From: Mycolicibacterium mengxianglii
GTDB lineage: Bacteria; Actinomycetota; Actinomycetes; Mycobacteriales; Mycobacteriaceae
Reading direction: 5' to 3'
NCBI RefSeq assembly: GCF_015710575.1
Contig: NZ_CP065373.1
Span: 868,001-932,000 of the forward strand
Length of the DNA: 64,000 nt
The notes beneath the pieces are model-generated. The model had not been told where the DNA came from and did no database searches. It worked only from the letters and a program-made list of their open reading frames with translations. Both the position numbers and the translations under genes were made by a program. Each line of letters begins with the position of its first letter. Position 1 is the first letter of the stretch. Below, piece after piece: positions 1 through 64,000 of the stretch.

Positions 1-1063
1 CGGCGGCCTTCATCTTGGCGAACAGCTCGGTGTAATACGGCAGGCAGTCGCGCAGTGCCTGCTCGGTCGTGAACAACGGCTCGTACCCCAGGTCACGGCG
101 GGCCTTGTCGATGGAGAAGTAGTTGTCCATGGAAATCCGTTCCACCGCAAGCGGTTCCAGGAGCGGCTTGGGCAAACCGAACCGGAAGTGCAGGAACTGC
201 CACACCGTCATCACGGTGTGCACCAGCCGCCCCGGGACCCGCAGCGCCGGCCAGGGCTGTCCGCACGCCTGCACCACCGGGCGGGAGAACTCGAACATGT
301 TGATGGGCTCGCCGTCGTTGATGAAGTACGCCTGCCCGGGCGCGGTGCCGCCGGGCACCAAATGCTCTGCGGCCAAGATGAACCCGTGTACGAGGTTGTG
401 CACGTAGGAGTTGTCGAGCTTGACGTTCTTGCTGCCGACGAGCACCTTGACGTGGCCGGCGAGCACGCTCTCGAACACCTTGCGGAACATCGTCTGATCG
501 CCGCCGCCCCAGATTCCACTCGGGCGGACCGAGCAGGTGAGCATGCCGTCTGCGCCGTTGATCCCCAGCACGAACTTCTCGGCCACCACCTTGGTCTCGG
601 TGTAGAGGTCGTTGAACCGGCTGGTGTACGGCAGCGTCTCGTCGCCCCCGGAGATCGGCTGCCCACCCATCACCACACTGTTGGATGCGGTGTAGACGAA
701 GCGTCTTACGCCGGCCCGCTGGGCGGCGTGGGCCAGGTTCTTGGTGCCGTCGACGTTCACCGCGAAACTCCGCTGCCGGTACTCCTGGGTGACCGAACCA
801 CCGCCCATCAGGTCGATGATCGCCGCGGTGTGGAACACGGTGTCGACGCCCTCGACGGCGGCGGCTACGTCCTCGGGATCGCAGATGTCGCCGACGATCG
901 TCGTCAGACGCTGATGGTCCGCCAACTTGGACGGCACCCGGTCGAACGAATGGACGTGGTGACCACGGTCCAGCAGTTCGGTCACCAGGTTGGCGCCGAC
1001 GAAGCCGGAGCCGCCGGTGACCAGCACGCGGCCGAGGTTGGTGGTCAGCGATGAATCACCCAT
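1..1063 (-). CDS. 3beta-hydroxysteroid dehydrogenase/isomerase family protein (partial)
   Basis: The gene is cut by the left window edge: 354 codons are visible, close to full length for the family (about 370 residues). The protein is an extended SDR that should oxidise the 3beta-hydroxyl of sterols such as cholesterol with NAD and isomerise the double bond, giving cholestenone. The Rossmann motif TGGSGFVG lies at residues 16-23, and the catalytic Tyr/Lys of the YxxxK motif (YTETK) at 154 and 158 follow a Ser-rich TASNS segment near 125-129. The ATG at 1061-1063 gives the usual N-terminus just before the first beta strand. Its position next to xseB-xseA matches Rv1106c, the cholesterol dehydrogenase of M. 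tuberculosis. Substrate is inferred from family and synteny. Confidence 0.9.
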   Translation of the reverse strand, partial: MGDSSLTTNLGRVLVTGGSGFVGANLVTELLDRGHHVHSFDRVPSKLADHQRLTTIVGDICDPEDVAAAVEGVDTVFHTAAIIDLMGGGSVTQEYRQRSFAVNVDGTKNLAHAAQRAGVRRFVYTASNSVVMGGQPISGGDETLPYTSRFNDLYTETKVVAEKFVLGINGADGMLTCSVRPSGIWGGGDQTMFRKVFESVLAGHVKVLVGSKNVKLDNSYVHNLVHGFILAAEHLVPGGTAPGQAYFINDGEPINMFEFSRPVVQACGQPWPALRVPGRLVHTVMTVWQFLHFRFGLPKPLLEPLAVERISMDNYFSIDKARRDLGYEPLFTTEQALRDCLPYYTELFAKMKAA

Positions 1064-1121
1064 GCTCGGAGCGTAACTGAAACGTGTTCCAGTTACGAGC
1101 GTCTAGGGGCGGACGGAGCTC

Positions 1122-1364
1122 TCATTCTTCGTCGTCACCCTCATCGGAAGCCAGAGCATCCGCGACACGCTGGCGCGCGCCGGCCAGGTGTTCTTCGCAC
1201 CGTTTGGCCAGCTTCTCGCCCCTTTCCCACAGGGTCAGCGACGCATCGAGGTCCAGCCCGCCTTGTTCCAGGGTGCGGACCACATCGATGAGTTCATCCC
1301 GGCACTCCTCATAGCCGAGCGCACTAATGGGATTCGTATCTTTACTCTTCGTATCCTTACTCAT
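1122..1364 (-). CDS. xseB: Exodeoxyribonuclease VII small subunit
   Basis: This 80-residue acidic protein is the small subunit of exonuclease VII, which binds XseA and degrades single-stranded DNA. Conserved features include [13 protein letters not shown], an [19 protein letters not shown] segment typical of XseB, and a helical tail ending in acidic residues. I chose the ATG at 1362-1364 because an AAGGAG-type ribosome site precedes it and its ATGAGTAA sequence overlaps the xseA stop by 8 bases. This is a classic translational coupling arrangement. Upstream in-frame ATGs at 1382 and 1397 fall inside xseA and lack such a site. Confidence 0.93.
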
Positions 1365-2595
1365 TGGACGCTCCTTCGTCATTGGCCGGGCCGGCACTCA
1401 CCGCCGCGACCGCGCCGTCCGCCACCCGGATCCGCAGCTGTGCGCCTGCGGGTGCATCCGCCACCGAGCGGAGCACATGTGCCTGCACCTGGACCACGGC
1501 GTACCCGCGGGCCAACGTCGCCGCCGGGCCCAGGGTGGCCAGGCGGGCCGCCAGATGGCTCACCCGGTCGGACTCGGCGCTGATGAGACGGGTGACGTCG
1601 CGGCGCAACGCGGCCCGTGTCCGCTCTACCTCGTGGCCGCGGTCGGTGATCGCGCGCAGCGGGTCGGCCAACGCGGGCCGGCTGCGAAGTTGCGCGATGT
1701 GGCGCTCCTCCCGGTGCACCCAGTTGCGCAGGGCCTGGGCGCTGCGGCGGCGTAGGTCGGCGACAAGTGCCTGTTCGGCGGCGGTGTCCGGGACGATCCG
1801 CTTCGCCGCGTCGGTGGGAGTGGCGGCCCGCAGGTCCGCCACCAGATCGCACAGCGGGTTGTCCGGTTCGTGGCCCACCGCGCTGACCACCGGCGTCGTA
1901 CACGCGGCTATCTCCCGGCACAGCGTCTCATCGGAGAACGGCAGCAGATCTTCCACGCTGCCGCCGCCACGGGCCAGGACGATCACGTCGACGTCCGGGT
2001 CACGGTCGAGTTCGCGCAGGGCCTCGACGATCTGGGCGACGGCGGTCGGGCCCTGAACCGCGGTATTGCGGATCGCGAACCGTACGGCCGGCCATCGATT
2101 GGTCGCCACGGCGACCACATCGTGTTCGGCGGCACTCGCGCGCCCGGTGATCAGGCCGATCTGCGACGGCAGGAACGGCAGCGGCCGTTTCAGTCGGGGA
2201 TCGAAGAGACCCTCGGCGTCCAACAGCCGACGCAACCGTTCGATGCGGGCCAACAGTTCGCCCACACCGACCGCGCGAATAGCGCTGACCCGCAACGAGA
2301 ACGAGCCGCGGCCGGTGAAGAAGGTGGGCTTGCCGAACACGATCACCTGGGTGCCCTCGGCGAGTTTCACCGGCGCGTTCGCCACCAGGTCCCGTGAGCA
2401 GGTCACGGTGAGCGACATGTCGGCGGCCGGGTCGCGCAACACGATGAACACGGTGTTGGACCCCGGGCGCATGGTCAGCTGGGCGATCTGGCCTTCGACC
2501 CAGACCGAGCCCAGTTTGTCGATCCAGCCCGCTACCCGGATGCTGACCGCGCGGACGGGGTAGGGGTTCTCCGGTGACTGCCCCGCGTCACTCAC
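1357..2595 (-). CDS. xseA: Exodeoxyribonuclease VII large subunit
   Basis: The 412-residue large subunit of exonuclease VII carries an N-terminal OB-fold (starting [20 protein letters not shown]) and a nuclease domain with the family segments [27 protein letters not shown] and [10 protein letters not shown]. With XseB it processes single-stranded DNA ends in repair. The start is the GTG at 2593-2595, whose GTGA overlaps the stop of the upstream lipid-droplet gene. The open frame continues back to 2928, but that stretch is Arg-rich, out-of-frame translation of the neighbour. Order xseB-xseA-Rv1109c homologue is the standard mycobacterial operon. Confidence 0.94.
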
Positions 2596-3149
2596 TTGGC
2601 TGACGCGCGGGTGATCCTGTTGGCCAGCAGGGTCTGGAAGGGCGCGCGGGCCTTGGTGGACTCCTCGTAGGCGAGCAGCGCCTCGAGATCCTCCACCGAC
2701 AGCGACTGCAACCGGGCCCGCAGCTGGGCCAGCGTCAGGGCGGTGTAGTCGATGTCGGCGACCACCGCGGGCGCGCCGGGCGCCGGTTCGGGTTCGGTGA
2801 CCGGTGGCGGCTGCACGGGCGGCTCGTCGTCCTCGCCGATCGAGTAGAGGGCAAAGCGGCCGTCGGTGCGGCGTTCGCCACCCGGTTCGGGGGTCGTGTC
2901 GGTGACCTCGTCGTCGAACGTCGCCCACTCGGGCTGCTCATCCTTGGGCGGAAAGAAGGTCCCCAGGGTCTCGTCGCCTTTGTTGACCAGGTCGGCGACG
3001 TCCTGTTGCACCTTCATCACCAGGTGTGCCACCTGGCTGACCAGCGTCATCGGGTAGGTCAGGATGGTCTGCGGCAGTTTCATGGTCTCTTCGACGGCCG
3101 TGGCCGCCACGCCCACCATCAGCCGAACCCCGTACGGTGCAGTCGCCAT
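2592..3149 (-). CDS. Lipid droplet-associated protein (Rv1109c-like)
   Basis: This 185-residue protein has an N-terminal part rich in hydrophobic and amphipathic residues ([19 protein letters not shown] and [20 protein letters not shown]), which could coat lipid surfaces. A Pro/acid-rich linker follows (about residues 80-135), then a helical C-terminal domain ([28 protein letters not shown]). Proteins of this family are annotated as lipid droplet-associated in mycobacteria. It is translationally coupled to xseA by a GTGA overlap. The ATG at 3147-3149 was chosen because the upstream extension to 3224 reads through promoter-like sequence shared with divergent ispH. Function beyond lipid association is unknown. 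Confidence 0.75.
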
Positions 3150-3214
3150 GGCAGCAAGACTACGTTCCGGCCGCGAAGTGGCCGGGTAACACCGCGGGAA
3201 AGTACCCTGGCAGC

Positions 3215-4225
3215 ATGCCGCCAACTGTCAACATGGGGATTCCCGGTGCCGCCATCTCGGTGACTGCACCTGTCAGCGGCAAGCGGGTCCTACTCGCCGA
3301 GCCTCGCGGCTACTGCGCAGGGGTGGACCGCGCCGTCGAGACCGTGGAACGCGCCCTCGAAAAACACGGGGCCCCGGTGTACGTGCGCCACGAGATCGTG
3401 CACAACCGCTACGTCGTGGACACGCTGGCCAAAGCCGGGGCGATCTTCGTCGAGCAGACCGATGAGGTGCCCGAAGGCGCCATCGTGGTGTTCTCTGCCC
3501 ACGGTGTGGCACCGACGGTCCACGTGGAGGCCGCCGCGCGCAACCTGAAGACCATCGACGCGACCTGCCCGCTGGTCACCAAGGTGCACAACGAGGCCAA
3601 GCGCTTCGCCCGCGACGACTACGACATCCTGCTCGTCGGGCACGAGGGTCACGAAGAGGTGGTCGGCACCGCCGGCGAGGCGCCCGAGCACGTACAGGTC
3701 GTCGACAGCCCGGCCTCGGTGGACAACGTCGTCGTGCGCGACGAGAACAAGGTGATCTGGCTGTCTCAGACCACGCTGAGCGTTGACGAGACCATGGAGA
3801 CGGTGAAGCGGCTGCGGGAGAAGTTTCCCAAGCTGCAGGATCCGCCGAGCGACGACATCTGTTACGCCACGCAGAACCGCCAGGTGGCGGTCAAGGCGAT
3901 GGCGCCCGAATGTGAGCTCGTCATCGTGGTCGGGTCGAAGAACTCGTCGAATTCGGTGCGGCTGGTCGAAGTGGCGCTCGGCGCCGGTTCGGATGCGTCC
4001 TACCTGGTCGACTACGCCGAGGACATCGACCCGGCCTGGTTGAACGGCGTCACCACCGTGGGTGTGACCTCCGGAGCGTCAGTGCCGGAGATCCTGGTGC
4101 GTGGCGTGCTCGACCGGCTCGCCGACTTCGGTTACGACAGCGTGCAACCGGTCACCACCGCCAACGAGACCCTGGTGTTCGCGTTGCCGCGGGAGATCCG
4201 GCCGCCCCGCCGCGTCGCCAACTAG
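3215..4225 (+). CDS. ispH: 4-hydroxy-3-methylbut-2-enyl diphosphate reductase
   Basis: IspH (LytB) catalyses the last step of the MEP isoprenoid pathway, reducing HMBPP to IPP and DMAPP with a [4Fe-4S] cluster. The three cluster cysteines are at residues 34 (RGYCAGV), 118 ([10 protein letters not shown]) and 216 (ICYATQNRQ). The phosphate-binding histidine segments SAHGV and GHEGHEE and the SKNSSNS motif are intact. Length, 336 residues, is normal. The ATG at 3215 gives an N-terminus like that of M. tuberculosis LytB2. The gene is divergent from the lipid-droplet gene, with about 65 bases between the two starts. Confidence 0.95.
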
Positions 4226-4232
4226 CGCCCAC

Positions 4233-5366
4233 TCAGGCGTCGTAACGCCAGCGATCTGAATCCAGGCTGTGCCGGGAACGGGGCCGGGTGCGGTACTCCA
4301 CCCGGTCGTCGTCGCCGCCTTCGTCGGGGGTGCCGCGGTAACGCACCCGGGACACCGGATGGTGGCTGCTGGTACCCGTGCCAGTGCCCGTGCCCGCCGC
4401 GGGCCGCCGTGGACGCAGCGGTGCGTCGAACGCCTCAGCCGGATCGTAGGAGTCATAACGGTTCGGGCGACGACGCGGCCGCTCGTACGGATCGAGCGGC
4501 TCCCGGTCCCTGGGGTCCCGCTCACGGGGCCGGTACTCGCGGCCTGAACCGCGCGCGCCAGGCTCGCGCGGTTGGTCGCGAGTGGGGCGCGGCCGCCGCC
4601 GTGGCGGGGCTTCGGGATCCTCGTTCAGATCCGGGCGTGCCGGACGGCGCCGACGAGGCGACTCGGCGTCCAGGTCGTCGATCGGCGGGCGGGCATGGCG
4701 GGACCGGGGCGGATTCTTCGACCTGCCCTTGGTGCTGCTGGTGCTGGTGCGGCGGGTGCTCCCGCGTCGCGCACCGGCGGCGTTGCCGTGTTTGCGTGGC
4801 TGCTGCGCGCCGTCATCGTCGGCGAGGTCGTCGGCATCGGTGCCGTTGACCAAGGCAGACAGCTTGGCCCGGACCCCCGACTTCGCCGGCGCCTTGATCT
4901 CGTCGTCGCCGGTCTCTTCGACGGCAGTAATGGTGCCGGCTCCGAAATACCAGCGCGCTGCGCCGATCAGCAAGACCACCACCGAGGTGGTGAACATCAG
5001 CACGAACCGCTCGATCAACGGATAGCCGCAGTTGATCAGGATGTCCTTGAGCCCGTCGATGTCGGACTGGTGGAACAGGAAGTATGCACCGGGGACCGCG
5101 ACGAACAGGATCAGCGGCGGCTGTACGACCGCGGTGAACACCCCGTTCTGCCGCACGGCGAGTACGGCCGCCACGCAACCGAGAAAGTACAAGGCGGCGA
5201 AGACCGAACTGAGTTCCTTGTCACCCGATCCGGCGTCAAAAGCGAACCCGATCGTGGTCGAGGTGACGGCGATGACGACGGCACCCCACCACGGCACACC
5301 AGGGATATTCGGGTGAGCCGAGCGGTGGGTGGCCGCCGTGTACGACCGGGCGGGCTGCTCTGACAC
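4233..5366 (-). CDS. DUF6542 domain membrane protein with long charged tail
   Basis: The 377-residue protein has an N-terminal half with four probable membrane segments (about residues 25-45, 55-72, 78-98 and 120-140), matching the DUF6542 domain found in the Rv1111c family. The C-terminal half (from about 150) is a low-complexity Arg/Pro/Asp/Ser-rich cytoplasmic tail with an RRRPRP-type pattern, a GTGTGTGTS run and many RxRD blocks. It ends seven bases from ispH (convergent). The GTG start at 5366 is divergent from ychF. Function is unknown. The tail composition suggests binding to nucleic acid or an acidic partner, which is inference only. Confidence 0.8.
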   Translation of the reverse strand: MSEQPARSYTAATHRSAHPNIPGVPWWGAVVIAVTSTTIGFAFDAGSGDKELSSVFAALYFLGCVAAVLAVRQNGVFTAVVQPPLILFVAVPGAYFLFHQSDIDGLKDILINCGYPLIERFVLMFTTSVVVLLIGAARWYFGAGTITAVEETGDDEIKAPAKSGVRAKLSALVNGTDADDLADDDGAQQPRKHGNAAGARRGSTRRTSTSSTKGRSKNPPRSRHARPPIDDLDAESPRRRRPARPDLNEDPEAPPRRRPRPTRDQPREPGARGSGREYRPRERDPRDREPLDPYERPRRRPNRYDSYDPAEAFDAPLRPRRPAAGTGTGTGTSSHHPVSRVRYRGTPDEGGDDDRVEYRTRPRSRHSLDSDRWRYDA

Positions 5367-5449
5367 ACGTCGACCGTACCGGCTTGAGCTCCGAGAGGAC
5401 TGCCTGCGGGCGTCTGCTCCGCATGTCGCGGCTCTAGACTCTGGATATT

Positions 5450-6523
5450 GTGAGCTTGAACCTGGGAATTGTGGGCCTGCCGAACGTGGGGAAGTCCACG
5501 CTATTCAACGCGCTGACGCGTAACGACGTGCTTGCCGCGAACTATCCGTTCGCGACCATCGAGCCCAATGAGGGCGTGGTTCCGTTGCCGGATCCACGAC
5601 TCGATGAGCTGGCCAAGATCTTCGGCTCCGAGAAGATAGTGCCCGCGCCGGTGACCTTCGTGGATATCGCCGGAATCGTGAAGGGCGCCTCGGAGGGGGC
5701 CGGGCTCGGCAACAAGTTCCTGGCGAACATCCGAGAATGCGACGCGATCTGCCAGGTGGTACGCGTGTTCTCCGATGACGATGTGGTGCACGTCGACGGC
5801 AGGGTGGATCCCAAGTCCGATATCGAGATCATCGACACCGAGCTGATCCTCGCCGATATGCAAACGCTGGAGAAAGCGGTGCCGCGGCTGGAGAAGGAGG
5901 CTCGCAACAACAAGGAGCGGCGTCCGCTGTACGAGGCCGCGGTGGCCGCTCAGGAAGTGCTCAACGAAGGCCGCACGCTGTTCTCGGCCGGCACCGATGC
6001 GACGCTGCTGCGCGAGCTCAACCTGCTGACCGTCAAGCCGTTCCTGTACGTGTTCAACGCCGACGAGTCCGTTCTCACCGACGAGGCCAAGAAGGCCGAG
6101 CTGCGCGAGCTGGTGGCACCGGCCGACGCGGTGTTCCTGGACGCCAAGATCGAGTCGGAACTGATCGAACTCGACGACGAGTCGGCCGCCGAACTGCTCG
6201 AGTCCATCGGCCAGAGCGAACGTGGCCTGGATGCATTGGCGCGGGCGGGTTTTCACACCCTCAAGCTGCAGACCTACTTGACGGCCGGGCCGAAGGAGGC
6301 CCGCGCCTGGACGATCCACCAGGGTGATACCGCGCCCAAGGCGGCCGGGGTGATTCACACCGACTTCGAGAAGGGCTTCATCAAGGCCGAGATCGTGTCC
6401 TACGACGATCTGGTGGAAGCCGGGTCGATGGCCGCAGCCAAGGCCGCAGGCAAGGTGCGCATCGAGGGCAAGGACTACGTGATGGCCGACGGCGACGTGG
6501 TGGAGTTCCGCTTCAACGTGTAA
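5450..6523 (+). CDS. ychF: Redox-regulated ATPase YchF (Obg-family)
   Basis: YchF is a universally conserved P-loop ATPase of the Obg group that associates with ribosomes. The Walker A motif GLPNVGKST lies at residues 9-17, the [10 protein letters not shown] switch II region follows, and the G4 position reads NADE rather than NKxD, which explains its preference for ATP. A C-terminal TGS domain begins near [16 protein letters not shown]. The 357-residue length is typical. The GTG start at 5450 gives the standard N-terminus with beta strand LNLGIVG. A hairpin terminator follows at 6548-6577. Confidence 0.95.
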
Positions 6524-6547
6524 TGGAAGCGGTGGTAGCGACCATCC

Positions 6548-6577
6548 GCGAAGCGTCATCAAGTGATGACGCTTTGC
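6548..6577 (+). terminator. Hairpin terminator after ychF
   Basis: Two 14-base arms, GCGAAGCGTCATCA and TGATGACGCTTTGC, pair with one G-T type mismatch around a two-base loop, 24 bases past the ychF stop. No U-run follows, which is common for mycobacterial terminators. Confidence 0.7.
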
Positions 6578-6702
6578 GAACGTGTGGGTCCGCAGGCAAC
6601 GGGCCCCGGTAGATCCCCGGCGTTGTCGGTGGGGTGGCCTAGCGTCCTTGAGATGCGACGCCAGCCGCCGGGGCCGGCGCTGTGCCACTACACGGAGGTG
6701 CC

Positions 6703-7104
6703 ATGAAGTTCGTCTCCACCCGCATCATCACTGCCGACGTCAGTCAGCTCGTCGGCTTCTACGAGCTGGTCACCGGAATCGCCGCAGTGTGGGGCAACGA
6801 GTTGTTCGCTGAAATTCCTACGCCGGCTGGCACGTTGGCCATTGGAAGCGACAAGACCGTGCCGCTGTTCGGGGCGGGCTCTGCCGAGCCGGCAGCCAAC
6901 CGCAGCGCGATTCTGGAGTTCATCGTTGAGGACGTGGACGCCGAGTATGACCGGCTGCGTGACCACGTGGCCGACATCGTGACGGAGCCGACGACGATGC
7001 CGTGGGGCAACCGGGCGCTGATGTTCCGAGACCCCGATGGCAATCTCGTCAACCTGTTCACGCCGGTCACCGAGGAGGCCCGGGCCAAGTTCGCGGTGGG
7101 TTGA
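6703..7104 (+). CDS. VOC (glyoxalase/bleomycin-resistance) family protein
   Basis: A 133-residue single vicinal-oxygen-chelate domain. Typical elements are the first strand MKFVSTRIITADVSQLVGFYE, the ILEFIVEDVDAEYDRL strand-helix, and the closing MPWGNRALMFRDPDGNLVNLFTPV, where FRDPDGN is the family signature before the metal-ligand position. The ATG at 6703 follows a strong GGAGGTGCC ribosome site. It stands alone between ychF and a convergent gene. Substrate cannot be deduced: family members include glyoxalases, dioxygenases and antibiotic-binding proteins. Confidence 0.85.
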   Translation: MKFVSTRIITADVSQLVGFYELVTGIAAVWGNELFAEIPTPAGTLAIGSDKTVPLFGAGSAEPAANRSAILEFIVEDVDAEYDRLRDHVADIVTEPTTMPWGNRALMFRDPDGNLVNLFTPVTEEARAKFAVG

Positions 7105-7115
7105 CGCCGCACCGG

Positions 7116-7823
7116 TTACGGATTGGAAACCGAAATCTCTTTCCCCAGTTCGTAACCCGGTGCCAGTGGAAGTTCGTCACCACTCCAGAACGAGCCGGGG
7201 TCGAAGTAGTTCTCCCGCTTCTCGGTGTTGATCAGGCCCATCTCCTCGTAGGTGATCGCGACGGTCTCTGCGCAGTAGGCGTTCTCCAGGCGTTGTCGCC
7301 GGGTCTGCTTGCTGCGTTCGGCTGTTTGACGAACCTTGCTGTGCACCAACGGGATTCCGCGTGTCCAGTCGCTGACGGTAGGCAGCCGACCACGTAGCCA
7401 CCGACCGGTCAGCCGCGCGGTGGTGGGGAACGCGGTGCCATCCATCCGGGCGACCACCCGCAGCATGGCGTCCTCCTGTGTTGTGGTGGCGGGTGGCGTC
7501 AGCTGGCGTAGCCAGCATCGCTGGCCGTACTTGCTCATCCACTGCTCTACGGCTGCCCGCAGGTCATTGAGCTGCACACCGCGGTGATGGGTGCCCGTCC
7601 ACATGTCCAACAGCTTGTCGCCCAGTTCGGCGTGCCAGATCAGCGGCGGCAGGTCGTCGACGGCCACCGTCATGCCCACGTGATTGACCGGCGCGTTCGT
7701 CAGGGTCTGGATGGCGCGATCTGGCCCGGACGCCCCGCGGAAGAGCCAGAGATCGCCGGTGCGGGTCACCTCGAGGGCGCGGTCCAGGGACACGCTGTGG
7801 TTGCCGATGCTCGCGCTCACCAC
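7116..7823 (-). CDS. Permuted papain-fold (NlpC/P60 or YiiX-like) hydrolase
   Basis: The 235-residue protein shows the order of a circularly permuted papain-fold hydrolase. A GDLWLFRG strand (23-30) leads, then a His motif NAPVNHVGMTVAV with H48, and much later a Cys motif LENAYCAETVAITYEEMGL with C184. In permuted NlpC/P60 relatives this His and Cys form the catalytic dyad. No signal peptide or membrane segment is visible, so it probably acts in the cytoplasm. It is convergent with the VOC gene and divergent from a small ORF at 7847. The substrate (peptide, amide or lipid acyl bond) is unknown. Confidence 0.6.
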   Translation of the reverse strand: MVSASIGNHSVSLDRALEVTRTGDLWLFRGASGPDRAIQTLTNAPVNHVGMTVAVDDLPPLIWHAELGDKLLDMWTGTHHRGVQLNDLRAAVEQWMSKYGQRCWLRQLTPPATTTQEDAMLRVVARMDGTAFPTTARLTGRWLRGRLPTVSDWTRGIPLVHSKVRQTAERSKQTRRQRLENAYCAETVAITYEEMGLINTEKRENYFDPGSFWSGDELPLAPGYELGKEISVSNP

Positions 7824-7846
7824 CGCAGCTTAGGCACACTGTCGGG

Positions 7847-8020
7847 GTGCGCAACGTGTGGAAGTTGGTCGGTCTGGCCGGTGTTGTCGGCGTGGCGGCC
7901 GGTGGTGTGCTGGTCACCCGTGACCAGCGTCGGCGAAACGCCTACACGCCGAACGAGATTCGAGCCCGGCTACATCAACGACTGGCGGAGGCGGAGGCCG
8001 AGCCGGGGCTGGGCGGGTAG
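7847..8020 (+). CDS. Small single-span membrane protein, 57 residues
   Basis: A GTG-started frame of 57 codons whose product has one clear hydrophobic segment at residues 7-23 (LVGLAGVVGVAAGGVLV), a positive RDQRRR cluster just after it, and a soluble helical tail (NEIRARLHQRLAEAEAE). This topology is typical of small anchored mycobacterial proteins. It starts 23 bases from the divergent papain-fold gene and ends 13 bases before the convergent TetR gene, so it fills the gap exactly. Codon use is normal GC-rich third position. Function is unknown. Support comes from fit and composition, not from recognised homology. Confidence 0.55.
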   Translation: MRNVWKLVGLAGVVGVAAGGVLVTRDQRRRNAYTPNEIRARLHQRLAEAEAEPGLGG

Positions 8021-8033
8021 TAGGTCGCTGTTC

Positions 8034-8642
8034 TCAGCTGCCTTCCAATGCTCGCAGCCACAGCTGTGTCAGCATCTCGATCAACAGTTCGGGGTCGACT
8101 GGCTTTCTGGCGTCGATCAGACCGCTGTGCACCTGGGACTCGATTCCTGCGACCACCATGTTGGCCATCAGAGCGCGGTGACGGTGGGCGACACCGAGGC
8201 GTTTGAAGTGCCAGGCCACCTCGCGCCCGATCGCTGCGTTGACGGCCTGCAACCGCTTGTGCAGGGCTTCCGAACGTGGCGCCCTGTCATAGAGCAGCCG
8301 GTGCAGTTGCGGCTCGTTGACATGCAGCCGCACATTCATCTCGATACCCGCGCGCAGTGATTCCTCCAACCCGGGCTGCTGCTCGCGCAGCCCTGCGAAC
8401 ACCGCCATCATCGACTCCCTGGCGCCGGCGAGGTGCCGTTCAGCCAGCGAGTACAGCAGGGCGTCCTTGTCCGGGAAGTAGTGATAAAGGGTGCCGATCG
8501 AGATGCCCGCCGCTTCGGCGACCTTGTTGGTCGTGGTGCCGGCATACCCGAGTTCCTCGAACGCCACGGCGGCGACGTCCAAGACGCGCTCGTAGGTTTC
8601 GCGGGAACGTTGCTGTCGGGGCGAGTTACGGGGTTTTACCAT
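8034..8642 (-). CDS. TetR-family transcriptional regulator
   Basis: A 202-residue regulator. The helix-turn-helix lies at about residues 15-60 (RSRETYERVLDVAAVAFEELGYAGTT, then KVAEAAGISIGTLYHYFPDKDALL), followed by an all-helical ligand domain with a HVNEPQLHRLLYDRAPR segment seen in fatty-acid-linked TetR proteins. The ATG at 8640-8642 gives a short Lys/Arg-rich arm before the HTH. The open frame extends to 8741 but without a ribosome site. The next gene upstream, an alpha/beta hydrolase on the same strand, is 333 bases away and could be a target. Ligand is unknown. Confidence 0.88.
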   Translation of the reverse strand: MVKPRNSPRQQRSRETYERVLDVAAVAFEELGYAGTTTNKVAEAAGISIGTLYHYFPDKDALLYSLAERHLAGARESMMAVFAGLREQQPGLEESLRAGIEMNVRLHVNEPQLHRLLYDRAPRSEALHKRLQAVNAAIGREVAWHFKRLGVAHRHRALMANMVVAGIESQVHSGLIDARKPVDPELLIEMLTQLWLRALEGS

Positions 8643-8975
8643 AGCTTTGGATTTATTCTGGCGTTTCCACAGTTGCGGCGGCACGTCGTATCGGCAAGGT
8701 ACCCCAGCCGGCAATGGCTGCGCACCAACTGTCGTTTTCAACTATTTCGGTACGCCGTTGGAATCGATGGATATCGGCGAAGCCGATCAAACGCAGCGGA
8801 AATGGCGACGCCGAAACCACGATCTGGAGACGTCGATATCGTTCCCAGAACCGGGGAATGCGGCGATGTTGAGTCGTGCGGGCGGGAGTTGGCAGTCGGT
8901 TTCGGCTGCAGATCGCACCGACGGCAACATGATTCACCGGTGGGACATCCGGGGGCCCGCCCGCCCCGGCGACGG
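8643..8975. other. Noncoding stretch between TetR gene and hydrolase
   Basis: These 333 bases precede the TetR gene and should hold its promoter. Base composition is slightly less GC-rich near 8640-8800. Frames open through it give no protein-like sequence, and I see no strong hairpin or tRNA. It may be decayed coding sequence. Confidence 0.4.
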
Positions 8976-9833
8976 CTAGCGGGTGACGAACGCCACGACG
9001 GCCTCGCTGAAGGCGTCGTTGTCGTCACCGGCAGCGGTGTGGCCGGCGCCGGAGAGCTCGATGAACTCGGCGCGGGGCACCTTCTCCAGGAAGTCGTTGA
9101 CCCCCTCGGTGCTCACCACATCGGAAAGCTTCCCGCGGATCAGCAGGATCGGTATCTGCAGGCCCATCGCCGCGGCCTCCAATTTATCGGTGCGGTCGAA
9201 CGGGTCATCTGCAGGTTTGGTGAGGAACGCCGGGTCCCAATGCCAATGCCAGCGACCCTCGCGGAAGCGCAGATTCTTCTTCAACCCTTCCGGGCTGCGC
9301 GGCTTGGCGCGGTGGGGCAGGTATTCGGCCACCGCCTCGGCCGCTTCCTCCAGCGAATCGAAGCCGTGGACGTGCTTGAACATGAAGTCACGAATCCGGG
9401 CACTGCCGCTTTTCTCGAACCGCGGCACCACATCGACGAGGACCAGCTTGCTCACCTGCTGGGGCCCGCCCTGACTGGCCACCAGAATTCCGGTCAACCC
9501 GCCCATGCTCGCCCCGATGATGACCACCGGCGGGCCCACGGCCTCGATCAGAGCGTGTACATCGCCGGCCAGCGTCTCCAGGGCGTAGTCGGCGTCGGGG
9601 GAGCGGTCACTGTCGCCGTGGCCGCGGGTGTCCACGGCCACCACGTGGAACCCCTGCTCAGCCAGGATTTCGCCGGTCTTCTTCCAGGAATGCCGGTTCT
9701 GTCCACCGCCGTGCAACATCAAGATCGTCGGCGCGGTGGTGTCGGCACTGCCAGACCGGCGGGGGTTCCACTCATCGGCGACGAGCGTGATGCCGTCGAC
9801 GCCGCGGAACTCGACTGTCGGTGCTGTGCTCAC
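8976..9833 (-). CDS. Alpha/beta-fold hydrolase
   Basis: A 285-residue alpha/beta hydrolase. The oxyanion segment MLHGGGQ is at 39-45, the nucleophile elbow GASMGG places Ser109 as nucleophile, and the acid and base are likely the Asp of GKLSDVVS and the His of SGAGHTAAG near the C-terminus. A DTRGHGDSDR segment is typical of esterase/haloperoxidase-like members. The cap (about 140-200) contains an unusual RWHWHWDP stretch. The substrate is unknown; a small ester or lactone is plausible. It lies between two TetR genes on the same strand, so either could control it. Confidence 0.82.
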   Translation of the reverse strand: MSTAPTVEFRGVDGITLVADEWNPRRSGSADTTAPTILMLHGGGQNRHSWKKTGEILAEQGFHVVAVDTRGHGDSDRSPDADYALETLAGDVHALIEAVGPPVVIIGASMGGLTGILVASQGGPQQVSKLVLVDVVPRFEKSGSARIRDFMFKHVHGFDSLEEAAEAVAEYLPHRAKPRSPEGLKKNLRFREGRWHWHWDPAFLTKPADDPFDRTDKLEAAAMGLQIPILLIRGKLSDVVSTEGVNDFLEKVPRAEFIELSGAGHTAAGDDNDAFSEAVVAFVTR

Positions 9834-9950
9834 GGGCGTCCTCTCGAAGCGGCAGGCATCCGACGGTACGACCTGAGGTGATCCGGCCGACGACGGGGGT
9901 TCTCGGGTCGGCCCCGAGGCGTCGACCTCCGATTCGAGGGGACGGGTTGT

Positions 9951-10565
9951 TCAGGCTCGCAGGCGGTGTAGGTGGGCGATGGCGGCGTCGGTCACGGCGG
10001 CCGCCGCCTGGAGGTCGGCGCAGGTCATCACCTGGGCGGCTGACTCGGTGAGTATCGCGATGAGAACCCGGGTCAGCAGCGCGCCGGCCGCGGAGGCATC
10101 GATGTCCAGGTCGGAGATCCAGCTGCGAAACCAGGCCTGCATGCTGTCGCGCCGGACTCGTTCATACCCGGGGGGAACGTCATCGGCGGCCAGGATCACC
10201 GCGATGTGGCGGTGGATCCAGACGGCCTCCAGGTAGCCGCGGGCTGCGGCGTCGAACGTGGCCGGCTGCCCTGTGTCGGCGATGTGTTGCCCGACGGTGG
10301 CGGCCAACCTTTCGTGAATGGCCAGAAACAGTTCCGTCTTACCGCCGAAGTGGTGATAGATGCTGCCGATGCTGGCTCCGGAAGCGGTGACGACCTCACC
10401 GATGGTCGCTGCGGCGAAACCGTGTTCGCGGAAAACGTCGGCGGCGGCGTCGAGAATTCGCTGTTGTGTGGCGTCGGTTTTCGCCCAACGTCGGCGGTGG
10501 AGTTTGACGGGTGTCAACTCAGCTGTCCGGTTGGTAACGCCATTGGCAGTTGCCGGCGCGGTCAT
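9951..10565 (-). CDS. TetR-family regulator divergent from the mce operon
   Basis: The 204-residue protein has a basic N-terminal arm (KLHRRRWAKTDATQQRILDAAA) leading into a helix-turn-helix (FAAATIGEVVTASGASIGSIYHHFGGKTELF, about residues 48-80) and a helical effector domain. It is transcribed away from the mce operon, and the shared region contains a perfect inverted repeat 41 bases from its start. That arrangement is usual for a local repressor. It is a single-domain TetR, unlike the double-length Mce3R. Control of the mce operon is inferred from position. Confidence 0.85.
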   Translation of the reverse strand: MTAPATANGVTNRTAELTPVKLHRRRWAKTDATQQRILDAAADVFREHGFAAATIGEVVTASGASIGSIYHHFGGKTELFLAIHERLAATVGQHIADTGQPATFDAAARGYLEAVWIHRHIAVILAADDVPPGYERVRRDSMQAWFRSWISDLDIDASAAGALLTRVLIAILTESAAQVMTCADLQAAAAVTDAAIAHLHRLRA

Positions 10566-10899
10566 GAAGAAACGCTAACTCCGCACTCGGCAATTAAAAG
10601 CGTGGTTCAAAATAGCGTTTTGAAAATGTGACCATTTGTTGCCTCGATTTGTCACGCGTATTTGCATTCCGCAATTCACATTGTTGTTTGCTGGTTGAAC
10701 GGACCGCGAGCTGCGGAGATCCGTCATGCCCGGGTGTGCACCCCGGCGCACGCGGTGTGCAAAGATCGCAGGCGTCACTGAGGCTGCGGCATTCACTGTC
10801 GAGGGGTCGGGTGAAATGTTGCTCGCCGCGAAATGGGTGGTGTACGTTCTCCGGGCAGCCTGTGTCATGAGTCACAGTTTTAACGCAGGAAGAGGTTCA
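10566..10899. promoter_or_regulatory. Divergent tetR/mce promoter region
   Basis: A 334-base intergenic region between the TetR gene and the leader frame of the mce operon. The part next to tetR (10590-10690) is clearly AT-richer than the surroundings, as expected for promoters. It contains the TetR-type palindrome at 10606-10624. I searched by eye for a KstR-type AACnnGTT site, as expected for mce4-type operons, and found none. Confidence 0.55.
10606..10624. promoter_or_regulatory. Candidate TetR operator (inverted repeat)
   Basis: Perfect 7-base arms TTCAAAA and TTTTGAA separated by TAGCG lie 41 bases upstream of the tetR start in the divergent mce control region. Size and position suit a TetR dimer. 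Binding is not proven. Confidence 0.5.
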
Positions 10900-10995
10900 G
10901 TGTCGGACGGAAATCAACGGCTCGCGCGTTTGATGTACATCCGGCCGCTGCCACAGGTTCAGCGGGACCAGGGGCTCAGGAAAGGTTTCGCCTAG
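10900..10995 (+). CDS. Possible 31-residue leader peptide of the mce operon
   Basis: A GTG at 10900 is preceded by a good ribosome site (AGGAAGAGG, 5-6 bases away) and opens a 31-codon frame with product beginning VSDGNQRLARLMYIRPLPQV. It ends in a TAG whose last G is the first base of the yrbEA GTG (TAGTGG). yrbEA itself has only weak ribosome-site sequence in front of its GTG, so ribosomes finishing this frame could re-initiate there. The peptide has no membrane segment and resembles nothing I know. It could be a coupling leader, or the frame could be accidental. Confidence 0.45.
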   Translation: MSDGNQRLARLMYIRPLPQVQRDQGLRKGFA

Positions 10996-11762
10996 TGGCC
11001 ACCCCAGAGGTGATCGCCAAGCCGGTACGTTCGATCGGCGGCTTCTTCGCCATGTCCCTGGACACCTTCGTCGCGATCTTCCGGTCCCCGTTCGCCTGGC
11101 GTGAGCTGATCCTGCAGACCTGGTTCGTCGCCCGGGTGTCAATCGTCCCGACGCTGATGCTGTCGATCCCGTTCACCGTGCTCCTGGTCTTCACGTTCAA
11201 CATTCTTCTGGTGGAATTCGGCGCCGCAGACTTCTCGGGAACCGGTGCCGCGATCGGCACCGTCACCCAGATCGGCCCCATCGTGACCGTGCTGGTGGTC
11301 GCCGGAGCCGGCGCCACTGCGATGTGCGCCGATCTCGGCGCCCGCACGATTCGCGAGGAACTCGACGCACTACGCGTCATGGGCATCAACCCGATTCAGG
11401 CGCTCGTCGTGCCGCGGGTGTTGGCGGCCACGATCGTGGCGCTGCTGCTGTCGGCCTCGGTCGTGGTGGTCGGCATCGCCGGCGGCTTCTTCTTCTCGGT
11501 GTTCGTCCAGCACGTCACACCGGGCGCGTTCGTCGCCGGACTCACCCTGATCACCGGGCCCACCGACGTCGTCATCTGCCTGGTGAAGGCCACCCTGTTC
11601 GGGCTGTCCGCAGGCTTGATCGCCTGCTACAAGGGCATCTCGGTAGGCGGCGGCCCCGCCGGCGTCGGCAACGCCGTCAACGAGACCGTCGTGTTCACCT
11701 TCATCGCCCTGTTCGTGATCAATGTCCTGGCCACCGCGGTCGGCGTCGAGGCCAACATATGA
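10995..11762 (+). CDS. MlaE/YrbE-type permease of Mce transporter, subunit A
   Basis: A 255-residue integral membrane protein of the MlaE/YrbE family. The two YrbE proteins form the inner-membrane permease through which an Mce complex moves lipids, powered by an MceG-type ATPase encoded elsewhere. Typical features are the entry helix GGFFAMSLDTFVAIFRSPFAWREL, the conserved GARTIREELDALRVMGINPIQALVVPR loop that contacts the ATPase, and about five hydrophobic spans. The ending GGPAGVGNAVNETVVFTFIALFVINVL is diagnostic. Its GTG start overlaps the stop of the leader frame, and its stop overlaps the next start (ATGA). Confidence 0.93.
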   Translation: MATPEVIAKPVRSIGGFFAMSLDTFVAIFRSPFAWRELILQTWFVARVSIVPTLMLSIPFTVLLVFTFNILLVEFGAADFSGTGAAIGTVTQIGPIVTVLVVAGAGATAMCADLGARTIREELDALRVMGINPIQALVVPRVLAATIVALLLSASVVVVGIAGGFFFSVFVQHVTPGAFVAGLTLITGPTDVVICLVKATLFGLSAGLIACYKGISVGGGPAGVGNAVNETVVFTFIALFVINVLATAVGVEANI

Positions 11763-12610
11763 CCGCCGTCCAAGGCGACAGCTTCCCGCGGCTCCGTCGC
11801 AGACTGAGCGGATGGTCCGACGGCCTGAGCCGGATCGGCCTGCAAACCAAGTTCTACGGCTACACCCTCAAGGGCATCTGGGATGCCTTTCGCTATTACA
11901 AGACCGAGATCATCCGGCTGATCGCCCAGATGGGGCTCGGCGCCGGGGCGCTTGCGGTGATCGGCGGCACCATCGCCATCGTCGGCTTCCTCACCCTGTC
12001 GACGGGCGCGCTGGTCGCCGTCCAGGGCTACAACCAGTTCGCGACGATCGGCGTCGAAGCGCTGACCGGCTTCGCATCCGCGTTCTTCAACGTCCGGCTG
12101 ATCGCACCGCTGACGGCCGGGGTCGGGATGGCCGCCACCATCGGTGCCGGTGCCACTGCCCAACTGGGCGCCATGCGCATCAACGAGGAGATCGACGCCC
12201 TCGAAGTCATCGGAATCCGCACCATCGCTTACCTGGCCTCGGCGCGGGTGATCGCCGGCGTCGTCGTGGTGATTCCGCTGTACTGCGTGGCCGTGCTGAT
12301 GTCGTTCCTGGCCGCCCGGGTGGGCACCACCGTCATCTACGGGCAGTCCAGCGGCGTCTACGACCACTACTTCCGGACATTCCTCAATCCCGTCGACCTG
12401 ATCTGGTCGTTCCTACAGGCCGTGGCGATGGCCTTGGCGATCATGCTGGTGCACACCTACTACGGGTTCACCGCCTCCGGCGGCCCCGCGGGCGTGGGCG
12501 AAGCGGTCGGCCGCGCTGTGCGCACGTCGCTCATCATCGCGGCACTGGTGACGGTCATGATCTCACTGGCCGTGTACGGCCAGTCCGGCAACTTCAACCT
12601 GTCGGGATAG
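11759..12610 (+). CDS. MlaE/YrbE-type permease of Mce transporter, subunit B
   Basis: The second permease subunit, 283 residues. It has the amphipathic N-terminus LQTKFYGYTLKGIWDAFRYYKTEIIRLIAQMG, the ATPase-contact loop GAMRINEEIDALEVIGIRTIAYLASARV, and the C-terminal SGGPAGVGEAVGRAVRTSL signature. The ATG at 11759 overlaps the yrbEA stop. The two subunits would form a heterodimer at the base of the Mce assembly. It is followed after 15 bases by mceA. Confidence 0.93.
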   Translation: MTAVQGDSFPRLRRRLSGWSDGLSRIGLQTKFYGYTLKGIWDAFRYYKTEIIRLIAQMGLGAGALAVIGGTIAIVGFLTLSTGALVAVQGYNQFATIGVEALTGFASAFFNVRLIAPLTAGVGMAATIGAGATAQLGAMRINEEIDALEVIGIRTIAYLASARVIAGVVVVIPLYCVAVLMSFLAARVGTTVIYGQSSGVYDHYFRTFLNPVDLIWSFLQAVAMALAIMLVHTYYGFTASGGPAGVGEAVGRAVRTSLIIAALVTVMISLAVYGQSGNFNLSG

Positions 12611-12625
12611 GCGTCGGGAAACGAT

Positions 12626-14110
12626 ATGGATTTCGCGGAAGCCGAAAAGGGCAAAGGGCTGCACCCACTGTGGTGGACGGCCATCCTGCTCGTCGTCATC
12701 GTGGCGCTGGCCTATCTCACCGGTGCCTTGTTCTCGGGGTCGTTCAAGTCCTACGTACCGGTGACATTGACCTCCGATCGCGCCGGTCTGGTGATGGAGA
12801 CGGGCGCCAAGGTCAAGCTGCGGGGCGTGCAGGTAGGCCGCGTCAGCTCGATCAAGGGTGGTGCCGAACCGGTCAGCCTCAAGCTGGAGATCTATCCCGA
12901 CCAGATCGAGCACATCCCGGCCAACATCAGCGCACAGATCAGGGCCACAACGATTTTCGGCGCCAAGTTCGTCGACCTGGTCTATCCGGAGAACCCCAGC
13001 TCCGACCGGTTGGCCGCCGGAGCGGTGGTCAAGTCCAGCAATGTCACCGCCGAGGTCAACACGGTGTTCCAAAACCTGGTCGGCGTCCTCGACCAGGTAG
13101 ATCCCGCCAAGCTGAACGCGGTGATCTCCGCGCTCGCCGAGGGCCTGCGGGGCCAAGGCGAGCGCATCGGGCAAGCCACCACCGACTTCAATCAGGTGCT
13201 GCTGGCTTTGAACCCGCGTAGCGAGACGATCCGCGCCGACTGGCAGGCGCTGCAGGGCTTCAGTGACACCTACAGCGTTGCCGCCCAGGACATCCTGGCC
13301 ACCCTCGGTGCCGCAAGCACCACCAGCACCACCGTGGTGAACAATGCCAAGCCGCTGGATGCCTTGCTGCTCAACGTGATCGGGCTGTCCAACAGTGGGA
13401 TCGAGTTGTTGGCTCCCAACCAGGCGAACCTGATCAAGGGCATCAACAATCTGTTGCCGACCACCAACCTGCTGATGAAGTACAACCCGGAGTACACCTG
13501 CATGTTGGTCGGCGCCAAATGGCTGCTGGACAACGGCGCGTACGACGCCACCGGCGGCAACGGAAAATCCTTCATCGTCGACGGCGGTGCGCTACTCGGT
13601 GACGATCAGTACCGGTATCCGCAGAACCTGCCGGTCATCGGCGCCAAGGGTGGCCCGGGCGGCCAGCCCAGCTGCGGGTCGCTGCCCATCCCCGACAAGA
13701 ACTGGCCGGTGCGCGCGCTGGTGACCAACACCGGTTGGGGCACCGGTGTCGACATCCGGCCCAACCCGGGCATCGGCTTCCCGGGTTACGGCAACTACCT
13801 GCCCGTCACCCGTGGCGTGCCGGAGCCACCCAGCATCCGCAACCTGTTCGGTGGCCCGGCACCCGGCCCCAACGTCGGCAACCCGCCGAAGGTCATCCCC
13901 GAACCGGGCGACTACCCGTATGGTGCGCCGATGTACCACCCGGACGGCACGCCGATCTGGAACAACCTGCCACCCGCACCGCCACCCGGTGCGCCGCGGG
14001 ACCCCGGTGCCACCCCAGGGTCGGAGCCGTTCTTCGTACCCGCCCCCGGGCAGACGCCGACCCCGCTGCCGCCGACCCCGGTACCGAACCCGGCAGTGCC
14101 GGGACCCTGA
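12626..14110 (+). CDS. MCE family protein, MceA subunit
   Basis: A 494-residue MCE protein with one N-terminal transmembrane anchor (about residues 15-38) and the MCE beta-barrel domain at about 43-125 (YVPVTLTSDRAGLVMETGAKVKLRGVQVGRVSSI). A long helical region follows (about 140-300) that contributes to the hydrophobic tunnel, then a DUF3407-type segment. The C-terminal tail beyond about 400 is Pro/Gly-rich, with repeated PPAPPPG and TPLPPTPVP stretches. The six Mce subunits form a periplasm-spanning lipid channel. The transported lipid is unknown. Confidence 0.92.
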   Translation: MDFAEAEKGKGLHPLWWTAILLVVIVALAYLTGALFSGSFKSYVPVTLTSDRAGLVMETGAKVKLRGVQVGRVSSIKGGAEPVSLKLEIYPDQIEHIPANISAQIRATTIFGAKFVDLVYPENPSSDRLAAGAVVKSSNVTAEVNTVFQNLVGVLDQVDPAKLNAVISALAEGLRGQGERIGQATTDFNQVLLALNPRSETIRADWQALQGFSDTYSVAAQDILATLGAASTTSTTVVNNAKPLDALLLNVIGLSNSGIELLAPNQANLIKGINNLLPTTNLLMKYNPEYTCMLVGAKWLLDNGAYDATGGNGKSFIVDGGALLGDDQYRYPQNLPVIGAKGGPGGQPSCGSLPIPDKNWPVRALVTNTGWGTGVDIRPNPGIGFPGYGNYLPVTRGVPEPPSIRNLFGGPAPGPNVGNPPKVIPEPGDYPYGAPMYHPDGTPIWNNLPPAPPPGAPRDPGATPGSEPFFVPAPGQTPTPLPPTPVPNPAVPGP

Positions 14111-14150
14111 CCGAACACATCTTCACCAGACAACGAGAGGCAACACGAAA

Positions 14151-15179
14151 GTGAAAGACAACCTGGGAGGCGCCCTCTGGCGTTTGGGCATCTTCCTGGT
14201 GGTCTGCCTCCTCGGGATGTTCTCGTTGTTCGCGGTGTTCGGCGAGCTGCGCTTCGACAAGGAGCAGACCTACCGGGCCGAGTTCAGCAACGTGACCGGG
14301 CTGGAAGCCAACGATTTCGTGCGCATCGCCGGCGTCGAGGTGGGCAAGGTCAAAGACCTGGCCATCCGTGACGACTCCACGGTGCTCGTCGAGTTCTCCG
14401 CGGACGACTCGGTGGTGCTGACCGAGGGCAGCCGCGCGGTCATCCGGTACGACGACCTCATCGGTGGCCGGTACCTGCAGCTGGTCGAAGGTGCAGGCGG
14501 CACAAAGAAACTGAACCCCGGAGGAACCATCCCGCTGACTCGCACCGAGCCCGCATTGGACCTCGACTCCCTGATCGGTGGTTTCCGCCCGTTGTTCCAG
14601 GCGCTGAACGCCGACCAGGTGAACGCATTGTCCGGCCAGCTGATCAGCGCGCTGCAGGGCCAGGGCGCCACCATCGGCTCGTTCCTGTCGCAGACGGCGG
14701 CGCTGACCAACACCCTCGCCGACCGCGACCAGCTGATCGGTGACGTCATCGTCAACCTGAACACCGTGCTGGGTTCGTTGTCCGGACAGAGCGAGCAGTT
14801 CGGCAAGGCGGTGACGGCGTTGTCGGAGCTGGTGCAGGGTCTGGCTCAGCGCAAAGACGAGATTGCCACCGGCCTGGCCTACACCAACGCCGCGGCCGGT
14901 TCGATCACCGCGCTGCTGTCGGAGGCACGACCGCCGTTCCAGAAAGTGATCACCGAAACCGACCGCAGTGCCAGCATCGTCCTGGCTGATCACGACTACT
15001 TCGACAACGTGATCAACACCTTGCCCGACGCCTATCAGGTCCTCAACCGGCAGGGTATGTACGGCGACTTCTTCAGCTTCTACCTGTGCGATATCGCGCT
15101 CAAGCTCAACGGCAAGGGAGGCCAGCCGGTGTATGTGAAGGTGGCCGGCCAGAGCACCGGGAGGTGCGCGCCGCGATGA
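14151..15179 (+). CDS. MCE family protein, MceB subunit
   Basis: A 342-residue MCE protein. The N-terminal anchor is LGIFLVVCLLGMFSLFAVF (about 12-30), then the MCE domain TYRAEFSNVTGLEANDFVRIAGVEVGKVKDL, then the helical part. It ends shortly after a LYLCDIALKLNGKGGQPVYVKV segment with no Pro-rich tail, which is normal for MceB. The GTG at 14151 is chosen because an anchor directly follows. The frame upstream is Pro/Arg-rich out-of-frame sequence of mceA. The stop overlaps the mceC ATG. Confidence 0.92.
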   Translation: MKDNLGGALWRLGIFLVVCLLGMFSLFAVFGELRFDKEQTYRAEFSNVTGLEANDFVRIAGVEVGKVKDLAIRDDSTVLVEFSADDSVVLTEGSRAVIRYDDLIGGRYLQLVEGAGGTKKLNPGGTIPLTRTEPALDLDSLIGGFRPLFQALNADQVNALSGQLISALQGQGATIGSFLSQTAALTNTLADRDQLIGDVIVNLNTVLGSLSGQSEQFGKAVTALSELVQGLAQRKDEIATGLAYTNAAAGSITALLSEARPPFQKVITETDRSASIVLADHDYFDNVINTLPDAYQVLNRQGMYGDFFSFYLCDIALKLNGKGGQPVYVKVAGQSTGRCAPR

Positions 15180-16573
15180 GACCTTTCTCAGAACGCAACC
15201 CCTTCATCATCGGCTTGGTCGGCATCATCGGGATCGTCGCCATCGTGCTGTTGGCGCTGAACTACAAGAAGCTGCCGGTCATCAACCAAACGTCCTCGTA
15301 CTCGGCCTATTTCGCCGAGACCGGCGGTCTCGACAGCGGTTCGCCCGTGCAGGTGTCGGGTCTGGAGGTCGGGCAGGTGACCGGGGTCGAGCTCGACGGC
15401 GCCCAGGTGCGGATCAGCTTCGACGTCAGCGACGGAGTACGCCTCGGCGACCGCGCCGAAGCCGCGATCAAGACCAAAAGCCTTCTTGGAGCGAAGTTCC
15501 TGGAGGTCACACCACGCGGGGACGGGCAGCTCGACGGTGCCATTCCCGTCGACCGCACCACCCCGCCCTATGAGCTGCCGGACGCCCTGGGCGACCTCAC
15601 CACGACCATCAGCGGGCTCAACACCGACCAGCTCTCGGACTCGCTGCGGGTACTGTCGGACACCTTCTCGGAGACCCCGCCGGATCTGAAGATCGCCGTC
15701 GAGGGTGTTGCCCGATTCTCCGAAACTCTCAACGAACGTGACGCACAGCTGCGGGAACTGTTGGGCAATGCCAACAAAGCCACCACCGTGCTCGCCGAGC
15801 GCAGCGACCAGGTGGTCTCACTGATCGGCAACACCAACGCACTGCTGGCCGAGTTGCAGACCCAGAGCAGCGCTTTGGACCAGATCTCGAACAACATCTC
15901 GGCGGTCAGCCAGCAGCTGGTCGGCTTCATCGGCGAGAACCGGGCCACCATGAAACCGGCGCTGGACAAGCTCAACGGCGTCCTGGCCACGATCGACAAC
16001 CGCAAGGACCGCGTGGCCAAGTCCATCAACATGCTGGCGACGTACTCGATGGCACTCGGCGAGTCGGTAGCCGCAGGCCCGTTCTTCAAGTCCTACATCT
16101 CCAACCTCATTCCGGGCCAGTTCAGTCAACCGTTCATCGACGCCGCGTTCTCCGACCTCGGCCTCGACCCGAACGTGCTGCTGCCCACCGAGTTGACCGA
16201 TGCCCAGACCGGGCAAGCCGGCACCCCTGCACTGCCGGTGCCGTACCCGCGGACCGGCCAGGGGGGCGAGCCGCGCCTGAACCTGCCCGACGCCATCACC
16301 GGCAACCCGGGCGATCAGGGGTGCGGTCCGCCGGGGATTCCGCTGCCCGGACCCACCGGCTGCTACCCGTACCGCGAACCGTTGCCTGCGCCGCCACCCG
16401 GTGGGCCGCCGCCAGGACCGCCGGCCGTCGCGCCGCCGGGCGTGGCTTCGACTCCGGCACCGTCAGTGGCTCCCGTCGCGGTCCCGGCACCTGGCCAGCT
16501 GCCGCCGATGACACAAATTCTCGGGCCGCCGCCCGGGCCGGCTGATCCGGCGAACTCGGGAGGTGGACAGTGA
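15176..16573 (+). CDS. MCE family protein, MceC subunit
   Basis: The 465-residue subunit has the anchor PFIIGLVGIIGIVAIVLLAL near residues 8-28, an MCE domain (YSAYFAETGGLDSGSPVQVSGLEVGQVTGV) and a helical coiled region. The C-terminus (from about 375) is Pro-rich with APPPGGPPPGPP runs. Its ATG overlaps the mceB stop (ATGA) and its stop overlaps the mceD GTG, so translation of the cluster is coupled. Confidence 0.92.
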   Translation: MRPFSERNPFIIGLVGIIGIVAIVLLALNYKKLPVINQTSSYSAYFAETGGLDSGSPVQVSGLEVGQVTGVELDGAQVRISFDVSDGVRLGDRAEAAIKTKSLLGAKFLEVTPRGDGQLDGAIPVDRTTPPYELPDALGDLTTTISGLNTDQLSDSLRVLSDTFSETPPDLKIAVEGVARFSETLNERDAQLRELLGNANKATTVLAERSDQVVSLIGNTNALLAELQTQSSALDQISNNISAVSQQLVGFIGENRATMKPALDKLNGVLATIDNRKDRVAKSINMLATYSMALGESVAAGPFFKSYISNLIPGQFSQPFIDAAFSDLGLDPNVLLPTELTDAQTGQAGTPALPVPYPRTGQGGEPRLNLPDAITGNPGDQGCGPPGIPLPGPTGCYPYREPLPAPPPGGPPPGPPAVAPPGVASTPAPSVAPVAVPAPGQLPPMTQILGPPPGPADPANSGGGQ

Positions 16574-17910
16574 CGGTCTCCCGTAACACCAGAATCGGTG
16601 TGGCTGTGGTGCTTGTCCTCACGCTGGTTGCCGGCGTGGCCGTGCTGCTGCGACCCGGCGGGCCGGTGCATCGCACCAACGTGGTGGGTTACTTCGCCAA
16701 CAGCAACGGCCTTTTCGTCAACGACGACGTGAAAATCCTCGGGGTGTCGGTCGGCAAGATCGACAAGATCGAACCCGAGCCGGAGCGGGTGAAGATCTCG
16801 TTCTGGTACGACAGCAAGTACCAGGTGCCCGCCGACGCCAAGGCGGCGATCCTGTCGCCGGCGCTGGTGACGGGTCGTGCCATTCAGCTGACTCCGGCAT
16901 ACACGGGCGGACCGGTGCTGGAATCGGATGCGGTGATCCCGCAGGAACGCACCGCGGTTCCGGTGGAGTGGGACACCTTCCGTCAGCAGCTGCAGCGACT
17001 GACCGACACTCTGCAGCCCACCGAATCAGGTGAGGTCAGCACGTTGGGTTCGTTGATCAACACCACCGCCGACAACCTGCGCGGGCAGGGCGCCAATATC
17101 CGCGACACGGTGGTCAAACTGTCACAAGCGTTTTCGGCCCTGGGTGACCACAGCACCGACATCTTCTCCACCGTGCGCAACCTGTCGATCCTGGTTGCCG
17201 CCCTGCAGGAGAGCACCAACCTGATGCGGCAACTGAATCAGAACCTGGCCGACGTCACCGGCCTGCTCGCCGATGATCCCGACGAAATCTCCTCAGCCGT
17301 ACGTGATCTCAACGTCGCCGTCGGCGAGGTGCAGACGTTCGTCGCCGAAAACCGGGAAACCCTCGGTACCACCTCGGACAAACTGGCGTCGGTCACACAG
17401 ATCCTCAACGACAACCTCGACGACGTGAAGCAGGTGCTGCACGTGGCGCCGAACACGCTGCAGAACTACGTGAACATCTACCAGCCGGCACAGGGTGCCG
17501 CGACGAGCGTGCTGGCGATCAACAACTTCGCCAACCCCATCTCGTTCCTGTGCGGCGCCATCCAGGCGGCGTCGCGGTTGGGTGCCGAGCAGTCGGCGAA
17601 ACTGTGTGTGCAGTACCTGGCACCGATCATCAAGAACCGCCAGTACAACTTCCTGCCGATCGGGCAGAACCTGTTCGTGGGTACGCAGGCGCGGCCCAAC
17701 GAGGTCACCTGGAGCGAGGACTGGATGCGACCGGATTACGTTCCGCCGCAACCGCCCCCGCCGCCGGCTGCTCCCGTTGCGGCGAGCCCCGTGCCGGCCG
17801 AGGCGGTGGGCGCGCCGCCGGCACCCAGCTCTCCGCTGGCCGCCGAGGCAGTGCCGACCAACCCGGCCGACGGGCTGCAGGGTCTGATGGTTCCGGGAGC
17901 CGGCGCATGA
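16570..17910 (+). CDS. MCE family protein, MceD subunit
   Basis: A 446-residue subunit with anchor VAVVLVLTLVAGVAVLL at about 11-28 and an MCE domain containing NVVGYFANSNGLFVNDDVKILGVSVGKIDKI. It has a long helical section and a conserved LCGAIQAASRLGAEQSAKLCVQYLAPI segment with two cysteines. The C-terminal 60 residues are Pro/Ala-rich (PPQPPPPPAAPV). It starts with GTG inside the mceC stop and overlaps mceE by an ATGA. Confidence 0.92.
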   Translation: MTVSRNTRIGVAVVLVLTLVAGVAVLLRPGGPVHRTNVVGYFANSNGLFVNDDVKILGVSVGKIDKIEPEPERVKISFWYDSKYQVPADAKAAILSPALVTGRAIQLTPAYTGGPVLESDAVIPQERTAVPVEWDTFRQQLQRLTDTLQPTESGEVSTLGSLINTTADNLRGQGANIRDTVVKLSQAFSALGDHSTDIFSTVRNLSILVAALQESTNLMRQLNQNLADVTGLLADDPDEISSAVRDLNVAVGEVQTFVAENRETLGTTSDKLASVTQILNDNLDDVKQVLHVAPNTLQNYVNIYQPAQGAATSVLAINNFANPISFLCGAIQAASRLGAEQSAKLCVQYLAPIIKNRQYNFLPIGQNLFVGTQARPNEVTWSEDWMRPDYVPPQPPPPPAAPVAASPVPAEAVGAPPAPSSPLAAEAVPTNPADGLQGLMVPGAGA

Positions 17911-19040
17911 CGTGGGTGCGGGCCACCGCCGCCGTCGCTGCCGTCGCGTCCGCAACAGTGCTGTCCGGTTGCGGTGACTGGAAGGGCCTGAACTCCCTGC
18001 CGATGCCGGGCACCGAAGGTACCGGTCCCGGGGCCTACACCATTTCCGCGCAGATGCCCGACGTCGACAACATCGAGCAGAACTCCCGGGTCCGCGTCGG
18101 TGATGTCACCGTCGGCAACGTCACCAAGATCGAACGCCAAGGCTGGAACGCACTGGTCACGATGAAGCTCAACGGTGACGTGCAGCTACCGGCCAATGCC
18201 ACGGCGACGATCGGTCAGACCAGCCTGCTCGGTTCGCTACACGTCGAGTTGGCCCCACCGAAAAACGTTGCGCCCGAGGGCAGGCTGACGGACGGTTCGG
18301 TGATTCCGCTGTCGTCATCGGGGGGCTACCCGACGACCGAGCAGACCTTGGCTGCGGTGTCGCTGTTGCTCAACGGGGGCGGTATCGCCCAGGTGCAGGA
18401 CATCACCCGGACGCTGAGCACCGCGTTCGCCGGCCGCGAAGGGGACCTGCGCTCGCTGATCGAGCAGCTGGACACGTTCATCCGGTACAACAACGACCAG
18501 AAGAACGACATCATCGCTGCGGCCGAGAGCCTGAACAATCTGGTGGGGCAGTTCGCCGACCAGAAGCCGGTGGTCGACGAGGCGCTGCGCACCATCCCCG
18601 ATGCGCTGGCCGTGCTCAGGGACCAGCGCGAGCAGCTCTCCGAGGCGCTGGTGCAGCTCGGCAAGTTCAGCGCGTTCGCCGCGGACTCCGTGGAGCAGAC
18701 CCGCGAGTCGCTGGTGGCCGAGCTCAAGGATCTCGGTCCGGTGCTGCAGTCCCTCGCAGACGCGGGCCCTGCGCTGACCCGGGCTCTGAGCTTCTTCCCG
18801 ACGTTCCCGTGGCCGAAGGAGACGCTGGCCAACTGGATGCGCGGCGATTACGGAAACCTCAGCCTGGTGTTCGACCTGACATTGAGCCGGCTCGACGCCG
18901 GGATCTTCACCGGCACCCGGTGGGAGGGCGACCTGACCGAGCTGGAATTGCAGTGGGGCCGCACCATCGGCCAACTCCCCAGTCCGTACACTGCGGGCAA
19001 TCCACTGATCGCTCCGTACCGCTGGGACCAGGGGCGCTGA
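17907..19040 (+). CDS. MCE family lipoprotein, MceE subunit
   Basis: A 377-residue MCE lipoprotein. The signal peptide ends in a lipobox, VLSGC, with the acylated Cys at residue 22, as expected for MceE subunits (LprK/LprN type). The MCE domain (YTISAQMPDVDNIEQNSRVRVGDVTVGNVTKI) and helical region follow, and the C-terminus is short, without a Pro-rich tail. The ATG lies within the mceD stop. The upstream in-frame extension back to 17550 is shadow sequence of mceD. Confidence 0.93.
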   Translation: MTWVRATAAVAAVASATVLSGCGDWKGLNSLPMPGTEGTGPGAYTISAQMPDVDNIEQNSRVRVGDVTVGNVTKIERQGWNALVTMKLNGDVQLPANATATIGQTSLLGSLHVELAPPKNVAPEGRLTDGSVIPLSSSGGYPTTEQTLAAVSLLLNGGGIAQVQDITRTLSTAFAGREGDLRSLIEQLDTFIRYNNDQKNDIIAAAESLNNLVGQFADQKPVVDEALRTIPDALAVLRDQREQLSEALVQLGKFSAFAADSVEQTRESLVAELKDLGPVLQSLADAGPALTRALSFFPTFPWPKETLANWMRGDYGNLSLVFDLTLSRLDAGIFTGTRWEGDLTELELQWGRTIGQLPSPYTAGNPLIAPYRWDQGR

Positions 19041-19041
19041 C

Positions 19042-20505
19042 ATGTACTTGAGTAGAAAAATCCTCATCCAGCTCGCCGTCTTCGTCACGGTCTCGCTGGT
19101 CGCCGGCGCGGTGATGCTGTTCAACTTCATCAACCTGCCCGCGATGCTCTTCGGGGTCGGCGAGTACCGCGTCACCATCGAACTGCCCGAAGCGAGCGGC
19201 ATCTACCAGCGCGGCAACGTCACCTACCGCGGCACCGAGGTCGGACGCATCGACGATGTGCGGTTGAGCGACAGGGGAGTGGAAGCCACCCTGGTGATGC
19301 GCGACGATCACCGGATCCCGGCGGACCTCGACGCCGAAGTGCACAGCCAGTCCGCGGTGGGCGAGCAGTTCATCGCGCTGCTGCCGCGTAGCGGGAACGG
19401 ACCCGAACTCCAGGATGGCGACGTGATCCCGATGGATCGCACCACCGTCCCGCCGGATGTCAACACTCTGCTCGACGAGACAAACCGTGGCTTGCAAGCG
19501 ATTCCGCACGACAACCTCAAGACTGCGATCGACGAGGCGTACATCGCCATCGGCGGACTGGGCCCGGAGATCTCCCGGTTCGTCAAGGGCTCCACGGCGC
19601 TGGCCATCGACAGCCGCGCCAACCTCGACGAGTTGACGACATTGATCGACCAGTCCAAACCGGTGCTGGATTCCCAGACCGATACCGGCGGTTCGATCCA
19701 GGCGTGGGCCTCCCATCTGGCCAGCATCAGCGGTCAGCTGCGTGACCAGGACGACGCCTTGCAGGGTGTGATCGTGAACGGATCACCGGCTGCCGACGAG
19801 GTACGTGCGCTCTTCGACCGGCTCCAGCCGACGTTGCCGGTGCTGCTGGCCAACCTGGTCAGCGTCGGCGAGGTGGCGATCACCTACCAGCCGAGTATCG
19901 AACAGCTGCTGGTGCTGTTGCCCCAGGGCACGGCCGTCACCTCTGCCACAGGTGTGGCCAACCGGTTCACCAGGCAGGACTACAAGGGTGCTTACCTGAG
20001 CTTCAACCTGAACCTCAACCTGCCGCCACCATGCACCACGGGGTTCCTGCCCGCACAGCAGCGACGGCCACCTGCCGACGTGGACGCCCCTGACCGGCCG
20101 GCCGGCGAGCTGTACTGCCGGATCCCGCAGGACTCGTCCTTCAATGTGCGCGGTGCGCGTAACGCACCGTGTGTGACGGTGCCCGGCAAACGCGCCGCGA
20201 CGGTACGCCAGTGTGAGAGCGACGAGGCGTACGTCCCGTTGAACAACGGGTTCAACTGGAAGGGCGACCCCAACGCCACGAACTCGGGCCAGGCGATTCC
20301 GGATGTCCCGCCTGGTGCGCCACCTGCGGAAGCAGCCCCGGCGCCCGCGCCGCCGCCGACACCGATCGCGGCCGCCGAATATGACCCAGCAACCGGCACG
20401 TACGTTGGACCAGACGGGCATGTCTACAAGCAAGCCGATTTGGCCAAAGGTGCCGCAGAGGAGCAAACATGGCAGACGATGCTGCTGCCCCCGAAGGGAA
20501 GCTGA
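19042..20505 (+). CDS. MCE family protein, MceF subunit
   Basis: A 487-residue subunit with anchor LIQLAVFVTVSLVAGAVMLF (about 8-27), MCE domain (YRVTIELPEASGIYQRGNVTYRGTEVGRI), and the typical MceF C-terminal region with several cysteines (PPPCTTGF, YCRIP, APCVTV, RQCESD). An Ala/Pro tail and a final domain EYDPATGTYVGPDGHVYKQADLA complete it. It starts one base after the mceE stop, and the first Mce-associated gene begins inside its last 37 bases. Confidence 0.92.
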   Translation: MYLSRKILIQLAVFVTVSLVAGAVMLFNFINLPAMLFGVGEYRVTIELPEASGIYQRGNVTYRGTEVGRIDDVRLSDRGVEATLVMRDDHRIPADLDAEVHSQSAVGEQFIALLPRSGNGPELQDGDVIPMDRTTVPPDVNTLLDETNRGLQAIPHDNLKTAIDEAYIAIGGLGPEISRFVKGSTALAIDSRANLDELTTLIDQSKPVLDSQTDTGGSIQAWASHLASISGQLRDQDDALQGVIVNGSPAADEVRALFDRLQPTLPVLLANLVSVGEVAITYQPSIEQLLVLLPQGTAVTSATGVANRFTRQDYKGAYLSFNLNLNLPPPCTTGFLPAQQRRPPADVDAPDRPAGELYCRIPQDSSFNVRGARNAPCVTVPGKRAATVRQCESDEAYVPLNNGFNWKGDPNATNSGQAIPDVPPGAPPAEAAPAPAPPPTPIAAAEYDPATGTYVGPDGHVYKQADLAKGAAEEQTWQTMLLPPKGS

Positions 20506-21224
20506 GCGGGCCGCCAACCGACCCCGACTCACCTCAGGGTGCGACGGAATCGCCGACACCGACCGACCAGGACGCCAGTTCGGTGACCGACGGGGCCGGG
20601 CCTGAGCACGGCGAGACAGCTGAGGTCGATCAGGACGGCCTGGAGTCTGCGGACGTAACGGCCTCGGAGGTAGTTGACGCGGAGGACGCCGACGCGCCTG
20701 TTGACGTCGCTGACGCCCCGCCCGTAGTCCCGCGGGAGCCGATGTCGCCGGTGAAGTTGGCGACCATCATCGGTCTGGTGGTGGTGCTGGCACTGGGTGC
20801 AACCGTCGGATGGCTGGGCTATCGGGCGGCGGAGTCTCGCAAGCTCGCCGAGCAGCGCAGTGTGTTCCTTCAGGTCGGCCGTCAAGCCGCGTTGAACCTG
20901 ACGACCATCGATGCCGCTACCGTGGACGCCGATGTACAGCGGATCCTGGACTCGGCAACGGACGCGTTTTATGACGACTTCTCGTCGCGCACACAGCCTT
21001 TCGTCGAGGTCGTGCGTCAGGCCCAGTCGAAGTCCGTCGGGGAGGTCACCTCGGCGGGCCTGGAATCCGAGGATGACGGGGGCGCGCAGGTGCTGGTCGC
21101 CATCACTGTGAAAACCTCGAATGCCGGTGCGCCGGAGCAGGAGCCACGTGCGTGGCGGATGCGTATCTCGGTCAAACAAGTCGATGACGACACCAAGGTC
21201 TCGAACGTGGAGTTCGTGCCGTGA
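20469..21224 (+). CDS. Mce-associated membrane protein 1
   Basis: A 251-residue Mas-type protein. An acidic, disordered N-terminal region (about 1-90, rich in Asp/Glu/Thr/Pro) precedes one membrane span (KLATIIGLVVVLALGATVGWLGY, about 95-117) and a VirB8/NTF2-like C-terminal domain ending VKQVDDDTKVSNVEFVP. Such proteins accompany Mce complexes and stabilise them (Mam/Mas proteins). The ATG follows GAGGAGCAAAC and overlaps mceF. Confidence 0.87.
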   Translation: MADDAAAPEGKLSGPPTDPDSPQGATESPTPTDQDASSVTDGAGPEHGETAEVDQDGLESADVTASEVVDAEDADAPVDVADAPPVVPREPMSPVKLATIIGLVVVLALGATVGWLGYRAAESRKLAEQRSVFLQVGRQAALNLTTIDAATVDADVQRILDSATDAFYDDFSSRTQPFVEVVRQAQSKSVGEVTSAGLESEDDGGAQVLVAITVKTSNAGAPEQEPRAWRMRISVKQVDDDTKVSNVEFVP

Positions 21225-21964
21225 CGCCTGACGACAAGACCCCCGGAACGGACGGCGAGGACGTGGTGGACGACGCGGCGGAGAACTCCGTGACCGACGA
21301 CACGAACCCGAAGGCGGCTGAGGCCGACACCACCGCCGACGACGTGACCACCAGCTCGGTCTCCGAAGACTCGACCTCGGTTCCCGAAGACTCGGAAGTC
21401 ACCGATTCGGAAGTTGCCGAATCCGATTCGGCGGCGGAATCCGACGACGCTGTGCCGGAGCCATCCGCGACGAAGGCCGGAGTCAACTGGTCGCGGGTAC
21501 TCGCCTTCGGGCTGCTGCCGGCGCTGGCGTTGCTCCTCGGCGCGGGGGCCGGTTACCTCAAATGGCAGGACTCCTCGGTTCGCGACACCGATTTCGTGCG
21601 TATTCAGTCGCTGCAGATCGCCAAGGACGCCACCGTCAAACTGCTGTCCTACAAGCCCGATACCGTCGAGCAGGATCTCGGGTCCGCCCGCGACCTGCTC
21701 ACCGGTGAATTCCGCGACTCGTACACCCAGCTGATAGACGACGTGGTGATACCCGGGGCTAAAGAGAAGCAGATCTCGGCCGTGGCCACCGTGCCTGCTG
21801 CTGCGTCGGTGTCCGCAGAGCTCAACAAAGCCGTGGTCCTGGTATTCGTCAACCAGACAGTGATGGTGGGCACCGGTGCCCCGACCGCCACCACGTCGAG
21901 CGTGCAGATGACGCTGGACCGGGTGGGGGATCGCTGGCTGATTTCCGCATTCGATCCCGTCTGA
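21221..21964 (+). CDS. Mce-associated membrane protein 2
   Basis: The second Mas-type protein, 247 residues. It has the same plan as its neighbour: an acidic N-terminus with Ser/Asp/Glu/Thr repeats (SEVTDSEVAESDSAAESDD), one span (VLAFGLLPALALLLGAGAGYL, about 88-108) and a folded extracytoplasmic domain ending VGDRWLISAFDPV. The GTG start overlaps the stop of the first gene. Two such genes at the end of the cluster match the layout of a standard ten-gene mce operon. Confidence 0.87.
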   Translation: MTPDDKTPGTDGEDVVDDAAENSVTDDTNPKAAEADTTADDVTTSSVSEDSTSVPEDSEVTDSEVAESDSAAESDDAVPEPSATKAGVNWSRVLAFGLLPALALLLGAGAGYLKWQDSSVRDTDFVRIQSLQIAKDATVKLLSYKPDTVEQDLGSARDLLTGEFRDSYTQLIDDVVIPGAKEKQISAVATVPAAASVSAELNKAVVLVFVNQTVMVGTGAPTATTSSVQMTLDRVGDRWLISAFDPV

Positions 21965-21972
21965 GCAGGATT

Positions 21973-22896
21973 GTGATGACCACCGAACCGCAGTGGATCG
22001 AGATCGCCGGGTCCGGCGTCACCCTGAAAGCGCTGACGTGGGGCTTTGACCAGGGCGGGCCGGAGCGGCCGATCGCGTTGTGCCTGCACGGATTTCCTGA
22101 CACGGCCTACGGTTGGCGCAAGATAGCCCCGCAGTTGGTTGCGGCCGGCTACCGGGTGGTGGCGCCGATGATGCGGGGATACGCGCCGTCGGGTTTCCCG
22201 GTGGACGGCAGCTATCACGTGGGTGCCCTGATGGACGATGCGCTGCGGGCGCGGGATGCGGCGGGACCCACCGACGGCGACCTGCTGATCGGTCACGACT
22301 GGGGCGCTATCGCGGCCACCGGCCTCAGCGCCATGCCAGATAGTCCGTTCCGTAAGGCTGTCATCATGTCCGTCCCGCCATCGGCGTCGTTCCAGCCGCC
22401 GGGGCGGATCGCACGCCCTGGCAGGTTGGCTGCCGAAGTGCCGCGCCAACTCCTGCGCAGCTGGTACATCATGTACTTCCAATTGCCTTGGCTACCTGAG
22501 CATTCCGCGCAGTGGGTGGTGCCGCGGCTGTGGCGGCAGTGGTCGCCGGGGTACGACGCCACCGAGGATGTGCAGCACGTCTTCACCGCGATCGGTGCTC
22601 CCGCGCACTGGCGGGCGGCGCTGGGGCCGTACCGCGCAACGGTCCGTAATTCGGCGCCCCCACAGCGTTTCGCCGGGCTGCACCAGCACTGGCTGTCCGC
22701 CCCGCAGCTGCCGGTGCTGTACCTGCACGGCGGCGACGACGGGTGTGCCACCGCTGCCTACACCGACTGGGTCCGACCGATCCTGCCGGTGGGCAGCCGC
22801 GCCGAGATCGTCGCGGGCGCAGGTCATTTCCTGCAGCTCGAGCAGCCCGAACGGGTCGGTCGGCTCATCGTCGATTTCGCGTCCGCCGCAGACTGA
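21973..22896 (+). CDS. Epoxide hydrolase-like alpha/beta hydrolase
   Basis: A 307-residue alpha/beta hydrolase of the epoxide hydrolase/haloalkane dehalogenase type. It has an HGFPD oxyanion motif at 39-43 and an IGHDWGA nucleophile elbow with Asp109 as nucleophile. The base is the His of AGAGHFLQLEQPE near the C-terminus, and the third member is probably an Asp in YLHGGDDG. Aspartate rather than serine in the elbow is what separates it from esterases. It starts eight bases after the last Mce-associated gene, so it is probably cotranscribed and may act on the imported lipid. The GTG at 21973 and the ATG at 21976 are equally possible starts. Confidence 0.83.
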   Translation: MMTTEPQWIEIAGSGVTLKALTWGFDQGGPERPIALCLHGFPDTAYGWRKIAPQLVAAGYRVVAPMMRGYAPSGFPVDGSYHVGALMDDALRARDAAGPTDGDLLIGHDWGAIAATGLSAMPDSPFRKAVIMSVPPSASFQPPGRIARPGRLAAEVPRQLLRSWYIMYFQLPWLPEHSAQWVVPRLWRQWSPGYDATEDVQHVFTAIGAPAHWRAALGPYRATVRNSAPPQRFAGLHQHWLSAPQLPVLYLHGGDDGCATAAYTDWVRPILPVGSRAEIVAGAGHFLQLEQPERVGRLIVDFASAAD

Positions 22897-22899
22897 TCC

Positions 22900-24135
22900 G
22901 TGGCTCGGCTCGCGGCGACAGACGCCCAGGCGTTCTGGATGTCGGGCAAGATCGCCAACGATGATTTCTTGTTGTACGCATTCGACGGTGCGCCGCCGCT
23001 GAGACCGGCACTGGCGCAGCTGCATCGCCGCGCAGCTGTGTGCCACGACCTGCGGTTGCGCATCCTCGACGACTGTCCGGCCCGATACCCGGCGTGGGTC
23101 TACGGTGCGCTCGGGCCGTCGCAATTGGTGGTGCACGACGGTCTGGACTGGCCTGCCTGCATGGCTGCCGTGGCGGATCTCGCTGACGACCAGTTGGACG
23201 CGACCACTGCCGCGTGGCGGGTCCATGTCTTCACCCCTGTCACCGAGGTGCCCTCGTCATCTGGGCCGGCAACCGTTGCCGTGCTCCAGATATCGCATGC
23301 CCTGGCGGACGGAACGCGGTCTGCTGACCTGGCCGGGTGGTTGTTCGGCCGTGCCACGCCGGTGAAGGCGGTCACGGCCCCACGGCCGGGGAGTCTGGTG
23401 CTGCGGTCGGTAACCGCTGCGCGGGCCCATCAGCAGCTGGTGCGCGACACCGCCGCCGGTGTCCTGCCCGTACCGGCTGCGCCCAGCCCGCCGCTGCTGA
23501 CCAATTCGATGCCGGCAGGCGCGCGGACAGTGCGCACACTGCTGCGGCGCCGCGCGAGCCTGGGCGATCGCACGGTCACGGTGTCGGTGTTGACGGCGAT
23601 TTCCACCGCCCTGGCCGGCTATCTACGGGACCGCGGCGAGGAGGTGTCTGGGCTGGCTGCTGAAGTGCCCATGGCCTACTCCGGGGTCCGGCACGCGCAC
23701 AATCACTTTCGTAATATCGGGGTGGCTCTGCACCCGGATCTACCCGTCGCCGGGCGAGCCGAGGTGATCGCCGCGCAGTTATCGGCCGGCCGGGCTCGCA
23801 GTGAGCACCCGGCAGCCCTCGCCGAGCGCCGGTCCTTCGCCGCGGTGCCCGCACCATTGCTGCGATGGGGACTGCGCCACTTCGACACCTCGACCCGGCC
23901 GCCGGCGGTGACGGGTCACACCGTGGTGACCAGCGTGTACCGCGGTGCCGCCGACCTGCACTTCGGCGATGCCCCCGTGCTGTTCACCGCGGGGTATCCG
24001 GCGCTGTCGCCGATGATGGGGCTGGTGCATGGCGTGCACGGGATCGGTGATGCCGTGGCGATCAGTGTGCATGGCACTGAATCCGCCGGGGATGTGGACG
24101 ATTACGTGGCGCGACTCGCGCGTGCGCTCGGGTGA
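22900..24135 (+). CDS. Wax-ester synthase/DGAT-like acyltransferase family protein
   Basis: A 411-residue protein with the HxxxDG acyltransferase motif: LQISHALADGTRSADL, with H133, D137 and G138. In most WS/DGAT enzymes the motif reads HHxxxDG; here the first His is Ser, but the catalytic one is kept. The C-terminal region has AYSGVRHAHNHFRNIGVALHPDL, resembling the NxxG segments of the DUF1298 half. It lies three bases after the epoxide hydrolase gene and probably ends the mce transcript. It may transfer acyl groups to an alcohol or diacylglycerol. Activity is uncertain because it is shorter and more divergent than canonical Tgs proteins (about 460 residues). Confidence 0.62.
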   Translation: MARLAATDAQAFWMSGKIANDDFLLYAFDGAPPLRPALAQLHRRAAVCHDLRLRILDDCPARYPAWVYGALGPSQLVVHDGLDWPACMAAVADLADDQLDATTAAWRVHVFTPVTEVPSSSGPATVAVLQISHALADGTRSADLAGWLFGRATPVKAVTAPRPGSLVLRSVTAARAHQQLVRDTAAGVLPVPAAPSPPLLTNSMPAGARTVRTLLRRRASLGDRTVTVSVLTAISTALAGYLRDRGEEVSGLAAEVPMAYSGVRHAHNHFRNIGVALHPDLPVAGRAEVIAAQLSAGRARSEHPAALAERRSFAAVPAPLLRWGLRHFDTSTRPPAVTGHTVVTSVYRGAADLHFGDAPVLFTAGYPALSPMMGLVHGVHGIGDAVAISVHGTESAGDVDDYVARLARALG

Positions 24136-24218
24136 TGCGTTGTTGTCCGTGGCGACTCGCCCTTTGTTTTCCGGGGTAGTGCACCGCAAATCGTTACACA
24201 GGGCCTACATTCTGTTGC

Positions 24219-24734
24219 GTGACTGCCTACGACTTCGCACTCCTTGTCCTGCGGGTGGTGCTCGGCCTGACGATGGCTGCGCACGGATACAACAAGTTCT
24301 TCGGCGGCGGCCGGATCCCCGGCACCGCCGGGTGGTTCGACAGCATCGGCATGAAGCCGGGCCTGTTTCACGCCCGCGTGGCCGCCACCACCGAGATGGC
24401 CGCCGGCATCGGTTTGGCGGTGGGTCTGTTGACGCCGATTCCCGCGGCCGGGTTCGTCGCGTTGATGTTGGTGGCCGCATGGACAGTGCACCGCAAGAAC
24501 GGATTCTTCATCGTCAAGGAAGGTTGGGAGTACAACCTCATCCTGGCCGTCGCGCCGGTGGCCATCGCGGGTCTCGGCGCGGGGAAACTGAGCTTGGACT
24601 ACCTGCTGTTCTCGGACACCGGGCTGTGGGATCTGTTGCACGGCTGGTGGGGTCTGGCCATCGCGGTGGTGCTGGGTCTGGCCGGCGGTATCGGCCAGCT
24701 GGCCATCTTCTACCGCCCACCCGTGAAGGCCTGA
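24219..24734 (+). CDS. DoxX family membrane protein
   Basis: A 171-residue protein with four hydrophobic spans (about 5-25, 55-78, 105-125 and 138-160) and the DoxX signature near the start: LRVVLGLTMAAHGYNKFFGGG, followed by GWFDSIGMKPG. Members of this family associate with thiosulfate oxidoreductases or redox enzymes in some organisms, but most have no defined role. It begins 83 bases after the acyltransferase gene and is convergent with a DUF899 gene. Confidence 0.85.
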   Translation: MTAYDFALLVLRVVLGLTMAAHGYNKFFGGGRIPGTAGWFDSIGMKPGLFHARVAATTEMAAGIGLAVGLLTPIPAAGFVALMLVAAWTVHRKNGFFIVKEGWEYNLILAVAPVAIAGLGAGKLSLDYLLFSDTGLWDLLHGWWGLAIAVVLGLAGGIGQLAIFYRPPVKA

Positions 24735-24741
24735 TCGGGCG

Positions 24742-25515
24742 TCAACCGTGGTCGCCGTGCCGGCCGAGCGTCTGCACCGGGGTCGCACCGGGGCGGGTCC
24801 ACTGCGGTAGCGGCCGGCTGGTCGGACCCCAGGTCGCATTCCCGTCGGCGTCCGACCGCCAGGTCCAACACGAGTGACGCCCCGCCGGCCGGCCCGCCGG
24901 GTTGTCCTCCCACGCCTCACCCCGGCCGAACGGCGTCATGTCGAGCAGGCCCATGGACCCGTTGACCGGTTCGTTCCCGCGACCCGTCGTGGAGTAGGTG
25001 AGGAACGCCCGGTGCCCGTCGCGCAGGTAGCAGGTGATCGACCCCATGCTGTCGCCGACCGGGGCGGGGACATCGCGCACCGAGTACCACGGCTGGGTGT
25101 AGCCCATGAAGTCGATGTAGGAGGCCACCTCGGGCCAGCGGCCCGTCGTCAGCAGTGCGAATGAGACGCCGCGGGCATTGAGATAGACAGCATCCTTGAG
25201 GTGCCAGGCGGTGGTGGTGCAGCCCTCGCACTGACCCTGGTGCGGCGCGCCGTCGTGCCACATGTGTTTGTAGACCACGAGCTCGTCGCGACCCTGGAAC
25301 AGGTCCAGGAAGGGCACGGCGCCGTCGGCTCCGATGACGTCGACCGTGCCGTCGAACTCCACCATCGGCAGCCGGCGGCGGGCCGCTGCGAGCGCATCAC
25401 CCGCGCGGGTGTGGGCCTTCTCGCGGACCAGCAGCTCGCTGCGGGCCGCCTGCCAGGTGCCCAGGTCGACCACCGGCGGTCGACCAGGCAGCGCGGTGTT
25501 CGGGTCTGTTGTCAT
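24742..25515 (-). CDS. DUF899 (thioredoxin-like) family protein
   Basis: A 257-residue cytoplasmic protein of the DUF899 family, whose core resembles a thioredoxin fold. Recognisable segments are WQAARSELLVREKAHTRAGD, FLDLFQGRDELVVYKHMW and QCEGCTTTAWHLKD (an EGCT motif with one Cys), plus TTGRGNEPVNGSMGLLDMTPFGRGEAWEDNP. The ATG at 25513-25515 has a strong GGAGG site. The frame upstream to 25761 crosses the divergent promoter and was rejected. Function is unknown. Divergence from the KstR-site gene means the operator at 25600-25623 may affect both. Confidence 0.82.
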   Translation of the reverse strand: MTTDPNTALPGRPPVVDLGTWQAARSELLVREKAHTRAGDALAAARRRLPMVEFDGTVDVIGADGAVPFLDLFQGRDELVVYKHMWHDGAPHQGQCEGCTTTAWHLKDAVYLNARGVSFALLTTGRWPEVASYIDFMGYTQPWYSVRDVPAPVGDSMGSITCYLRDGHRAFLTYSTTGRGNEPVNGSMGLLDMTPFGRGEAWEDNPAGRPAGRHSCWTWRSDADGNATWGPTSRPLPQWTRPGATPVQTLGRHGDHG

Positions 25516-25599
25516 GAGGCCTCCTCTGGCGTCACAGCGTCCCCAGAAGAGACCTGCGACGGGACCAGAACTCATCGGCGGAGAACCAAGTGGGGGACA

Positions 25600-25623
25600 C
25601 AGACTAGAACACGTTCTAGTCTG
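25600..25623. promoter_or_regulatory. KstR operator
   Basis: An almost ideal palindrome: 11-base arms separated by two bases, with core CTAGAACACGTTCTAG. It fits the mycobacterial KstR consensus TnnAACnnGTTnnA exactly. KstR is the TetR repressor of cholesterol catabolism genes, relieved by sterol CoA intermediates. The site ends seven bases before the ATG of the DUF3556 gene and 85 bases from the DUF899 start. Confidence 0.85.
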
Positions 25624-25629
25624 ACCCCC

Positions 25630-27366
25630 ATGGGATTTCTGAAGCAGAACACTCCCCAGGTCGACCTCGAGGAGTGGAACAAAGGCACCCGCGCCGAGAA
25701 GATCATTCCGATGGCCAGGCACTGGGCCGAGGTCGGGTTCGGCACCCCGGTGGCATTGCACCTGTTCTACGTCGCCAAGATTGCTGCCTACATTCTCGGC
25801 GCCTGGCTGATCGTGCTGACCACCACCGGGATCGACGGCTTCACCAACGTCGCCCAGTGGTACGCCGAGCCGATCGTCTTCCAGAAGGTCGTGCTCTACA
25901 CGATGCTGTTCGAGGTCGTCGGCTTCGGTTGCGGTTTCGGACCGCTGAACAATCGGTTCTTTCCGCCGATGGGATCGATCCTGTACTGGCTGCGGCCCGG
26001 CACCATCCGACTGCCACCGTGGCCGAACCGGATCCCACTTACCAAGGGCGACAGACGTACTGCGTTCGACGCGGCGGTGTACGGGGCGCTGCTGGTGGTA
26101 TTGCTGGTCGCGCTGTTCTCCGACGGGACAGGACCGGCAGCGGGCACCGAGGTAGGTGTGCTGCCTGCGTGGCAGCTCTGGACCGTCCTGGGGTTGTTGG
26201 CGCTGATCGGCCTCCGGGACAAGGTGATCTTCCTGGCCGCTCGCGGTGAGGTGTACGGCTCACTCACGGTGGCCTGCCTGCTGGCCTCCCACAGCGTCGT
26301 CGACATGATCGTCGCCGCCAAGCTGGTCTGCCTCGTCATCTGGCTCGGCGCGGCCACCTCGAAGCTCAACAAGCACTTCCCGTTCGTCATCTCCACGATG
26401 ATGAGCAACAACCCGGTGTTCCGGCCGCGTTGGATCAAACGGCGCTTCTTCGAGCACTTTCCCGACGACCTGCGCCCGGGGCGGGCGTCGCGATTCCTGG
26501 CGCACTTCTCCACCGCGATCGAGGGCCTGGTCCCGCTGGTGCTGTTCTTCTCCCACGGCGGCTGGGCAGGGGGGATCGCGGCATTCGTCATGCTGTGCTT
26601 CCACTTCGGGATCTTGTCTTCAATCCCGATGGGAGTGCCGCTGGAGTGGAACGTCTTCATGATGTTCTCCGTGGTGGCACTGTTCGTCGGCCACCCCGAT
26701 ATCGGCCTGGGCGACATGACCAGCCCGCTGCCCATCCTGCTGTTCGTCGTTGTTGCGGGCACCGTCGTGCTGGGAAACCTGTTCCCGCGCAAAGTGTCCT
26801 TCCTTCCTGGCATGCGTTACTACGCCGGGAACTGGGACACCTCGCTGTGGTGCCTCACGCCCTCAGCCGACGCGAAGATCGCCAAGAACATCGTCGCGAT
26901 CGCCAGCATGCCGGCTGCCCAGCTCGAGAAGTTCTACGGCAGCAAGGAAGCCGCGCAGATCCCGATGTACATGGGTTATGCCTTCCGGGCGTTCAACACT
27001 CACGGGCGGGCGCTGTTCACGCTGGCGCACCGCGCGATGGCCGGGCACAACGAGGACGACTACACCCTCACCGACGGTGAGCGCATCGTGTCCACGGCGA
27101 TCGGCTGGAACTTCGGCGACGGCCACATGAGCAACGAGCAACTCGTCGCCGCACTGCAGCAGCGCTGCGGGTTCGAGCCGGGTGAGGTGCGCATCGTCAT
27201 GCTCGACGCACAACCCATCCACCGGCAGACCCAGCAGTACCGCCTGGTCGATGCGGCGACGGGGGAGTTCGAAAGCGGCTACGTCGACGTCGCCGACATG
27301 GTGACCCGCCAGCCGTGGGACGACACCGTGCCGGTGCACGTGCTGCGCAGCAGCACATTACGGTGA
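25630..27366 (+). CDS. DUF3556 family multispan membrane protein
   Basis: A 578-residue integral membrane protein with about nine or ten hydrophobic segments in its first 400 residues, for example VALHLFYVAKIAAYILGAWLIVL, YGALLVVLLVALF and LPILLFVVVAGTVVLGNLF. A soluble C-terminal domain of about 160 residues follows (TSLWCLTPSADAKIAKNIV onward). The family is annotated DUF3556 in mycobacteria and has no established activity. The ATG at 25630 comes directly after a KstR operator, so the gene should be induced by sterols. A role in sterol uptake or handling is therefore inferred. It converges with an SDR gene. Confidence 0.8.
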   Translation: MGFLKQNTPQVDLEEWNKGTRAEKIIPMARHWAEVGFGTPVALHLFYVAKIAAYILGAWLIVLTTTGIDGFTNVAQWYAEPIVFQKVVLYTMLFEVVGFGCGFGPLNNRFFPPMGSILYWLRPGTIRLPPWPNRIPLTKGDRRTAFDAAVYGALLVVLLVALFSDGTGPAAGTEVGVLPAWQLWTVLGLLALIGLRDKVIFLAARGEVYGSLTVACLLASHSVVDMIVAAKLVCLVIWLGAATSKLNKHFPFVISTMMSNNPVFRPRWIKRRFFEHFPDDLRPGRASRFLAHFSTAIEGLVPLVLFFSHGGWAGGIAAFVMLCFHFGILSSIPMGVPLEWNVFMMFSVVALFVGHPDIGLGDMTSPLPILLFVVVAGTVVLGNLFPRKVSFLPGMRYYAGNWDTSLWCLTPSADAKIAKNIVAIASMPAAQLEKFYGSKEAAQIPMYMGYAFRAFNTHGRALFTLAHRAMAGHNEDDYTLTDGERIVSTAIGWNFGDGHMSNEQLVAALQQRCGFEPGEVRIVMLDAQPIHRQTQQYRLVDAATGEFESGYVDVADMVTRQPWDDTVPVHVLRSSTLR

Positions 27367-27369
27367 GCC

Positions 27370-28017
27370 TCAGCCGGCGATGGCTTCGGCGATCGGGGTG
27401 TCGCCGTTGTTGAACTCGATGGTGCGACGGATCGTCGAGTCGTCGGCCAACACCGCCGCTGCGACCAGCGCGACGTCCTCGCGCGTCACCGCGCCGTCGG
27501 CGGCGTCCGGTCCGACCGTGATCCGTCCCGTCGCCGCGTCCAGTGTCAGCCTGCCGGGTCCCAGAATGGTCCAGTCCAACCCGCTGGCCCGCAGGTGGGC
27601 ATCGGCGGCCGCCTTCGCCTGCGCGTAGGCGTAGAACGAGTTGTCTTCGGAGACACCATGATCGGGTCCTGCGCCGAAGTAGGAGACCATGACGAAGCGA
27701 CGCGCCCCGGCCCGTTCTGCCGCATCGATCACCCGGATCGCGGCGTCGCGGTCGACGGAGTAGGTGCGCGCGGGGTCGCCGCCGCCGGCGCCTGCGGCGA
27801 ACACCACCGCGTCGTGATCTGCCAGCAACCCGGCCAGTGCGTCGGTGTCGAGGCTTTCGATATCGGCTACCAGCGGTTCGGCGCCGGTGGCTGCCACGTC
27901 GTCGGCGTGCTCGGGGTTGCGGAACACCGAGGTCACCGTGTGCCCGTCGGCCGTGAGGTTCCGGGCCAGATGAAGTGCGACCTTGCCGTGGCCGCCGATG
28001 ATGGCGATGCGTGACAT
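27370..28017 (-). CDS. NAD(P)-binding atypical SDR
   Basis: A 215-residue Rossmann protein of the atypical SDR (SDR_a5/NmrA-like) type. The nucleotide motif IIGGHGKVALHLA sits at the N-terminus, then VFAAGAGGG, MVSYFGAG and YAQAKAAADAHLRASGLDWTILGPGRL. The last element is the typical closing part of these dehydrogenase-like proteins, including the YxxxK positions. A GAGAGGACAGCA site precedes the ATG at 28015-28017. Substrate is unknown. It lies convergent to the DUF3556 gene and divergent from the thiolase, with 176 bases between the starts. Confidence 0.83.
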   Translation of the reverse strand: MSRIAIIGGHGKVALHLARNLTADGHTVTSVFRNPEHADDVAATGAEPLVADIESLDTDALAGLLADHDAVVFAAGAGGGDPARTYSVDRDAAIRVIDAAERAGARRFVMVSYFGAGPDHGVSEDNSFYAYAQAKAAADAHLRASGLDWTILGPGRLTLDAATGRITVGPDAADGAVTREDVALVAAAVLADDSTIRRTIEFNNGDTPIAEAIAG

Positions 28018-28146
28018 TGCTGTCCTCTCTGGGGCGCTTCGTGGTGCGTCGATGGTGCAGTCCGCACAACCCGAACATTGCGGGCCGGAATTCCGACCCC
28101 GCCGTTGGCGAGTACCCATTGCTGGTGTTATGAACGACGTGACAAA

Positions 28147-28162
28147 CCAACCACTTAGTTGG
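28147..28162. promoter_or_regulatory. Candidate operator upstream of thiolase
   Basis: CCAACCACTTAGTTGG is an imperfect palindrome with outer arms CCAAC and GTTGG, 31 bases before the thiolase ATG. A related CCCAACCAAC string occurs before mcr and before the SDR at 40703. It could be the site of a TetR-type regulator of beta-oxidation genes. The regulator is not identified. Confidence 0.35.
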
Positions 28163-28193
28163 GACGTGTTAGTGAGATCGGGAGGAGACATTC

Positions 28194-29351
28194 ATGGCTG
28201 AAGCCGTGATCGTGGAGGCTGTACGGTCCCCAGTCGGCAAGCGCAACGGCGGGCTGTCGGGGGTGCATCCGGGTGAGTTGTCGGCGCAGGTCCTCAACGG
28301 ACTGGCCGAGCGCGCCGGCATCGACCCCGAGATCGTCGACGACGTCATCTGGGGTTGTGTCATGCAGGCCGGCGAGCAGGCGCTCGATATCGCGCGCACC
28401 GCGGTACTGGCCGCCGGCTGGCCCGAGACGGTCCCGGGCGTGACCGTGGACCGCCAGTGCGGTTCCAGCCAGCAGTCGGTGCACTTCGCCGCTGCCGGTG
28501 TGGTGGCCGGCCATTACGACGTGGTGGTCGCCGGCGGTGTGGAGTCGATGTCTCGTACCCCGATGGGCTCCTCGCTGGCCAATGGTGGGCACCCCTACCC
28601 CGAGGCCTTCCGTAGCCGCTACACCCAGACTCCCAACCAGGGCATCGGCGCGGAGATGATCGCCTCCCAGTGGGGTTTCAGTCGCACAGACCTGGACCAG
28701 TTCTCGCTGGGGTCACACGAAAAGGCTGCAGCGGCACAGGATTCCGGTGTGTTTGATGACCAGATCGTCGGCATCAAAACCAAGGACGCCGACGGCAACG
28801 ATGTCGCGGTCACCAAGGACGAAGGCATCCGCCGCGGCGGTACGGTCGAGAAGATGGCGGGCATCAAGCCGGCATTCAAAGAAGACGGCGTGATCCACGC
28901 GGGCAATGCCTCGCAGATCTCCGACGGCTCGGCAGCGCTGCTGTTCATGTCGGCGGAGAAGGCCAAGTCGTTGGGGCTCAAGCCGATTGCGAAGGTGCAC
29001 ACCGCGGTGCTGGCCGGGGCAGACCCGGTGATCATGCTGACCGCACCGATTCCGGCCACTCAGAAAGCGCTCAAGCGCTCCGGTCTGTCGCTCGACGAGA
29101 TCGGCGTCTTCGAGGTCAACGAGGCGTTCGCGCCGGTGCCGTTGGCCTGGCTCAAGGACATCGGCGCCGACGAGAAGAAGCTGAACCCCAACGGTGGTGC
29201 CATCGCGCTGGGGCACCCGCTCGGCGGATCCGGCGCCCGCATCATGACGACCATGCTGTATCACATGCGGGACAAGGGAATTCAGTACGGTCTGCAGACC
29301 ATGTGTGAAGGTGGCGGCCAGGCCAACGCCACCATTCTGGAGCTGCTGTGA
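28194..29351 (+). CDS. Acetyl-CoA acyltransferase (thiolase family)
   Basis: A 385-residue thiolase that cleaves 3-ketoacyl-CoA with CoA in beta-oxidation. The acyl-accepting Cys is C89 in DRQCGSSQQ. The C-terminal His is H341 in GHPLGGSG and the second active Cys is C371 in CEGGGQAN. The NEAF motif (VNEAFAPVPLAW) and the GNASQISDG loop are present. Overall sequence is near the FadA5/FadA6 steroid-type thiolases, but chain or steroid specificity cannot be told from motifs. GGGAGGAG precedes the ATG. It is coupled to the crotonase gene by a GTGA overlap. Confidence 0.92.
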   Translation: MAEAVIVEAVRSPVGKRNGGLSGVHPGELSAQVLNGLAERAGIDPEIVDDVIWGCVMQAGEQALDIARTAVLAAGWPETVPGVTVDRQCGSSQQSVHFAAAGVVAGHYDVVVAGGVESMSRTPMGSSLANGGHPYPEAFRSRYTQTPNQGIGAEMIASQWGFSRTDLDQFSLGSHEKAAAAQDSGVFDDQIVGIKTKDADGNDVAVTKDEGIRRGGTVEKMAGIKPAFKEDGVIHAGNASQISDGSAALLFMSAEKAKSLGLKPIAKVHTAVLAGADPVIMLTAPIPATQKALKRSGLSLDEIGVFEVNEAFAPVPLAWLKDIGADEKKLNPNGGAIALGHPLGGSGARIMTTMLYHMRDKGIQYGLQTMCEGGGQANATILELL

Positions 29352-30145
29352 CCGAAACCCTGGCTCCCGGTGCACTTACCGAGCGGCGGGGCAACGTCCT
29401 GATCATCACGATCAACCGTCCCGAGGCGCGTAACGCCGTCAACGCCGCGGTGAGCACTGCCGTCGGCGATGCGCTGGCCGCCGCCCAGGCCGACCCCGAG
29501 GTGCGGGTGGTCGTCCTGACCGGGGCGGGGGACAAGTCGTTCTGCGCGGGCGCCGACCTGAAGGCGATCTCGCGGCGCGAGAACCTCTTTCACCCGGACC
29601 ACCCGGAGTACGGCTTCGCCGGCTATGTCAGCCATTTCATCGACAAGCCGACGATCGCGGCCGTCAACGGCACCGCGCTCGGCGGTGGTACCGAGTTGGC
29701 GCTGGCCAGTGATCTGGTGGTGGCCGAGGAGCGGGCGAAGTTCGGGCTGCCGGAGGTCAAGCGTGGGCTCATCGCCGCCGCGGGAGGTGTGTTCCGCATC
29801 GTCGATCAGTTGCCGCGCAAGGTGGGTCTGGAGTTGATCCTGACCGGTGAGCCGCTCAGTGCTGCGGACGCGCTGAAGTGGGGTCTGATCAACCAGGTGG
29901 TACCCGACGGCACAGTGGTGGACGCTGCGGTGGCTCTGGCAGAGCGGATCGCCGGAAACGCGCCGCTGGCGGTGCAGGCCAGCAAGCGGGTGGCCTATGG
30001 CGTCGACGACGGCGTGGTCACCGGTGAGGTGGACGGCTGGGCGCGCACCACCCGCGAGATGGTGGGGGTGTTCCGGTCCGAGGACGCCAAAGAAGGGCCG
30101 CTGGCCTTCGCGCAGAAGCGCCAGCCGGTCTGGAAGGCCCGCTAA
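29348..30145 (+). CDS. Enoyl-CoA hydratase (crotonase family)
   Basis: A 265-residue crotonase. Both catalytic glutamates are present: E116 in LGGGTELALASD and E136 in FGLPEVKRG, at the standard 20-residue spacing. The CoA-binding oxyanion segment is KSFCAGADLKAISR. It should hydrate 2-enoyl-CoA, the step before 3-hydroxyacyl-CoA oxidation and thiolysis, which suits its operon with the thiolase. The GTG start overlaps the thiolase stop. A strong hairpin follows its stop. Confidence 0.92.
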   Translation: MTETLAPGALTERRGNVLIITINRPEARNAVNAAVSTAVGDALAAAQADPEVRVVVLTGAGDKSFCAGADLKAISRRENLFHPDHPEYGFAGYVSHFIDKPTIAAVNGTALGGGTELALASDLVVAEERAKFGLPEVKRGLIAAAGGVFRIVDQLPRKVGLELILTGEPLSAADALKWGLINQVVPDGTVVDAAVALAERIAGNAPLAVQASKRVAYGVDDGVVTGEVDGWARTTREMVGVFRSEDAKEGPLAFAQKRQPVWKAR

Positions 30146-30161
30146 CCCCCGCTAACCCCCG

Positions 30162-30218
30162 CGAGCAGACGCAAACTCGAGTGATTCGGGCTCGAAAGCT
30201 CGAGTTTGCGTCTGCTCG
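30162..30218. terminator. Bidirectional hairpin between crotonase and fasciclin genes
   Basis: A perfect 20-base inverted repeat, CGAGCAGACGCAAACTCGAG and its complement, is separated by 17 bases. It sits between two convergent genes and can terminate both. The outer 11 bases of the stem recur at 61587-61644. Two CCGCTAACCC copies precede it. Confidence 0.8.
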
Positions 30219-30230
30219 GCAGGAAAAAAA

Positions 30231-31007
30231 TCAGGCAGGGGCTTCGGTGGGCGTGGCCTCGGCGGGCAGCGACTCGGTGGGCGCTGCCGGCGGGGTGGTC
30301 TCAGTCGGCGACGTGGTGGTCGTCTCGGAGGTGCTCGTCGGCGACGTCGTGGTGGTCGCAGTCCCGGGCAGCGCCTCGTTCGGGTTGAGCACGGTGTCGA
30401 TCATGTAGATCTTGGCGCTCGCCGCGGTGATGCCGCCGCAGACCACCTTGGCGACGTCGTCGACCTTGATGTTGTCGCCGCTACCGGTGATCGTCAGCTG
30501 GGCGCCCTGCTGCGAGGTCAGCTTGCCCTCGATGGTGTCGGGGCCCAGATAGCCCAGCGCCATGTGGTAATACAGCACGCTGGTCAGCTCTTCAGGGTTG
30601 TTCTTGAGCGACTCGAGCTCGCCCGGATCCAGCTTCGCGAACGCCGCATCGGTGGGGGCGAAGACGTTGTAAGGGCCGTTGTCCAGCACGCCCACCAGGT
30701 TGACCGCGGGATTGACCTGACCGGAGATGGCCTGGCTGAAGGTGCTCAACTCCGGGATCGAAGCGATCGCCGCGGACGCGGTCTGCGTCATCATCGAGCT
30801 GAACGAGCCGGCGCCGGTGGGCGCGGCTTCCTTCAACGCACCGCACTCGGGGCCCTTCGGTTCAGGGACGTCCGAGGCGGCGACGGGGATCGGCGGCGGC
30901 GTGGGCGCCGGCGTCGGCTCGGCCAGAGCGCTCACCGCGGTGGGGATGGACAGGGCGATGGCAGCGATGGCTGCGGCTACACCGAAGGTCTTGGTACGAG
31001 TCGTCAC
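30231..31007 (-). CDS. Exported fasciclin (FAS1) domain protein
   Basis: A 258-residue secreted protein. Residues 1-30 form a signal peptide (VAAAIAAIALSIPTAVSALA). A Pro-rich linker precedes a FAS1 domain at about 60-205 with the motifs FSQAISGQVN, VGVLDNGPYNVFAPTDAAFAKL and the YMIDTVLNP ending. This matches the MPT70/MPT83 group of mycobacterial antigens. No lipobox is visible, so it is probably secreted rather than lipid-anchored. Unusually, the last 45 residues are a Thr/Pro/Ser tail (TTTTSPTSTSETTTTSP) that could be O-mannosylated. GAAAGGAG precedes the GTG start. Confidence 0.9.
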   Translation of the reverse strand: MTTRTKTFGVAAAIAAIALSIPTAVSALAEPTPAPTPPPIPVAASDVPEPKGPECGALKEAAPTGAGSFSSMMTQTASAAIASIPELSTFSQAISGQVNPAVNLVGVLDNGPYNVFAPTDAAFAKLDPGELESLKNNPEELTSVLYYHMALGYLGPDTIEGKLTSQQGAQLTITGSGDNIKVDDVAKVVCGGITAASAKIYMIDTVLNPNEALPGTATTTTSPTSTSETTTTSPTETTPPAAPTESLPAEATPTEAPA

Positions 31008-31158
31008 GTGCGGCTCCTTTCGCCTGATACGTCGTCGAACATTCGTCGGCCGTTACGCACAGAGGCTGTGGTTGATCGGTCGGCGAGACGCGACAAAAGC
31101 GCATCAAGCCAGCTCAGATCGTAAGCTCTGCCGTCCAGTCCCTCAAAAAGGGGCCTCA

Positions 31159-32451
31159 TCAGCGGGCGGGCTCGGGAGCCGGAATCGGGGCTGCCCGCCG
31201 CACCGACAAGCACAGCAGCGCCGCCGCGGCGCACAGCCCGGCCGCCAGGTAGAACGCCAGGTCGTAGTCGCCACGCAGGTCCCGCAGCCAGCCGGCGCCC
31301 GCGGCCGCAACCGCCGCGCCCAGTTGATGGGCGGCGAACACCCAGCCGAACACAATCGGCGTCTGCGACCCGAAATAGTTGCGGCACAACGCAATTGTCG
31401 GCGGCACGGTAGCCACCCAGTCGAGGCCGTAGAAGATGATGAACACCCAGGTGCCGGGATCGGCGTGCGGGGAAAGCAGTGCGGGCAGCAGCGTCAGTGA
31501 GATGCCGCGACCGGTGTAATAGACCACCAGCAGTAGCCGTGGGTCGACGCGGTCGGTGAGCCAACCGGAGAACACCGTGCCTGCGACGTCCATGACACCG
31601 ATGAGTGCCAGCAGGCCGGCGGCCACGGTGGTGGGCATGCCGTGGTCGTTGGCAGCCGGGATGAAGTGGGTGCCGATCAGCCCGTTGGTGGTCATCCCGC
31701 AGATGGCGAAGCTGCCGGCCAGCAACCAGAAGGCGGGCACCCGGGCGCCCACCAGCAAGCTGGAGAACGCCGCGGCGAAGCTCGAGCCCGGCGGTCGGGG
31801 TGCGGGACCGGTGTCGACGGCCGGCTCGCGACCGTAGGGGGTCAGGCCCTTGTCGTGCGGCCAGTTCCTCATCAACAGCACCACCGGTGGGATCACCACC
31901 AGTGCACCGGCCGCCACCAGCAGCGACGCCCATCGCCAGCCGTGCTGGGTGGTCACCGCGGCGACGGCGGGCAGGAAGATCAGCTGGCCCGTGGCACCCG
32001 CTGCTGTCAGCACCCCGGTGACCAGCCCGCGCTGCGCCTCGAACCACCGGGTGGCAATGGTCGCGACGAAGCCCATCGAGATGGCCCCGGTGCCGGCACC
32101 CACCAGCACGCCCCAGAACAGCACCAGTTGCCAGCTCGCGGTCATCGTCACGCTCAGTGCACTGCCTGCGGCGATCATGCCCAGGGCTCCGGTCAGCACC
32201 GGCCGGATCCCGAAACGGTCCATCAATGCGGCGGCGAACGGGGCGGTCAGGCCGAACAGCGTCATGTTCACCGCCATCGCCAGCCCCACCACCCCGTGTG
32301 ACCACCCGAATTCGTCGTGCAGCGGATTCATCATCACGCCGGGGACGGAACGGAACCCCGCGGCGCCGAGGATCGCGACGAAGCTGACGGCGGCCACCAC
32401 CCATGCCCAGTGCAGGCGGGGCGCGGTACCGGTGCGGGCGGTAACGGTCAC
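31159..32451 (-). CDS. MFS transporter (monocarboxylate-like)
   Basis: A 430-residue major facilitator with about twelve spans. The N-terminal half contains the motif-A-like ALMDRFGIRPVLTGALG loop, and the central loop (about 195-225) is Pro/Gly-rich. Overall it looks like the OFA/monocarboxylate-porter type MFS (GFRSVPGVMMNPLHDEFGWSHGVVGLAMA). Substrate is unknown. It is divergent from a GlxA-type AraC regulator with 82 bases between starts, so that regulator is a good candidate for its control. Confidence 0.85.
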   Translation of the reverse strand: MTVTARTGTAPRLHWAWVVAAVSFVAILGAAGFRSVPGVMMNPLHDEFGWSHGVVGLAMAVNMTLFGLTAPFAAALMDRFGIRPVLTGALGMIAAGSALSVTMTASWQLVLFWGVLVGAGTGAISMGFVATIATRWFEAQRGLVTGVLTAAGATGQLIFLPAVAAVTTQHGWRWASLLVAAGALVVIPPVVLLMRNWPHDKGLTPYGREPAVDTGPAPRPPGSSFAAAFSSLLVGARVPAFWLLAGSFAICGMTTNGLIGTHFIPAANDHGMPTTVAAGLLALIGVMDVAGTVFSGWLTDRVDPRLLLVVYYTGRGISLTLLPALLSPHADPGTWVFIIFYGLDWVATVPPTIALCRNYFGSQTPIVFGWVFAAHQLGAAVAAAGAGWLRDLRGDYDLAFYLAAGLCAAAALLCLSVRRAAPIPAPEPAR

Positions 32452-32533
32452 CGCACGACTATCGCCCGAGCCGCGGCTGCTCGCCTAGTGGCAACAGTGC
32501 CTATATTCGTCAAAAACATGCCATCATCGATGG

Positions 32534-33500
32534 ATGCCGGCGAAGCACCGTGTTGCAGTCCTGCTGCTCGACCCCGTGGTGGGGTTCGACGCGACGATCG
32601 CGCCGACGCTGTTGGGGGCGGCCACCGGTGCCGGCGGCGCACCGCTCTACGACGTGGTGACCTGCGGATTGACGCCGGCGCCGGTGCTGTCCACCAACGG
32701 TTTCGCTGTCGTGCCCCAGGCCGGTGCGGAGGCGCTTGCCACCGCAGACACCGTCGTGATCCCCGGCACCCACTATCGGCCGGCCCGCGTCGACGGCGTG
32801 TTGGGCCCCGACGCGGCGACCGCGCTGGCGTCGGTGCGGCCGGGTTGCCGGATGGTGTCCATCTGTACCGGCGCGTTCGTGCTGGCCGCCGCCGGTCTGC
32901 TCGATGGGCGCCCGGCCACCACCCACTGGCAGTACGCCGACGACTTGCGCGCGCTGTATCCGCAGGTGCATCTGGACGAGAATGTGCTGTTCGTCGACGA
33001 CGGGGACGTGCTCACGTCGGCTGGGCTGGCCGCCGGTCTCGACCTCTGCCTGCACATCATTCGTCGCGACCACGGTGCACAGGTGGCCAATGCCGTGGCC
33101 AGGTACTGCGTGGTTCCCCCGTGGCGTGAGGGTGGGCAGGCGCAGTTCATCGACCGGCATCTGCCGGCCGAGGACACCGCTTCGACCGCCGCCGCCCGCA
33201 CCTGGGCGTGTCAGCACCTGGTCCAGCCGCTGACCATCGGGACACTGGCCCGACGGGCGGAGATGAGCCCACGCACGTTCATCCGACGCTTCCAGGAGGA
33301 GACGGGCGAGTCGCCTGGTGCCTGGGTGCGGGCCCGGCGAATCGATCACGCCCGGGAGTTGCTCGAGCAACGCGATCTGCCGATCGACGAGATCGCGCGC
33401 CTGTCGGGGCTCGGCACCGGGGCGAATCTGCGTCACCATCTGCGCCGCGGTCTCGGCATGTCGCCGACGGCATATCGCAAGGTGTTCCAGGGGACGGCGC

Positions 33501-33526
<26 letters not shown>
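32534..33526 (+). CDS. GlxA-family AraC transcriptional regulator
   Basis: A 330-residue two-domain regulator. Residues about 5-185 form a DJ-1/PfpI glutaminase-like domain (HRVAVLLLDPVVGFDATI, VIPGTHY, MVSICTGAFVLAAAGLLDGR with a Cys in the elbow position). Residues about 220-320 are an AraC DNA-binding domain with two HTHs (LTIGTLARRAEMSPRTFIRRFQEETGESPGAWV and LPIDEIARLSGLGTGANLRHHLRRGLGMSPTAYR). The effector domain is probably a sensor, not an enzyme. It is divergent from an MFS gene, and its 3' end overlaps the convergent aldo/keto reductase by 26 bases. Confidence 0.9.
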
Positions 33527-34541
<1,015 letters not shown>

Positions 34542-34549
34542 CACTACTC

Positions 34550-34623
34550 CTTAATGGGACAATATTCCTGTTAGCGAACGGTAGCACCGGAGTGGTGATT
34601 AACGAAACTCCGATCCCATTAAG
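34550..34623. promoter_or_regulatory. Spaced inverted repeat in AKR/tetR promoter
   Basis: CTTAATGGGA (34550-34559) and its exact complement TCCCATTAAG (34614-34623) flank the divergent promoter, with 54 bases between them. Between them lie two related strings, TTAGCGAAC and TTAACGAAA. The layout suggests two operator half-sites or paired sites for the adjacent TetR protein. Binding is inferred. Confidence 0.4.
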
Positions 34624-34631
34624 CTTGTCGG

Positions 34632-35231
34632 GTGGCTACGTCTCGTCCCGGCGGCAGAACCGCCGCCGTTCGGTCGGCGGTGTTGCGCGCCGCAGGTGAT
34701 CTGCTGGTGGAACGCGGGCTCGCCGGGGCCGAACTCAGTGCGGTCGCCGAACGCGCAGGAGTCGGAAAGTCCACCGTGTACCGACGCTGGGGGACAGTGC
34801 CCGCGCTGGTGGCCGATCTGCTGACCGAGATGGCCGAGACGTCATTGCCGAGGGCGCATACCGGCACCCTGCGCGGCGATCTACTGGCCAACGCCGACCT
34901 GATCCGGCGCACTCTCGCCGACCCGCGCCAGGGCAGGCTGTTCAAAGCGATCATCGCTGCGGCGACCTGCGACGCTGAGACGGCAGCGGCCCTCTCGGGG
35001 TTTTATGAGTCGCGTCTGGTGGAACTGTCGCCAGTGGTGACCGACGGCATCTCCCGCGGTGAGGTACCGCCGGGCACCGACCCGGCCGACGTCATCCGCT
35101 ACATCTCGGCGCCGCTGTACTACCAGGCCCTGACCAGCACGACACGGCTGACCCGGGCGGATGCCGAGCGCGGAGTAGATGCTGCGCTGGCGGCCGCCCA
35201 GGCCGGGGTTTTCGTCCGCGGCCAGGCATAG
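34632..35231 (+). CDS. TetR-family transcriptional regulator
   Basis: A 199-residue regulator with HTH at about 15-60 (RSAVLRAAGDLLVERGLAGAELSAVAERAGVGKSTVYRRWGTVPALV) and a TetR_C_16-like effector domain with FYESRLVELSPVVTDGISRGEVPPGTDPADVIRYISAPLYYQAL. The start is GTG at 34632. It is divergent from the aldo/keto reductase across 90 bases containing inverted repeats, so local autoregulation and control of the reductase are likely. Confidence 0.88.
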   Translation: MATSRPGGRTAAVRSAVLRAAGDLLVERGLAGAELSAVAERAGVGKSTVYRRWGTVPALVADLLTEMAETSLPRAHTGTLRGDLLANADLIRRTLADPRQGRLFKAIIAAATCDAETAAALSGFYESRLVELSPVVTDGISRGEVPPGTDPADVIRYISAPLYYQALTSTTRLTRADAERGVDAALAAAQAGVFVRGQA

Positions 35232-35305
35232 CGCCCAGACGTCATCCGACCTGCCGTGTTCTAAGTCACGCAGTCCACTGCGGCGTGACGGGGTAAACCC
35301 CTTCG

Positions 35306-36469
35306 GTGAAAGCGATGCGCATACTGGTCACCGGAGCCACCGGCTACATCGGCTCACGACTGGTGGCACGCCTGCTCGCCGCAGGCAACGAGGTGGTCGT
35401 CGCGACGCGCAACACCGACAAAGTGGCGGCCTTCGGATGGCGTGATGACGTCACCGCCGTCACGCTCGACGCCGACTCCTCGGACTCCGCGGCGCTGGCA
35501 TTCGCCGAGGCCGGCCACATCGACATCGTCTACTACCTGGTGCACGGGATCGGTCAACCCGACTTCCGGGAACGGGACCGACAAGCCGCCACCAATGTCG
35601 CCGAAGCCGCCAAGAAGGCCGGCGTCAGCCGCATCATCTACCTCGGCGGGTTCGTCCCCGACGACGACACCCTCTCCGACCACCTCGCCAGCCGTGCGGA
35701 AGTGGCCTCTGCCCTCGAGATCGACGGCGGCCCGGAAGTGGTGTGGCTGGGTGCCGCCGTCGTCATCGGGGCCGGGTCGACGTCATTCGAGATGGTCCGC
35801 TACGTCGGCGACCGGCTACCGCTGATCCCGCTGCCGTCCTGGGCCGACAACGCAATCGACCCCATCTCGATCAGTGACGTGTTGTACTACCTGGTGGCCG
35901 CAGCCGACAAGCACCTGGTACCGCCCGGGGCCTACGACATCACCGGTCCTGACTCCACGACCTACCGTGGCCTGATCGGCGGGTACGTGCACGCCGCGGG
36001 CAACAGCCGCAACGGTTTGCCGATCAGCGGCTGGCCGGAAGCGCTGATCCCCAAGTCGTTGACGGCATGGGTCGCGGGCAACGTGGTCCCGGTGCCGACC
36101 GGCCTCGCGGTGGACCTCATCGCCTCGCTGGACCACCCGATGACGGCCTCGGGCAGCCTGTTACGCGATATTGTTCCGGACCCGCCCGGCGGGCTCACCC
36201 CTATCGACGACGCCATCGCGGCGGCGGTCGCCTCCCCCGAACCCCGACCGGTCGACCGGCTGGCGGACCCGCACCACCTCGCCGACAGTGACGCGCCCTG
36301 GGCCGGTGGAGACGTGTTGCGGCTCAAGCGCTTTGTCAGTTGTATCGCGCCGTCGGTCGCCCGCCCGGCGTCGTCCCTGTTTTCCCTGATGCCCAAACCG
36401 CTTGCGGCCCTGGCACGTACCGGCGTGGACATGGCCAGCAGCCTCATCCTCAAAGTTGATCCTGCGTGA
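35306..36469 (+). CDS. NAD(P)H-binding SDR family protein
   Basis: A 387-residue protein starting with an NAD-binding motif (ILVTGATGYIGSRLVARLLAAGNEV) of the extended/atypical SDR group. Further conserved parts are YYLVHGIGQPDF, RIIYLGGFVPDD and VVWLGAAVVIGAGSTSFEMVRYVGDRLPLIPLPSW, as in complex-I NDUFA9-like or YwnB-like oxidoreductases of mycobacteria. The C-terminal 100 residues are a helical extension. The start is GTG 35306 or ATG 35315, neither with a good ribosome site. The stop overlaps the CPBP gene. Confidence 0.82.
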   Translation: MKAMRILVTGATGYIGSRLVARLLAAGNEVVVATRNTDKVAAFGWRDDVTAVTLDADSSDSAALAFAEAGHIDIVYYLVHGIGQPDFRERDRQAATNVAEAAKKAGVSRIIYLGGFVPDDDTLSDHLASRAEVASALEIDGGPEVVWLGAAVVIGAGSTSFEMVRYVGDRLPLIPLPSWADNAIDPISISDVLYYLVAAADKHLVPPGAYDITGPDSTTYRGLIGGYVHAAGNSRNGLPISGWPEALIPKSLTAWVAGNVVPVPTGLAVDLIASLDHPMTASGSLLRDIVPDPPGGLTPIDDAIAAAVASPEPRPVDRLADPHHLADSDAPWAGGDVLRLKRFVSCIAPSVARPASSLFSLMPKPLAALARTGVDMASSLILKVDPA

Positions 36470-37173
36470 CCGAGACCCGCACCCTTCGTGACGAGATCGT
36501 CGGCGTCCTGACAGCTGTAGCTGGGCCCCATTCGGAACCCCCGTCCATAGTGCGGCGACGGCGCATCGTGGTGACAGTGGTCCTGGTGCTGGGTGCCTCG
36601 ACGCTGGCGCTTTCACTGAACCAGGAACCCGGGGACCCGGCGTTCTACTGGCTGACGTTCCTGCTGGCAGGTATCTGGGCCGGCGGGGCGTTCCTGTCCG
36701 GGCCGCTGCACCTGGGTGGCATCTGCTGGCATGGCCGCAACCAGCGGCCCGTGCTGACCGGCATCGGAATCGGGCTGCTGCTCGGTGGCGCGTTCGTGGT
36801 GGGCGCGTTGATCGTCCGGGAGATCGAACCGATTGCCGAATTCATCACGCGGGTATTGATTTTCGCCAATCAGGGCGCGCTGTGGCTGGTTGTGGTGATC
36901 ACCCTGGTCAACGGTGTCGCAGAAGAGTTGTTCTTCCGCGGCGCGCTGTACACCGCGCTGGGCGTGCGCGCACCGGTGGTCATTTCAACCGTCATGTACA
37001 TCATCGCCACCTCGGCCAGCGGCAACCCGATGCTGGGTTTCGCCGCGATCATCCTGGGCACCGTCTGCGCGCTGGAACGCCGGGCCACCGGCGGTGTGTT
37101 GGCGCCGGTGCTGACCCACCTGGTGTGGGGCCTGATCATGGTGTTGGCCCTGCCGCCGCTGTTCGGCGTGTAG
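36466..37173 (+). CDS. CPBP family intramembrane metalloprotease
   Basis: A 235-residue membrane protein with about six spans and the CPBP/Abi signature: EELFFRG with E153, E154 and R158, followed by a second conserved region with VLTHLVWGL (His near 217). Family members include CAAX-type prenyl proteases and bacteriocin self-immunity proteins. The substrate here is unknown. The GTG start overlaps the stop of the SDR gene (GTGA), so the pair is cotranscribed. A terminator follows at once. Confidence 0.87.
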   Translation: MTETRTLRDEIVGVLTAVAGPHSEPPSIVRRRRIVVTVVLVLGASTLALSLNQEPGDPAFYWLTFLLAGIWAGGAFLSGPLHLGGICWHGRNQRPVLTGIGIGLLLGGAFVVGALIVREIEPIAEFITRVLIFANQGALWLVVVITLVNGVAEELFFRGALYTALGVRAPVVISTVMYIIATSASGNPMLGFAAIILGTVCALERRATGGVLAPVLTHLVWGLIMVLALPPLFGV

Positions 37174-37177
37174 AACC

Positions 37178-37209
37178 GAGCGCCGAAACTGCATGCAGTC
37201 TCGGCGCTC
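37178..37209. terminator. Bidirectional terminator hairpin
   Basis: Two 16-base arms meeting at TGCATGCA pair with a single mismatch (GAGCGCCGAAACTGCA against its complement). The hairpin separates the convergent CPBP and MFS genes and overlaps the MFS stop. Confidence 0.8.
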
Positions 37210-38497
37210 AGTTCAGCGGATGCGCGATCTCGTCGCGTGGCATCTTGGCCGCCCACAACGCGATCCCGGCGAACAGCACCGGCGCGACACCGGCCACCAG
37301 GAAGATCGTCTCGATCGACACCACCTTCGATACCGGTCCCGCGATGGCGAACGAGACCGGCAGGAACGCCAGCGACACAAAGAAATCCAGGCTCGATACC
37401 CGCCCCAGCATCTCTGAGGGCACCCGACGCTGGAGCAGCGTCCCCCAGATCACCATGCCGGCGCCGTCGCCCACCCCGAAGACAAAGGCCGAGGCCGCCA
37501 TCACGGCGAACGAACTCGTCCACCCCAGGATCACCAAGGGCAGCGCCCCGACTCCCCACAGCAGCATCAACACCGTCAGGTATCTGCGTGGCAACCGCAC
37601 CGAGGACACCGCCACCGCACCCAACGCGCCCCCGGTGCCGAACGCCGCCAGTACCAGACCGTAGATCCGGGCCCCGTCGTCGAACCGGTCCGCGGTGATG
37701 AACGGCAGGAGCACCTCGATCGGGCCCATGGCCAACAGCACGAACATGCTGGCGAACAGCAGGGTGGCGAACAGCCACGGGGTACGCACCATGAACAGGC
37801 ATCCCTGGCGCAGATCGGCCCACACCTGCTGGCGTTCGGGCGTTTCCACGACGCCGGTGCCGACGGGCCGGGTAGCGATCAGCAGGACCAGCGCCACACC
37901 GAAGATCACGGTCACGGTCACCGACCCCAGCGACGGGAACGTCGCTGCGACCAGCACGCCGGCAATGGCGGGCCCGGCGGCGCGCTGCAGGACCGGGCGC
38001 AACACCCCCTCGACCCCGTTGGCCGCCAGTAGCTGCTCCTGCGGCAGGATGCGGGGCAGATACGCGCTGTAGGCCGGAAAGAAGAACGCCGCCGCGATAC
38101 CGAGCGCCGCTGCTGCCACGGCCATATGCCAAACCCGAAGTGCACCAGTCAATCCCAGAACTGACACCGCGGCAACGGCCACGAAGTTCGCCGCTTCGAC
38201 GATGAGGATGATGGAGCGCTGCGGGAAGCGGTCGGCGGCGATCCCGCCCACCAGGACAAAAGCCACCAGGCCGCCGCCGAGGCAGGCCGCCACCAGTGAC
38301 AGCGCATTCGGATCGTGGTTGAGTTCCATGACCTGCAGGGCCATGACGACGGTCCACATGCCTTCGGCGAAGATCGACAGCGACACCGCCGTGATCAGCA
38401 GGCGGTACTCCCGGAAGCGGAACGGGGCCAGCACCCGCCAACCGCCGGGTGCGCACAGCTCGCGCGCGTCCGGTTGATGGTCGGTTTCGGTACCCAT
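37208..38497 (-). CDS. MFS transporter (EntS/MFS_3 type)
   Basis: A 429-residue major facilitator with twelve predicted spans, of the MFS_3/EntS type that exports small molecules such as siderophores or drugs. The N-terminal segment PFRFREYRLLITAVSLSIFAEGMWTVVMALQV is typical of the group. A GGIAADRFPQRSIILIVEA motif-A-like loop is present, and the C-terminal half contains LQRRVPSEMLGRVSSLDFF, another family signature. The ATG at 38495-38497 precedes the first conserved helix. Earlier in-frame ATGs reach into the intergenic hairpin. Substrate is unknown. Confidence 0.85.
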   Translation of the reverse strand: MGTETDHQPDARELCAPGGWRVLAPFRFREYRLLITAVSLSIFAEGMWTVVMALQVMELNHDPNALSLVAACLGGGLVAFVLVGGIAADRFPQRSIILIVEAANFVAVAAVSVLGLTGALRVWHMAVAAAALGIAAAFFFPAYSAYLPRILPQEQLLAANGVEGVLRPVLQRAAGPAIAGVLVAATFPSLGSVTVTVIFGVALVLLIATRPVGTGVVETPERQQVWADLRQGCLFMVRTPWLFATLLFASMFVLLAMGPIEVLLPFITADRFDDGARIYGLVLAAFGTGGALGAVAVSSVRLPRRYLTVLMLLWGVGALPLVILGWTSSFAVMAASAFVFGVGDGAGMVIWGTLLQRRVPSEMLGRVSSLDFFVSLAFLPVSFAIAGPVSKVVSIETIFLVAGVAPVLFAGIALWAAKMPRDEIAHPLN

Positions 38498-38558
38498 GTG
38501 TTGATGGTCGCCGACCGACCAGCGTGTCGTCCAACGATTTTCGCCGCGGTTGTGGAGC

Positions 38559-38579
38559 TCCCCGGCGCAGTGCCGGGGA
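38559..38579 (-). terminator. Short hairpin after crotonase gene
   Basis: TCCCCGGC and GCCGGGGA form an 8-base perfect stem with a five-base loop, 15 bases past the stop of the crotonase at 38594 on the minus strand. It probably ends that transcript before the MFS gene. Confidence 0.6.
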
Positions 38580-38593
38580 AGACTCACAAATCC

Positions 38594-39415
38594 CTAGCGG
38601 TCGGTGAAGGTGGGGGTGCGGCGTTCTTGGAACGCCTTGATGCCCTCGCGGAAATCGGTACCGTGCAGCAGGGCGATCTGGCCTTCGGTCTCGCGATCGA
38701 TCGCCGGCTCGAGCTCGGTCAGCGTGGCGGCGTTGATGGCGTGCTTGGTCTTGGCCAACGACACCGCGGGGCCGGCACTCAACATCGAGATCACCTGGGC
38801 CACTTGGGTTTCGAAGTCATCAGCTGGATACACGGCGCTGACCAACCCCCACGACAACGCCTCCTCGGCGCCGATGCGCTCGGCCAGCAGCGCCATCCGC
38901 ATCGCCCGTGCGCGGCCCACGGACGCGGCCACCAGTGCCGACGCGCCGCCGTCGGGCATCAGGCCGATCTTGGTGAACGCCAGCATGAAGAACGCCTTCT
39001 CCGAGGCCAGCACCAGGTCGGCTGCCAGGGCAAGGGACACCCCGACACCGGCGGTCGGGCCTTGCACTACCGACACCACAGGCTGTGGCAGGTCGACGAT
39101 CGAGCGCACGGCGCGGTTGGCCATGTGCAGCACGTCGATGGGGTCACCGCCGGCTTCGCTGCTGCCGGGGTCGTCGGCGCCGATACCGGCACCGGAGCTG
39201 AACCCGCGTCCCGTTCCGCCCAGGCGCGCCACTTTGACCCGGGGATCGCCCGCGGCGGCATCGAACGCGTCGGCGATACCGACGAGCACGGCGGCGTTGA
39301 GTGAATTGAGGCTCTCGGGCCGGTCGATGGTTACCGACAGCACGCCGTCGGTGAGCTCAACGATCAAACCGTCAACCGCCGGCAGGTCATCTACAGCGGC
39401 ATCGCGCGTTGTCAT
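38594..39415 (-). CDS. Crotonase family protein, probable enoyl-CoA isomerase type
   Basis: A 273-residue crotonase next to mcr, in the place of echA10/echA11 (Rv1142c/Rv1141c) in M. tuberculosis. The two glutamates needed for hydration are missing: the E144 position is Ser127 (AGVGVSLAL) and the E164 position is Phe147 (LAFTKIG). The segment FTKIGLMPDGGASALVAASVGRARAM, with D155, resembles PaaG-type enoyl-CoA isomerases that use an Asp. I therefore expect double-bond isomerisation rather than hydration. The oxyanion loop reads GFSSGAGI instead of FCAGAD. The ATG at 39413-39415 is preceded by GAGGGGT. Confidence 0.85.
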   Translation of the reverse strand: MTTRDAAVDDLPAVDGLIVELTDGVLSVTIDRPESLNSLNAAVLVGIADAFDAAAGDPRVKVARLGGTGRGFSSGAGIGADDPGSSEAGGDPIDVLHMANRAVRSIVDLPQPVVSVVQGPTAGVGVSLALAADLVLASEKAFFMLAFTKIGLMPDGGASALVAASVGRARAMRMALLAERIGAEEALSWGLVSAVYPADDFETQVAQVISMLSAGPAVSLAKTKHAINAATLTELEPAIDRETEGQIALLHGTDFREGIKAFQERRTPTFTDR

Positions 39416-39535
39416 ACCCCTCACTGTAGGGAAGGCGATGTGACACAAATGCGCCCCACCCGTCGGTTGGTTGGGAGCGATTGACAAGATGCAGAGTCAG
39501 GACATCAGGGACCACCACCGAAAGGGCGGGACATC

Positions 39536-40621
39536 GTGGCCGGACCATTACAGGGATTGCGCGTCGTCGAACTGGCCGGGATCGGACCCGGCCCGCACGC
39601 GGCGATGATCCTCGGCGACCTCGGGGCCGACGTCGTGCGCGTGGAGCGGCCCGGTACCGGGCCCGGCGCTGGGCGCGACGCGATGCTGCGCAACCGCCGT
39701 TCGGTGACCGCCGACCTCAAGTCCGACGAGGGCCGCGAGCTGCTGATGAAGCTGATCGCCAAGGCCGACGTGCTGATCGAGGGCTTCCGGCCGGGTGTCA
39801 CCGAGCGCCTGGGGCTTGGCCCCGAGGACTGCGCCAAGGTCAACGAGCGCCTGGTCTACGCCCGGATGACGGGCTGGGGGCAGACGGGCCCGCGGGCGCT
39901 GCAGGCAGGCCACGACATCAACTACATCTCGCTCAACGGTGTGCTGCACGCAATCGGACGCAAGGGGGAGCGGCCGGTACCGCCGCTGAACCTGGCGGGC
40001 GACTTCGGCGGCGGTTCGATGTTCCTGCTGCTCGGCATCCTGTCCGCGTTGTGGGAACGGCAGACCTCCGGCAAAGGACAGGTCGTCGACGCGGCAATGG
40101 TCGACGGGTCCAGTGTCCTCATCCAGATGATGTGGGCGTTCCGCGCGACCGGACTGTGGTCTGACGAACGCGGCACCAACATGCTCGACACGGGCGCGCC
40201 CTACTACGACACCTACGAGACGGCCGACGGCCGCTATGTGGCAGTGGGCCCGATCGAGCCACAGTTCTACGCCGCGATGCTGGCGGGCCTGGGCCTGGAC
40301 CCGGCTGAGCTGCCGGCGCAGAACGACATGGCGCGCTGGCCTGAACTCAAAGCGATCTTCACCGAGGCCTTCCTGCAGCACGACCGTGATCACTGGGCCA
40401 AGGTCTTCGAGGGCACCGATGCCTGTGTGACGCCGGTGCTGTCGTTCGGTGAGGTACTCGATGAACCGCACATCACCGAGCGCGACACCTTCTACGACGC
40501 CGGCGCCGACGGTCTGCAGCCTCGGCCGGCACCGCGGTTCTCGCGCAGCGTGCCGGGCACGCCGACGCCGCCGCGGGAGCCCGGACAGGACACCGCTGCG
40601 GTCCTCGAAGACTGGACGTGA
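39536..40621 (+). CDS. mcr: Alpha-methylacyl-CoA racemase
   Basis: A 361-residue class III CoA-transferase-fold racemase that interconverts (2R)- and (2S)-2-methylacyl-CoA. This is needed to degrade the cholesterol side chain and branched fatty acids. The active-site residues known from M. tuberculosis MCR are present: H126 (QAGHDINY), D155 (LAGDFGGGS) and E240 ([10 protein letters not shown]). The N-terminal [24 protein letters not shown] is diagnostic. The GTG at 39536 is used as start. The gene is divergent from the crotonase and followed by an SDR as in the Rv1143-Rv1144 pair. Confidence 0.95.
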
Positions 40622-40702
40622 CAGCAGTACTCCCCGGGCAACAGCCCAACCAACAGTAGGTAGAGCGGAGGTAGGGCCTCCGACTCGGAAAGGAATCGCC
40701 AA

Positions 40703-41455
40703 GTGGAGATCAAGGACGCGGTAGCAGTAGTGACCGGAGGCGCTTCCGGTCTGGGTCTGGCCACCACCAAACGCCTGCTGGATCGCGGAGCGTCGGTCGT
40801 GGTCATCGACCTGAAGGGCGAAGACGTCGTCAAAGAACTCGGTGATCGCGCCCGCTTCGTCGAGGCCAACGTCACCGACCCGGAGTCGGTGAGTGCCGCG
40901 CTGGATGCCGCCGAGGAGATGGGCCCGCTGCGCATCAACGTCAACTGCGCCGGCATCGGCAACGCCATCAAGACCCTCGGCAAGGACGGGCCGTTCCCGC
41001 TCGACGGTTTCCGCAAGGTCGTCGAGGTCAACCTGATCGGCACCTTCAACGTGCTGCGGCTCGCGGCCGAGAGGATCGCCAAGACTGAAACTCTGGGTGA
41101 AGAGCGCGGCGTCATCATCAACACCGCCTCTGTCGCGGCATTCGACGGGCAGATCGGCCAGGCCGCCTATTCGGCGTCCAAGGGCGGCGTGGTCGGCATG
41201 ACCCTGCCGATCGCGCGCGACCTGTCCCGTGACCTGATCCGAGTGGTGACCATCGCGCCGGGTCTGTTCAAGACGCCGCTGCTGGGTTCGCTGCCCGAGG
41301 AGGCGCAGAAGTCACTCGGCAAGCAGGTGCCCCATCCCGCACGTCTGGGTGATCCGGACGAGTACGGCGCGCTGGCGGTCCACATCGTGGAGAATCCGAT
41401 GCTCAACGGCGAGGTGATCCGCCTGGATGGCGCGATCCGGATGGCTCCGAGGTAG
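40703..41455 (+). CDS. SDR oxidoreductase, 3-hydroxyacyl-CoA dehydrogenase type 2-like
   Basis: A 250-residue classical SDR, homologous to Rv1144 and to human HSD17B10. It has the nucleotide motif TGGASGLG at 12-19, an Asp after beta-2 (VVVIDLKG) that selects NAD, an NCAGIG motif, the catalytic Ser in [11 protein letters not shown] and YSASK. The C-terminal [38 protein letters not shown] is characteristic. It probably oxidises 3-hydroxy-2-methylacyl-CoA or steroid hydroxyls, consistent with its place behind mcr. The GTG start follows GGAAAGGAATCGCC. Confidence 0.92.
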
Positions 41456-42457
<1,002 letters not shown>

Positions 42458-42509
42458 CAACGCGGGCAGGGGCGGGGTCTGAGGAGTCCCCGGGCAAACC
42501 AGACAGGAC

Positions 42510-42550
42510 AGGCGCGCTCACACATCCGCGAGGGTGTGAGGGCGCGCCTT
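42510..42550 (+). terminator. Terminator hairpin after nitronate monooxygenase
   Basis: AGGCGCGCTCACAC pairs with GTGTGAGGGCGCGCCT, with one or two bulged bases, around a ten-base loop, and TT follows. It lies about 50 bases past the stop. Confidence 0.75.
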
Positions 42551-42566
42551 CTGTTTGGTCGTAGTG

Positions 42567-42692
42567 CTAGCTGGCTAGCGGATGCCAATCTTCGAGCTGC
42601 TCCGAGGTGTCGCCCTCAACCAGGAAATCTCCGTGGTAGAGCGCGTCGAAGTCAATCTTGATGACATCAGCGTTGGTGTCGTCGATCCACAT
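42567..42692 (-). CDS. Possible small acidic protein, 41 residues
   Basis: An ATG-started frame of 41 codons whose product begins MWIDDTNADVIKIDFDALYH and ends EQLEDWHPLAS. It has eleven Asp/Glu, one Lys and no Arg or Cys. It looks protein-like, with regular alternation of hydrophobic and acidic residues, but no clear ribosome site precedes the ATG. It lies 204 bases downstream of the nitroreductase gene on the same strand, in DNA less GC-rich than its surroundings. It may be a real small protein, the end of a decayed gene, or chance. I recognise no homologue. Confidence 0.35.
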   Translation of the reverse strand: MWIDDTNADVIKIDFDALYHGDFLVEGDTSEQLEDWHPLAS

Positions 42693-42896
42693 GTCTGTGA
42701 GCGTATGTGTCTCGATTAAGAGTTCCTTGAGTCACGATTCGGAAAATGGTGGCAATTATTACTCCTGGGTAGGGTTACTCACGGTTCAGATCTTGAAGGA
42801 TGCCAGGTTTTCAGTTGCTCGCCGATGCCGGTGCTCGCTCATCGAAGAGCTTTTACCCGGTGCTGATTCCATGACGCGTCAACATGCGTTGTGCCA
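42693..42896. other. Lower-GC noncoding gap before nitroreductase
   Basis: This stretch, and the small ORF beside it, has visibly lower GC than the window average. On the minus strand it holds only very short frames, for example an 18-codon one at 42786-42842. No repeat or RNA gene is visible. Confidence 0.4.
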
Positions 42897-43547
42897 TCAC
42901 CACATGTCCCAATGGATGAAATCGTGAGTCGGTGCTCGCCGCGCAGGCAGGAAATTCGTGCCCACGGTGTAAGCGACCGGGGTGAGCGCGGCCTGCACCA
43001 CGGTGTCGTAGGGAATGCCGATAACTTCGGCCACCTCACGCTCAAACGTCAGATGCGCTGTTGTCCATGCAGTCCCCAGACCGCGCTCGCGCGCTGCCAG
43101 CATGAAGCTCCACACTGCCGGCAGCACCGATCCCCAGGCTCCGGCCTGACCGCGAACGTCGGCGAGTTCTGCGCGGGAATCCACTCTGACACACGGGATG
43201 AGCAACCAGGGCGCCGCGTGGATTCGCGAGGCGAGATCATCGAGACTGCTCGCGATCCGGTGCCAGCCCGTGGTGGACGCATCGCGCGTGACTGCGCCGC
43301 CGGTTTGACCAGCCCGCAATCCCCTCAGCCACAAATCGGCAACGGCCTTCTTACGTTGATGATCCTCGACGAAGACGAAGTCCCATCGCTGACGGTTGCG
43401 CCCGCTTGGGGCCTGACGGGCAATGGAAACGCAATCTTGAATGACCTCGCGCCCCACCGGCCTCTCGAAATCCAACCGTTTACGCACCGCTCGCGTGGTG
43501 GTCAACACCTCGTCAGCCGACAACCCCAAATTCACATCTGACGCCAC
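42897..43547 (-). CDS. Nitroreductase family protein
   Basis: A 216-residue FMN-dependent nitroreductase-fold protein. The N-terminal FMN-phosphate segment TTTRAVRKRLDFERPV and the APSGRNRQRWDFVFVED loop are typical, with GRNRQ where many mycobacterial members have GSNxQ. Also present are RGLGTAWTT, EREVAEVIGIPYDT and LTPVAYTVGTNFLPARRAP. It resembles the Rv3368c group of nitroreductases. It is isolated, with low-GC DNA behind it and 105 noncoding bases before the next gene on the left strand, and is absent at this place from the M. tuberculosis order as I recall it. Substrate is unknown. Confidence 0.85.
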   Translation of the reverse strand: MASDVNLGLSADEVLTTTRAVRKRLDFERPVGREVIQDCVSIARQAPSGRNRQRWDFVFVEDHQRKKAVADLWLRGLRAGQTGGAVTRDASTTGWHRIASSLDDLASRIHAAPWLLIPCVRVDSRAELADVRGQAGAWGSVLPAVWSFMLAARERGLGTAWTTAHLTFEREVAEVIGIPYDTVVQAALTPVAYTVGTNFLPARRAPTHDFIHWDMW

Positions 43548-43652
43548 CCCACGCCCAACACCGACAAAGACCGCCGTGTTCCCGGTCTCAATTCTTGTCT
43601 CGCACTGCGTGTCTCGAGGTGGCCGACATGCAGGGAATTTGCGCGGGGGTGG

Positions 43653-44186
43653 TCAGCCGGTCGGCGCGGTGAGGTGCAACGGGTTGACGCCGTTGAGGAG
43701 CACCCAGGTTGCCACGGCCGCGGCGACCGCCACGATCAGCAGCACCACGGACACCAGCCCCGGCCACTGCGCGCGTGCCCACAGCAGGTGATCCAGGGAT
43801 AGCCGCCCGGCTCCGGTGAACAGCAGCGCGATCGCGGCCATCGCTATCAGGAACGGCACATCGAACGGATTCGACCAGAATGCCGAACCTGAGACGGTGG
43901 CCGCCCACGCATCCATCATCGCCGCTGCCGCGACGCAGGCAGCCAACGGAGTGAGGATTCCGAGAATCAGGGCGACGCCGCTGAGGGTTTCCGCCACCGT
44001 GACCATCAGCGCGGCCAGCGTCGCGGATCGCCAGCCGCCGGCCTCCATGAAGTCGACAGTGGCCCCGAAGCCCAGCGCCTTGATCAGGCCCGCCTGGACC
44101 AGCGTCGCGCCTGCGCTCAGACGCAGCACCAGAAACCCGAAATCGCTGGTGGCCGCGCCTACCCGGACGTCGACGTCGGGCTCCAT
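43653..44186 (-). CDS. DoxX family membrane protein
   Basis: A 177-residue protein with four hydrophobic spans and the DoxX opening LVLRLSAGATLVQAGLIKALGFG. A conserved central region AETLSGVALILGILTPLAACVAAAAMMDAW and the usual GAGRLSLDHLLW segment are present. The ATG at 44184-44186 is chosen because AGGG lies nine bases before it. An ATG at 44228 would add 14 residues. It is divergent from mmpL, with 188 bases between them. Its function is unknown. Confidence 0.8.
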   Translation of the reverse strand: MEPDVDVRVGAATSDFGFLVLRLSAGATLVQAGLIKALGFGATVDFMEAGGWRSATLAALMVTVAETLSGVALILGILTPLAACVAAAAMMDAWAATVSGSAFWSNPFDVPFLIAMAAIALLFTGAGRLSLDHLLWARAQWPGLVSVVLLIVAVAAAVATWVLLNGVNPLHLTAPTG

Positions 44187-44318
44187 GCGACGTAACCCTA
44201 TTGGTACGACTACCGGATTTGTCGGCATGACCTGTGAACGCGCCGGGAGCCCAGCTCGTGAACCACTGTGAATACCGTCGAGCTGTGGAAATTCCTGGAC
44301 GTAGCCGTTGACCGCGTT

Positions 44319-44337
44319 AACTTATCGTGGGTAAGTT
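44319..44337. promoter_or_regulatory. Inverted repeat upstream of mmpL
   Basis: AACTTA and TAAGTT are separated by seven bases, 38 bases before the mmpL start and in the divergent doxX/mmpL region. It is a candidate operator for the TetR protein encoded just downstream of mmpL. Confidence 0.4.
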
Positions 44338-44374
44338 CGCGTTGTCCGGCACCAGGACTGGGGAAGGAACCCAC

Positions 44375-46666
44375 GTGTTGCACCGAATCGCGCGACTGGC
44401 CCTCACCGCGCCGCGGCGGGTCATCGCCGTGGCCGTCCTGCTGATGATCGGTGCGGCGGTGTTCGGAGTACCTGTCACCGGCAGCCTCTCGGCGGGGGGT
44501 TTCCAAGATCCGACGTCCCAGTCCGCGCGTGCCAGCCAGACCCTGGCCGACAAGTTCGGCCAGGGCGACATGCAGCTGGTCTTCACGGTGACGGGGCCGG
44601 GAGGCGCCGCCGGGGATGCCGCCCGCGCCGTCGGCACCGACATCGTCGACCGCATCAAAGAATCGCCGCACGCTGCCGACATCCAGTCAGCGTGGACATC
44701 GCCACGTCCCGTCGCGGCGCAGCTGATCAGCAAGGACGGCTCCTCGGGCCTCATCGTCGCGGGCCTGACCGGCGGCGAGAACGACGCACAGAAGCACGCC
44801 GAGCAACTCTTGGCGCAGATCCAGGCAGAGGTGCTGCCCCAACATCCCGACGTCACCGCCGTCGCAGGTGGGGGCGCGATGGTCTACTCCCAGATCAATC
44901 ACCAGACCGAGCGTGACCTGCTGCTGATGGAATCCATCGCGATCCCCCTGAGCTTCCTGGTGCTGGTCTGGGTGTTCGGCGGCCTGCTGGCTGCCGCACT
45001 GCCCATGGCGGTGGGCGCGCTGGCGATCGTCGGGTCGATGGCCGTGCTGCGGGGCATCACCTTCTTCACCGACGTGTCGATCTTCGCGCTGAACCTGTCC
45101 ATCGCCATGGGGCTGGCGCTGGCCATCGACTACACCCTGCTGATCATCAGCCGCTACCGTGACGAACTCAAAACCGGAGCAGCGCCGGAGCAGGCGCTGA
45201 TCCGCACCATGGCCACTGCCGGGCGGACTGTGCTGTTCTCGGCGGTCACGGTGGCGCTGTCGATGGCGGCGATGGTGCTCTTCCCGATGTACTTCTTGAA
45301 GTCCTTCGCCTACGCCGGCATCGCGACCGTGGCCTTCGCCGCGTTCGCGGCGGTGATCGTCACCCCGGCGGTCATCGTGCTGCTGGGCGACCGGCTGGAC
45401 GCGTTGGACGTGCGCCGCCTGATGCGCCGCATCCTGCACCGAGCCGACCCACCGCCCAAGCCGGTGGCCGAGCAGTTCTGGTACCGCGCCGCCAAGGGCG
45501 TGATGAAGCGGGCCGTGCTGATCGGCGTGCTCGGGGTGACCGTGCTGTTGCTGCTCGGTGTGCCGTTCCTGGGGGTCAAGTGGGGGATGCCCGACGACCG
45601 CGTCCTTCCGACCTCGGCGTCGGCGCACCAGGTCGGCGACGAACTACGCGACGACTTCGCCACCAACACCGACACTGCCGTCACCATCGTGGTGCCCGAC
45701 GCAGACCGACTGACCCCCGCCGATTTCGAGAACTACGCCGCGGAGCTGTCGCGGGTCGAGGACGTGACATCGGTGACGGCGCCCACGGGAACGTTTGTCT
45801 CCGGCGACAAGGTCGGACCACCGGCTGCGGCGACAGGTGTCGCCGAGGGGTCGGCTTTCCTCACCGTCGGGAGTTCGGCGCCCTTGTTCTCCGATGCCTC
45901 CGAGACCCAGCTGGATCGGCTCCATGAGGTGCGCGGGCCCGACGACAGGGCGGTGGAGTTCACCGGCATCGCCCAAGCCAACCGGGACAGCGTCGAGGCC
46001 ATCACCACCCGGTTGCCGTTGGTGCTCGGTGTCATCGCCCTGATCACGTTCGCGCTGTTGTTCCTGCTCACCGGCAGTGTTGTGTTGCCGCTCAAAGCGC
46101 TTGTGCTGAACGTTCTTTCGCTGACAGCCGCGTTCGGTGCGTTGGCCTGGATATTCCAGGACGGACACCTCGGTGCGTTCGGGACCACGTCGACGGGCAC
46201 CTTGGTGGCGAACATGCCGGTGCTGTTGTTCTGTATCGCTTTCGGCCTGTCGATGGACTACGAGGTGTTTCTGATCTCGCGGATCCGCGAGTACTGGCTG
46301 GAAAGCGGCCAGACCCGTGCCGACAACGACGAGAGCGTGGCCCTCGGGCTGGCCCGCACCGGCAAAGTGATCACCGCGGCGGCGCTGGTGATGTCGATTT
46401 CGTTCGCCGCGTTGATCGCCGCGCAGGTGTCGTTCATGCGGATGTTCGGTGTCGGGCTGACGCTGGCGGTGCTGGTCGACGCCAGCCTGGTGCGGATGAT
46501 GCTGGTGCCGGCGTTCATGCACGTGTTGGGCCGGTGGAACTGGTGGGCGCCCAAGCCCCTGGTCAAACTGCATCAGAAGATCGGCATCAGTGAGTCCGGG
46601 CCGGCGCCGGCGCCACGCCCCACCGCGTCGGTGTCGGCTTCGGCTCCGGTATCGGAGACCGGGTAG
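44375..46666 (+). CDS. MmpL family RND transporter (intact MmpL13-type)
   Basis: A 763-residue proton-driven lipid/small-molecule exporter with two repeats, each one span plus an extracytoplasmic domain plus five spans. The proton-relay Asp-Tyr pairs are present in both halves: D252-Y253 (LAIDYTLL) and D628-Y629 (SMDYEVF). The C-terminal tail is short and Pro/Ser-rich. The start is the GTG at 44375 behind GGGGAAGGA. By position between the Rv1144-type SDR and the Rv1147-type methyltransferase it corresponds to mmpL13, which is split into mmpL13a and mmpL13b in M. tuberculosis. Here the frame is unbroken. It is cotranscribed with a TetR gene that starts at the next base. Confidence 0.9.
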   Translation: MLHRIARLALTAPRRVIAVAVLLMIGAAVFGVPVTGSLSAGGFQDPTSQSARASQTLADKFGQGDMQLVFTVTGPGGAAGDAARAVGTDIVDRIKESPHAADIQSAWTSPRPVAAQLISKDGSSGLIVAGLTGGENDAQKHAEQLLAQIQAEVLPQHPDVTAVAGGGAMVYSQINHQTERDLLLMESIAIPLSFLVLVWVFGGLLAAALPMAVGALAIVGSMAVLRGITFFTDVSIFALNLSIAMGLALAIDYTLLIISRYRDELKTGAAPEQALIRTMATAGRTVLFSAVTVALSMAAMVLFPMYFLKSFAYAGIATVAFAAFAAVIVTPAVIVLLGDRLDALDVRRLMRRILHRADPPPKPVAEQFWYRAAKGVMKRAVLIGVLGVTVLLLLGVPFLGVKWGMPDDRVLPTSASAHQVGDELRDDFATNTDTAVTIVVPDADRLTPADFENYAAELSRVEDVTSVTAPTGTFVSGDKVGPPAAATGVAEGSAFLTVGSSAPLFSDASETQLDRLHEVRGPDDRAVEFTGIAQANRDSVEAITTRLPLVLGVIALITFALLFLLTGSVVLPLKALVLNVLSLTAAFGALAWIFQDGHLGAFGTTSTGTLVANMPVLLFCIAFGLSMDYEVFLISRIREYWLESGQTRADNDESVALGLARTGKVITAAALVMSISFAALIAAQVSFMRMFGVGLTLAVLVDASLVRMMLVPAFMHVLGRWNWWAPKPLVKLHQKIGISESGPAPAPRPTASVSASAPVSETG

Positions 46667-47371
46667 GTGAGCATCGGTCCGCTGACCAGAAGACGCCGCG
46701 CGCCTCGGGGCTCCGGGGAGTTGCTCCGCGACGAGATCATCGATGCGGCCACCGATCTGCTGTTGTCCACCGGCCACGCCAGGGACGTCTCGATCCGGGA
46801 CGTGGCCAAGCGGGTCGGGGTGACCTCACCGTCGATCTACCTGCACTTCGCCGACAAGGATGCGCTGCTGGATGCGGTCTGCGCCCGGTACTTTGAGAAA
46901 TTCGACGAAGAGATGCAGCGCGCCGCGGCCGGGGAGACGACCACGCTGGACATTCTGCGGGCGCAAGGGCTGGCCTACGTGCGGCTGGCCACGCGAACCC
47001 CCGCGCTCTACCGGATCGCCACCATGGAAGAAGGCCGTCCGGGCAGCTCGGTCGACGAGACCCTGGCAAGCTCGGCCTTCGGTCACATCCGGGACTCGGT
47101 GCGGACGCTGATGGACGAAGGTGTCTACGCAGCCGGCGATCCGACGACCGTCGCGTTGGAACTCTGGACCGCCGCCCACGGCGTTGCTGCGCTGTTGATC
47201 GCCAAACCGTATCTGCCGTTCGGGGACATCGACTCATTTGCCGACCGGGTGTTCTTTGCCGTCTGTGCAGGTCGCGCCGTGGCCGGCATCGTCGGTGCCG
47301 ACTCGACGCCCACCGAGACCGTCGACTGGCTGTTCGGTCGGCGCAAACCCACGGAGGAACCCAATGAGTGA
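46667..47371 (+). CDS. TetR-family regulator in the mmpL operon
   Basis: A 234-residue regulator. Its HTH is at about 22-66 (LLRDEIIDAATDLLLSTGHARDVSIRDVAKRVGVTSPSIYLHFADKDALL), followed by a TetR_C_33/WHG-like effector domain (LDILRAQGLAYVRLATRTPALYRIATMEE and LELWTAAHGVAALLIAKPYLPFGDIDSFADRVF). The GTG start directly follows the mmpL TAG. The stop overlaps the methyltransferase ATG by eight bases. It probably represses its own operon, with the palindrome at 44319-44337 as a possible site. Confidence 0.88.
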   Translation: MSIGPLTRRRRAPRGSGELLRDEIIDAATDLLLSTGHARDVSIRDVAKRVGVTSPSIYLHFADKDALLDAVCARYFEKFDEEMQRAAAGETTTLDILRAQGLAYVRLATRTPALYRIATMEEGRPGSSVDETLASSAFGHIRDSVRTLMDEGVYAAGDPTTVALELWTAAHGVAALLIAKPYLPFGDIDSFADRVFFAVCAGRAVAGIVGADSTPTETVDWLFGRRKPTEEPNE

Positions 47372-47996
47372 TGCCGAGGTGGACAACCCGTTCTTCGCGC
47401 GGTTGTGGACCACACTGTCCGCGCACGAACCCGAGGCGATGACACGGTTGCGGCGGGAGAATCTGGCCGGACTCCGGGGGCGGGTACTGGAAGTAGGTGC
47501 CGGCACGGGCACCAACTTCGCCTATTACCCCGACACCGTCGAGCAGGTTGTGGCCATCGAGCCGGAGGTCAGGCTGGCGGAGCAGGCTCGCGCCGCTGCC
47601 GAGCGGGTGTCGCTGCCGGTGGAGGTCAGGCAGGAGACAGTGGACGGTCTCGCGGACGACGAGGCGTTCGACGCGGTGGTGTGCTCGTTGGTTCTGTGCT
47701 CGGTTGCCGACATTGATGACGTTCTGCGCCAACTGTATTCGCGGTTACGCCCGGGCGGTGAGCTGCGCTATCTCGAGCACGTCGCCAGCGCGGGCGCGCG
47801 GGGCCGGTTTCAGCGGCTCGCCGACGCCACGGTGTGGCCGCGGCTGCTGGGAAACTGCCATACGCATCGGGACACCGAGAACTCGATTCGGGCGGCCGGT
47901 TTCAACGTACGGACGGCCCGGCGCGAGTTCACGTTGCCGGCCTGGGCGCCGTTGCCGGTGTCGGAGTTCGCGCTGGGCCGCGCGATCCGGGGCTAG
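47364..47996 (+). CDS. Class I SAM-dependent methyltransferase
   Basis: A 210-residue Rossmann methyltransferase (Methyltransf_11 type), corresponding to Rv1147. The SAM motif I is [16 protein letters not shown], the acidic residue after beta-2 is in [11 protein letters not shown], and motif post-II is [15 protein letters not shown]. The C-terminal part [42 protein letters not shown] is shared with bacterial homologues of mammalian METTL7. An ACGGAGGAACCCA site precedes the ATG, which overlaps the tetR stop. Substrate is unknown; a thiol or lipid is possible by analogy. Confidence 0.87.
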
Positions 47997-48715
47997 TCGG
48001 TACCCAGCAGGGTGGGCAGTCTGTCCAGCAGAGTGGGTAATGCGGTGCTGGCGCTCTCGCGCACGGTGACGGTGGCGCTGCTCGACAACGGTGTGGGCTC
48101 GGGGTTGACCTCGACGACGACCGTGCCACGAGCCACCGCCAACTCGGGAAGTCCCGCGGCGGGGTAGACGATCCCCGAGGTGCCGACAACGACGAGCAGG
48201 TCGGCGGTGTTGACGGCCTCCACCGCGGCGTTCCACGGTGCGTCAGGCAGCGGCTCGCCGAACCACACGATGTCAGGGCGGATCAACCCGCCACACGACG
48301 AGCATGTCGGCGGCATCAGTTCAAGCGTTGGCTCCGGCACGTCCTCGAGGGGACCGTCATATGCCAAACCGCATCTGTCGCAACGGAAGTCGAACAGACT
48401 GCCGTGCAGATGGTGCACCGGCGAGCTGCCCGCCCGTTCGTGCAGATTGTCGACGTTCTGGGTGACGACGGTGACGTCAGCGACATCCTGCCAGGCTGCG
48501 ACAGCGCGATGGCCGTCGTTGGGTTCGACGGCCTTCACCAGGTGGTGCCGCCACAAGTACCAGGCCCACACCCGTTCGGGGTGTTCCTGCCAGCCCTGCG
48601 TGGAGGACAGCTGATATGGATCGAACTTTGCCCACAGGCCGTTTTTGTCGTCGCGGAAGGTCGGCACCCCGCTTTCGGCGGAGATGCCGGCGCCGCTGAG
48701 CACTGCAATGCGCAC
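47993..48715 (-). CDS. NAD-dependent protein deacylase (sirtuin)
   Basis: A 240-residue class III sirtuin, homologue of Rv1151c, that removes acyl groups from lysines using NAD. Motifs: [15 protein letters not shown] (8-21), [12 protein letters not shown] (85-96), catalytic His104 in VHHLHGS, and zinc cysteines C112, C115, C138 and C141. Y53 and R56 (YLWR) form the Y-x-x-R pair that lets class III sirtuins act on succinyl and malonyl groups as well as acetyl. The GTG at 48713-48715 sets the family N-terminus. The 3' end shares a CTAG with the methyltransferase stop. Confidence 0.93.
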
Positions 48716-48774
48716 CCCACCAAAATAGCTGGCCTGTTGGATACTGAGTTGGTGGAGTTGGGGAGTGGCTGCGT

Positions 48775-49113
48775 GTGGATCCGCAGGGGGCAAAACCATT
48801 GTTCGATCAGCTGCGCACACAGCTGATTGAAGGCATCCGCGAGGGCCGGTTGCCGCCGGGCACGCGGCTGCCCACGGTCCGGGAGCTCGCGGGCGAGCTG
48901 GGCCTGGCGGTGAACACGGTGGCCCGGGCGTATCGGGAGCTGGAAACGGCCGGGATCGTCGAAACCCGCGGCCGGTTCGGCAGTTTCGTGGCCCACGCCG
49001 ACCCTGCCGATGCGGCGATGGCCGCCGCGGCGCACACCTATGTGCAGGCGGCGCGCACGCTGGGTGTGGACAAAGGTGCGGCGCTGCGTTACCTCGACAT
49101 CGCCTTCGACTGA
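48775..49113 (+). CDS. GntR-family transcriptional regulator (YtrA-like)
   Basis: A 112-residue GntR regulator, homologue of Rv1152. The winged HTH occupies residues 8-75 ([64 protein letters not shown]), followed by a short helical dimerisation tail of about 35 residues as in the YtrA subfamily. GGGGAG lies seven bases before the GTG start. It is divergent from the sirtuin gene with 59 bases between, so it may affect it. No effector domain for a large ligand is present. Confidence 0.9.
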
Positions 49114-49138
49114 GGCGCCGGGCACACCGGCGTGCCGA

Positions 49139-49981
49139 TCAGCCGAACTCGAGCAGCGTGAACGTGGGGCGCAACGACGAAAACCGGCGGCTGCCGGATG
49201 CCTTGGCGATCAGGGCGTTCGTCAAGCGACCGCGAGCCCGAGGCAGGGGCAGATCGTGCACCGCCCGCACCCCGGGAATGGTGTCGGGCAGCTCGGCGAG
49301 CTCCGAGACCGTTCGGGAGAACGGCATCGGGGGCACGGCGTAGCGCAGCGATGTCCGCAGCAGGCCGCGACGGGCCAGTCCGGCGAACCAGGCCGGCGGT
49401 AGGTCGAACAGCATCTGGCCCCCGGGGAAACGAGCGGCGCAGGCAGCGATCAAACCCAGCGCCTCCTCCGGCTGCAGGTACATCAGCAGGCCCTCGGCGG
49501 TGATGAACACCCCCTGGTCGGCCGACACCCGGTCCATCCAGCTGTAGTCCAAAGCCGACTGCGCGCACGTCACGATCCGCGGGGATGCCGGCAACAGCTG
49601 CTCCCTTATCTCTACAATCGGTGGGAAATCGACTGTCAGCCAATGGAATCGGGAGCCGGGGAGCGCGGCGTCGAGTCGCCAGAAGCTGGTCTGCAAACCC
49701 TCGGCCAGTGCGACGACGGTCGCGTCGGGATGAGTGGCGAGGTAGCTGCGGGTGGCGAGGTCGAACGCGGTGGACCGCAGTGCCATGTCCTGCCGCTTCG
49801 ACTGGCCGAATTTGGCGAAATCGAAATCGATGGAATCCATCAGCCGGATGGCGACCGGGTCATCGATGAGCCCGTCCGGCCGCTGCGCTTCCTGGGCGCG
49901 CACCGCCAGGGTCAGCAGGGCGGTCTCGGAGACTCCCGACAGTTCGGCCTTGTGCTTGGCGGTATCACCTGGGTTGCTCAT
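49139..49981 (-). CDS. omt: LCM-family class I methyltransferase
   Basis: A 280-residue methyltransferase of the leucine carboxyl methyltransferase (LCM/PPM) family, homologue of Rv1153c, there named Omt. Motifs are LSGVSETALLTLAVRAQEA at the N-terminus, ATVVALAEGLQTSFWRLD for SAM binding (usual EGxxTR variant), WLTVDFPPIVEIREQLL, and FITAEGLLMYLQPEEALGLI. The substrate is not known; related enzymes act on polyketide or lipid hydroxyls or carboxylates. It is convergent with the GntR gene and divergent from the F420/FMN protein. Confidence 0.86.
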   Translation of the reverse strand: MSNPGDTAKHKAELSGVSETALLTLAVRAQEAQRPDGLIDDPVAIRLMDSIDFDFAKFGQSKRQDMALRSTAFDLATRSYLATHPDATVVALAEGLQTSFWRLDAALPGSRFHWLTVDFPPIVEIREQLLPASPRIVTCAQSALDYSWMDRVSADQGVFITAEGLLMYLQPEEALGLIAACAARFPGGQMLFDLPPAWFAGLARRGLLRTSLRYAVPPMPFSRTVSELAELPDTIPGVRAVHDLPLPRARGRLTNALIAKASGSRRFSSLRPTFTLLEFG

Positions 49982-50052
49982 CGCCGCCGAGCCTACCGAC
50001 GGGCGTGCGCAACAGGCCGTCGATCCGGGATCTGACGGCGGGTGCGGCGTAG

Positions 50053-50499
<447 letters not shown>

Positions 50500-50502
<3 letters not shown>

Positions 50503-50529
50503 CCCTGACCCTGACCCTGACCCTGACCC
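50500..50529 (+). repeat. TGACCC tandem repeat, five copies
   Basis: Five perfect hexamers TGACCC run from the stop codon of the Rv1155-like gene into the intergenic region. The first unit supplies the TGA stop. Such arrays are prone to copy-number change by slippage. Confidence 0.9.
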
Positions 50530-50626
50530 ATTTCCGGCGAGGGTGCGCGTCCCCGCACAACATGCCGAAGGATCCTCGTGGTTTGCGCACGTTCGCGCCG
50601 GTCGTGGGCAGGCTAGGCTGACGGGT

Positions 50627-50812
50627 ATGGGTGACGTCAAGGATGATGCAGCAGCGCCAGAGGACGAGAACAAGCGCAAGTTCCGGGAGGCGTTGGAACG
50701 CAAGCAGGCCAAGTCGGCCTCCGGAGCCGAACACCGTGACGGCGGACTCAAACAGCCCAAACAGCACGGGCCCGTCGAGAACCGTCGGGAGTTCCGGCGC
50801 AAGAGCGGTTAA
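50627..50812 (+). CDS. DUF5302 family small protein (Rv1155A-like)
   Basis: A 61-residue, highly charged cytoplasmic protein with sequence DAAAPEDENKRKFREALERKQ and a basic Gly/Lys/Arg-rich end (QHGPVENRREFRRKSG). Its size, place behind the Rv1155 homologue and composition match the DUF5302 family (Rv1155A). It is probably largely helical and partly disordered. Function is unknown. The ATG at 50627 follows GACGGGT. Confidence 0.82.
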   Translation: MGDVKDDAAAPEDENKRKFREALERKQAKSASGAEHRDGGLKQPKQHGPVENRREFRRKSG

Positions 50813-50869
50813 GGACTGTGCCGCAACGGCCAATGCTGTTCAGCGGCAACAGTTCTGACTGAGTTTGCA

Positions 50870-52132
50870 TCACTCGACGTCCAGGTCATCGGCGTGGCGG
50901 CGCTCCTGGACCAGGATCGCGATCAGGCAGACCACCGCGAGGGTGCCGATGATTCCGGAGAACACCTCACCCGCGGTCTGCAAGCCCCACCGCTGCGCGG
51001 CGGCGCCCACTCCGATCACCGGCAGTGAGATCGCGACGTAGGCGACGAGAAAGTACGTGGAGCTGACCTCGGCCCGACGTTCGGGTGGGGTGCGCTCTGA
51101 CACCGCGGCCAGGCCGCGCCCGAAGCTCAGACCCTGACCGATGCCGGCGACGAGGGATGCCGCGACGAGTCCGGCCAGTGACACGAAATGCAGTGCCACA
51201 TTGAGCATCACCATCGCGATCACCAGCATGCCGCTGCCGACAGCCACGGCCCGCCCCGGTGCGACTCGCAGCGCGAATGGCTGCGTGGCGGCTGCGGTGA
51301 TGATCATCAGACCGGCGACGGCCCCGCCGATGGCGTGGTTGCTGACACCCATCAGGTGCGCCACGAATGTCGGTGACACAGAGGCGAACAGCCCGTTGAC
51401 TGCGAAGCCGGCAAACGCCGCCGTGGCCGCGATCGCGAACACGCCGCGGGTCTGTGGCGGCACCGATAACCGCTGAACCCCCAGCTGACCCTGCCGCTGC
51501 GAGGTCTCCGGAGCCAGCCAGACCGCCACAGCGGCGAGCACGACCAGTCCCACGTGCAGGGCGAAGCTCAAATGCAGCGGCGCGGGGCCGTACTGGACGA
51601 GCAGCCCGGCCACCATGGGACCGAGTCCCAGCCCACCGAGATTGGCGACGGTGGCCACAGCTGCGGCGCGTGGCCGCCACTTCGGGGAGGCCGCTTCGAT
51701 GATCGCGGCGGTGGCGGTTCCGGTGAAGATGCCCGCCGACACGCCGGACAACACCCGGCCGACGATCAGGACGGGCACGGAGTCGGCGAACAGGAACACC
51801 GCGGAACTGGCGATGGCGAACGCGACACCCGCCAACAGCACCGGCCGTCGCCCCACGGCGTCGGACCAGCGGCCGAACAGCAGCAGTGCCGAGAGCACCG
51901 CCCCGGCGTAGCTGGCGAAGATGATCGTCGTGGTCAGCACGGAGAACTGCATGCGGTCGCCGTACAACTCGTACATCGGCGTGGGCAGGGTTGCCCCCAG
52001 CATCACGGCGGTCAGAGCATAGGTGAGCAGGATGAACCCGTACCGCCGCCGAACCGCGGACGTTCCGTGACCTGCGATCGTGGAGTTCGCTTCCTCAAGT
52101 GTGGGCACGTCGTACTGAACGCGGGTGCGCAC
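50870..52132 (-). CDS. MFS transporter
   Basis: A 420-residue major facilitator with twelve spans. Features include the motif-A loop LFGRWSDAVGRRPVLLAGV between spans 2 and 3, VGRVLSGVSAGIFTGTATAAIIE in the motif C/antiporter region, and a second half beginning RGVFAIAATAAFAGFAVNGLFASVSPTF. This looks like a drug/metabolite proton antiporter. The start is uncertain: GTG 52132 or GTG 52108 (before PTLEEAN). It is convergent with the DUF5302 gene. Substrate is unknown. Confidence 0.85.
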   Translation of the reverse strand: MRTRVQYDVPTLEEANSTIAGHGTSAVRRRYGFILLTYALTAVMLGATLPTPMYELYGDRMQFSVLTTTIIFASYAGAVLSALLLFGRWSDAVGRRPVLLAGVAFAIASSAVFLFADSVPVLIVGRVLSGVSAGIFTGTATAAIIEAASPKWRPRAAAVATVANLGGLGLGPMVAGLLVQYGPAPLHLSFALHVGLVVLAAVAVWLAPETSQRQGQLGVQRLSVPPQTRGVFAIAATAAFAGFAVNGLFASVSPTFVAHLMGVSNHAIGGAVAGLMIITAAATQPFALRVAPGRAVAVGSGMLVIAMVMLNVALHFVSLAGLVAASLVAGIGQGLSFGRGLAAVSERTPPERRAEVSSTYFLVAYVAISLPVIGVGAAAQRWGLQTAGEVFSGIIGTLAVVCLIAILVQERRHADDLDVE

Positions 52133-52174
52133 CGTGTGCTTCCCTCACACCTTACTTTCGCGACTTTCGCGCCG

Positions 52175-52207
52175 AACGGCGGCGGACCCCGCAGGTCCGC
52201 CGCCGTT
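52175..52207 (-). terminator. Hairpin terminator after SSS symporter
   Basis: AACGGCGGCGGACC and GGTCCGCCGCCGTT form a perfect 14-base stem with a five-base loop, 21 bases past the stop of the symporter gene on the minus strand. Confidence 0.8.
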
Positions 52208-52227
52208 TCCCGCATCAGTGCACGGCG

Positions 52228-53871
52228 TCAGTGCACGGTGGCCTTCTCGGCGCCCACGCCCGTCAGCGAACGCACTTCCATCTCGGCACTGATCGCCGGG
52301 TCCCCGGGATCCTTCGACGTCAGGGTGCCGACGATGCCGAGGATGAATGCCAGTGGAATCGACACGATGCCCGGATTGGCCAGCGGGAACCAGGCGAAGT
52401 CCGCGCTGGCGATCATCGAGGTCTTGGCACCTGAGACCGCCGGGGAGAAGACGATCAACACCAGCGTGCAGATCAGGCCGCCGTACATGCTCCACAGCGC
52501 GCCGCGGGTGTTGAAGCGCCTCCAGTACAGCGAGTAGACGATGGTCGGCAGGTTGGCGGCCGCGGCGATCGCGAAGGCCAGGGCCACCAGGAACGCCACG
52601 TTCTGCCCATTGGCCAGAATGCCGAGCCCGATCGCCACCACGCCCAGGACCACCGCGGTGATGCGGGAGACCTTGACCTGCTCGTCCTCAGTCACCTTGT
52701 GCGACTTGAGGACGCTGGCATAGATGTCGTGGGCGAACGACGCCGATGCGGTGATGGTCAGCCCCGCGACCACGGCGAGAATGGTCGCGAACGCCACCGC
52801 GGAGATGACGCCGAGCAGGATGACGCCCCCGAGTTCCAGCGCCAGCAGGGGTGCCGCCGAGTTGACGCCGCCGGCCGCACTCAGGATCCGGTCCGGGCCG
52901 ACCAGTGCGGCCGCTCCGTACCCGAGCACCAGGGTGAACAGATAGAAGGCGCCGATCAGCACGATCGCCCACACCACCGACTTACGCGCCTCCTTGGCAG
53001 TGGGCACGGTGTAGAAACGCATCAGCACGTGTGGCAGGCCCGCAGTGCCCAGCACCAGCGCCAGTGCCAGTGAGATGAAGTTGATCTGCGAGGTCAGCGA
53101 ACCGCCGTACTGTGCGCCCGGGGCCAGCACATCGCGACTGGCTACGCCTTCGGTGGTGGCGCCGGAGATCGCGGACTGCGCCGAGCCCAGAATTTCGGAG
53201 AAGTTCAGCCCGAACTTGGCCAGCACCATGATGGTCATCAATGCGGCGCCGACGATCAGCAGCACCGCCTTGATGATCTGCACCCAGGTGGTGCCTTTCA
53301 TGCCACCGACCAGGACGTAGACGATCATCAACACACCGACCACGGCGATCACGACCGATTGCCCGCTGCGGCTGTTGATGTTGAGCAGCAGCGCCACCAG
53401 ACCGCCGGCGCCGGCCATCTGGGCCAACAGGTAGAACAGTGACACCGTGAGCGTCGAGGTGGCGGCGGCCACGCGGACCGGGCGCTGTTTGAGCCGGAAG
53501 CTCAGCACGTCGGCCATGGTGAATCTGCCGGTGTTGCGCAGCAATTCGGCCACCAACAGCAGGGCGACGAGCCAGGCCACCAGGAAGCCGATCGAATACA
53601 GGAAGCCGTCGTAGCCGTACACGGCGATGGCCCCGGCGATGCCGAGGAAGCTGGCGGCCGACAGGTAGTCGCCGGCGATCGCGATGCCGTTCTGCGGTCC
53701 GGAGAACGCCCGGCCACCGGTGAAGAACTCGTCGGCGGTGGCGTTCTTCTTACTGGCCCGGATCACCACGACCATGGTGACGACGACGAACAGCGCGAAG
53801 ATGCCGATGTTCGCAACCGGGTTGCCCACCGTTTCGGTGGCTGCGAGGAGGTTCACTGCTGGAATTGTCAC
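52228..53871 (-). CDS. Sodium:solute symporter, cation acetate symporter type
   Basis: A 547-residue SSS-family symporter with about thirteen spans, closest to the ActP/MctC group that imports acetate, pyruvate or propionate. Typical stretches are FFTGGRAFSGPQNGIAIAGDYLSAASFLGIAGAIAVYGYDG, RLKQRPVRVAAATSTL, GGMKGTTWVQIIKAVLL, GLPHVLMRFYTVPTAKEARKSV and TITASASFAHDIY. The GTG at 53869-53871 overlaps the stop of its DUF485 partner. The remaining upstream frame is out-of-frame sequence. Confidence 0.9.
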   Translation of the reverse strand: MTIPAVNLLAATETVGNPVANIGIFALFVVVTMVVVIRASKKNATADEFFTGGRAFSGPQNGIAIAGDYLSAASFLGIAGAIAVYGYDGFLYSIGFLVAWLVALLLVAELLRNTGRFTMADVLSFRLKQRPVRVAAATSTLTVSLFYLLAQMAGAGGLVALLLNINSRSGQSVVIAVVGVLMIVYVLVGGMKGTTWVQIIKAVLLIVGAALMTIMVLAKFGLNFSEILGSAQSAISGATTEGVASRDVLAPGAQYGGSLTSQINFISLALALVLGTAGLPHVLMRFYTVPTAKEARKSVVWAIVLIGAFYLFTLVLGYGAAALVGPDRILSAAGGVNSAAPLLALELGGVILLGVISAVAFATILAVVAGLTITASASFAHDIYASVLKSHKVTEDEQVKVSRITAVVLGVVAIGLGILANGQNVAFLVALAFAIAAAANLPTIVYSLYWRRFNTRGALWSMYGGLICTLVLIVFSPAVSGAKTSMIASADFAWFPLANPGIVSIPLAFILGIVGTLTSKDPGDPAISAEMEVRSLTGVGAEKATVH

Positions 53872-54209
53872 GGCAAAGGCCCTTCCAGCTCGTCGCGGAT
53901 GGCTGCGGCGCGCGGGTCGAGTTCCCGGTTGGCGAAGCGGACGTAGAGCGCGGTGATGACGAAGGTCGACAGGAACTGGCCGAGCCCGATGATGAGGCCG
54001 ACGTTGATGTCTCCCCACACCTTGGTGCCCATGAAGTCGTGCGCGAATGCACCGAGCAGTACGTAGAGGGCGTACCAGATGAGGAAGAAGGCCGTCATCG
54101 GGAAGACGAAGCGGCGCAGGCGGGACTTGAGTTCCTGGAACTCCGGGCTGGCCTGAATGGCGATGAACTCTTGGCCGGTGGGGGCCGGCCGATGTTCGGT
54201 GGTGGACAC
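53868..54209 (-). CDS. DUF485 family membrane protein
   Basis: A 113-residue protein with two membrane spans (FVFPMTAFFLIWYALYVLLGAFA and NVGLIIGLGQFLSTFVITALYVRFA), the DUF485 pattern. These small proteins accompany acetate symporters (yjcH-actP in E. coli) and their genes are usually coupled, as here. The GTG start at 54209 follows CAGGAG by nine bases. An ATG at 54245 would add 12 residues without a ribosome site. A role as accessory subunit is inferred. Confidence 0.85.
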   Translation of the reverse strand: MSTTEHRPAPTGQEFIAIQASPEFQELKSRLRRFVFPMTAFFLIWYALYVLLGAFAHDFMGTKVWGDINVGLIIGLGQFLSTFVITALYVRFANRELDPRAAAIRDELEGPLP

Positions 54210-54369
54210 CGCGAACGCTCCTGACTGTTTGGTTGTGAACCGCATGTGGCTGTGAGCGTATTGAGACTCACATCACAACCGAAGGGTTTCCCCAGGTGAA
54301 CCGGCGAAGCCGAGGCTCGGTGCGGTGAACGGTCCGTCCGTGACGACGAACGGTCAGTGCTGTTGTTGG

Positions 54370-54418
54370 GATTTCGGCGCGCTCATGGTCGCCCAGCGAC
54401 CATGAGCGCGCCGAAATC
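54370..54418 (-). terminator. Long perfect hairpin after second symporter
   Basis: Two 23-base arms, perfectly complementary and starting GATTTCGGCGCGCTC, are separated by only three bases (CCA). The hairpin begins six bases past the stop of the minus-strand symporter gene and should end its transcript. Confidence 0.8.
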
Positions 54419-54424
54419 GCAGGG

Positions 54425-56176
54425 TCAGTGCTGTTCGCGGGGCAGTCGCTCGACGCCCAGACCGAGGCGCTCCGGGACGTGCATCCGGGCGAAGATGCGG
54501 GCGGTGTCCGGTGGTGCGCTCGCGGCGGTGAGGCGGCTGACGACGATCATCGTCAGGAACGCCAGCGGCACGGTGACCGCGGCGGGGTAGCCGATCAGCA
54601 CCGCGGGCCAGCCGGCGAGCACACCGTCGTCGAGGCCGCCGATGACGGCCAGCGTGGTCGCCACACCGGACAGCAGGCCCCCCACCAGGAGGCCGCTGAT
54701 GGCGCCGCTGCTGGTGAGGCCGCGCCACCAGATGCCCAGCACCAGCAGCGGGCACAAGGTGGAGGCGGCGACGGCGAACGCCAGTCCGACACTGCGAGAC
54801 AACTCCAGCGACGATGCGGCCAACGCCAACGGAATCGGGACGACGCCTCCGACGACCGCCGCGAGCCGGAAGTCGCGGATACGGCCGCGCAGGACATCGG
54901 TCGACAGGGCGCCGGCGATGCTGACCAGCAGCCCTGAGGACGTGGCCAAAAACGCTGCGATGGCACCGGCGGCCACCAGCGCGGCCAACCCCGCGCCGAG
55001 CACACCGCCGATCGCGGCATTCGGCAGCAGCAGGACCGCGGCGTCGGCCGTGCCCGTGATCAACAGCTGCGGAACGTAGAGCCGGGCGAACACCCCCAGC
55101 AGCGTCGGGAACAGATAGAACAACGCCAGCAGAGCGATCACTGCCAGCGCGGTGCGACGGGCCGCCCGGCCGTCAGGGTTGGTGTAGAAGCGCACCAGCA
55201 CGTGCGGCAGGCCCATGGTGCCCAGGAACGTCGCGACGATGATCGAAAGTACTTGATAGAGCGGATGTTCACCGCCCAGACCGCCGCCGGAGGAAATCCA
55301 CTCGCCGCCGGTGTTCGGTGCGCCGGCCACCACCGGTGTGGCCGCGCCCGAGGCCAGGGTCAAGGTGGCGCCCGCGCCCAGGGTGTAGCGCCCCGGTCCC
55401 GGCAAGGTGGCGTCGGTGACCTCGCGGTCGTTGACGAGCCCGGTCACCGTGATGCCCGCGGGTTCGGCGACCTGCACCACCACGTCGGTGTCCACCGCCA
55501 CCGTCGTCTCCTGCTGCACGCTGGGCGGCAAGGGCCCGCCGAGCTCGGCGGGGTCGGACAGGAACAGGGCCAGCAGGGCAAGCGCCGGTACTGCGATGGC
55601 AGTGAGCTTGAGCCAGTACTGGAACGCCTGGACGAACGTGATCGAGCGCATGCCACCGCCGACCACGTTGGCGATGACGATGGCGCCCACGGCTACCGGC
55701 CCGATCCAGACCGGCAGGCCCAGCAGGATTTTCAGCGTCAGGCCGGCGCCCTGGTACTGCGGAACCAGATAGAAGACGCAGATGACGACGACGACAAGCA
55801 TGCTGACGGTGCGTAACCGTGCCGAACCGAGCCGGAATTCGGCGAAATCGGGCACGGTGTACGCCCCGGAGCGGCGCAGCGGAGCCGAGACGAACAACAG
55901 CAGCCCCAGATAGCCGGCCGTGAACCCGATCGGATACCACAGCGCATCCGCCCCGTACTTGGCCACCAGGCCGGCGACTCCGAGAAACGATGCCGCCGAG
56001 AGATATTCACCCGAGACGGCGGCGGCGTTCCAGCGGGGCCCGACCGCCCGTGAGGCCACCAGGAAGTCCGAGGTGGTGCGTGCCAGCCGTCCGCCGTAGG
56101 CGCCCACCAGCACCGTGGCAAGGGCGGCCAGCACCAGTGCGCAGGCGGTCAGGGTGGTCTGCGCGTCGAAACTCAT
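54425..56176 (-). CDS. Sodium:solute symporter with extracytoplasmic insert
   Basis: A 583-residue SSS-family symporter related to the one at 52228. Shared parts include FLVASRAVGPRWNAAAVSGEYLSAASFLGVAGLVAKYGADALWY and GLPHVLVRFYTNPDGRAARRTAL. It differs by a loop of about 80 residues (near 225-305) between two spans that is rich in Val, Thr and Gly (TVAVDTDVVVQVAEPAGITV and GRYTLGAGATLTLASG). This loop probably folds as a small beta domain outside the membrane. The ATG at 56174-56176 overlaps the stop of its small partner. Substrate is likely a monocarboxylate. Confidence 0.87.
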   Translation of the reverse strand: MSFDAQTTLTACALVLAALATVLVGAYGGRLARTTSDFLVASRAVGPRWNAAAVSGEYLSAASFLGVAGLVAKYGADALWYPIGFTAGYLGLLLFVSAPLRRSGAYTVPDFAEFRLGSARLRTVSMLVVVVICVFYLVPQYQGAGLTLKILLGLPVWIGPVAVGAIVIANVVGGGMRSITFVQAFQYWLKLTAIAVPALALLALFLSDPAELGGPLPPSVQQETTVAVDTDVVVQVAEPAGITVTGLVNDREVTDATLPGPGRYTLGAGATLTLASGAATPVVAGAPNTGGEWISSGGGLGGEHPLYQVLSIIVATFLGTMGLPHVLVRFYTNPDGRAARRTALAVIALLALFYLFPTLLGVFARLYVPQLLITGTADAAVLLLPNAAIGGVLGAGLAALVAAGAIAAFLATSSGLLVSIAGALSTDVLRGRIRDFRLAAVVGGVVPIPLALAASSLELSRSVGLAFAVAASTLCPLLVLGIWWRGLTSSGAISGLLVGGLLSGVATTLAVIGGLDDGVLAGWPAVLIGYPAAVTVPLAFLTMIVVSRLTAASAPPDTARIFARMHVPERLGLGVERLPREQH

Positions 56177-56559
56177 GGATCCTCGCCGCCGTCGTCGACG
56201 ATGCCCATGAAGTCGCGTTCGCTTTGTTCGGCGAGCCGCACGTAGAGCCACCCCACGCCGTAGAACATCGGATAGAGCAGCACACCGAGGATCACCCAGT
56301 TTGCCCGGATGCCGAAGAGCGTCAACTCCTCGAACGCCGGAAAAGCGTTACCCAGCAGAGGAATTGCCACGATCACGCAGATGACCACCGCGGCCAGACG
56401 TAGAGCGAGGCCCAGCTGTGCCCGCACCAGGCCGCGGACCAGGGCGTCGCCGATCTCGGTCTGCTCCTGCACCTCGACCCGGGTGCGCACCACCCTGGCG
56501 CCGCGACGGTGCGCCAGCACGACGCGTTGCCGCGGCGGGCGGCCGTGCGGGCTATTCAT
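56173..56559 (-). CDS. DUF485-like small membrane protein
   Basis: A 128-residue protein with a basic N-terminus of about 50 residues and two spans (LGLALRLAAVVICVIVAIPLL and ANWVILGVLLYPMFYGVGWLYV), ending in an acidic tail. It is a more divergent equivalent of the DUF485 protein at 53868. It is coupled to the symporter by an ATGA overlap and overlaps the response regulator by eight bases, so all four genes from the kinase to the symporter are probably one operon. Confidence 0.8.
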   Translation of the reverse strand: MNSPHGRPPRQRVVLAHRRGARVVRTRVEVQEQTEIGDALVRGLVRAQLGLALRLAAVVICVIVAIPLLGNAFPAFEELTLFGIRANWVILGVLLYPMFYGVGWLYVRLAEQSERDFMGIVDDGGEDP

Positions 56560-57325
56560 CGCCGCCGGGCCGGTAGCTGCGCATCGGGCCCCGCACCAGA
56601 CGGTCCCGCAGCTCGCGGGTCTGCCGTCGGCTCACCGGAAGCTCGACGGCCGGGGACGCACCGTTGTCCCGAACGTGCACCAACACTCCGCCGTCGGTGG
56701 TGCGCAGCCCTGTCACCAGGTGCAGCGACACCAGATAGGACCGGTGGACACGCTGGAAACCCAGGTTGCGCCAACGGGTTTCGAGAGCCGACAACGGTAT
56801 GCGGACCAGGTGTGAACCCGACGACGAGTGCAGCCGCGCGTAATCGCCCTCGGCTTCGACCCAGCCGATACTGTCGCGGCGCACCAGTCGGGTGACGCCA
56901 CCGAGTTCGACGGGCACCACTTCGTCGGCGTCCGGTGGTGGCGCGGACTCCGGACCGCGGGCGGTCTGCACGCGGCGGACCGCCTCGTCCAGGCGCTGGA
57001 TGCGCAGGGGTTTGAGCAGATAGTCGGTGGCACCGACTTCGAAGGCCGCCAACGCCTTGTCCTCGTGCGCGGTCACGAAGACCACCGCCGGTGGGTGCGA
57101 GAAGTTTCCCAGCACCGCGGCCAGTTCCAGTCCGGACAGCCCCGGCATGTTGATGTCGAGGAAGATCGCGTCAAGCGGGTGCTCCGACAGTTCACGCAGG
57201 GCAGCGCTGGCGTCGCCGACAGCGTAAACATGGCCGACGCACGGATGTTGGCCCAGCAGATAGGTCAACTCGTCGAGGGCGGGCACCTCGTCGTCAACGG
57301 CCAGCACGTCGAGTAACCGGGTCAC
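56552..57325 (-). CDS. LytTR-type response regulator
   Basis: A 257-residue response regulator. The receiver domain (1-120) has acidic D11 and D12, the phosphoacceptor D57 in FLDINMPG, the Thr of FVTAHED and the Lys of YLLKPL. The LytTR DNA-binding domain (about 145-250) shows WVEAEGDYARLHSSSGSHLVRIPLSALETRW and FQRVHRSYLVSLHLV. Regulators of this class with LytS-type kinases often control transporters for pyruvate or similar carboxylates. Its coupling to the symporter genes fits this. Start is GTG. Confidence 0.92.
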   Translation of the reverse strand: MTRLLDVLAVDDEVPALDELTYLLGQHPCVGHVYAVGDASAALRELSEHPLDAIFLDINMPGLSGLELAAVLGNFSHPPAVVFVTAHEDKALAAFEVGATDYLLKPLRIQRLDEAVRRVQTARGPESAPPPDADEVVPVELGGVTRLVRRDSIGWVEAEGDYARLHSSSGSHLVRIPLSALETRWRNLGFQRVHRSYLVSLHLVTGLRTTDGGVLVHVRDNGASPAVELPVSRRQTRELRDRLVRGPMRSYRPGGDE

Positions 57326-57347
57326 CGGGCATCCCTCCGCTCGACCA

Positions 57348-58547
57348 TCAGGCGTGCACGCCCGTCGCGAACTTCGGCACCCGCATGATGACCTTTGTGC
57401 CTGCGCCCGGGGCGGTCTCGACTATCAGACCGTAATCGTTGCCGAAGGCGGCGCGCAGCCGATGGTCGACATTGGTCAGCCCGACGTGGGCGGAGTGCTC
57501 CCCGCTGGCGTCCGGGCCCAGCGCGTCGGCGTGCGCGGAGCGCAACGCATCGGGATCCATGCCGACGCCGTCATCTTCGACGGTGATGACGGTGTCGGCG
57601 CCTTCATCGGTGGCGATCAGGGTGATGGCGCCACCCCGTTGACCGGCAAGGCCGTGGCGAATGGCGTTCTCCACCAACGGTTGTAAGGCCAGAAACGGTA
57701 CGACGACGTTGAGCACCTCGGGGGCGACTTGCAGCTTGACGTCCAGTGCTGTTCCGAAGCGGGCACGCTCCAGCGTCAGGTAGCGGTCGATATTGCGCAG
57801 CTCGTCGGCCAACACGGTGTAGGGGCCCGCCGCGCGGAACGAATATCGGGTGAAATCGGCGAAGTCGAGGATCAGTTCACGCGCGCGGTCGGGGTCGGTG
57901 CGGACAAACGAGGCGATGGTGTTGAGCGCGTTGTACACGAAGTGCGGGCTGATCTGGGCCCGCAGCGCCAGCACTTCCGCCCGGTCGAGGCGCGCCCGCG
58001 AGGCGTCGAGCTCGGCGAGTTCGAGCTGGTTGGCGGCGTAACGGGCGACCTCACCGACGGCGCCGAGCATGCCGGGCCCGGGCGCGGTATTGGTGACCAC
58101 GACGAGCACACCGATCACCTCGGCGTCGTCGGGAACCAGCGGCTGGGCCACCAGCGCCGGCCAGCCCTGCTGGGCGCCACCGGCCAGGACACGCCGCCGC
58201 CCGTCGACCGACTGTCGCGCGGCCGTCGCGCAGCGTTCCAGCACGTCATCGGCCCATAGCGGCTCGCCCGCCGGGTCGTGTGCCAGCAGTTGCGCGTCGC
58301 CGTCGTAGAGGGCCACGCCGTCAGCGCCGGTGAGGTCGCGCAGGTAAGGGACTGCGGTGTGGGCGGACTCGGCATCGAGGCCTTGGCGTAGGGCGCGGGC
58401 CGCCAGTGATGCGGTGTGCAGGGTGGCGTGCACGGCTCGCTCGGTCGGAGTGGCCACCACACGTCGGGTCCGCACGACAAACACGGCGGCGATGAGTGCG
58501 GCCAGCAGCAGCATCGCTGCCAGCGCGACTGCGAACTGGCCGGACAT
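57348..58547 (-). CDS. LytS-type sensor histidine kinase
   Basis: A 399-residue kinase with one N-terminal span (about 6-25), a GAF-like sensor region (about 35-180) and the His_kinase/HATPase core. The phosphoacceptor is H202 in AQISPHFVYNALNTIASF, the ATP-binding N-box is LVENAIRHG and the G-box is VEDDGVGMD. The GAF core contains DLTGADGVALYDGD. Having only one membrane span, unlike the multi-span classical LytS, suggests it senses a cytoplasmic metabolite. It is 22 bases upstream of the regulator gene. Confidence 0.92.
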   Translation of the reverse strand: MSGQFAVALAAMLLLAALIAAVFVVRTRRVVATPTERAVHATLHTASLAARALRQGLDAESAHTAVPYLRDLTGADGVALYDGDAQLLAHDPAGEPLWADDVLERCATAARQSVDGRRRVLAGGAQQGWPALVAQPLVPDDAEVIGVLVVVTNTAPGPGMLGAVGEVARYAANQLELAELDASRARLDRAEVLALRAQISPHFVYNALNTIASFVRTDPDRARELILDFADFTRYSFRAAGPYTVLADELRNIDRYLTLERARFGTALDVKLQVAPEVLNVVVPFLALQPLVENAIRHGLAGQRGGAITLIATDEGADTVITVEDDGVGMDPDALRSAHADALGPDASGEHSAHVGLTNVDHRLRAAFGNDYGLIVETAPGAGTKVIMRVPKFATGVHA

Positions 58548-58618
58548 GGCTGTGACCTTAGCGATTTACCGAGTCCCAGCGGCGCCGAGCACCGTTGGAA
58601 CATGCCAACCCCGCGTGA

Positions 58619-58915
58619 TCACTGAACGGGGCAAGCGTACTTTCGGGCCACGTCCATCACCCGGTCCTGTGCTCCGGGCCCGATGACCCCTTGAGCGGCC
58701 AGTTCCAACCCGATGTATCCAGGTATGCCGCCCACACACGCCTGATGCGCAACGCGCCAAGCGGTGTCGGGATTCAGGTTGTAGCCGTTGCGTTGCAGGC
58801 CTTGCAGGTATCCGTCGAATTCCGGTGTGCCCTGGTCTGGCAGCGCTTGAGCCGTGCCGGCCAAAGCGGTAGCGGTAACGACCGCCGCAACAAGAGGTGC
58901 GATCACCCGTCTCAT
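58619..58915 (-). CDS. DUF732 family secreted protein
   Basis: A 98-residue exported protein. A signal peptide (VIAPLVAAVVTATALAGTAQA) is cleaved before about residue 25, leaving a small helical DUF732 domain with two cysteines (HQACVGG and KYACPVQ) that can form a disulfide. The family is common in mycobacteria and has no defined role. It stands alone on the minus strand, 71 bases downstream of the kinase gene start. Confidence 0.88.
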   Translation of the reverse strand: MRRVIAPLVAAVVTATALAGTAQALPDQGTPEFDGYLQGLQRNGYNLNPDTAWRVAHQACVGGIPGYIGLELAAQGVIGPGAQDRVMDVARKYACPVQ

Positions 58916-59091
58916 GTCCGTCTCCTAGGGGCGTAACCACCGGTTATCGCGCTCCACAATCGCACACCCCCACGGCACAGACACCCCGAATCAGCTTCGT
59001 CCATGCCCGAGTGGACGCGTCCACGCGTGTTGGCCCGCAGTGCCGGCCGGCTCGGCCGATCACTCGGTACCGGCCGTCCTAGACTGGTCGG

Positions 59092-59664
59092 GTGCCGAAC
59101 CTGCAGCTGGTCCAAGATCGCGCAGCCGATGCGCTGCTGGAATCCAACCCGCTGGCGCTGCTGATCGGGATGCTGCTGGACCAGCAGTTCCCGATGGAGG
59201 CGGCGTTCGCCGGGCCGAAGAAGATCGCCGACCGGATCGGGGGACTCGATGCGGAGTTGATCGCCGGCTACGACCCGGACAAGTTTGTGGCTTTGTGCTC
59301 GGAAACCCCTGCCATTCATCGCTTTCCGGGTTCGATGGCCAAGCGGGTGCAAGCCTTGGCGCAGCTTGTCGTCGATGAGTACGGCGGTGATGCCGCCGCT
59401 ATCTGGACTTCAGGCAATCCCGACGGCCGTGAGGTGTTGCTGCGGATCAAGCGGCTGCCCGGGTTCGGCGATCAGAAGGCCCGCATTTTCCTGGCGCTGC
59501 TGGGCAAGCAGTACGGCTACACCGGCCCGGGCTGGCGGGAGGCGGCCGGTGACTACGGCAAGGACGGCACCCACATGTCCATCGCCGATGTGCGGGATCA
59601 GGCGTCGCTGGATCAGGTACGCAGTTTCAAGAAGGCGGCCAAAGCCGCCGCCAAAGCCAAGTAA
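59092..59664 (+). CDS. HhH-GPD-type base excision repair protein (Rv1156-like)
   Basis: A 190-residue protein of the HhH-GPD DNA glycosylase superfamily, homologue of Rv1156. The first half contains NPLALLIGMLLDQQFPMEAAFAGPKKIADRIGG (resembling the LLDQQV segment of glycosylases). The helix-hairpin-helix is LLRIKRLPGFGDQKARIFLALLGKQYG. The Lys/Ala-rich tail (FKKAAKAAAKAK) is likely DNA-contacting. Whether it has glycosylase activity is unclear: I see no lysine in the endonuclease III position, and the catalytic Asp is not certain. Start is GTG. Confidence 0.85.
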   Translation: MPNLQLVQDRAADALLESNPLALLIGMLLDQQFPMEAAFAGPKKIADRIGGLDAELIAGYDPDKFVALCSETPAIHRFPGSMAKRVQALAQLVVDEYGGDAAAIWTSGNPDGREVLLRIKRLPGFGDQKARIFLALLGKQYGYTGPGWREAAGDYGKDGTHMSIADVRDQASLDQVRSFKKAAKAAAKAK

Positions 59665-59670
59665 CGCCGA

Positions 59671-59718
59671 AAGCCACTTACGGACACCCCGTCGGGGTTC
59701 GACGTCCGTAAGTGGCTT
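59671..59718. terminator. Bidirectional hairpin
   Basis: AAGCCACTTACGGAC and its perfect complement flank an 18-base loop that can itself pair (CCCCG with CGGGG). It sits between convergent genes, six bases past one stop and 17 bases from the other. Confidence 0.8.
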
Positions 59719-59735
59719 CTCGACGCGTGCAGTGG

Positions 59736-60827
59736 TTACGGCACCACCGTCGAGCCGATGGTCGGCATGAACTGGCACTGCTTCTCGGTGGTGGTGACCT
59801 GGCCGAAGATGGTCGACATGATGCTGCCGGAACCGGTGTCGACGATCGCGGTCAGCGTGGTGGGACCGTCGGCGTTGATATCCGGGCGTGGCTTGAGCGT
59901 CGCGCTGCCCGACTTCCCGGTGGTCAGGTTGACCCAGGTGACGTTGAGCGGCAGCTTCTGCACCTCAGCGGGTCCGGACGTCCCGACCGCGGTGAACACA
60001 TAGGCGGTCTGCCCGGCAGCGGGACCCGGCGTCGGGATGGCTGCCGGCCCGGCGACGGAAATCGCTGTGGCGAGGGAGTTTCCGCCGTCAGCCAGGCAGC
60101 CGTTGCCGATCGAGGGGTACATGAAGTCCTGCGTCGGGGGTGCATCGGCGCCGAACGCGGCCGCGGCGGGGCTGGGCGGACCGGCCGGGCCCGGAGGTGC
60201 GGGCACCGCGGCCTCGGTGGGAGCCGACGGCATGGCCACCGGAACCGCAACCGGATCCGCCACCCCCACGGCGTGTTCCACCGTGGCGGCAGCCGGCGCC
60301 GGGGTGTGAACAACCGGGGCGGTCGGCACCTCGGGAGCTGCTGCGGGCACGGGCCCGACAGCGTGCACGGGGTCGATCCCCGGCGGCAGATGCGATTCGA
60401 AGCCGGGCACGACGCCCGCGGGCGGCAGATGCTGGGTGCCGCTGACAGCCGACGTCGGCGCAGGTAGCGCCACCCCGGCCGGCAGCGGGATCCCGCCCGG
60501 CAGCGACGCCGGCAGCAATGACGCCGACGAGGGGTCCGAGACGAACTGGCTCACCGCAGAGGCCAGGTTCTTCGAATCCGGTGACGCCGCCGAATTGCCG
60601 GCGAACGCCGCCGCAGCCGCCATCAGCATCGAGGCGGCGTTGTTCGGGTCGGCGGCCGCCTGCTGCACTGCGGGACTCAGGGTTTGGACCGCGGACAAGC
60701 CCGGCGCCTGTAAACCGTCGATCGGCGTGGGCATCGGCGCAGGTTCAGCGGCGGCGACGCCGCTGAACAGGAGGGCGGCCGATGACCCGACCGCGACTGC
60801 GGTGGTGGCGAACAGCGTCCGTGACAT
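59736..60827 (-). CDS. Exported Ala/Pro-rich protein (Rv1157c-like)
   Basis: A 363-residue secreted protein, homologue of Rv1157c. A signal peptide (FATTAVAVGSSAALLFSGVAAAEP) ends near residue 28. The middle (about 100-225) is a low-complexity Ala/Pro/Val region containing GGIPLPAGVALPAP. The C-terminal domain (about 230-363) looks folded, with NGCLADGG and EKQCQFMPTIGS providing two cysteines. The neighbour at 60855 has a matching signal peptide and a similar LPAGVxLP module, so they are likely paralogues. Role in the cell envelope is presumed, not shown. Confidence 0.85.
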   Translation of the reverse strand: MSRTLFATTAVAVGSSAALLFSGVAAAEPAPMPTPIDGLQAPGLSAVQTLSPAVQQAAADPNNAASMLMAAAAAFAGNSAASPDSKNLASAVSQFVSDPSSASLLPASLPGGIPLPAGVALPAPTSAVSGTQHLPPAGVVPGFESHLPPGIDPVHAVGPVPAAAPEVPTAPVVHTPAPAAATVEHAVGVADPVAVPVAMPSAPTEAAVPAPPGPAGPPSPAAAAFGADAPPTQDFMYPSIGNGCLADGGNSLATAISVAGPAAIPTPGPAAGQTAYVFTAVGTSGPAEVQKLPLNVTWVNLTTGKSGSATLKPRPDINADGPTTLTAIVDTGSGSIMSTIFGQVTTTEKQCQFMPTIGSTVVP

Positions 60828-60854
60828 GACAATTGGTCCAATCCGTGGGAGGTG

Positions 60855-61433
60855 TCAGGGCAGGGCGGAGACGGGGAACATGTTCCCCAGGCCCGCTGTC
60901 GGTGCGACGGGCGCTGCCGGGGTGATGGGCGCGACGGCACCGGGCACCGTCGTGCTGTTGCCCAGCGTCGGGATGCCGCTCGGCAGCAGTGACGTCACGT
61001 TCGGCGGAAGCGACACACCCGCGGGCAGCGGCACGCCGGGGATCCCCGGGACGCTGAGTGCGGACGGAATCGCGGACGCCACGGGCGCGGCTGCCGGGGT
61101 GGCGGGCATGCCGGGCAGCGTCGCCGTCGGCAGGACGCCGGTGCTGGGCACTGCGACCGAGGCCTGCGCCAGCGGAGGTGTGGCCGCCGGGACAGCCGGG
61201 GTGGCTGCGGTGCCGAGTGACGGGAAGGTCGACAGCAGCGACGAGGCGGCCTGCAGCGCTCCGCCCGGATTGGCGACGAATTGTTGCAGCATGTCCATGC
61301 CGGGGACAGCGGGCGCGGCGGGTGCCGGCGGTGGTGGTGCGGGTTCGGCGTTGGCGATCCCGCCGGTCAACAGCGCGGCTGACGACCCCGCGACGATTGC
61401 CGCACCGGCGAACAAACTCCTGATCCGAGACAT
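60855..61433 (-). CDS. Exported Ala/Pro-rich protein (Rv1158c-like)
   Basis: A 192-residue secreted protein, homologue of Rv1158c. The signal peptide FAGAAIVAGSSAALLTGGIANAEP parallels that of the next gene. The mature part starts with a Pro run and a helical MDMLQQFVANPGGALQAASSLLSTFPSLG segment, then Ala/Pro/Val low complexity with PGVPLPAGVSLPPNVTSLLPSGIP. There are no cysteines and no folded C-terminal domain. It lies 27 bases upstream of its paralogue, probably in one transcript. Confidence 0.83.
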   Translation of the reverse strand: MSRIRSLFAGAAIVAGSSAALLTGGIANAEPAPPPPAPAAPAVPGMDMLQQFVANPGGALQAASSLLSTFPSLGTAATPAVPAATPPLAQASVAVPSTGVLPTATLPGMPATPAAAPVASAIPSALSVPGIPGVPLPAGVSLPPNVTSLLPSGIPTLGNSTTVPGAVAPITPAAPVAPTAGLGNMFPVSALP

Positions 61434-61586
61434 GGTTCTCCCTACTTGTTGTTTCGGTATGAGCCCGAACGTAGCTTGTTACTGGTGTTACTCAAGTGAC
61501 ACGTGTGGCATTTATGCAACCGTTACGGGAGTGATGGACAGAGGAGACCGGAGCGCGGCGTGTCGCTCGGTGCGCCCCAGTTCGGC

Positions 61587-61644
61587 CGAGCAGACGCAGA
61601 CTCGCGCGATCGGGGCCCGATTCGCCGGAGTTCGCGTCTGCTCG
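61587..61644. terminator. Hairpin element sharing CGAGCAGACGC stem
   Basis: CGAGCAGACGC and GCGTCTGCTCG form an 11-base outer stem that continues, after a two-base mismatch, with GACTC-type pairing. The same outer stem is found at 30162-30218. It lies upstream of both Rv1158c-like and pimE genes (divergent starts), which is unusual for a terminator. Confidence 0.65.
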
Positions 61645-61686
61645 CGGTGAAAAATGGGCCCGCATTAGAGTCGGCGGATAACCGAG

Positions 61687-62937
61687 ATGACTCAGCGCCG
61701 CCCGGCCCAGCGCCAGACCCAGCGGCTCACCACGCTGGCCCCGCTCCTCCTTCTGGTCAGCATCGCCGCGCGCCTGGCATGGACCTACCTACTGCCCAAC
61801 GGGGCGAACTTCGTCGACCTGCACGTTTACATCGGCGGCGGTGACGCGATCGACGGCCCCGGAGCCGTCTACGACTACGTCTACGCCGACCAGACACCCG
61901 ACTTCCCGCTGCCGTTCACCTATCCACCCTTCGCCGCGGTGCTCTTCTACCCGCTGCACCTGCTGCCGTTCTGGCTTGTCGCGCTGGCCTGGCAACTGGG
62001 CATCATGGCCGCGCTCTTCGGCGTGGTGCGGCTCAGCCAACGCCTGCTGGGCATCGCCGGTGACCGGCGTGTCGCCATGCTGTGGACCGCGGTCGCGATC
62101 TGGCTCGAGCCCTTTCGCAGCACCTTCGACTACGGGCAGATCAACGTGCTGCTGGTGCTGGGAGTACTGATCGCCGTGTCCAGCAGCAGGTGGTGGCTGT
62201 CCGGGCTGCTGGTGGGGTTGGCCGCCGGGGTCAAACTGACGCCCGCGGTCAGTGGGCTGCACTTCCTGGGAGCGCGCCGGTGGGGCGCGGCGGTGTTCTC
62301 GGCGGTGGTCTTCGCCGGGACCGTGGTGGTGTCGTGGTTGGTGATGGGCGGCGAAGCGACGCGCTACTTCACCGACCTGCTCGGTGACGCCGGACGTATC
62401 GGCCCGGTCGCCACGTCGTTCAACCAGTCCTGGCGGGGCGCCCTCTCGCGCATCCTCGGCTACGACGCCGGTCTCGGGGCGCTGGTGCTGGTGGCCATCG
62501 CGGTCACCGCGGTGCTCGCGTGGTTCGCCTGGCGGGCCGTCGGTGCGTTCACCACTGAGCTGGACCCACTCGGATCCATCGTGGTGGTGAACCTCTTCGG
62601 ACTGTTGCTCTCGCCGATCTCGTGGACCCACCACTGGGTCTGGCTGGTGCCGCTGATGATCTGGTTGCTGCACGGCCCGTACCGCTACCTGGGTGAGGCC
62701 AAGGCGCTGGGGACGACGTGGCTGGTGCTCACCGCGATCGGGGTGCCGTGGTTACTGAGCTTTGCCCAGCCGACCATCTGGGAGATCAGCCGGCCCTGGT
62801 ACCTGGCTTGGGCCGGGCTGGTCTACCCGGTTGCCACGCTGCTCACCCTGGCCTGGATCGCCACGGTCAGGCTCAGGTTTCCGGGCGGTCGACGATTCCG
62901 TCGATATCCCGGGCCATCTCCACGTCCTTCGAGGTGA
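61687..62937 (+). CDS. pimE: Polyprenol-phosphate-mannose-dependent alpha-(1,2)-mannosyltransferase PimE
   Basis: A 416-residue GT-C glycosyltransferase (GT87) with about eleven spans. It adds the fifth mannose in phosphatidylinositol hexamannoside synthesis, using polyprenol-phosphate mannose on the periplasmic side. The essential Asp in the first extracytoplasmic loop is D44 ([12 protein letters not shown]), equivalent to the catalytic Asp described for mycobacterial Pim[15 protein letters not shown] and [12 protein letters not shown] are other family segments. Its position before phhB and mutT2 equals Rv1159. Its last 65 bases overlap the convergent pterin gene. Confidence 0.92.
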
Positions 62938-63166
62938 TACCGCCCTCGGAGTGCGTCACCAATGCGAAAGTGACTGTCCGCCAACGGATATCGATGTCAG
63001 GGTGATGATCCTTGGCCTCCGCGTGTTCGCCGACCCGGCGGACCGCGTCGATGCCGTCCAAAAAGGCGGGGAACTTCACCGACCGCCGCAGCGCGCCGTC
63101 GGAACGCTCCCAGCCGTTGAGGTCCTTCGCGGCGGCGTCCACTTCCTCATCACTCAACACAGCCAT
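62873..63166 (-). CDS. phhB: 4a-hydroxytetrahydrobiopterin dehydratase (PCD/DCoH)
   Basis: A 97-residue pterin-4a-carbinolamine dehydratase, homologue of Rv1159A. It dehydrates the 4a-hydroxy pterin formed by aromatic amino acid hydroxylases. The active-site motif is [13 protein letters not shown] with H54, H55 and P56, plus H72 in LVTHSEGG. The length and the helix [15 protein letters not shown] at the start are standard. It overlaps the pimE 3' end by 65 bases on the opposite strand. No hydroxylase gene is in the window. Confidence 0.92.
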
Positions 63167-63216
63167 ACCCAGACCGTACGCGCCGCATGGGCTGGTGACG
63201 GCTACGGTTCACAGCT

Positions 63217-63606
63217 ATGTCGAGCCAGATCGTCGTCGCCGGCGCGCTGATCAAGGGTGCGCGCCTGCTGGTGGCGCAGCGCGCCCGGCCGCCGGAGCTG
63301 GCCGGGCTGTGGGAGCTCCCGGGTGGCAAGGTGGCCCCGGGGGAGTCCGAAGCCGAGGCGCTGGCCCGGGAGCTGCGCGAGGAACTCGGTGTGGACGTCG
63401 CAGTGGGTGAGCGCATCGGGGCCGACGTCGTGTTGTCGGCGACGATGACGCTGCGGGCCTACCGCGTCCAGCACATCGGCGGCGAGGTGCAGGCACACGA
63501 CCATCACGCCCTGCGGTGGGTGTCAGGCGCGGAGTTGCCGACCCTGGCCTGGGTTCCGGCCGACACCGCCTGGTTGCCGGAGCTCGCCGCGGCCCTGGCC
63601 GACTAG
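63217..63606 (+). CDS. mutT2: Nudix hydrolase MutT2
   Basis: A 129-residue Nudix pyrophosphatase, homologue of Rv1160, which hydrolyses CTP/dCTP and oxidised nucleotides. The Nudix box spans residues 37-59 (G37, E43, R51-E52, E55-E56, G58), all consensus positions filled. The N-terminal VVAGALIKGARLLVAQRARPP and closing WVSGAELPTLAWVPADTAWLPEL are typical. Its TAG stop shares a CTAG with the convergent neighbour. Confidence 0.93.
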   Translation: MSSQIVVAGALIKGARLLVAQRARPPELAGLWELPGGKVAPGESEAEALARELREELGVDVAVGERIGADVVLSATMTLRAYRVQHIGGEVQAHDHHALRWVSGAELPTLAWVPADTAWLPELAAALAD

Positions 63607-64000
63607 GCCGCTGCGCCGCTGTCGGACTTGTCCGCCTTGGCGTCCTTCTTGGCTCCCTTGTTGTCCACCTTGTGGTCTGGCTCCGTCTTGGACTTGCTGT
63701 GGGAGCCGCGGGGAGCCTTGTCGCCGGACTCCGTTGTGTCGCTGTCGCTGTCGCTGTCGGTACCGGCGCCGTTGTCGGCCGGCATGCGCGGTTTCAGCGC
63801 CTTGCCGACGTGATCAGCGAAGTCCCGGAAGCCACGCTCCACGGCCTTCAGCGGCTGGTGCAGGTCGCCGGTCTCCTTGGCATCCCCGGGGGCATCCCCG
63901 GGCTCCTGCTCGTCCTCGGAGGTCGCCGGTGTGCTGCCCAAAGGCGTTGTGCCGCGTGGCGATGTGACCTCGGTTGCCGGTTCCTGTTCCTTGGCTGCCG
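63603..64000 (-). CDS. Charged low-complexity protein (partial at window edge)
   Basis: The frame is open from its stop at 63603 to the right edge, so the N-terminus lies outside the window. The visible 130 residues are hydrophilic. An acidic/Pro/Thr-rich part is followed by a possible helix (HQPLKAVERGFRDFADHVGKALKPRMP), then a Ser/Asp repeat (TDSDSDSDTTESGDK) and a Lys-rich tail (KGAKKDAKADKSDSG). Nothing catalytic is visible. It is probably disordered. It is convergent with mutT2 and shares the CTAG at the stops. Confidence 0.6.
   Translation of the reverse strand, partial: AAKEQEPATEVTSPRGTTPLGSTPATSEDEQEPGDAPGDAKETGDLHQPLKAVERGFRDFADHVGKALKPRMPADNGAGTDSDSDSDTTESGDKAPRGSHSKSKTEPDHKVDNKGAKKDAKADKSDSGAAA

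Follow-up and report, generated by a model that had tools for sequence, protein, structure and literature searches.

The inducer of the TetR-family repressor KstR is sterol-derived, a cholestenoyl-CoA. The KstR regulon of M. smegmatis and M. tuberculosis is the closest described system to the locus presented here, and its description reports an operator lying over the -10 region of the kstR promoter itself (Kendall 2007, PMC1995591). In a related strain, 57 operons with putative KstR sites have been reported (PMC6593523). Within a window of 64,000 nucleotides of the Mycolicibacterium mengxianglii genome, we found the same motif, in a genome with an orthologue of the same repressor, and predict the same operator layout at the start of a gene for a DUF3556 membrane protein; DUF3556 is not named in the available text of Kendall 2007 (PMC1995591). 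On the protein side, the nearest comparison is with vitamin K-dependent gamma-carboxylase (GGCX) and the HTTM family (PF05090), which appear to share with DUF3556 a predicted fold and an invariant lysine in an aligned place. There is no family match between them at the sequence level, however, and DUF3556 has a Pfam family of its own, PF12077. KstR operators are well known, and what is new, and well supported by sequence, is the predicted membership of DUF3556 in the regulon, possibly listed before by locus number; the GGCX-like predicted fold is the more surprising part. Taken jointly, we regard it as highly probable that a selected KstR operator overlaps the -10 box of a leaderless promoter and that the gene it controls is a sterol-induced DUF3556 with a predicted GGCX-like fold, probably an enzyme.

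Table 1. Coordinates of the features discussed, numbered from the first base of the window.
Feature	Position	Strand	Remarks
Second KstR-type site	1076..1093		Matrix score 27.4
DUF899 gene, divergent	24742..25515	-	Pfam E 7.5e-59; palindrome 84 bases from its ATG (25515)
KstR operator, 18-mer ACTAGAACACGTTCTAGT	25603..25620		Matrix score 31.85; conserved here in 77/80 related loci
TAGTCT, a TANNNT match and candidate -10 box in a probable leaderless promoter	25617..25622	+	Overlaps the right half of the operator
DUF3556 (PF12077) membrane protein, 578 aa	25630..27366	+	Pfam E 1.9e-276; predicted GGCX-like fold
Lys245 codon, invariant	26362..26364	+	Aligned with HTTM-family lysine (hhalign)

The palindrome, CAGACTAGAACACGTTCTAGTCTG at 25600-25623, consists of two perfect 11-base arms around a central AC, as a preliminary description of this DNA had it, and contains the cores CTAGAACACGTTCTAG (25604-25619) and TAGAACACGTTCTA (25605-25618). 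The gap between the palindrome and the ATG at 25630 is six bases (25624-25629) rather than the seven that had been counted. The 47 sites that Kendall 2007 (PMC1995591) lists in its Table 3 supplied the matrix with which we scored the window; on this scale the best training site reaches 31.99, and the 18-mer of Table 1 is level with the best published sites, which bears out the proposed fit to the KstR consensus. When the matrix is limited to the 16 M. tuberculosis sites, the score is 31.2, equal to the top among those 16. None of 300 simulated 64-kb windows scored above 21.0, the highest value among them, and in the real window the third-ranking place, after the two sites in Table 1, scores 7.6. 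The loose consensus TNNAACNNGTTNNA occurs twice, against a shuffling expectation of 0.15 per window, and the operator matches TnnAACnnGTTnnA as well as the published matrix, as expected of a member of the KstR regulon. Relatives have not kept the CAGA at the outer end of the left arm. They do conserve the TCTG at the outer end of the right arm, probably for a reason other than the operator, namely a -10 box. The 24-bp symmetry as a whole is therefore partly fortuitous, the operator proper measuring about 18 bp.

KstR is encoded in the same genome, beside one of the genome's best sites (position 5105669). The protein scores 336.2 against the NCBIfam equivalog NF033703 (cut-off 280), and its closest PDB chain is 5ua2 (E 7e-118), KstR from M. 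tuberculosis. Genome-wide, TNNAACNNGTTNNA is found at 67 places and its reversed control at 40, which makes it weak evidence alone. The tighter TRNAACRYGTTNYA gives 30 places against 0 for the reversed pattern, nine of them at 4.99-5.11 Mb in a stretch that ends at kstR, and TAGAACNNGTTCTA gives 11 against 0. In a ranking of 36 places scoring above 17, which covers selected loci of this genome, only the kstR site and that of locus L113 exceed the DUF3556 site, by about 0.1, and the site of L114 ties with it.

Absence of the palindrome from orthologous loci had been named as evidence against its role. We compared DUF3556 loci of named genomes, taking the 80 best out of 483; the site is present in 77 of these 80, where the 18-mer and the ATG stand 8-10 bases apart. 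The three others are L087, which has lost the left half and kept the right, L090 (Nocardia) and L093 (Jatrophihabitans). The family was found in 143 of 148 genomes of the genus, and a composite of GAACnnGTTnnA followed by ATGGGnTT in 129 of the 148, against 1 of 148 for the reversed-pattern control. By comparison of coordinates by eye, 122 of these composites lie exactly at the listed DUF3556 start and two lie elsewhere (G026, G115); for the other five the position of DUF3556 was not listed (G050, G084, G088, G092, G147). Sixteen of the 143 lack the site at DUF3556 (G003, G015, G025, G026, G041, G044, G059, G075, G076, G089, G106, G111, G115, G126, G127 and G139), several of these genomes being incomplete and G075, G089 and G115 holding only fragments of DUF3556. 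Scores above 18 were reached by 46 of 50 genus orthologues, by none of 20 genus paralogues (best 3.0) and by one of 23 loci outside the genus (L155, 22.6), in genome sets that overlap and among related species that are not independent. The paralogues, 41-65% identical to the window protein, belong to the same family and share many invariant residues with it; none of the 20 has a KstR site within 500 bases, and many have a purine-rich, Shine-Dalgarno-like stretch in its place. Since orthologues carry the site and paralogues do not, the predicted KstR site belongs to one mycobacterial DUF3556 orthologue, not to the whole family. At the level of sequence, it is a KstR-type operator under selection at the start of that orthologue. 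The operator score, its conservation in related loci and the position of the composite at DUF3556 starts likewise support the earlier placement of the gene in the sterol regulon.

Conservation around the operator also points to a promoter. Seventy-eight rows aligned on the operator carry 1.74 bits over the 18-mer, versus a mean of 0.26 in the farthest 20 upstream columns. The two sides differ: beyond the right edge, conservation continues up to a T, the last of the putative -10 box, that is invariant in all 78 rows, and the left flank that mirrors it has not been retained. In 79 of 81 rows a TANNNT has its end 6-8 nt upstream of the ATG, as TARTCT in 75 of those, and L087 keeps the box despite its lost left half-site. 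In M. smegmatis, a published survey gives ANNNT at -6 to -13 in 79% of promoters, with TANNNT preferred, and 24% of transcripts with their 5′ end at the start codon or no more than 5 bases from it (PMC6448022). We infer that a leaderless promoter, with its -10 box inside the right half of the operator, is probable at DUF3556. Because the candidate box lies inside the operator, a KstR dimer bound there would exclude RNA polymerase from it, in keeping with the earlier proposal that bound repressor blocks initiation. Release of KstR by its sterol-derived inducer would then allow a single-gene mRNA to begin at or next to the ATG, and the DUF3556 protein would appear during growth on sterols. The gene 3′ of DUF3556 in the window is on the minus strand, so the transcript is probably monocistronic.

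In the 80 related loci, the neighbourhood of DUF3556 includes genes for DoxX (64), thiolase (62) and enoyl-CoA hydratase (61), and in 48 a DoxX relative on the same strand ends within 400 bases upstream. Co-regulation of these neighbours was considered; the matrix scan of 1.05 Mb in the 80 loci returned no other place above 18. In the window itself, 24219-24734 encodes a DoxX membrane protein, with DUF899 between it and DUF3556. A 411-aa protein at 22900-24135 has relatives in 60 of the 80 loci and no Pfam or NCBIfam match at E ≤ 0.001; its HALADG motif is reminiscent of acyltransferases. By eye, the product of 19042-20505 looks like an Mce protein, and large plus-strand frames of similar size run from about 11000 up to 19042, perhaps as an mce operon; the matrix scan found no KstR site in the stretch from about 11000 to 20505. 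The second KstR-type site of Table 1 precedes, by 12 bases, a gene on the minus strand that, also judged by eye, presumably encodes a 3-beta-hydroxysteroid dehydrogenase.

TetR proteins are many in this genome, with 40 matches to KstR at E ≤ 0.001, and another one with a similar recognition sequence could occupy the palindrome in place of KstR. We consider this very improbable, as the nearest other TetR protein is 37% alike to KstR over 84 residues, the DUF3556 site falls into one class with the kstR/fadE34 site, and two near-complete genomes of the genus (G063, G083) have neither a KstR orthologue nor DUF3556. The wider co-occurrence pattern is suggestive only. Three further genus genomes lack DUF3556, G002 and G032 yet with a KstR orthologue and G070 likewise at 73% completeness; three of 3.2-3.3 Mb (G075, G089, G115) have DUF3556 in fragments and a broken or stop-bearing KstR. 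Outside the genus, G166, G294, G349, G354 and G374 have DUF3556, and no KstR orthologue was found in these genomes (for G374, in the 64 of 106 candidates scored), and G155, G293 and G342 have a KstR-like protein, 43-70% identical, without DUF3556. A perfect inverted repeat might also be an RNA hairpin, a terminator or a chance repeat, to which we assign a negligible probability: the matrix score is far above the simulated windows, no T run follows, the palindrome would lie outside the transcript if the start is leaderless, and relatives keep the operator sequence itself, beyond pairing alone. Finally, the site might also switch DUF899, as had been suggested, given its distance from that gene's ATG (Table 1) and the many KstR sites that Kendall 2007 (PMC1995591) places between divergent genes. 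DUF899, whose ATG is preceded by a Shine-Dalgarno-like AGGAGG (by eye), adjoins DUF3556 in none of the 80 related loci, two of which carry fewer than 800 upstream bases; weak matches, 38-47% identical and kilobases off, occur in three. The site is thus not kept for the sake of DUF899, which is probably not part of the DUF3556 unit; we rejected it as a KstR target and think dual control unlikely.

About ten membrane-type helices are predicted for the DUF3556 protein, in line with its earlier description as a ten-span membrane protein. In two AlphaFold models compared with the PDB, the predicted fold resembles GGCX from about residue 75 to about residue 560; other folds in the comparison lists were set aside as unrelated. 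Neither phmmer nor a profile search linked DUF3556 to solved structures by sequence, PF05090 matched none of 31 DUF3556 members at E ≤ 10, and the genome itself gave no HTTM match. Lys245 is invariant in 46/46, 31/31 and 64/64 rows of overlapping alignments and aligns with a lysine present in 26/26 HTTM rows (hhalign score 38.0; the highest of 30 block-shuffled controls was 33.5), presumably the equivalent of GGCX Lys218. The same preliminary description raised a possible part for DUF3556 in sterol import or trafficking as a member of the regulon, and a membrane protein of about ten helices under predicted KstR control would suit that role. The models do not favour it, as the fold they predict belongs to GGCX, which is an enzyme, and we judge it improbable. 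The GGCX-like predicted fold and the invariant aligned lysine make a membrane enzyme, possibly one that uses menaquinol, a likelier reading of DUF3556 than a sterol transporter. A more specific proposal, for now a long shot, is that it may be a KstR-controlled, menaquinol-dependent VKGC-fold enzyme that uses Lys245 like the active lysine of GGCX; its substrate, while the cell consumes sterol, would be a lipid, an envelope protein or an intermediate of sterol breakdown.

In the main texts of the open-licence papers searched, KstR and DUF3556 were not found named together. In the same texts, DUF3556 is mentioned by name only in work on Rhodococcus opacus R7, which reports, as up-regulated on polyethylene, a membrane protein sharing 67% identity with a DUF3556 protein. 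The M. smegmatis orthologue may be MSMEG_5202, listed in Table 3 of Kendall 2007 (PMC1995591) with a site that fits. Among open-licence texts, MSMEG_5202, MSMEG_6475 and the pairing of KstR with MSMEG_0217 or MSMEG_6475 occur only in that paper, and no MSMEG_52 gene was seen in the available part of Kendall 2010 (PMC3068626). The MSMEG_5202 20-mer is held by 13 of 396 genomes, before DUF3556 in six and before an MDYGLV/MNYGLV gene in seven, a split that does not settle the matter. A second M. smegmatis site was absent from all ten genomes checked for it, so none of the ten was recognised as M. smegmatis. The identification is helped by the gene-number distance to MSMEG_5228, which we take to be a 3-beta-hydroxysteroid dehydrogenase. 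A near-identical KstR-type site lies near the start of the MDYGLV/MNYGLV gene, whose product we assume to be a luciferase-like oxidoreductase, in L113, L217, L219, L222 and L225-L228.

For a family of unknown function present in nearly all genomes of the genus (143/148), one orthologue thereby gains a physiological setting, sterol use, and this single, putatively KstR-controlled orthologue is set apart from the other family members. DUF3556 also gains a structural hypothesis, that of a GGCX-like enzyme, from the predicted models. If the specific proposal for its activity were true, it would place VKGC-like chemistry in bacterial sterol metabolism.
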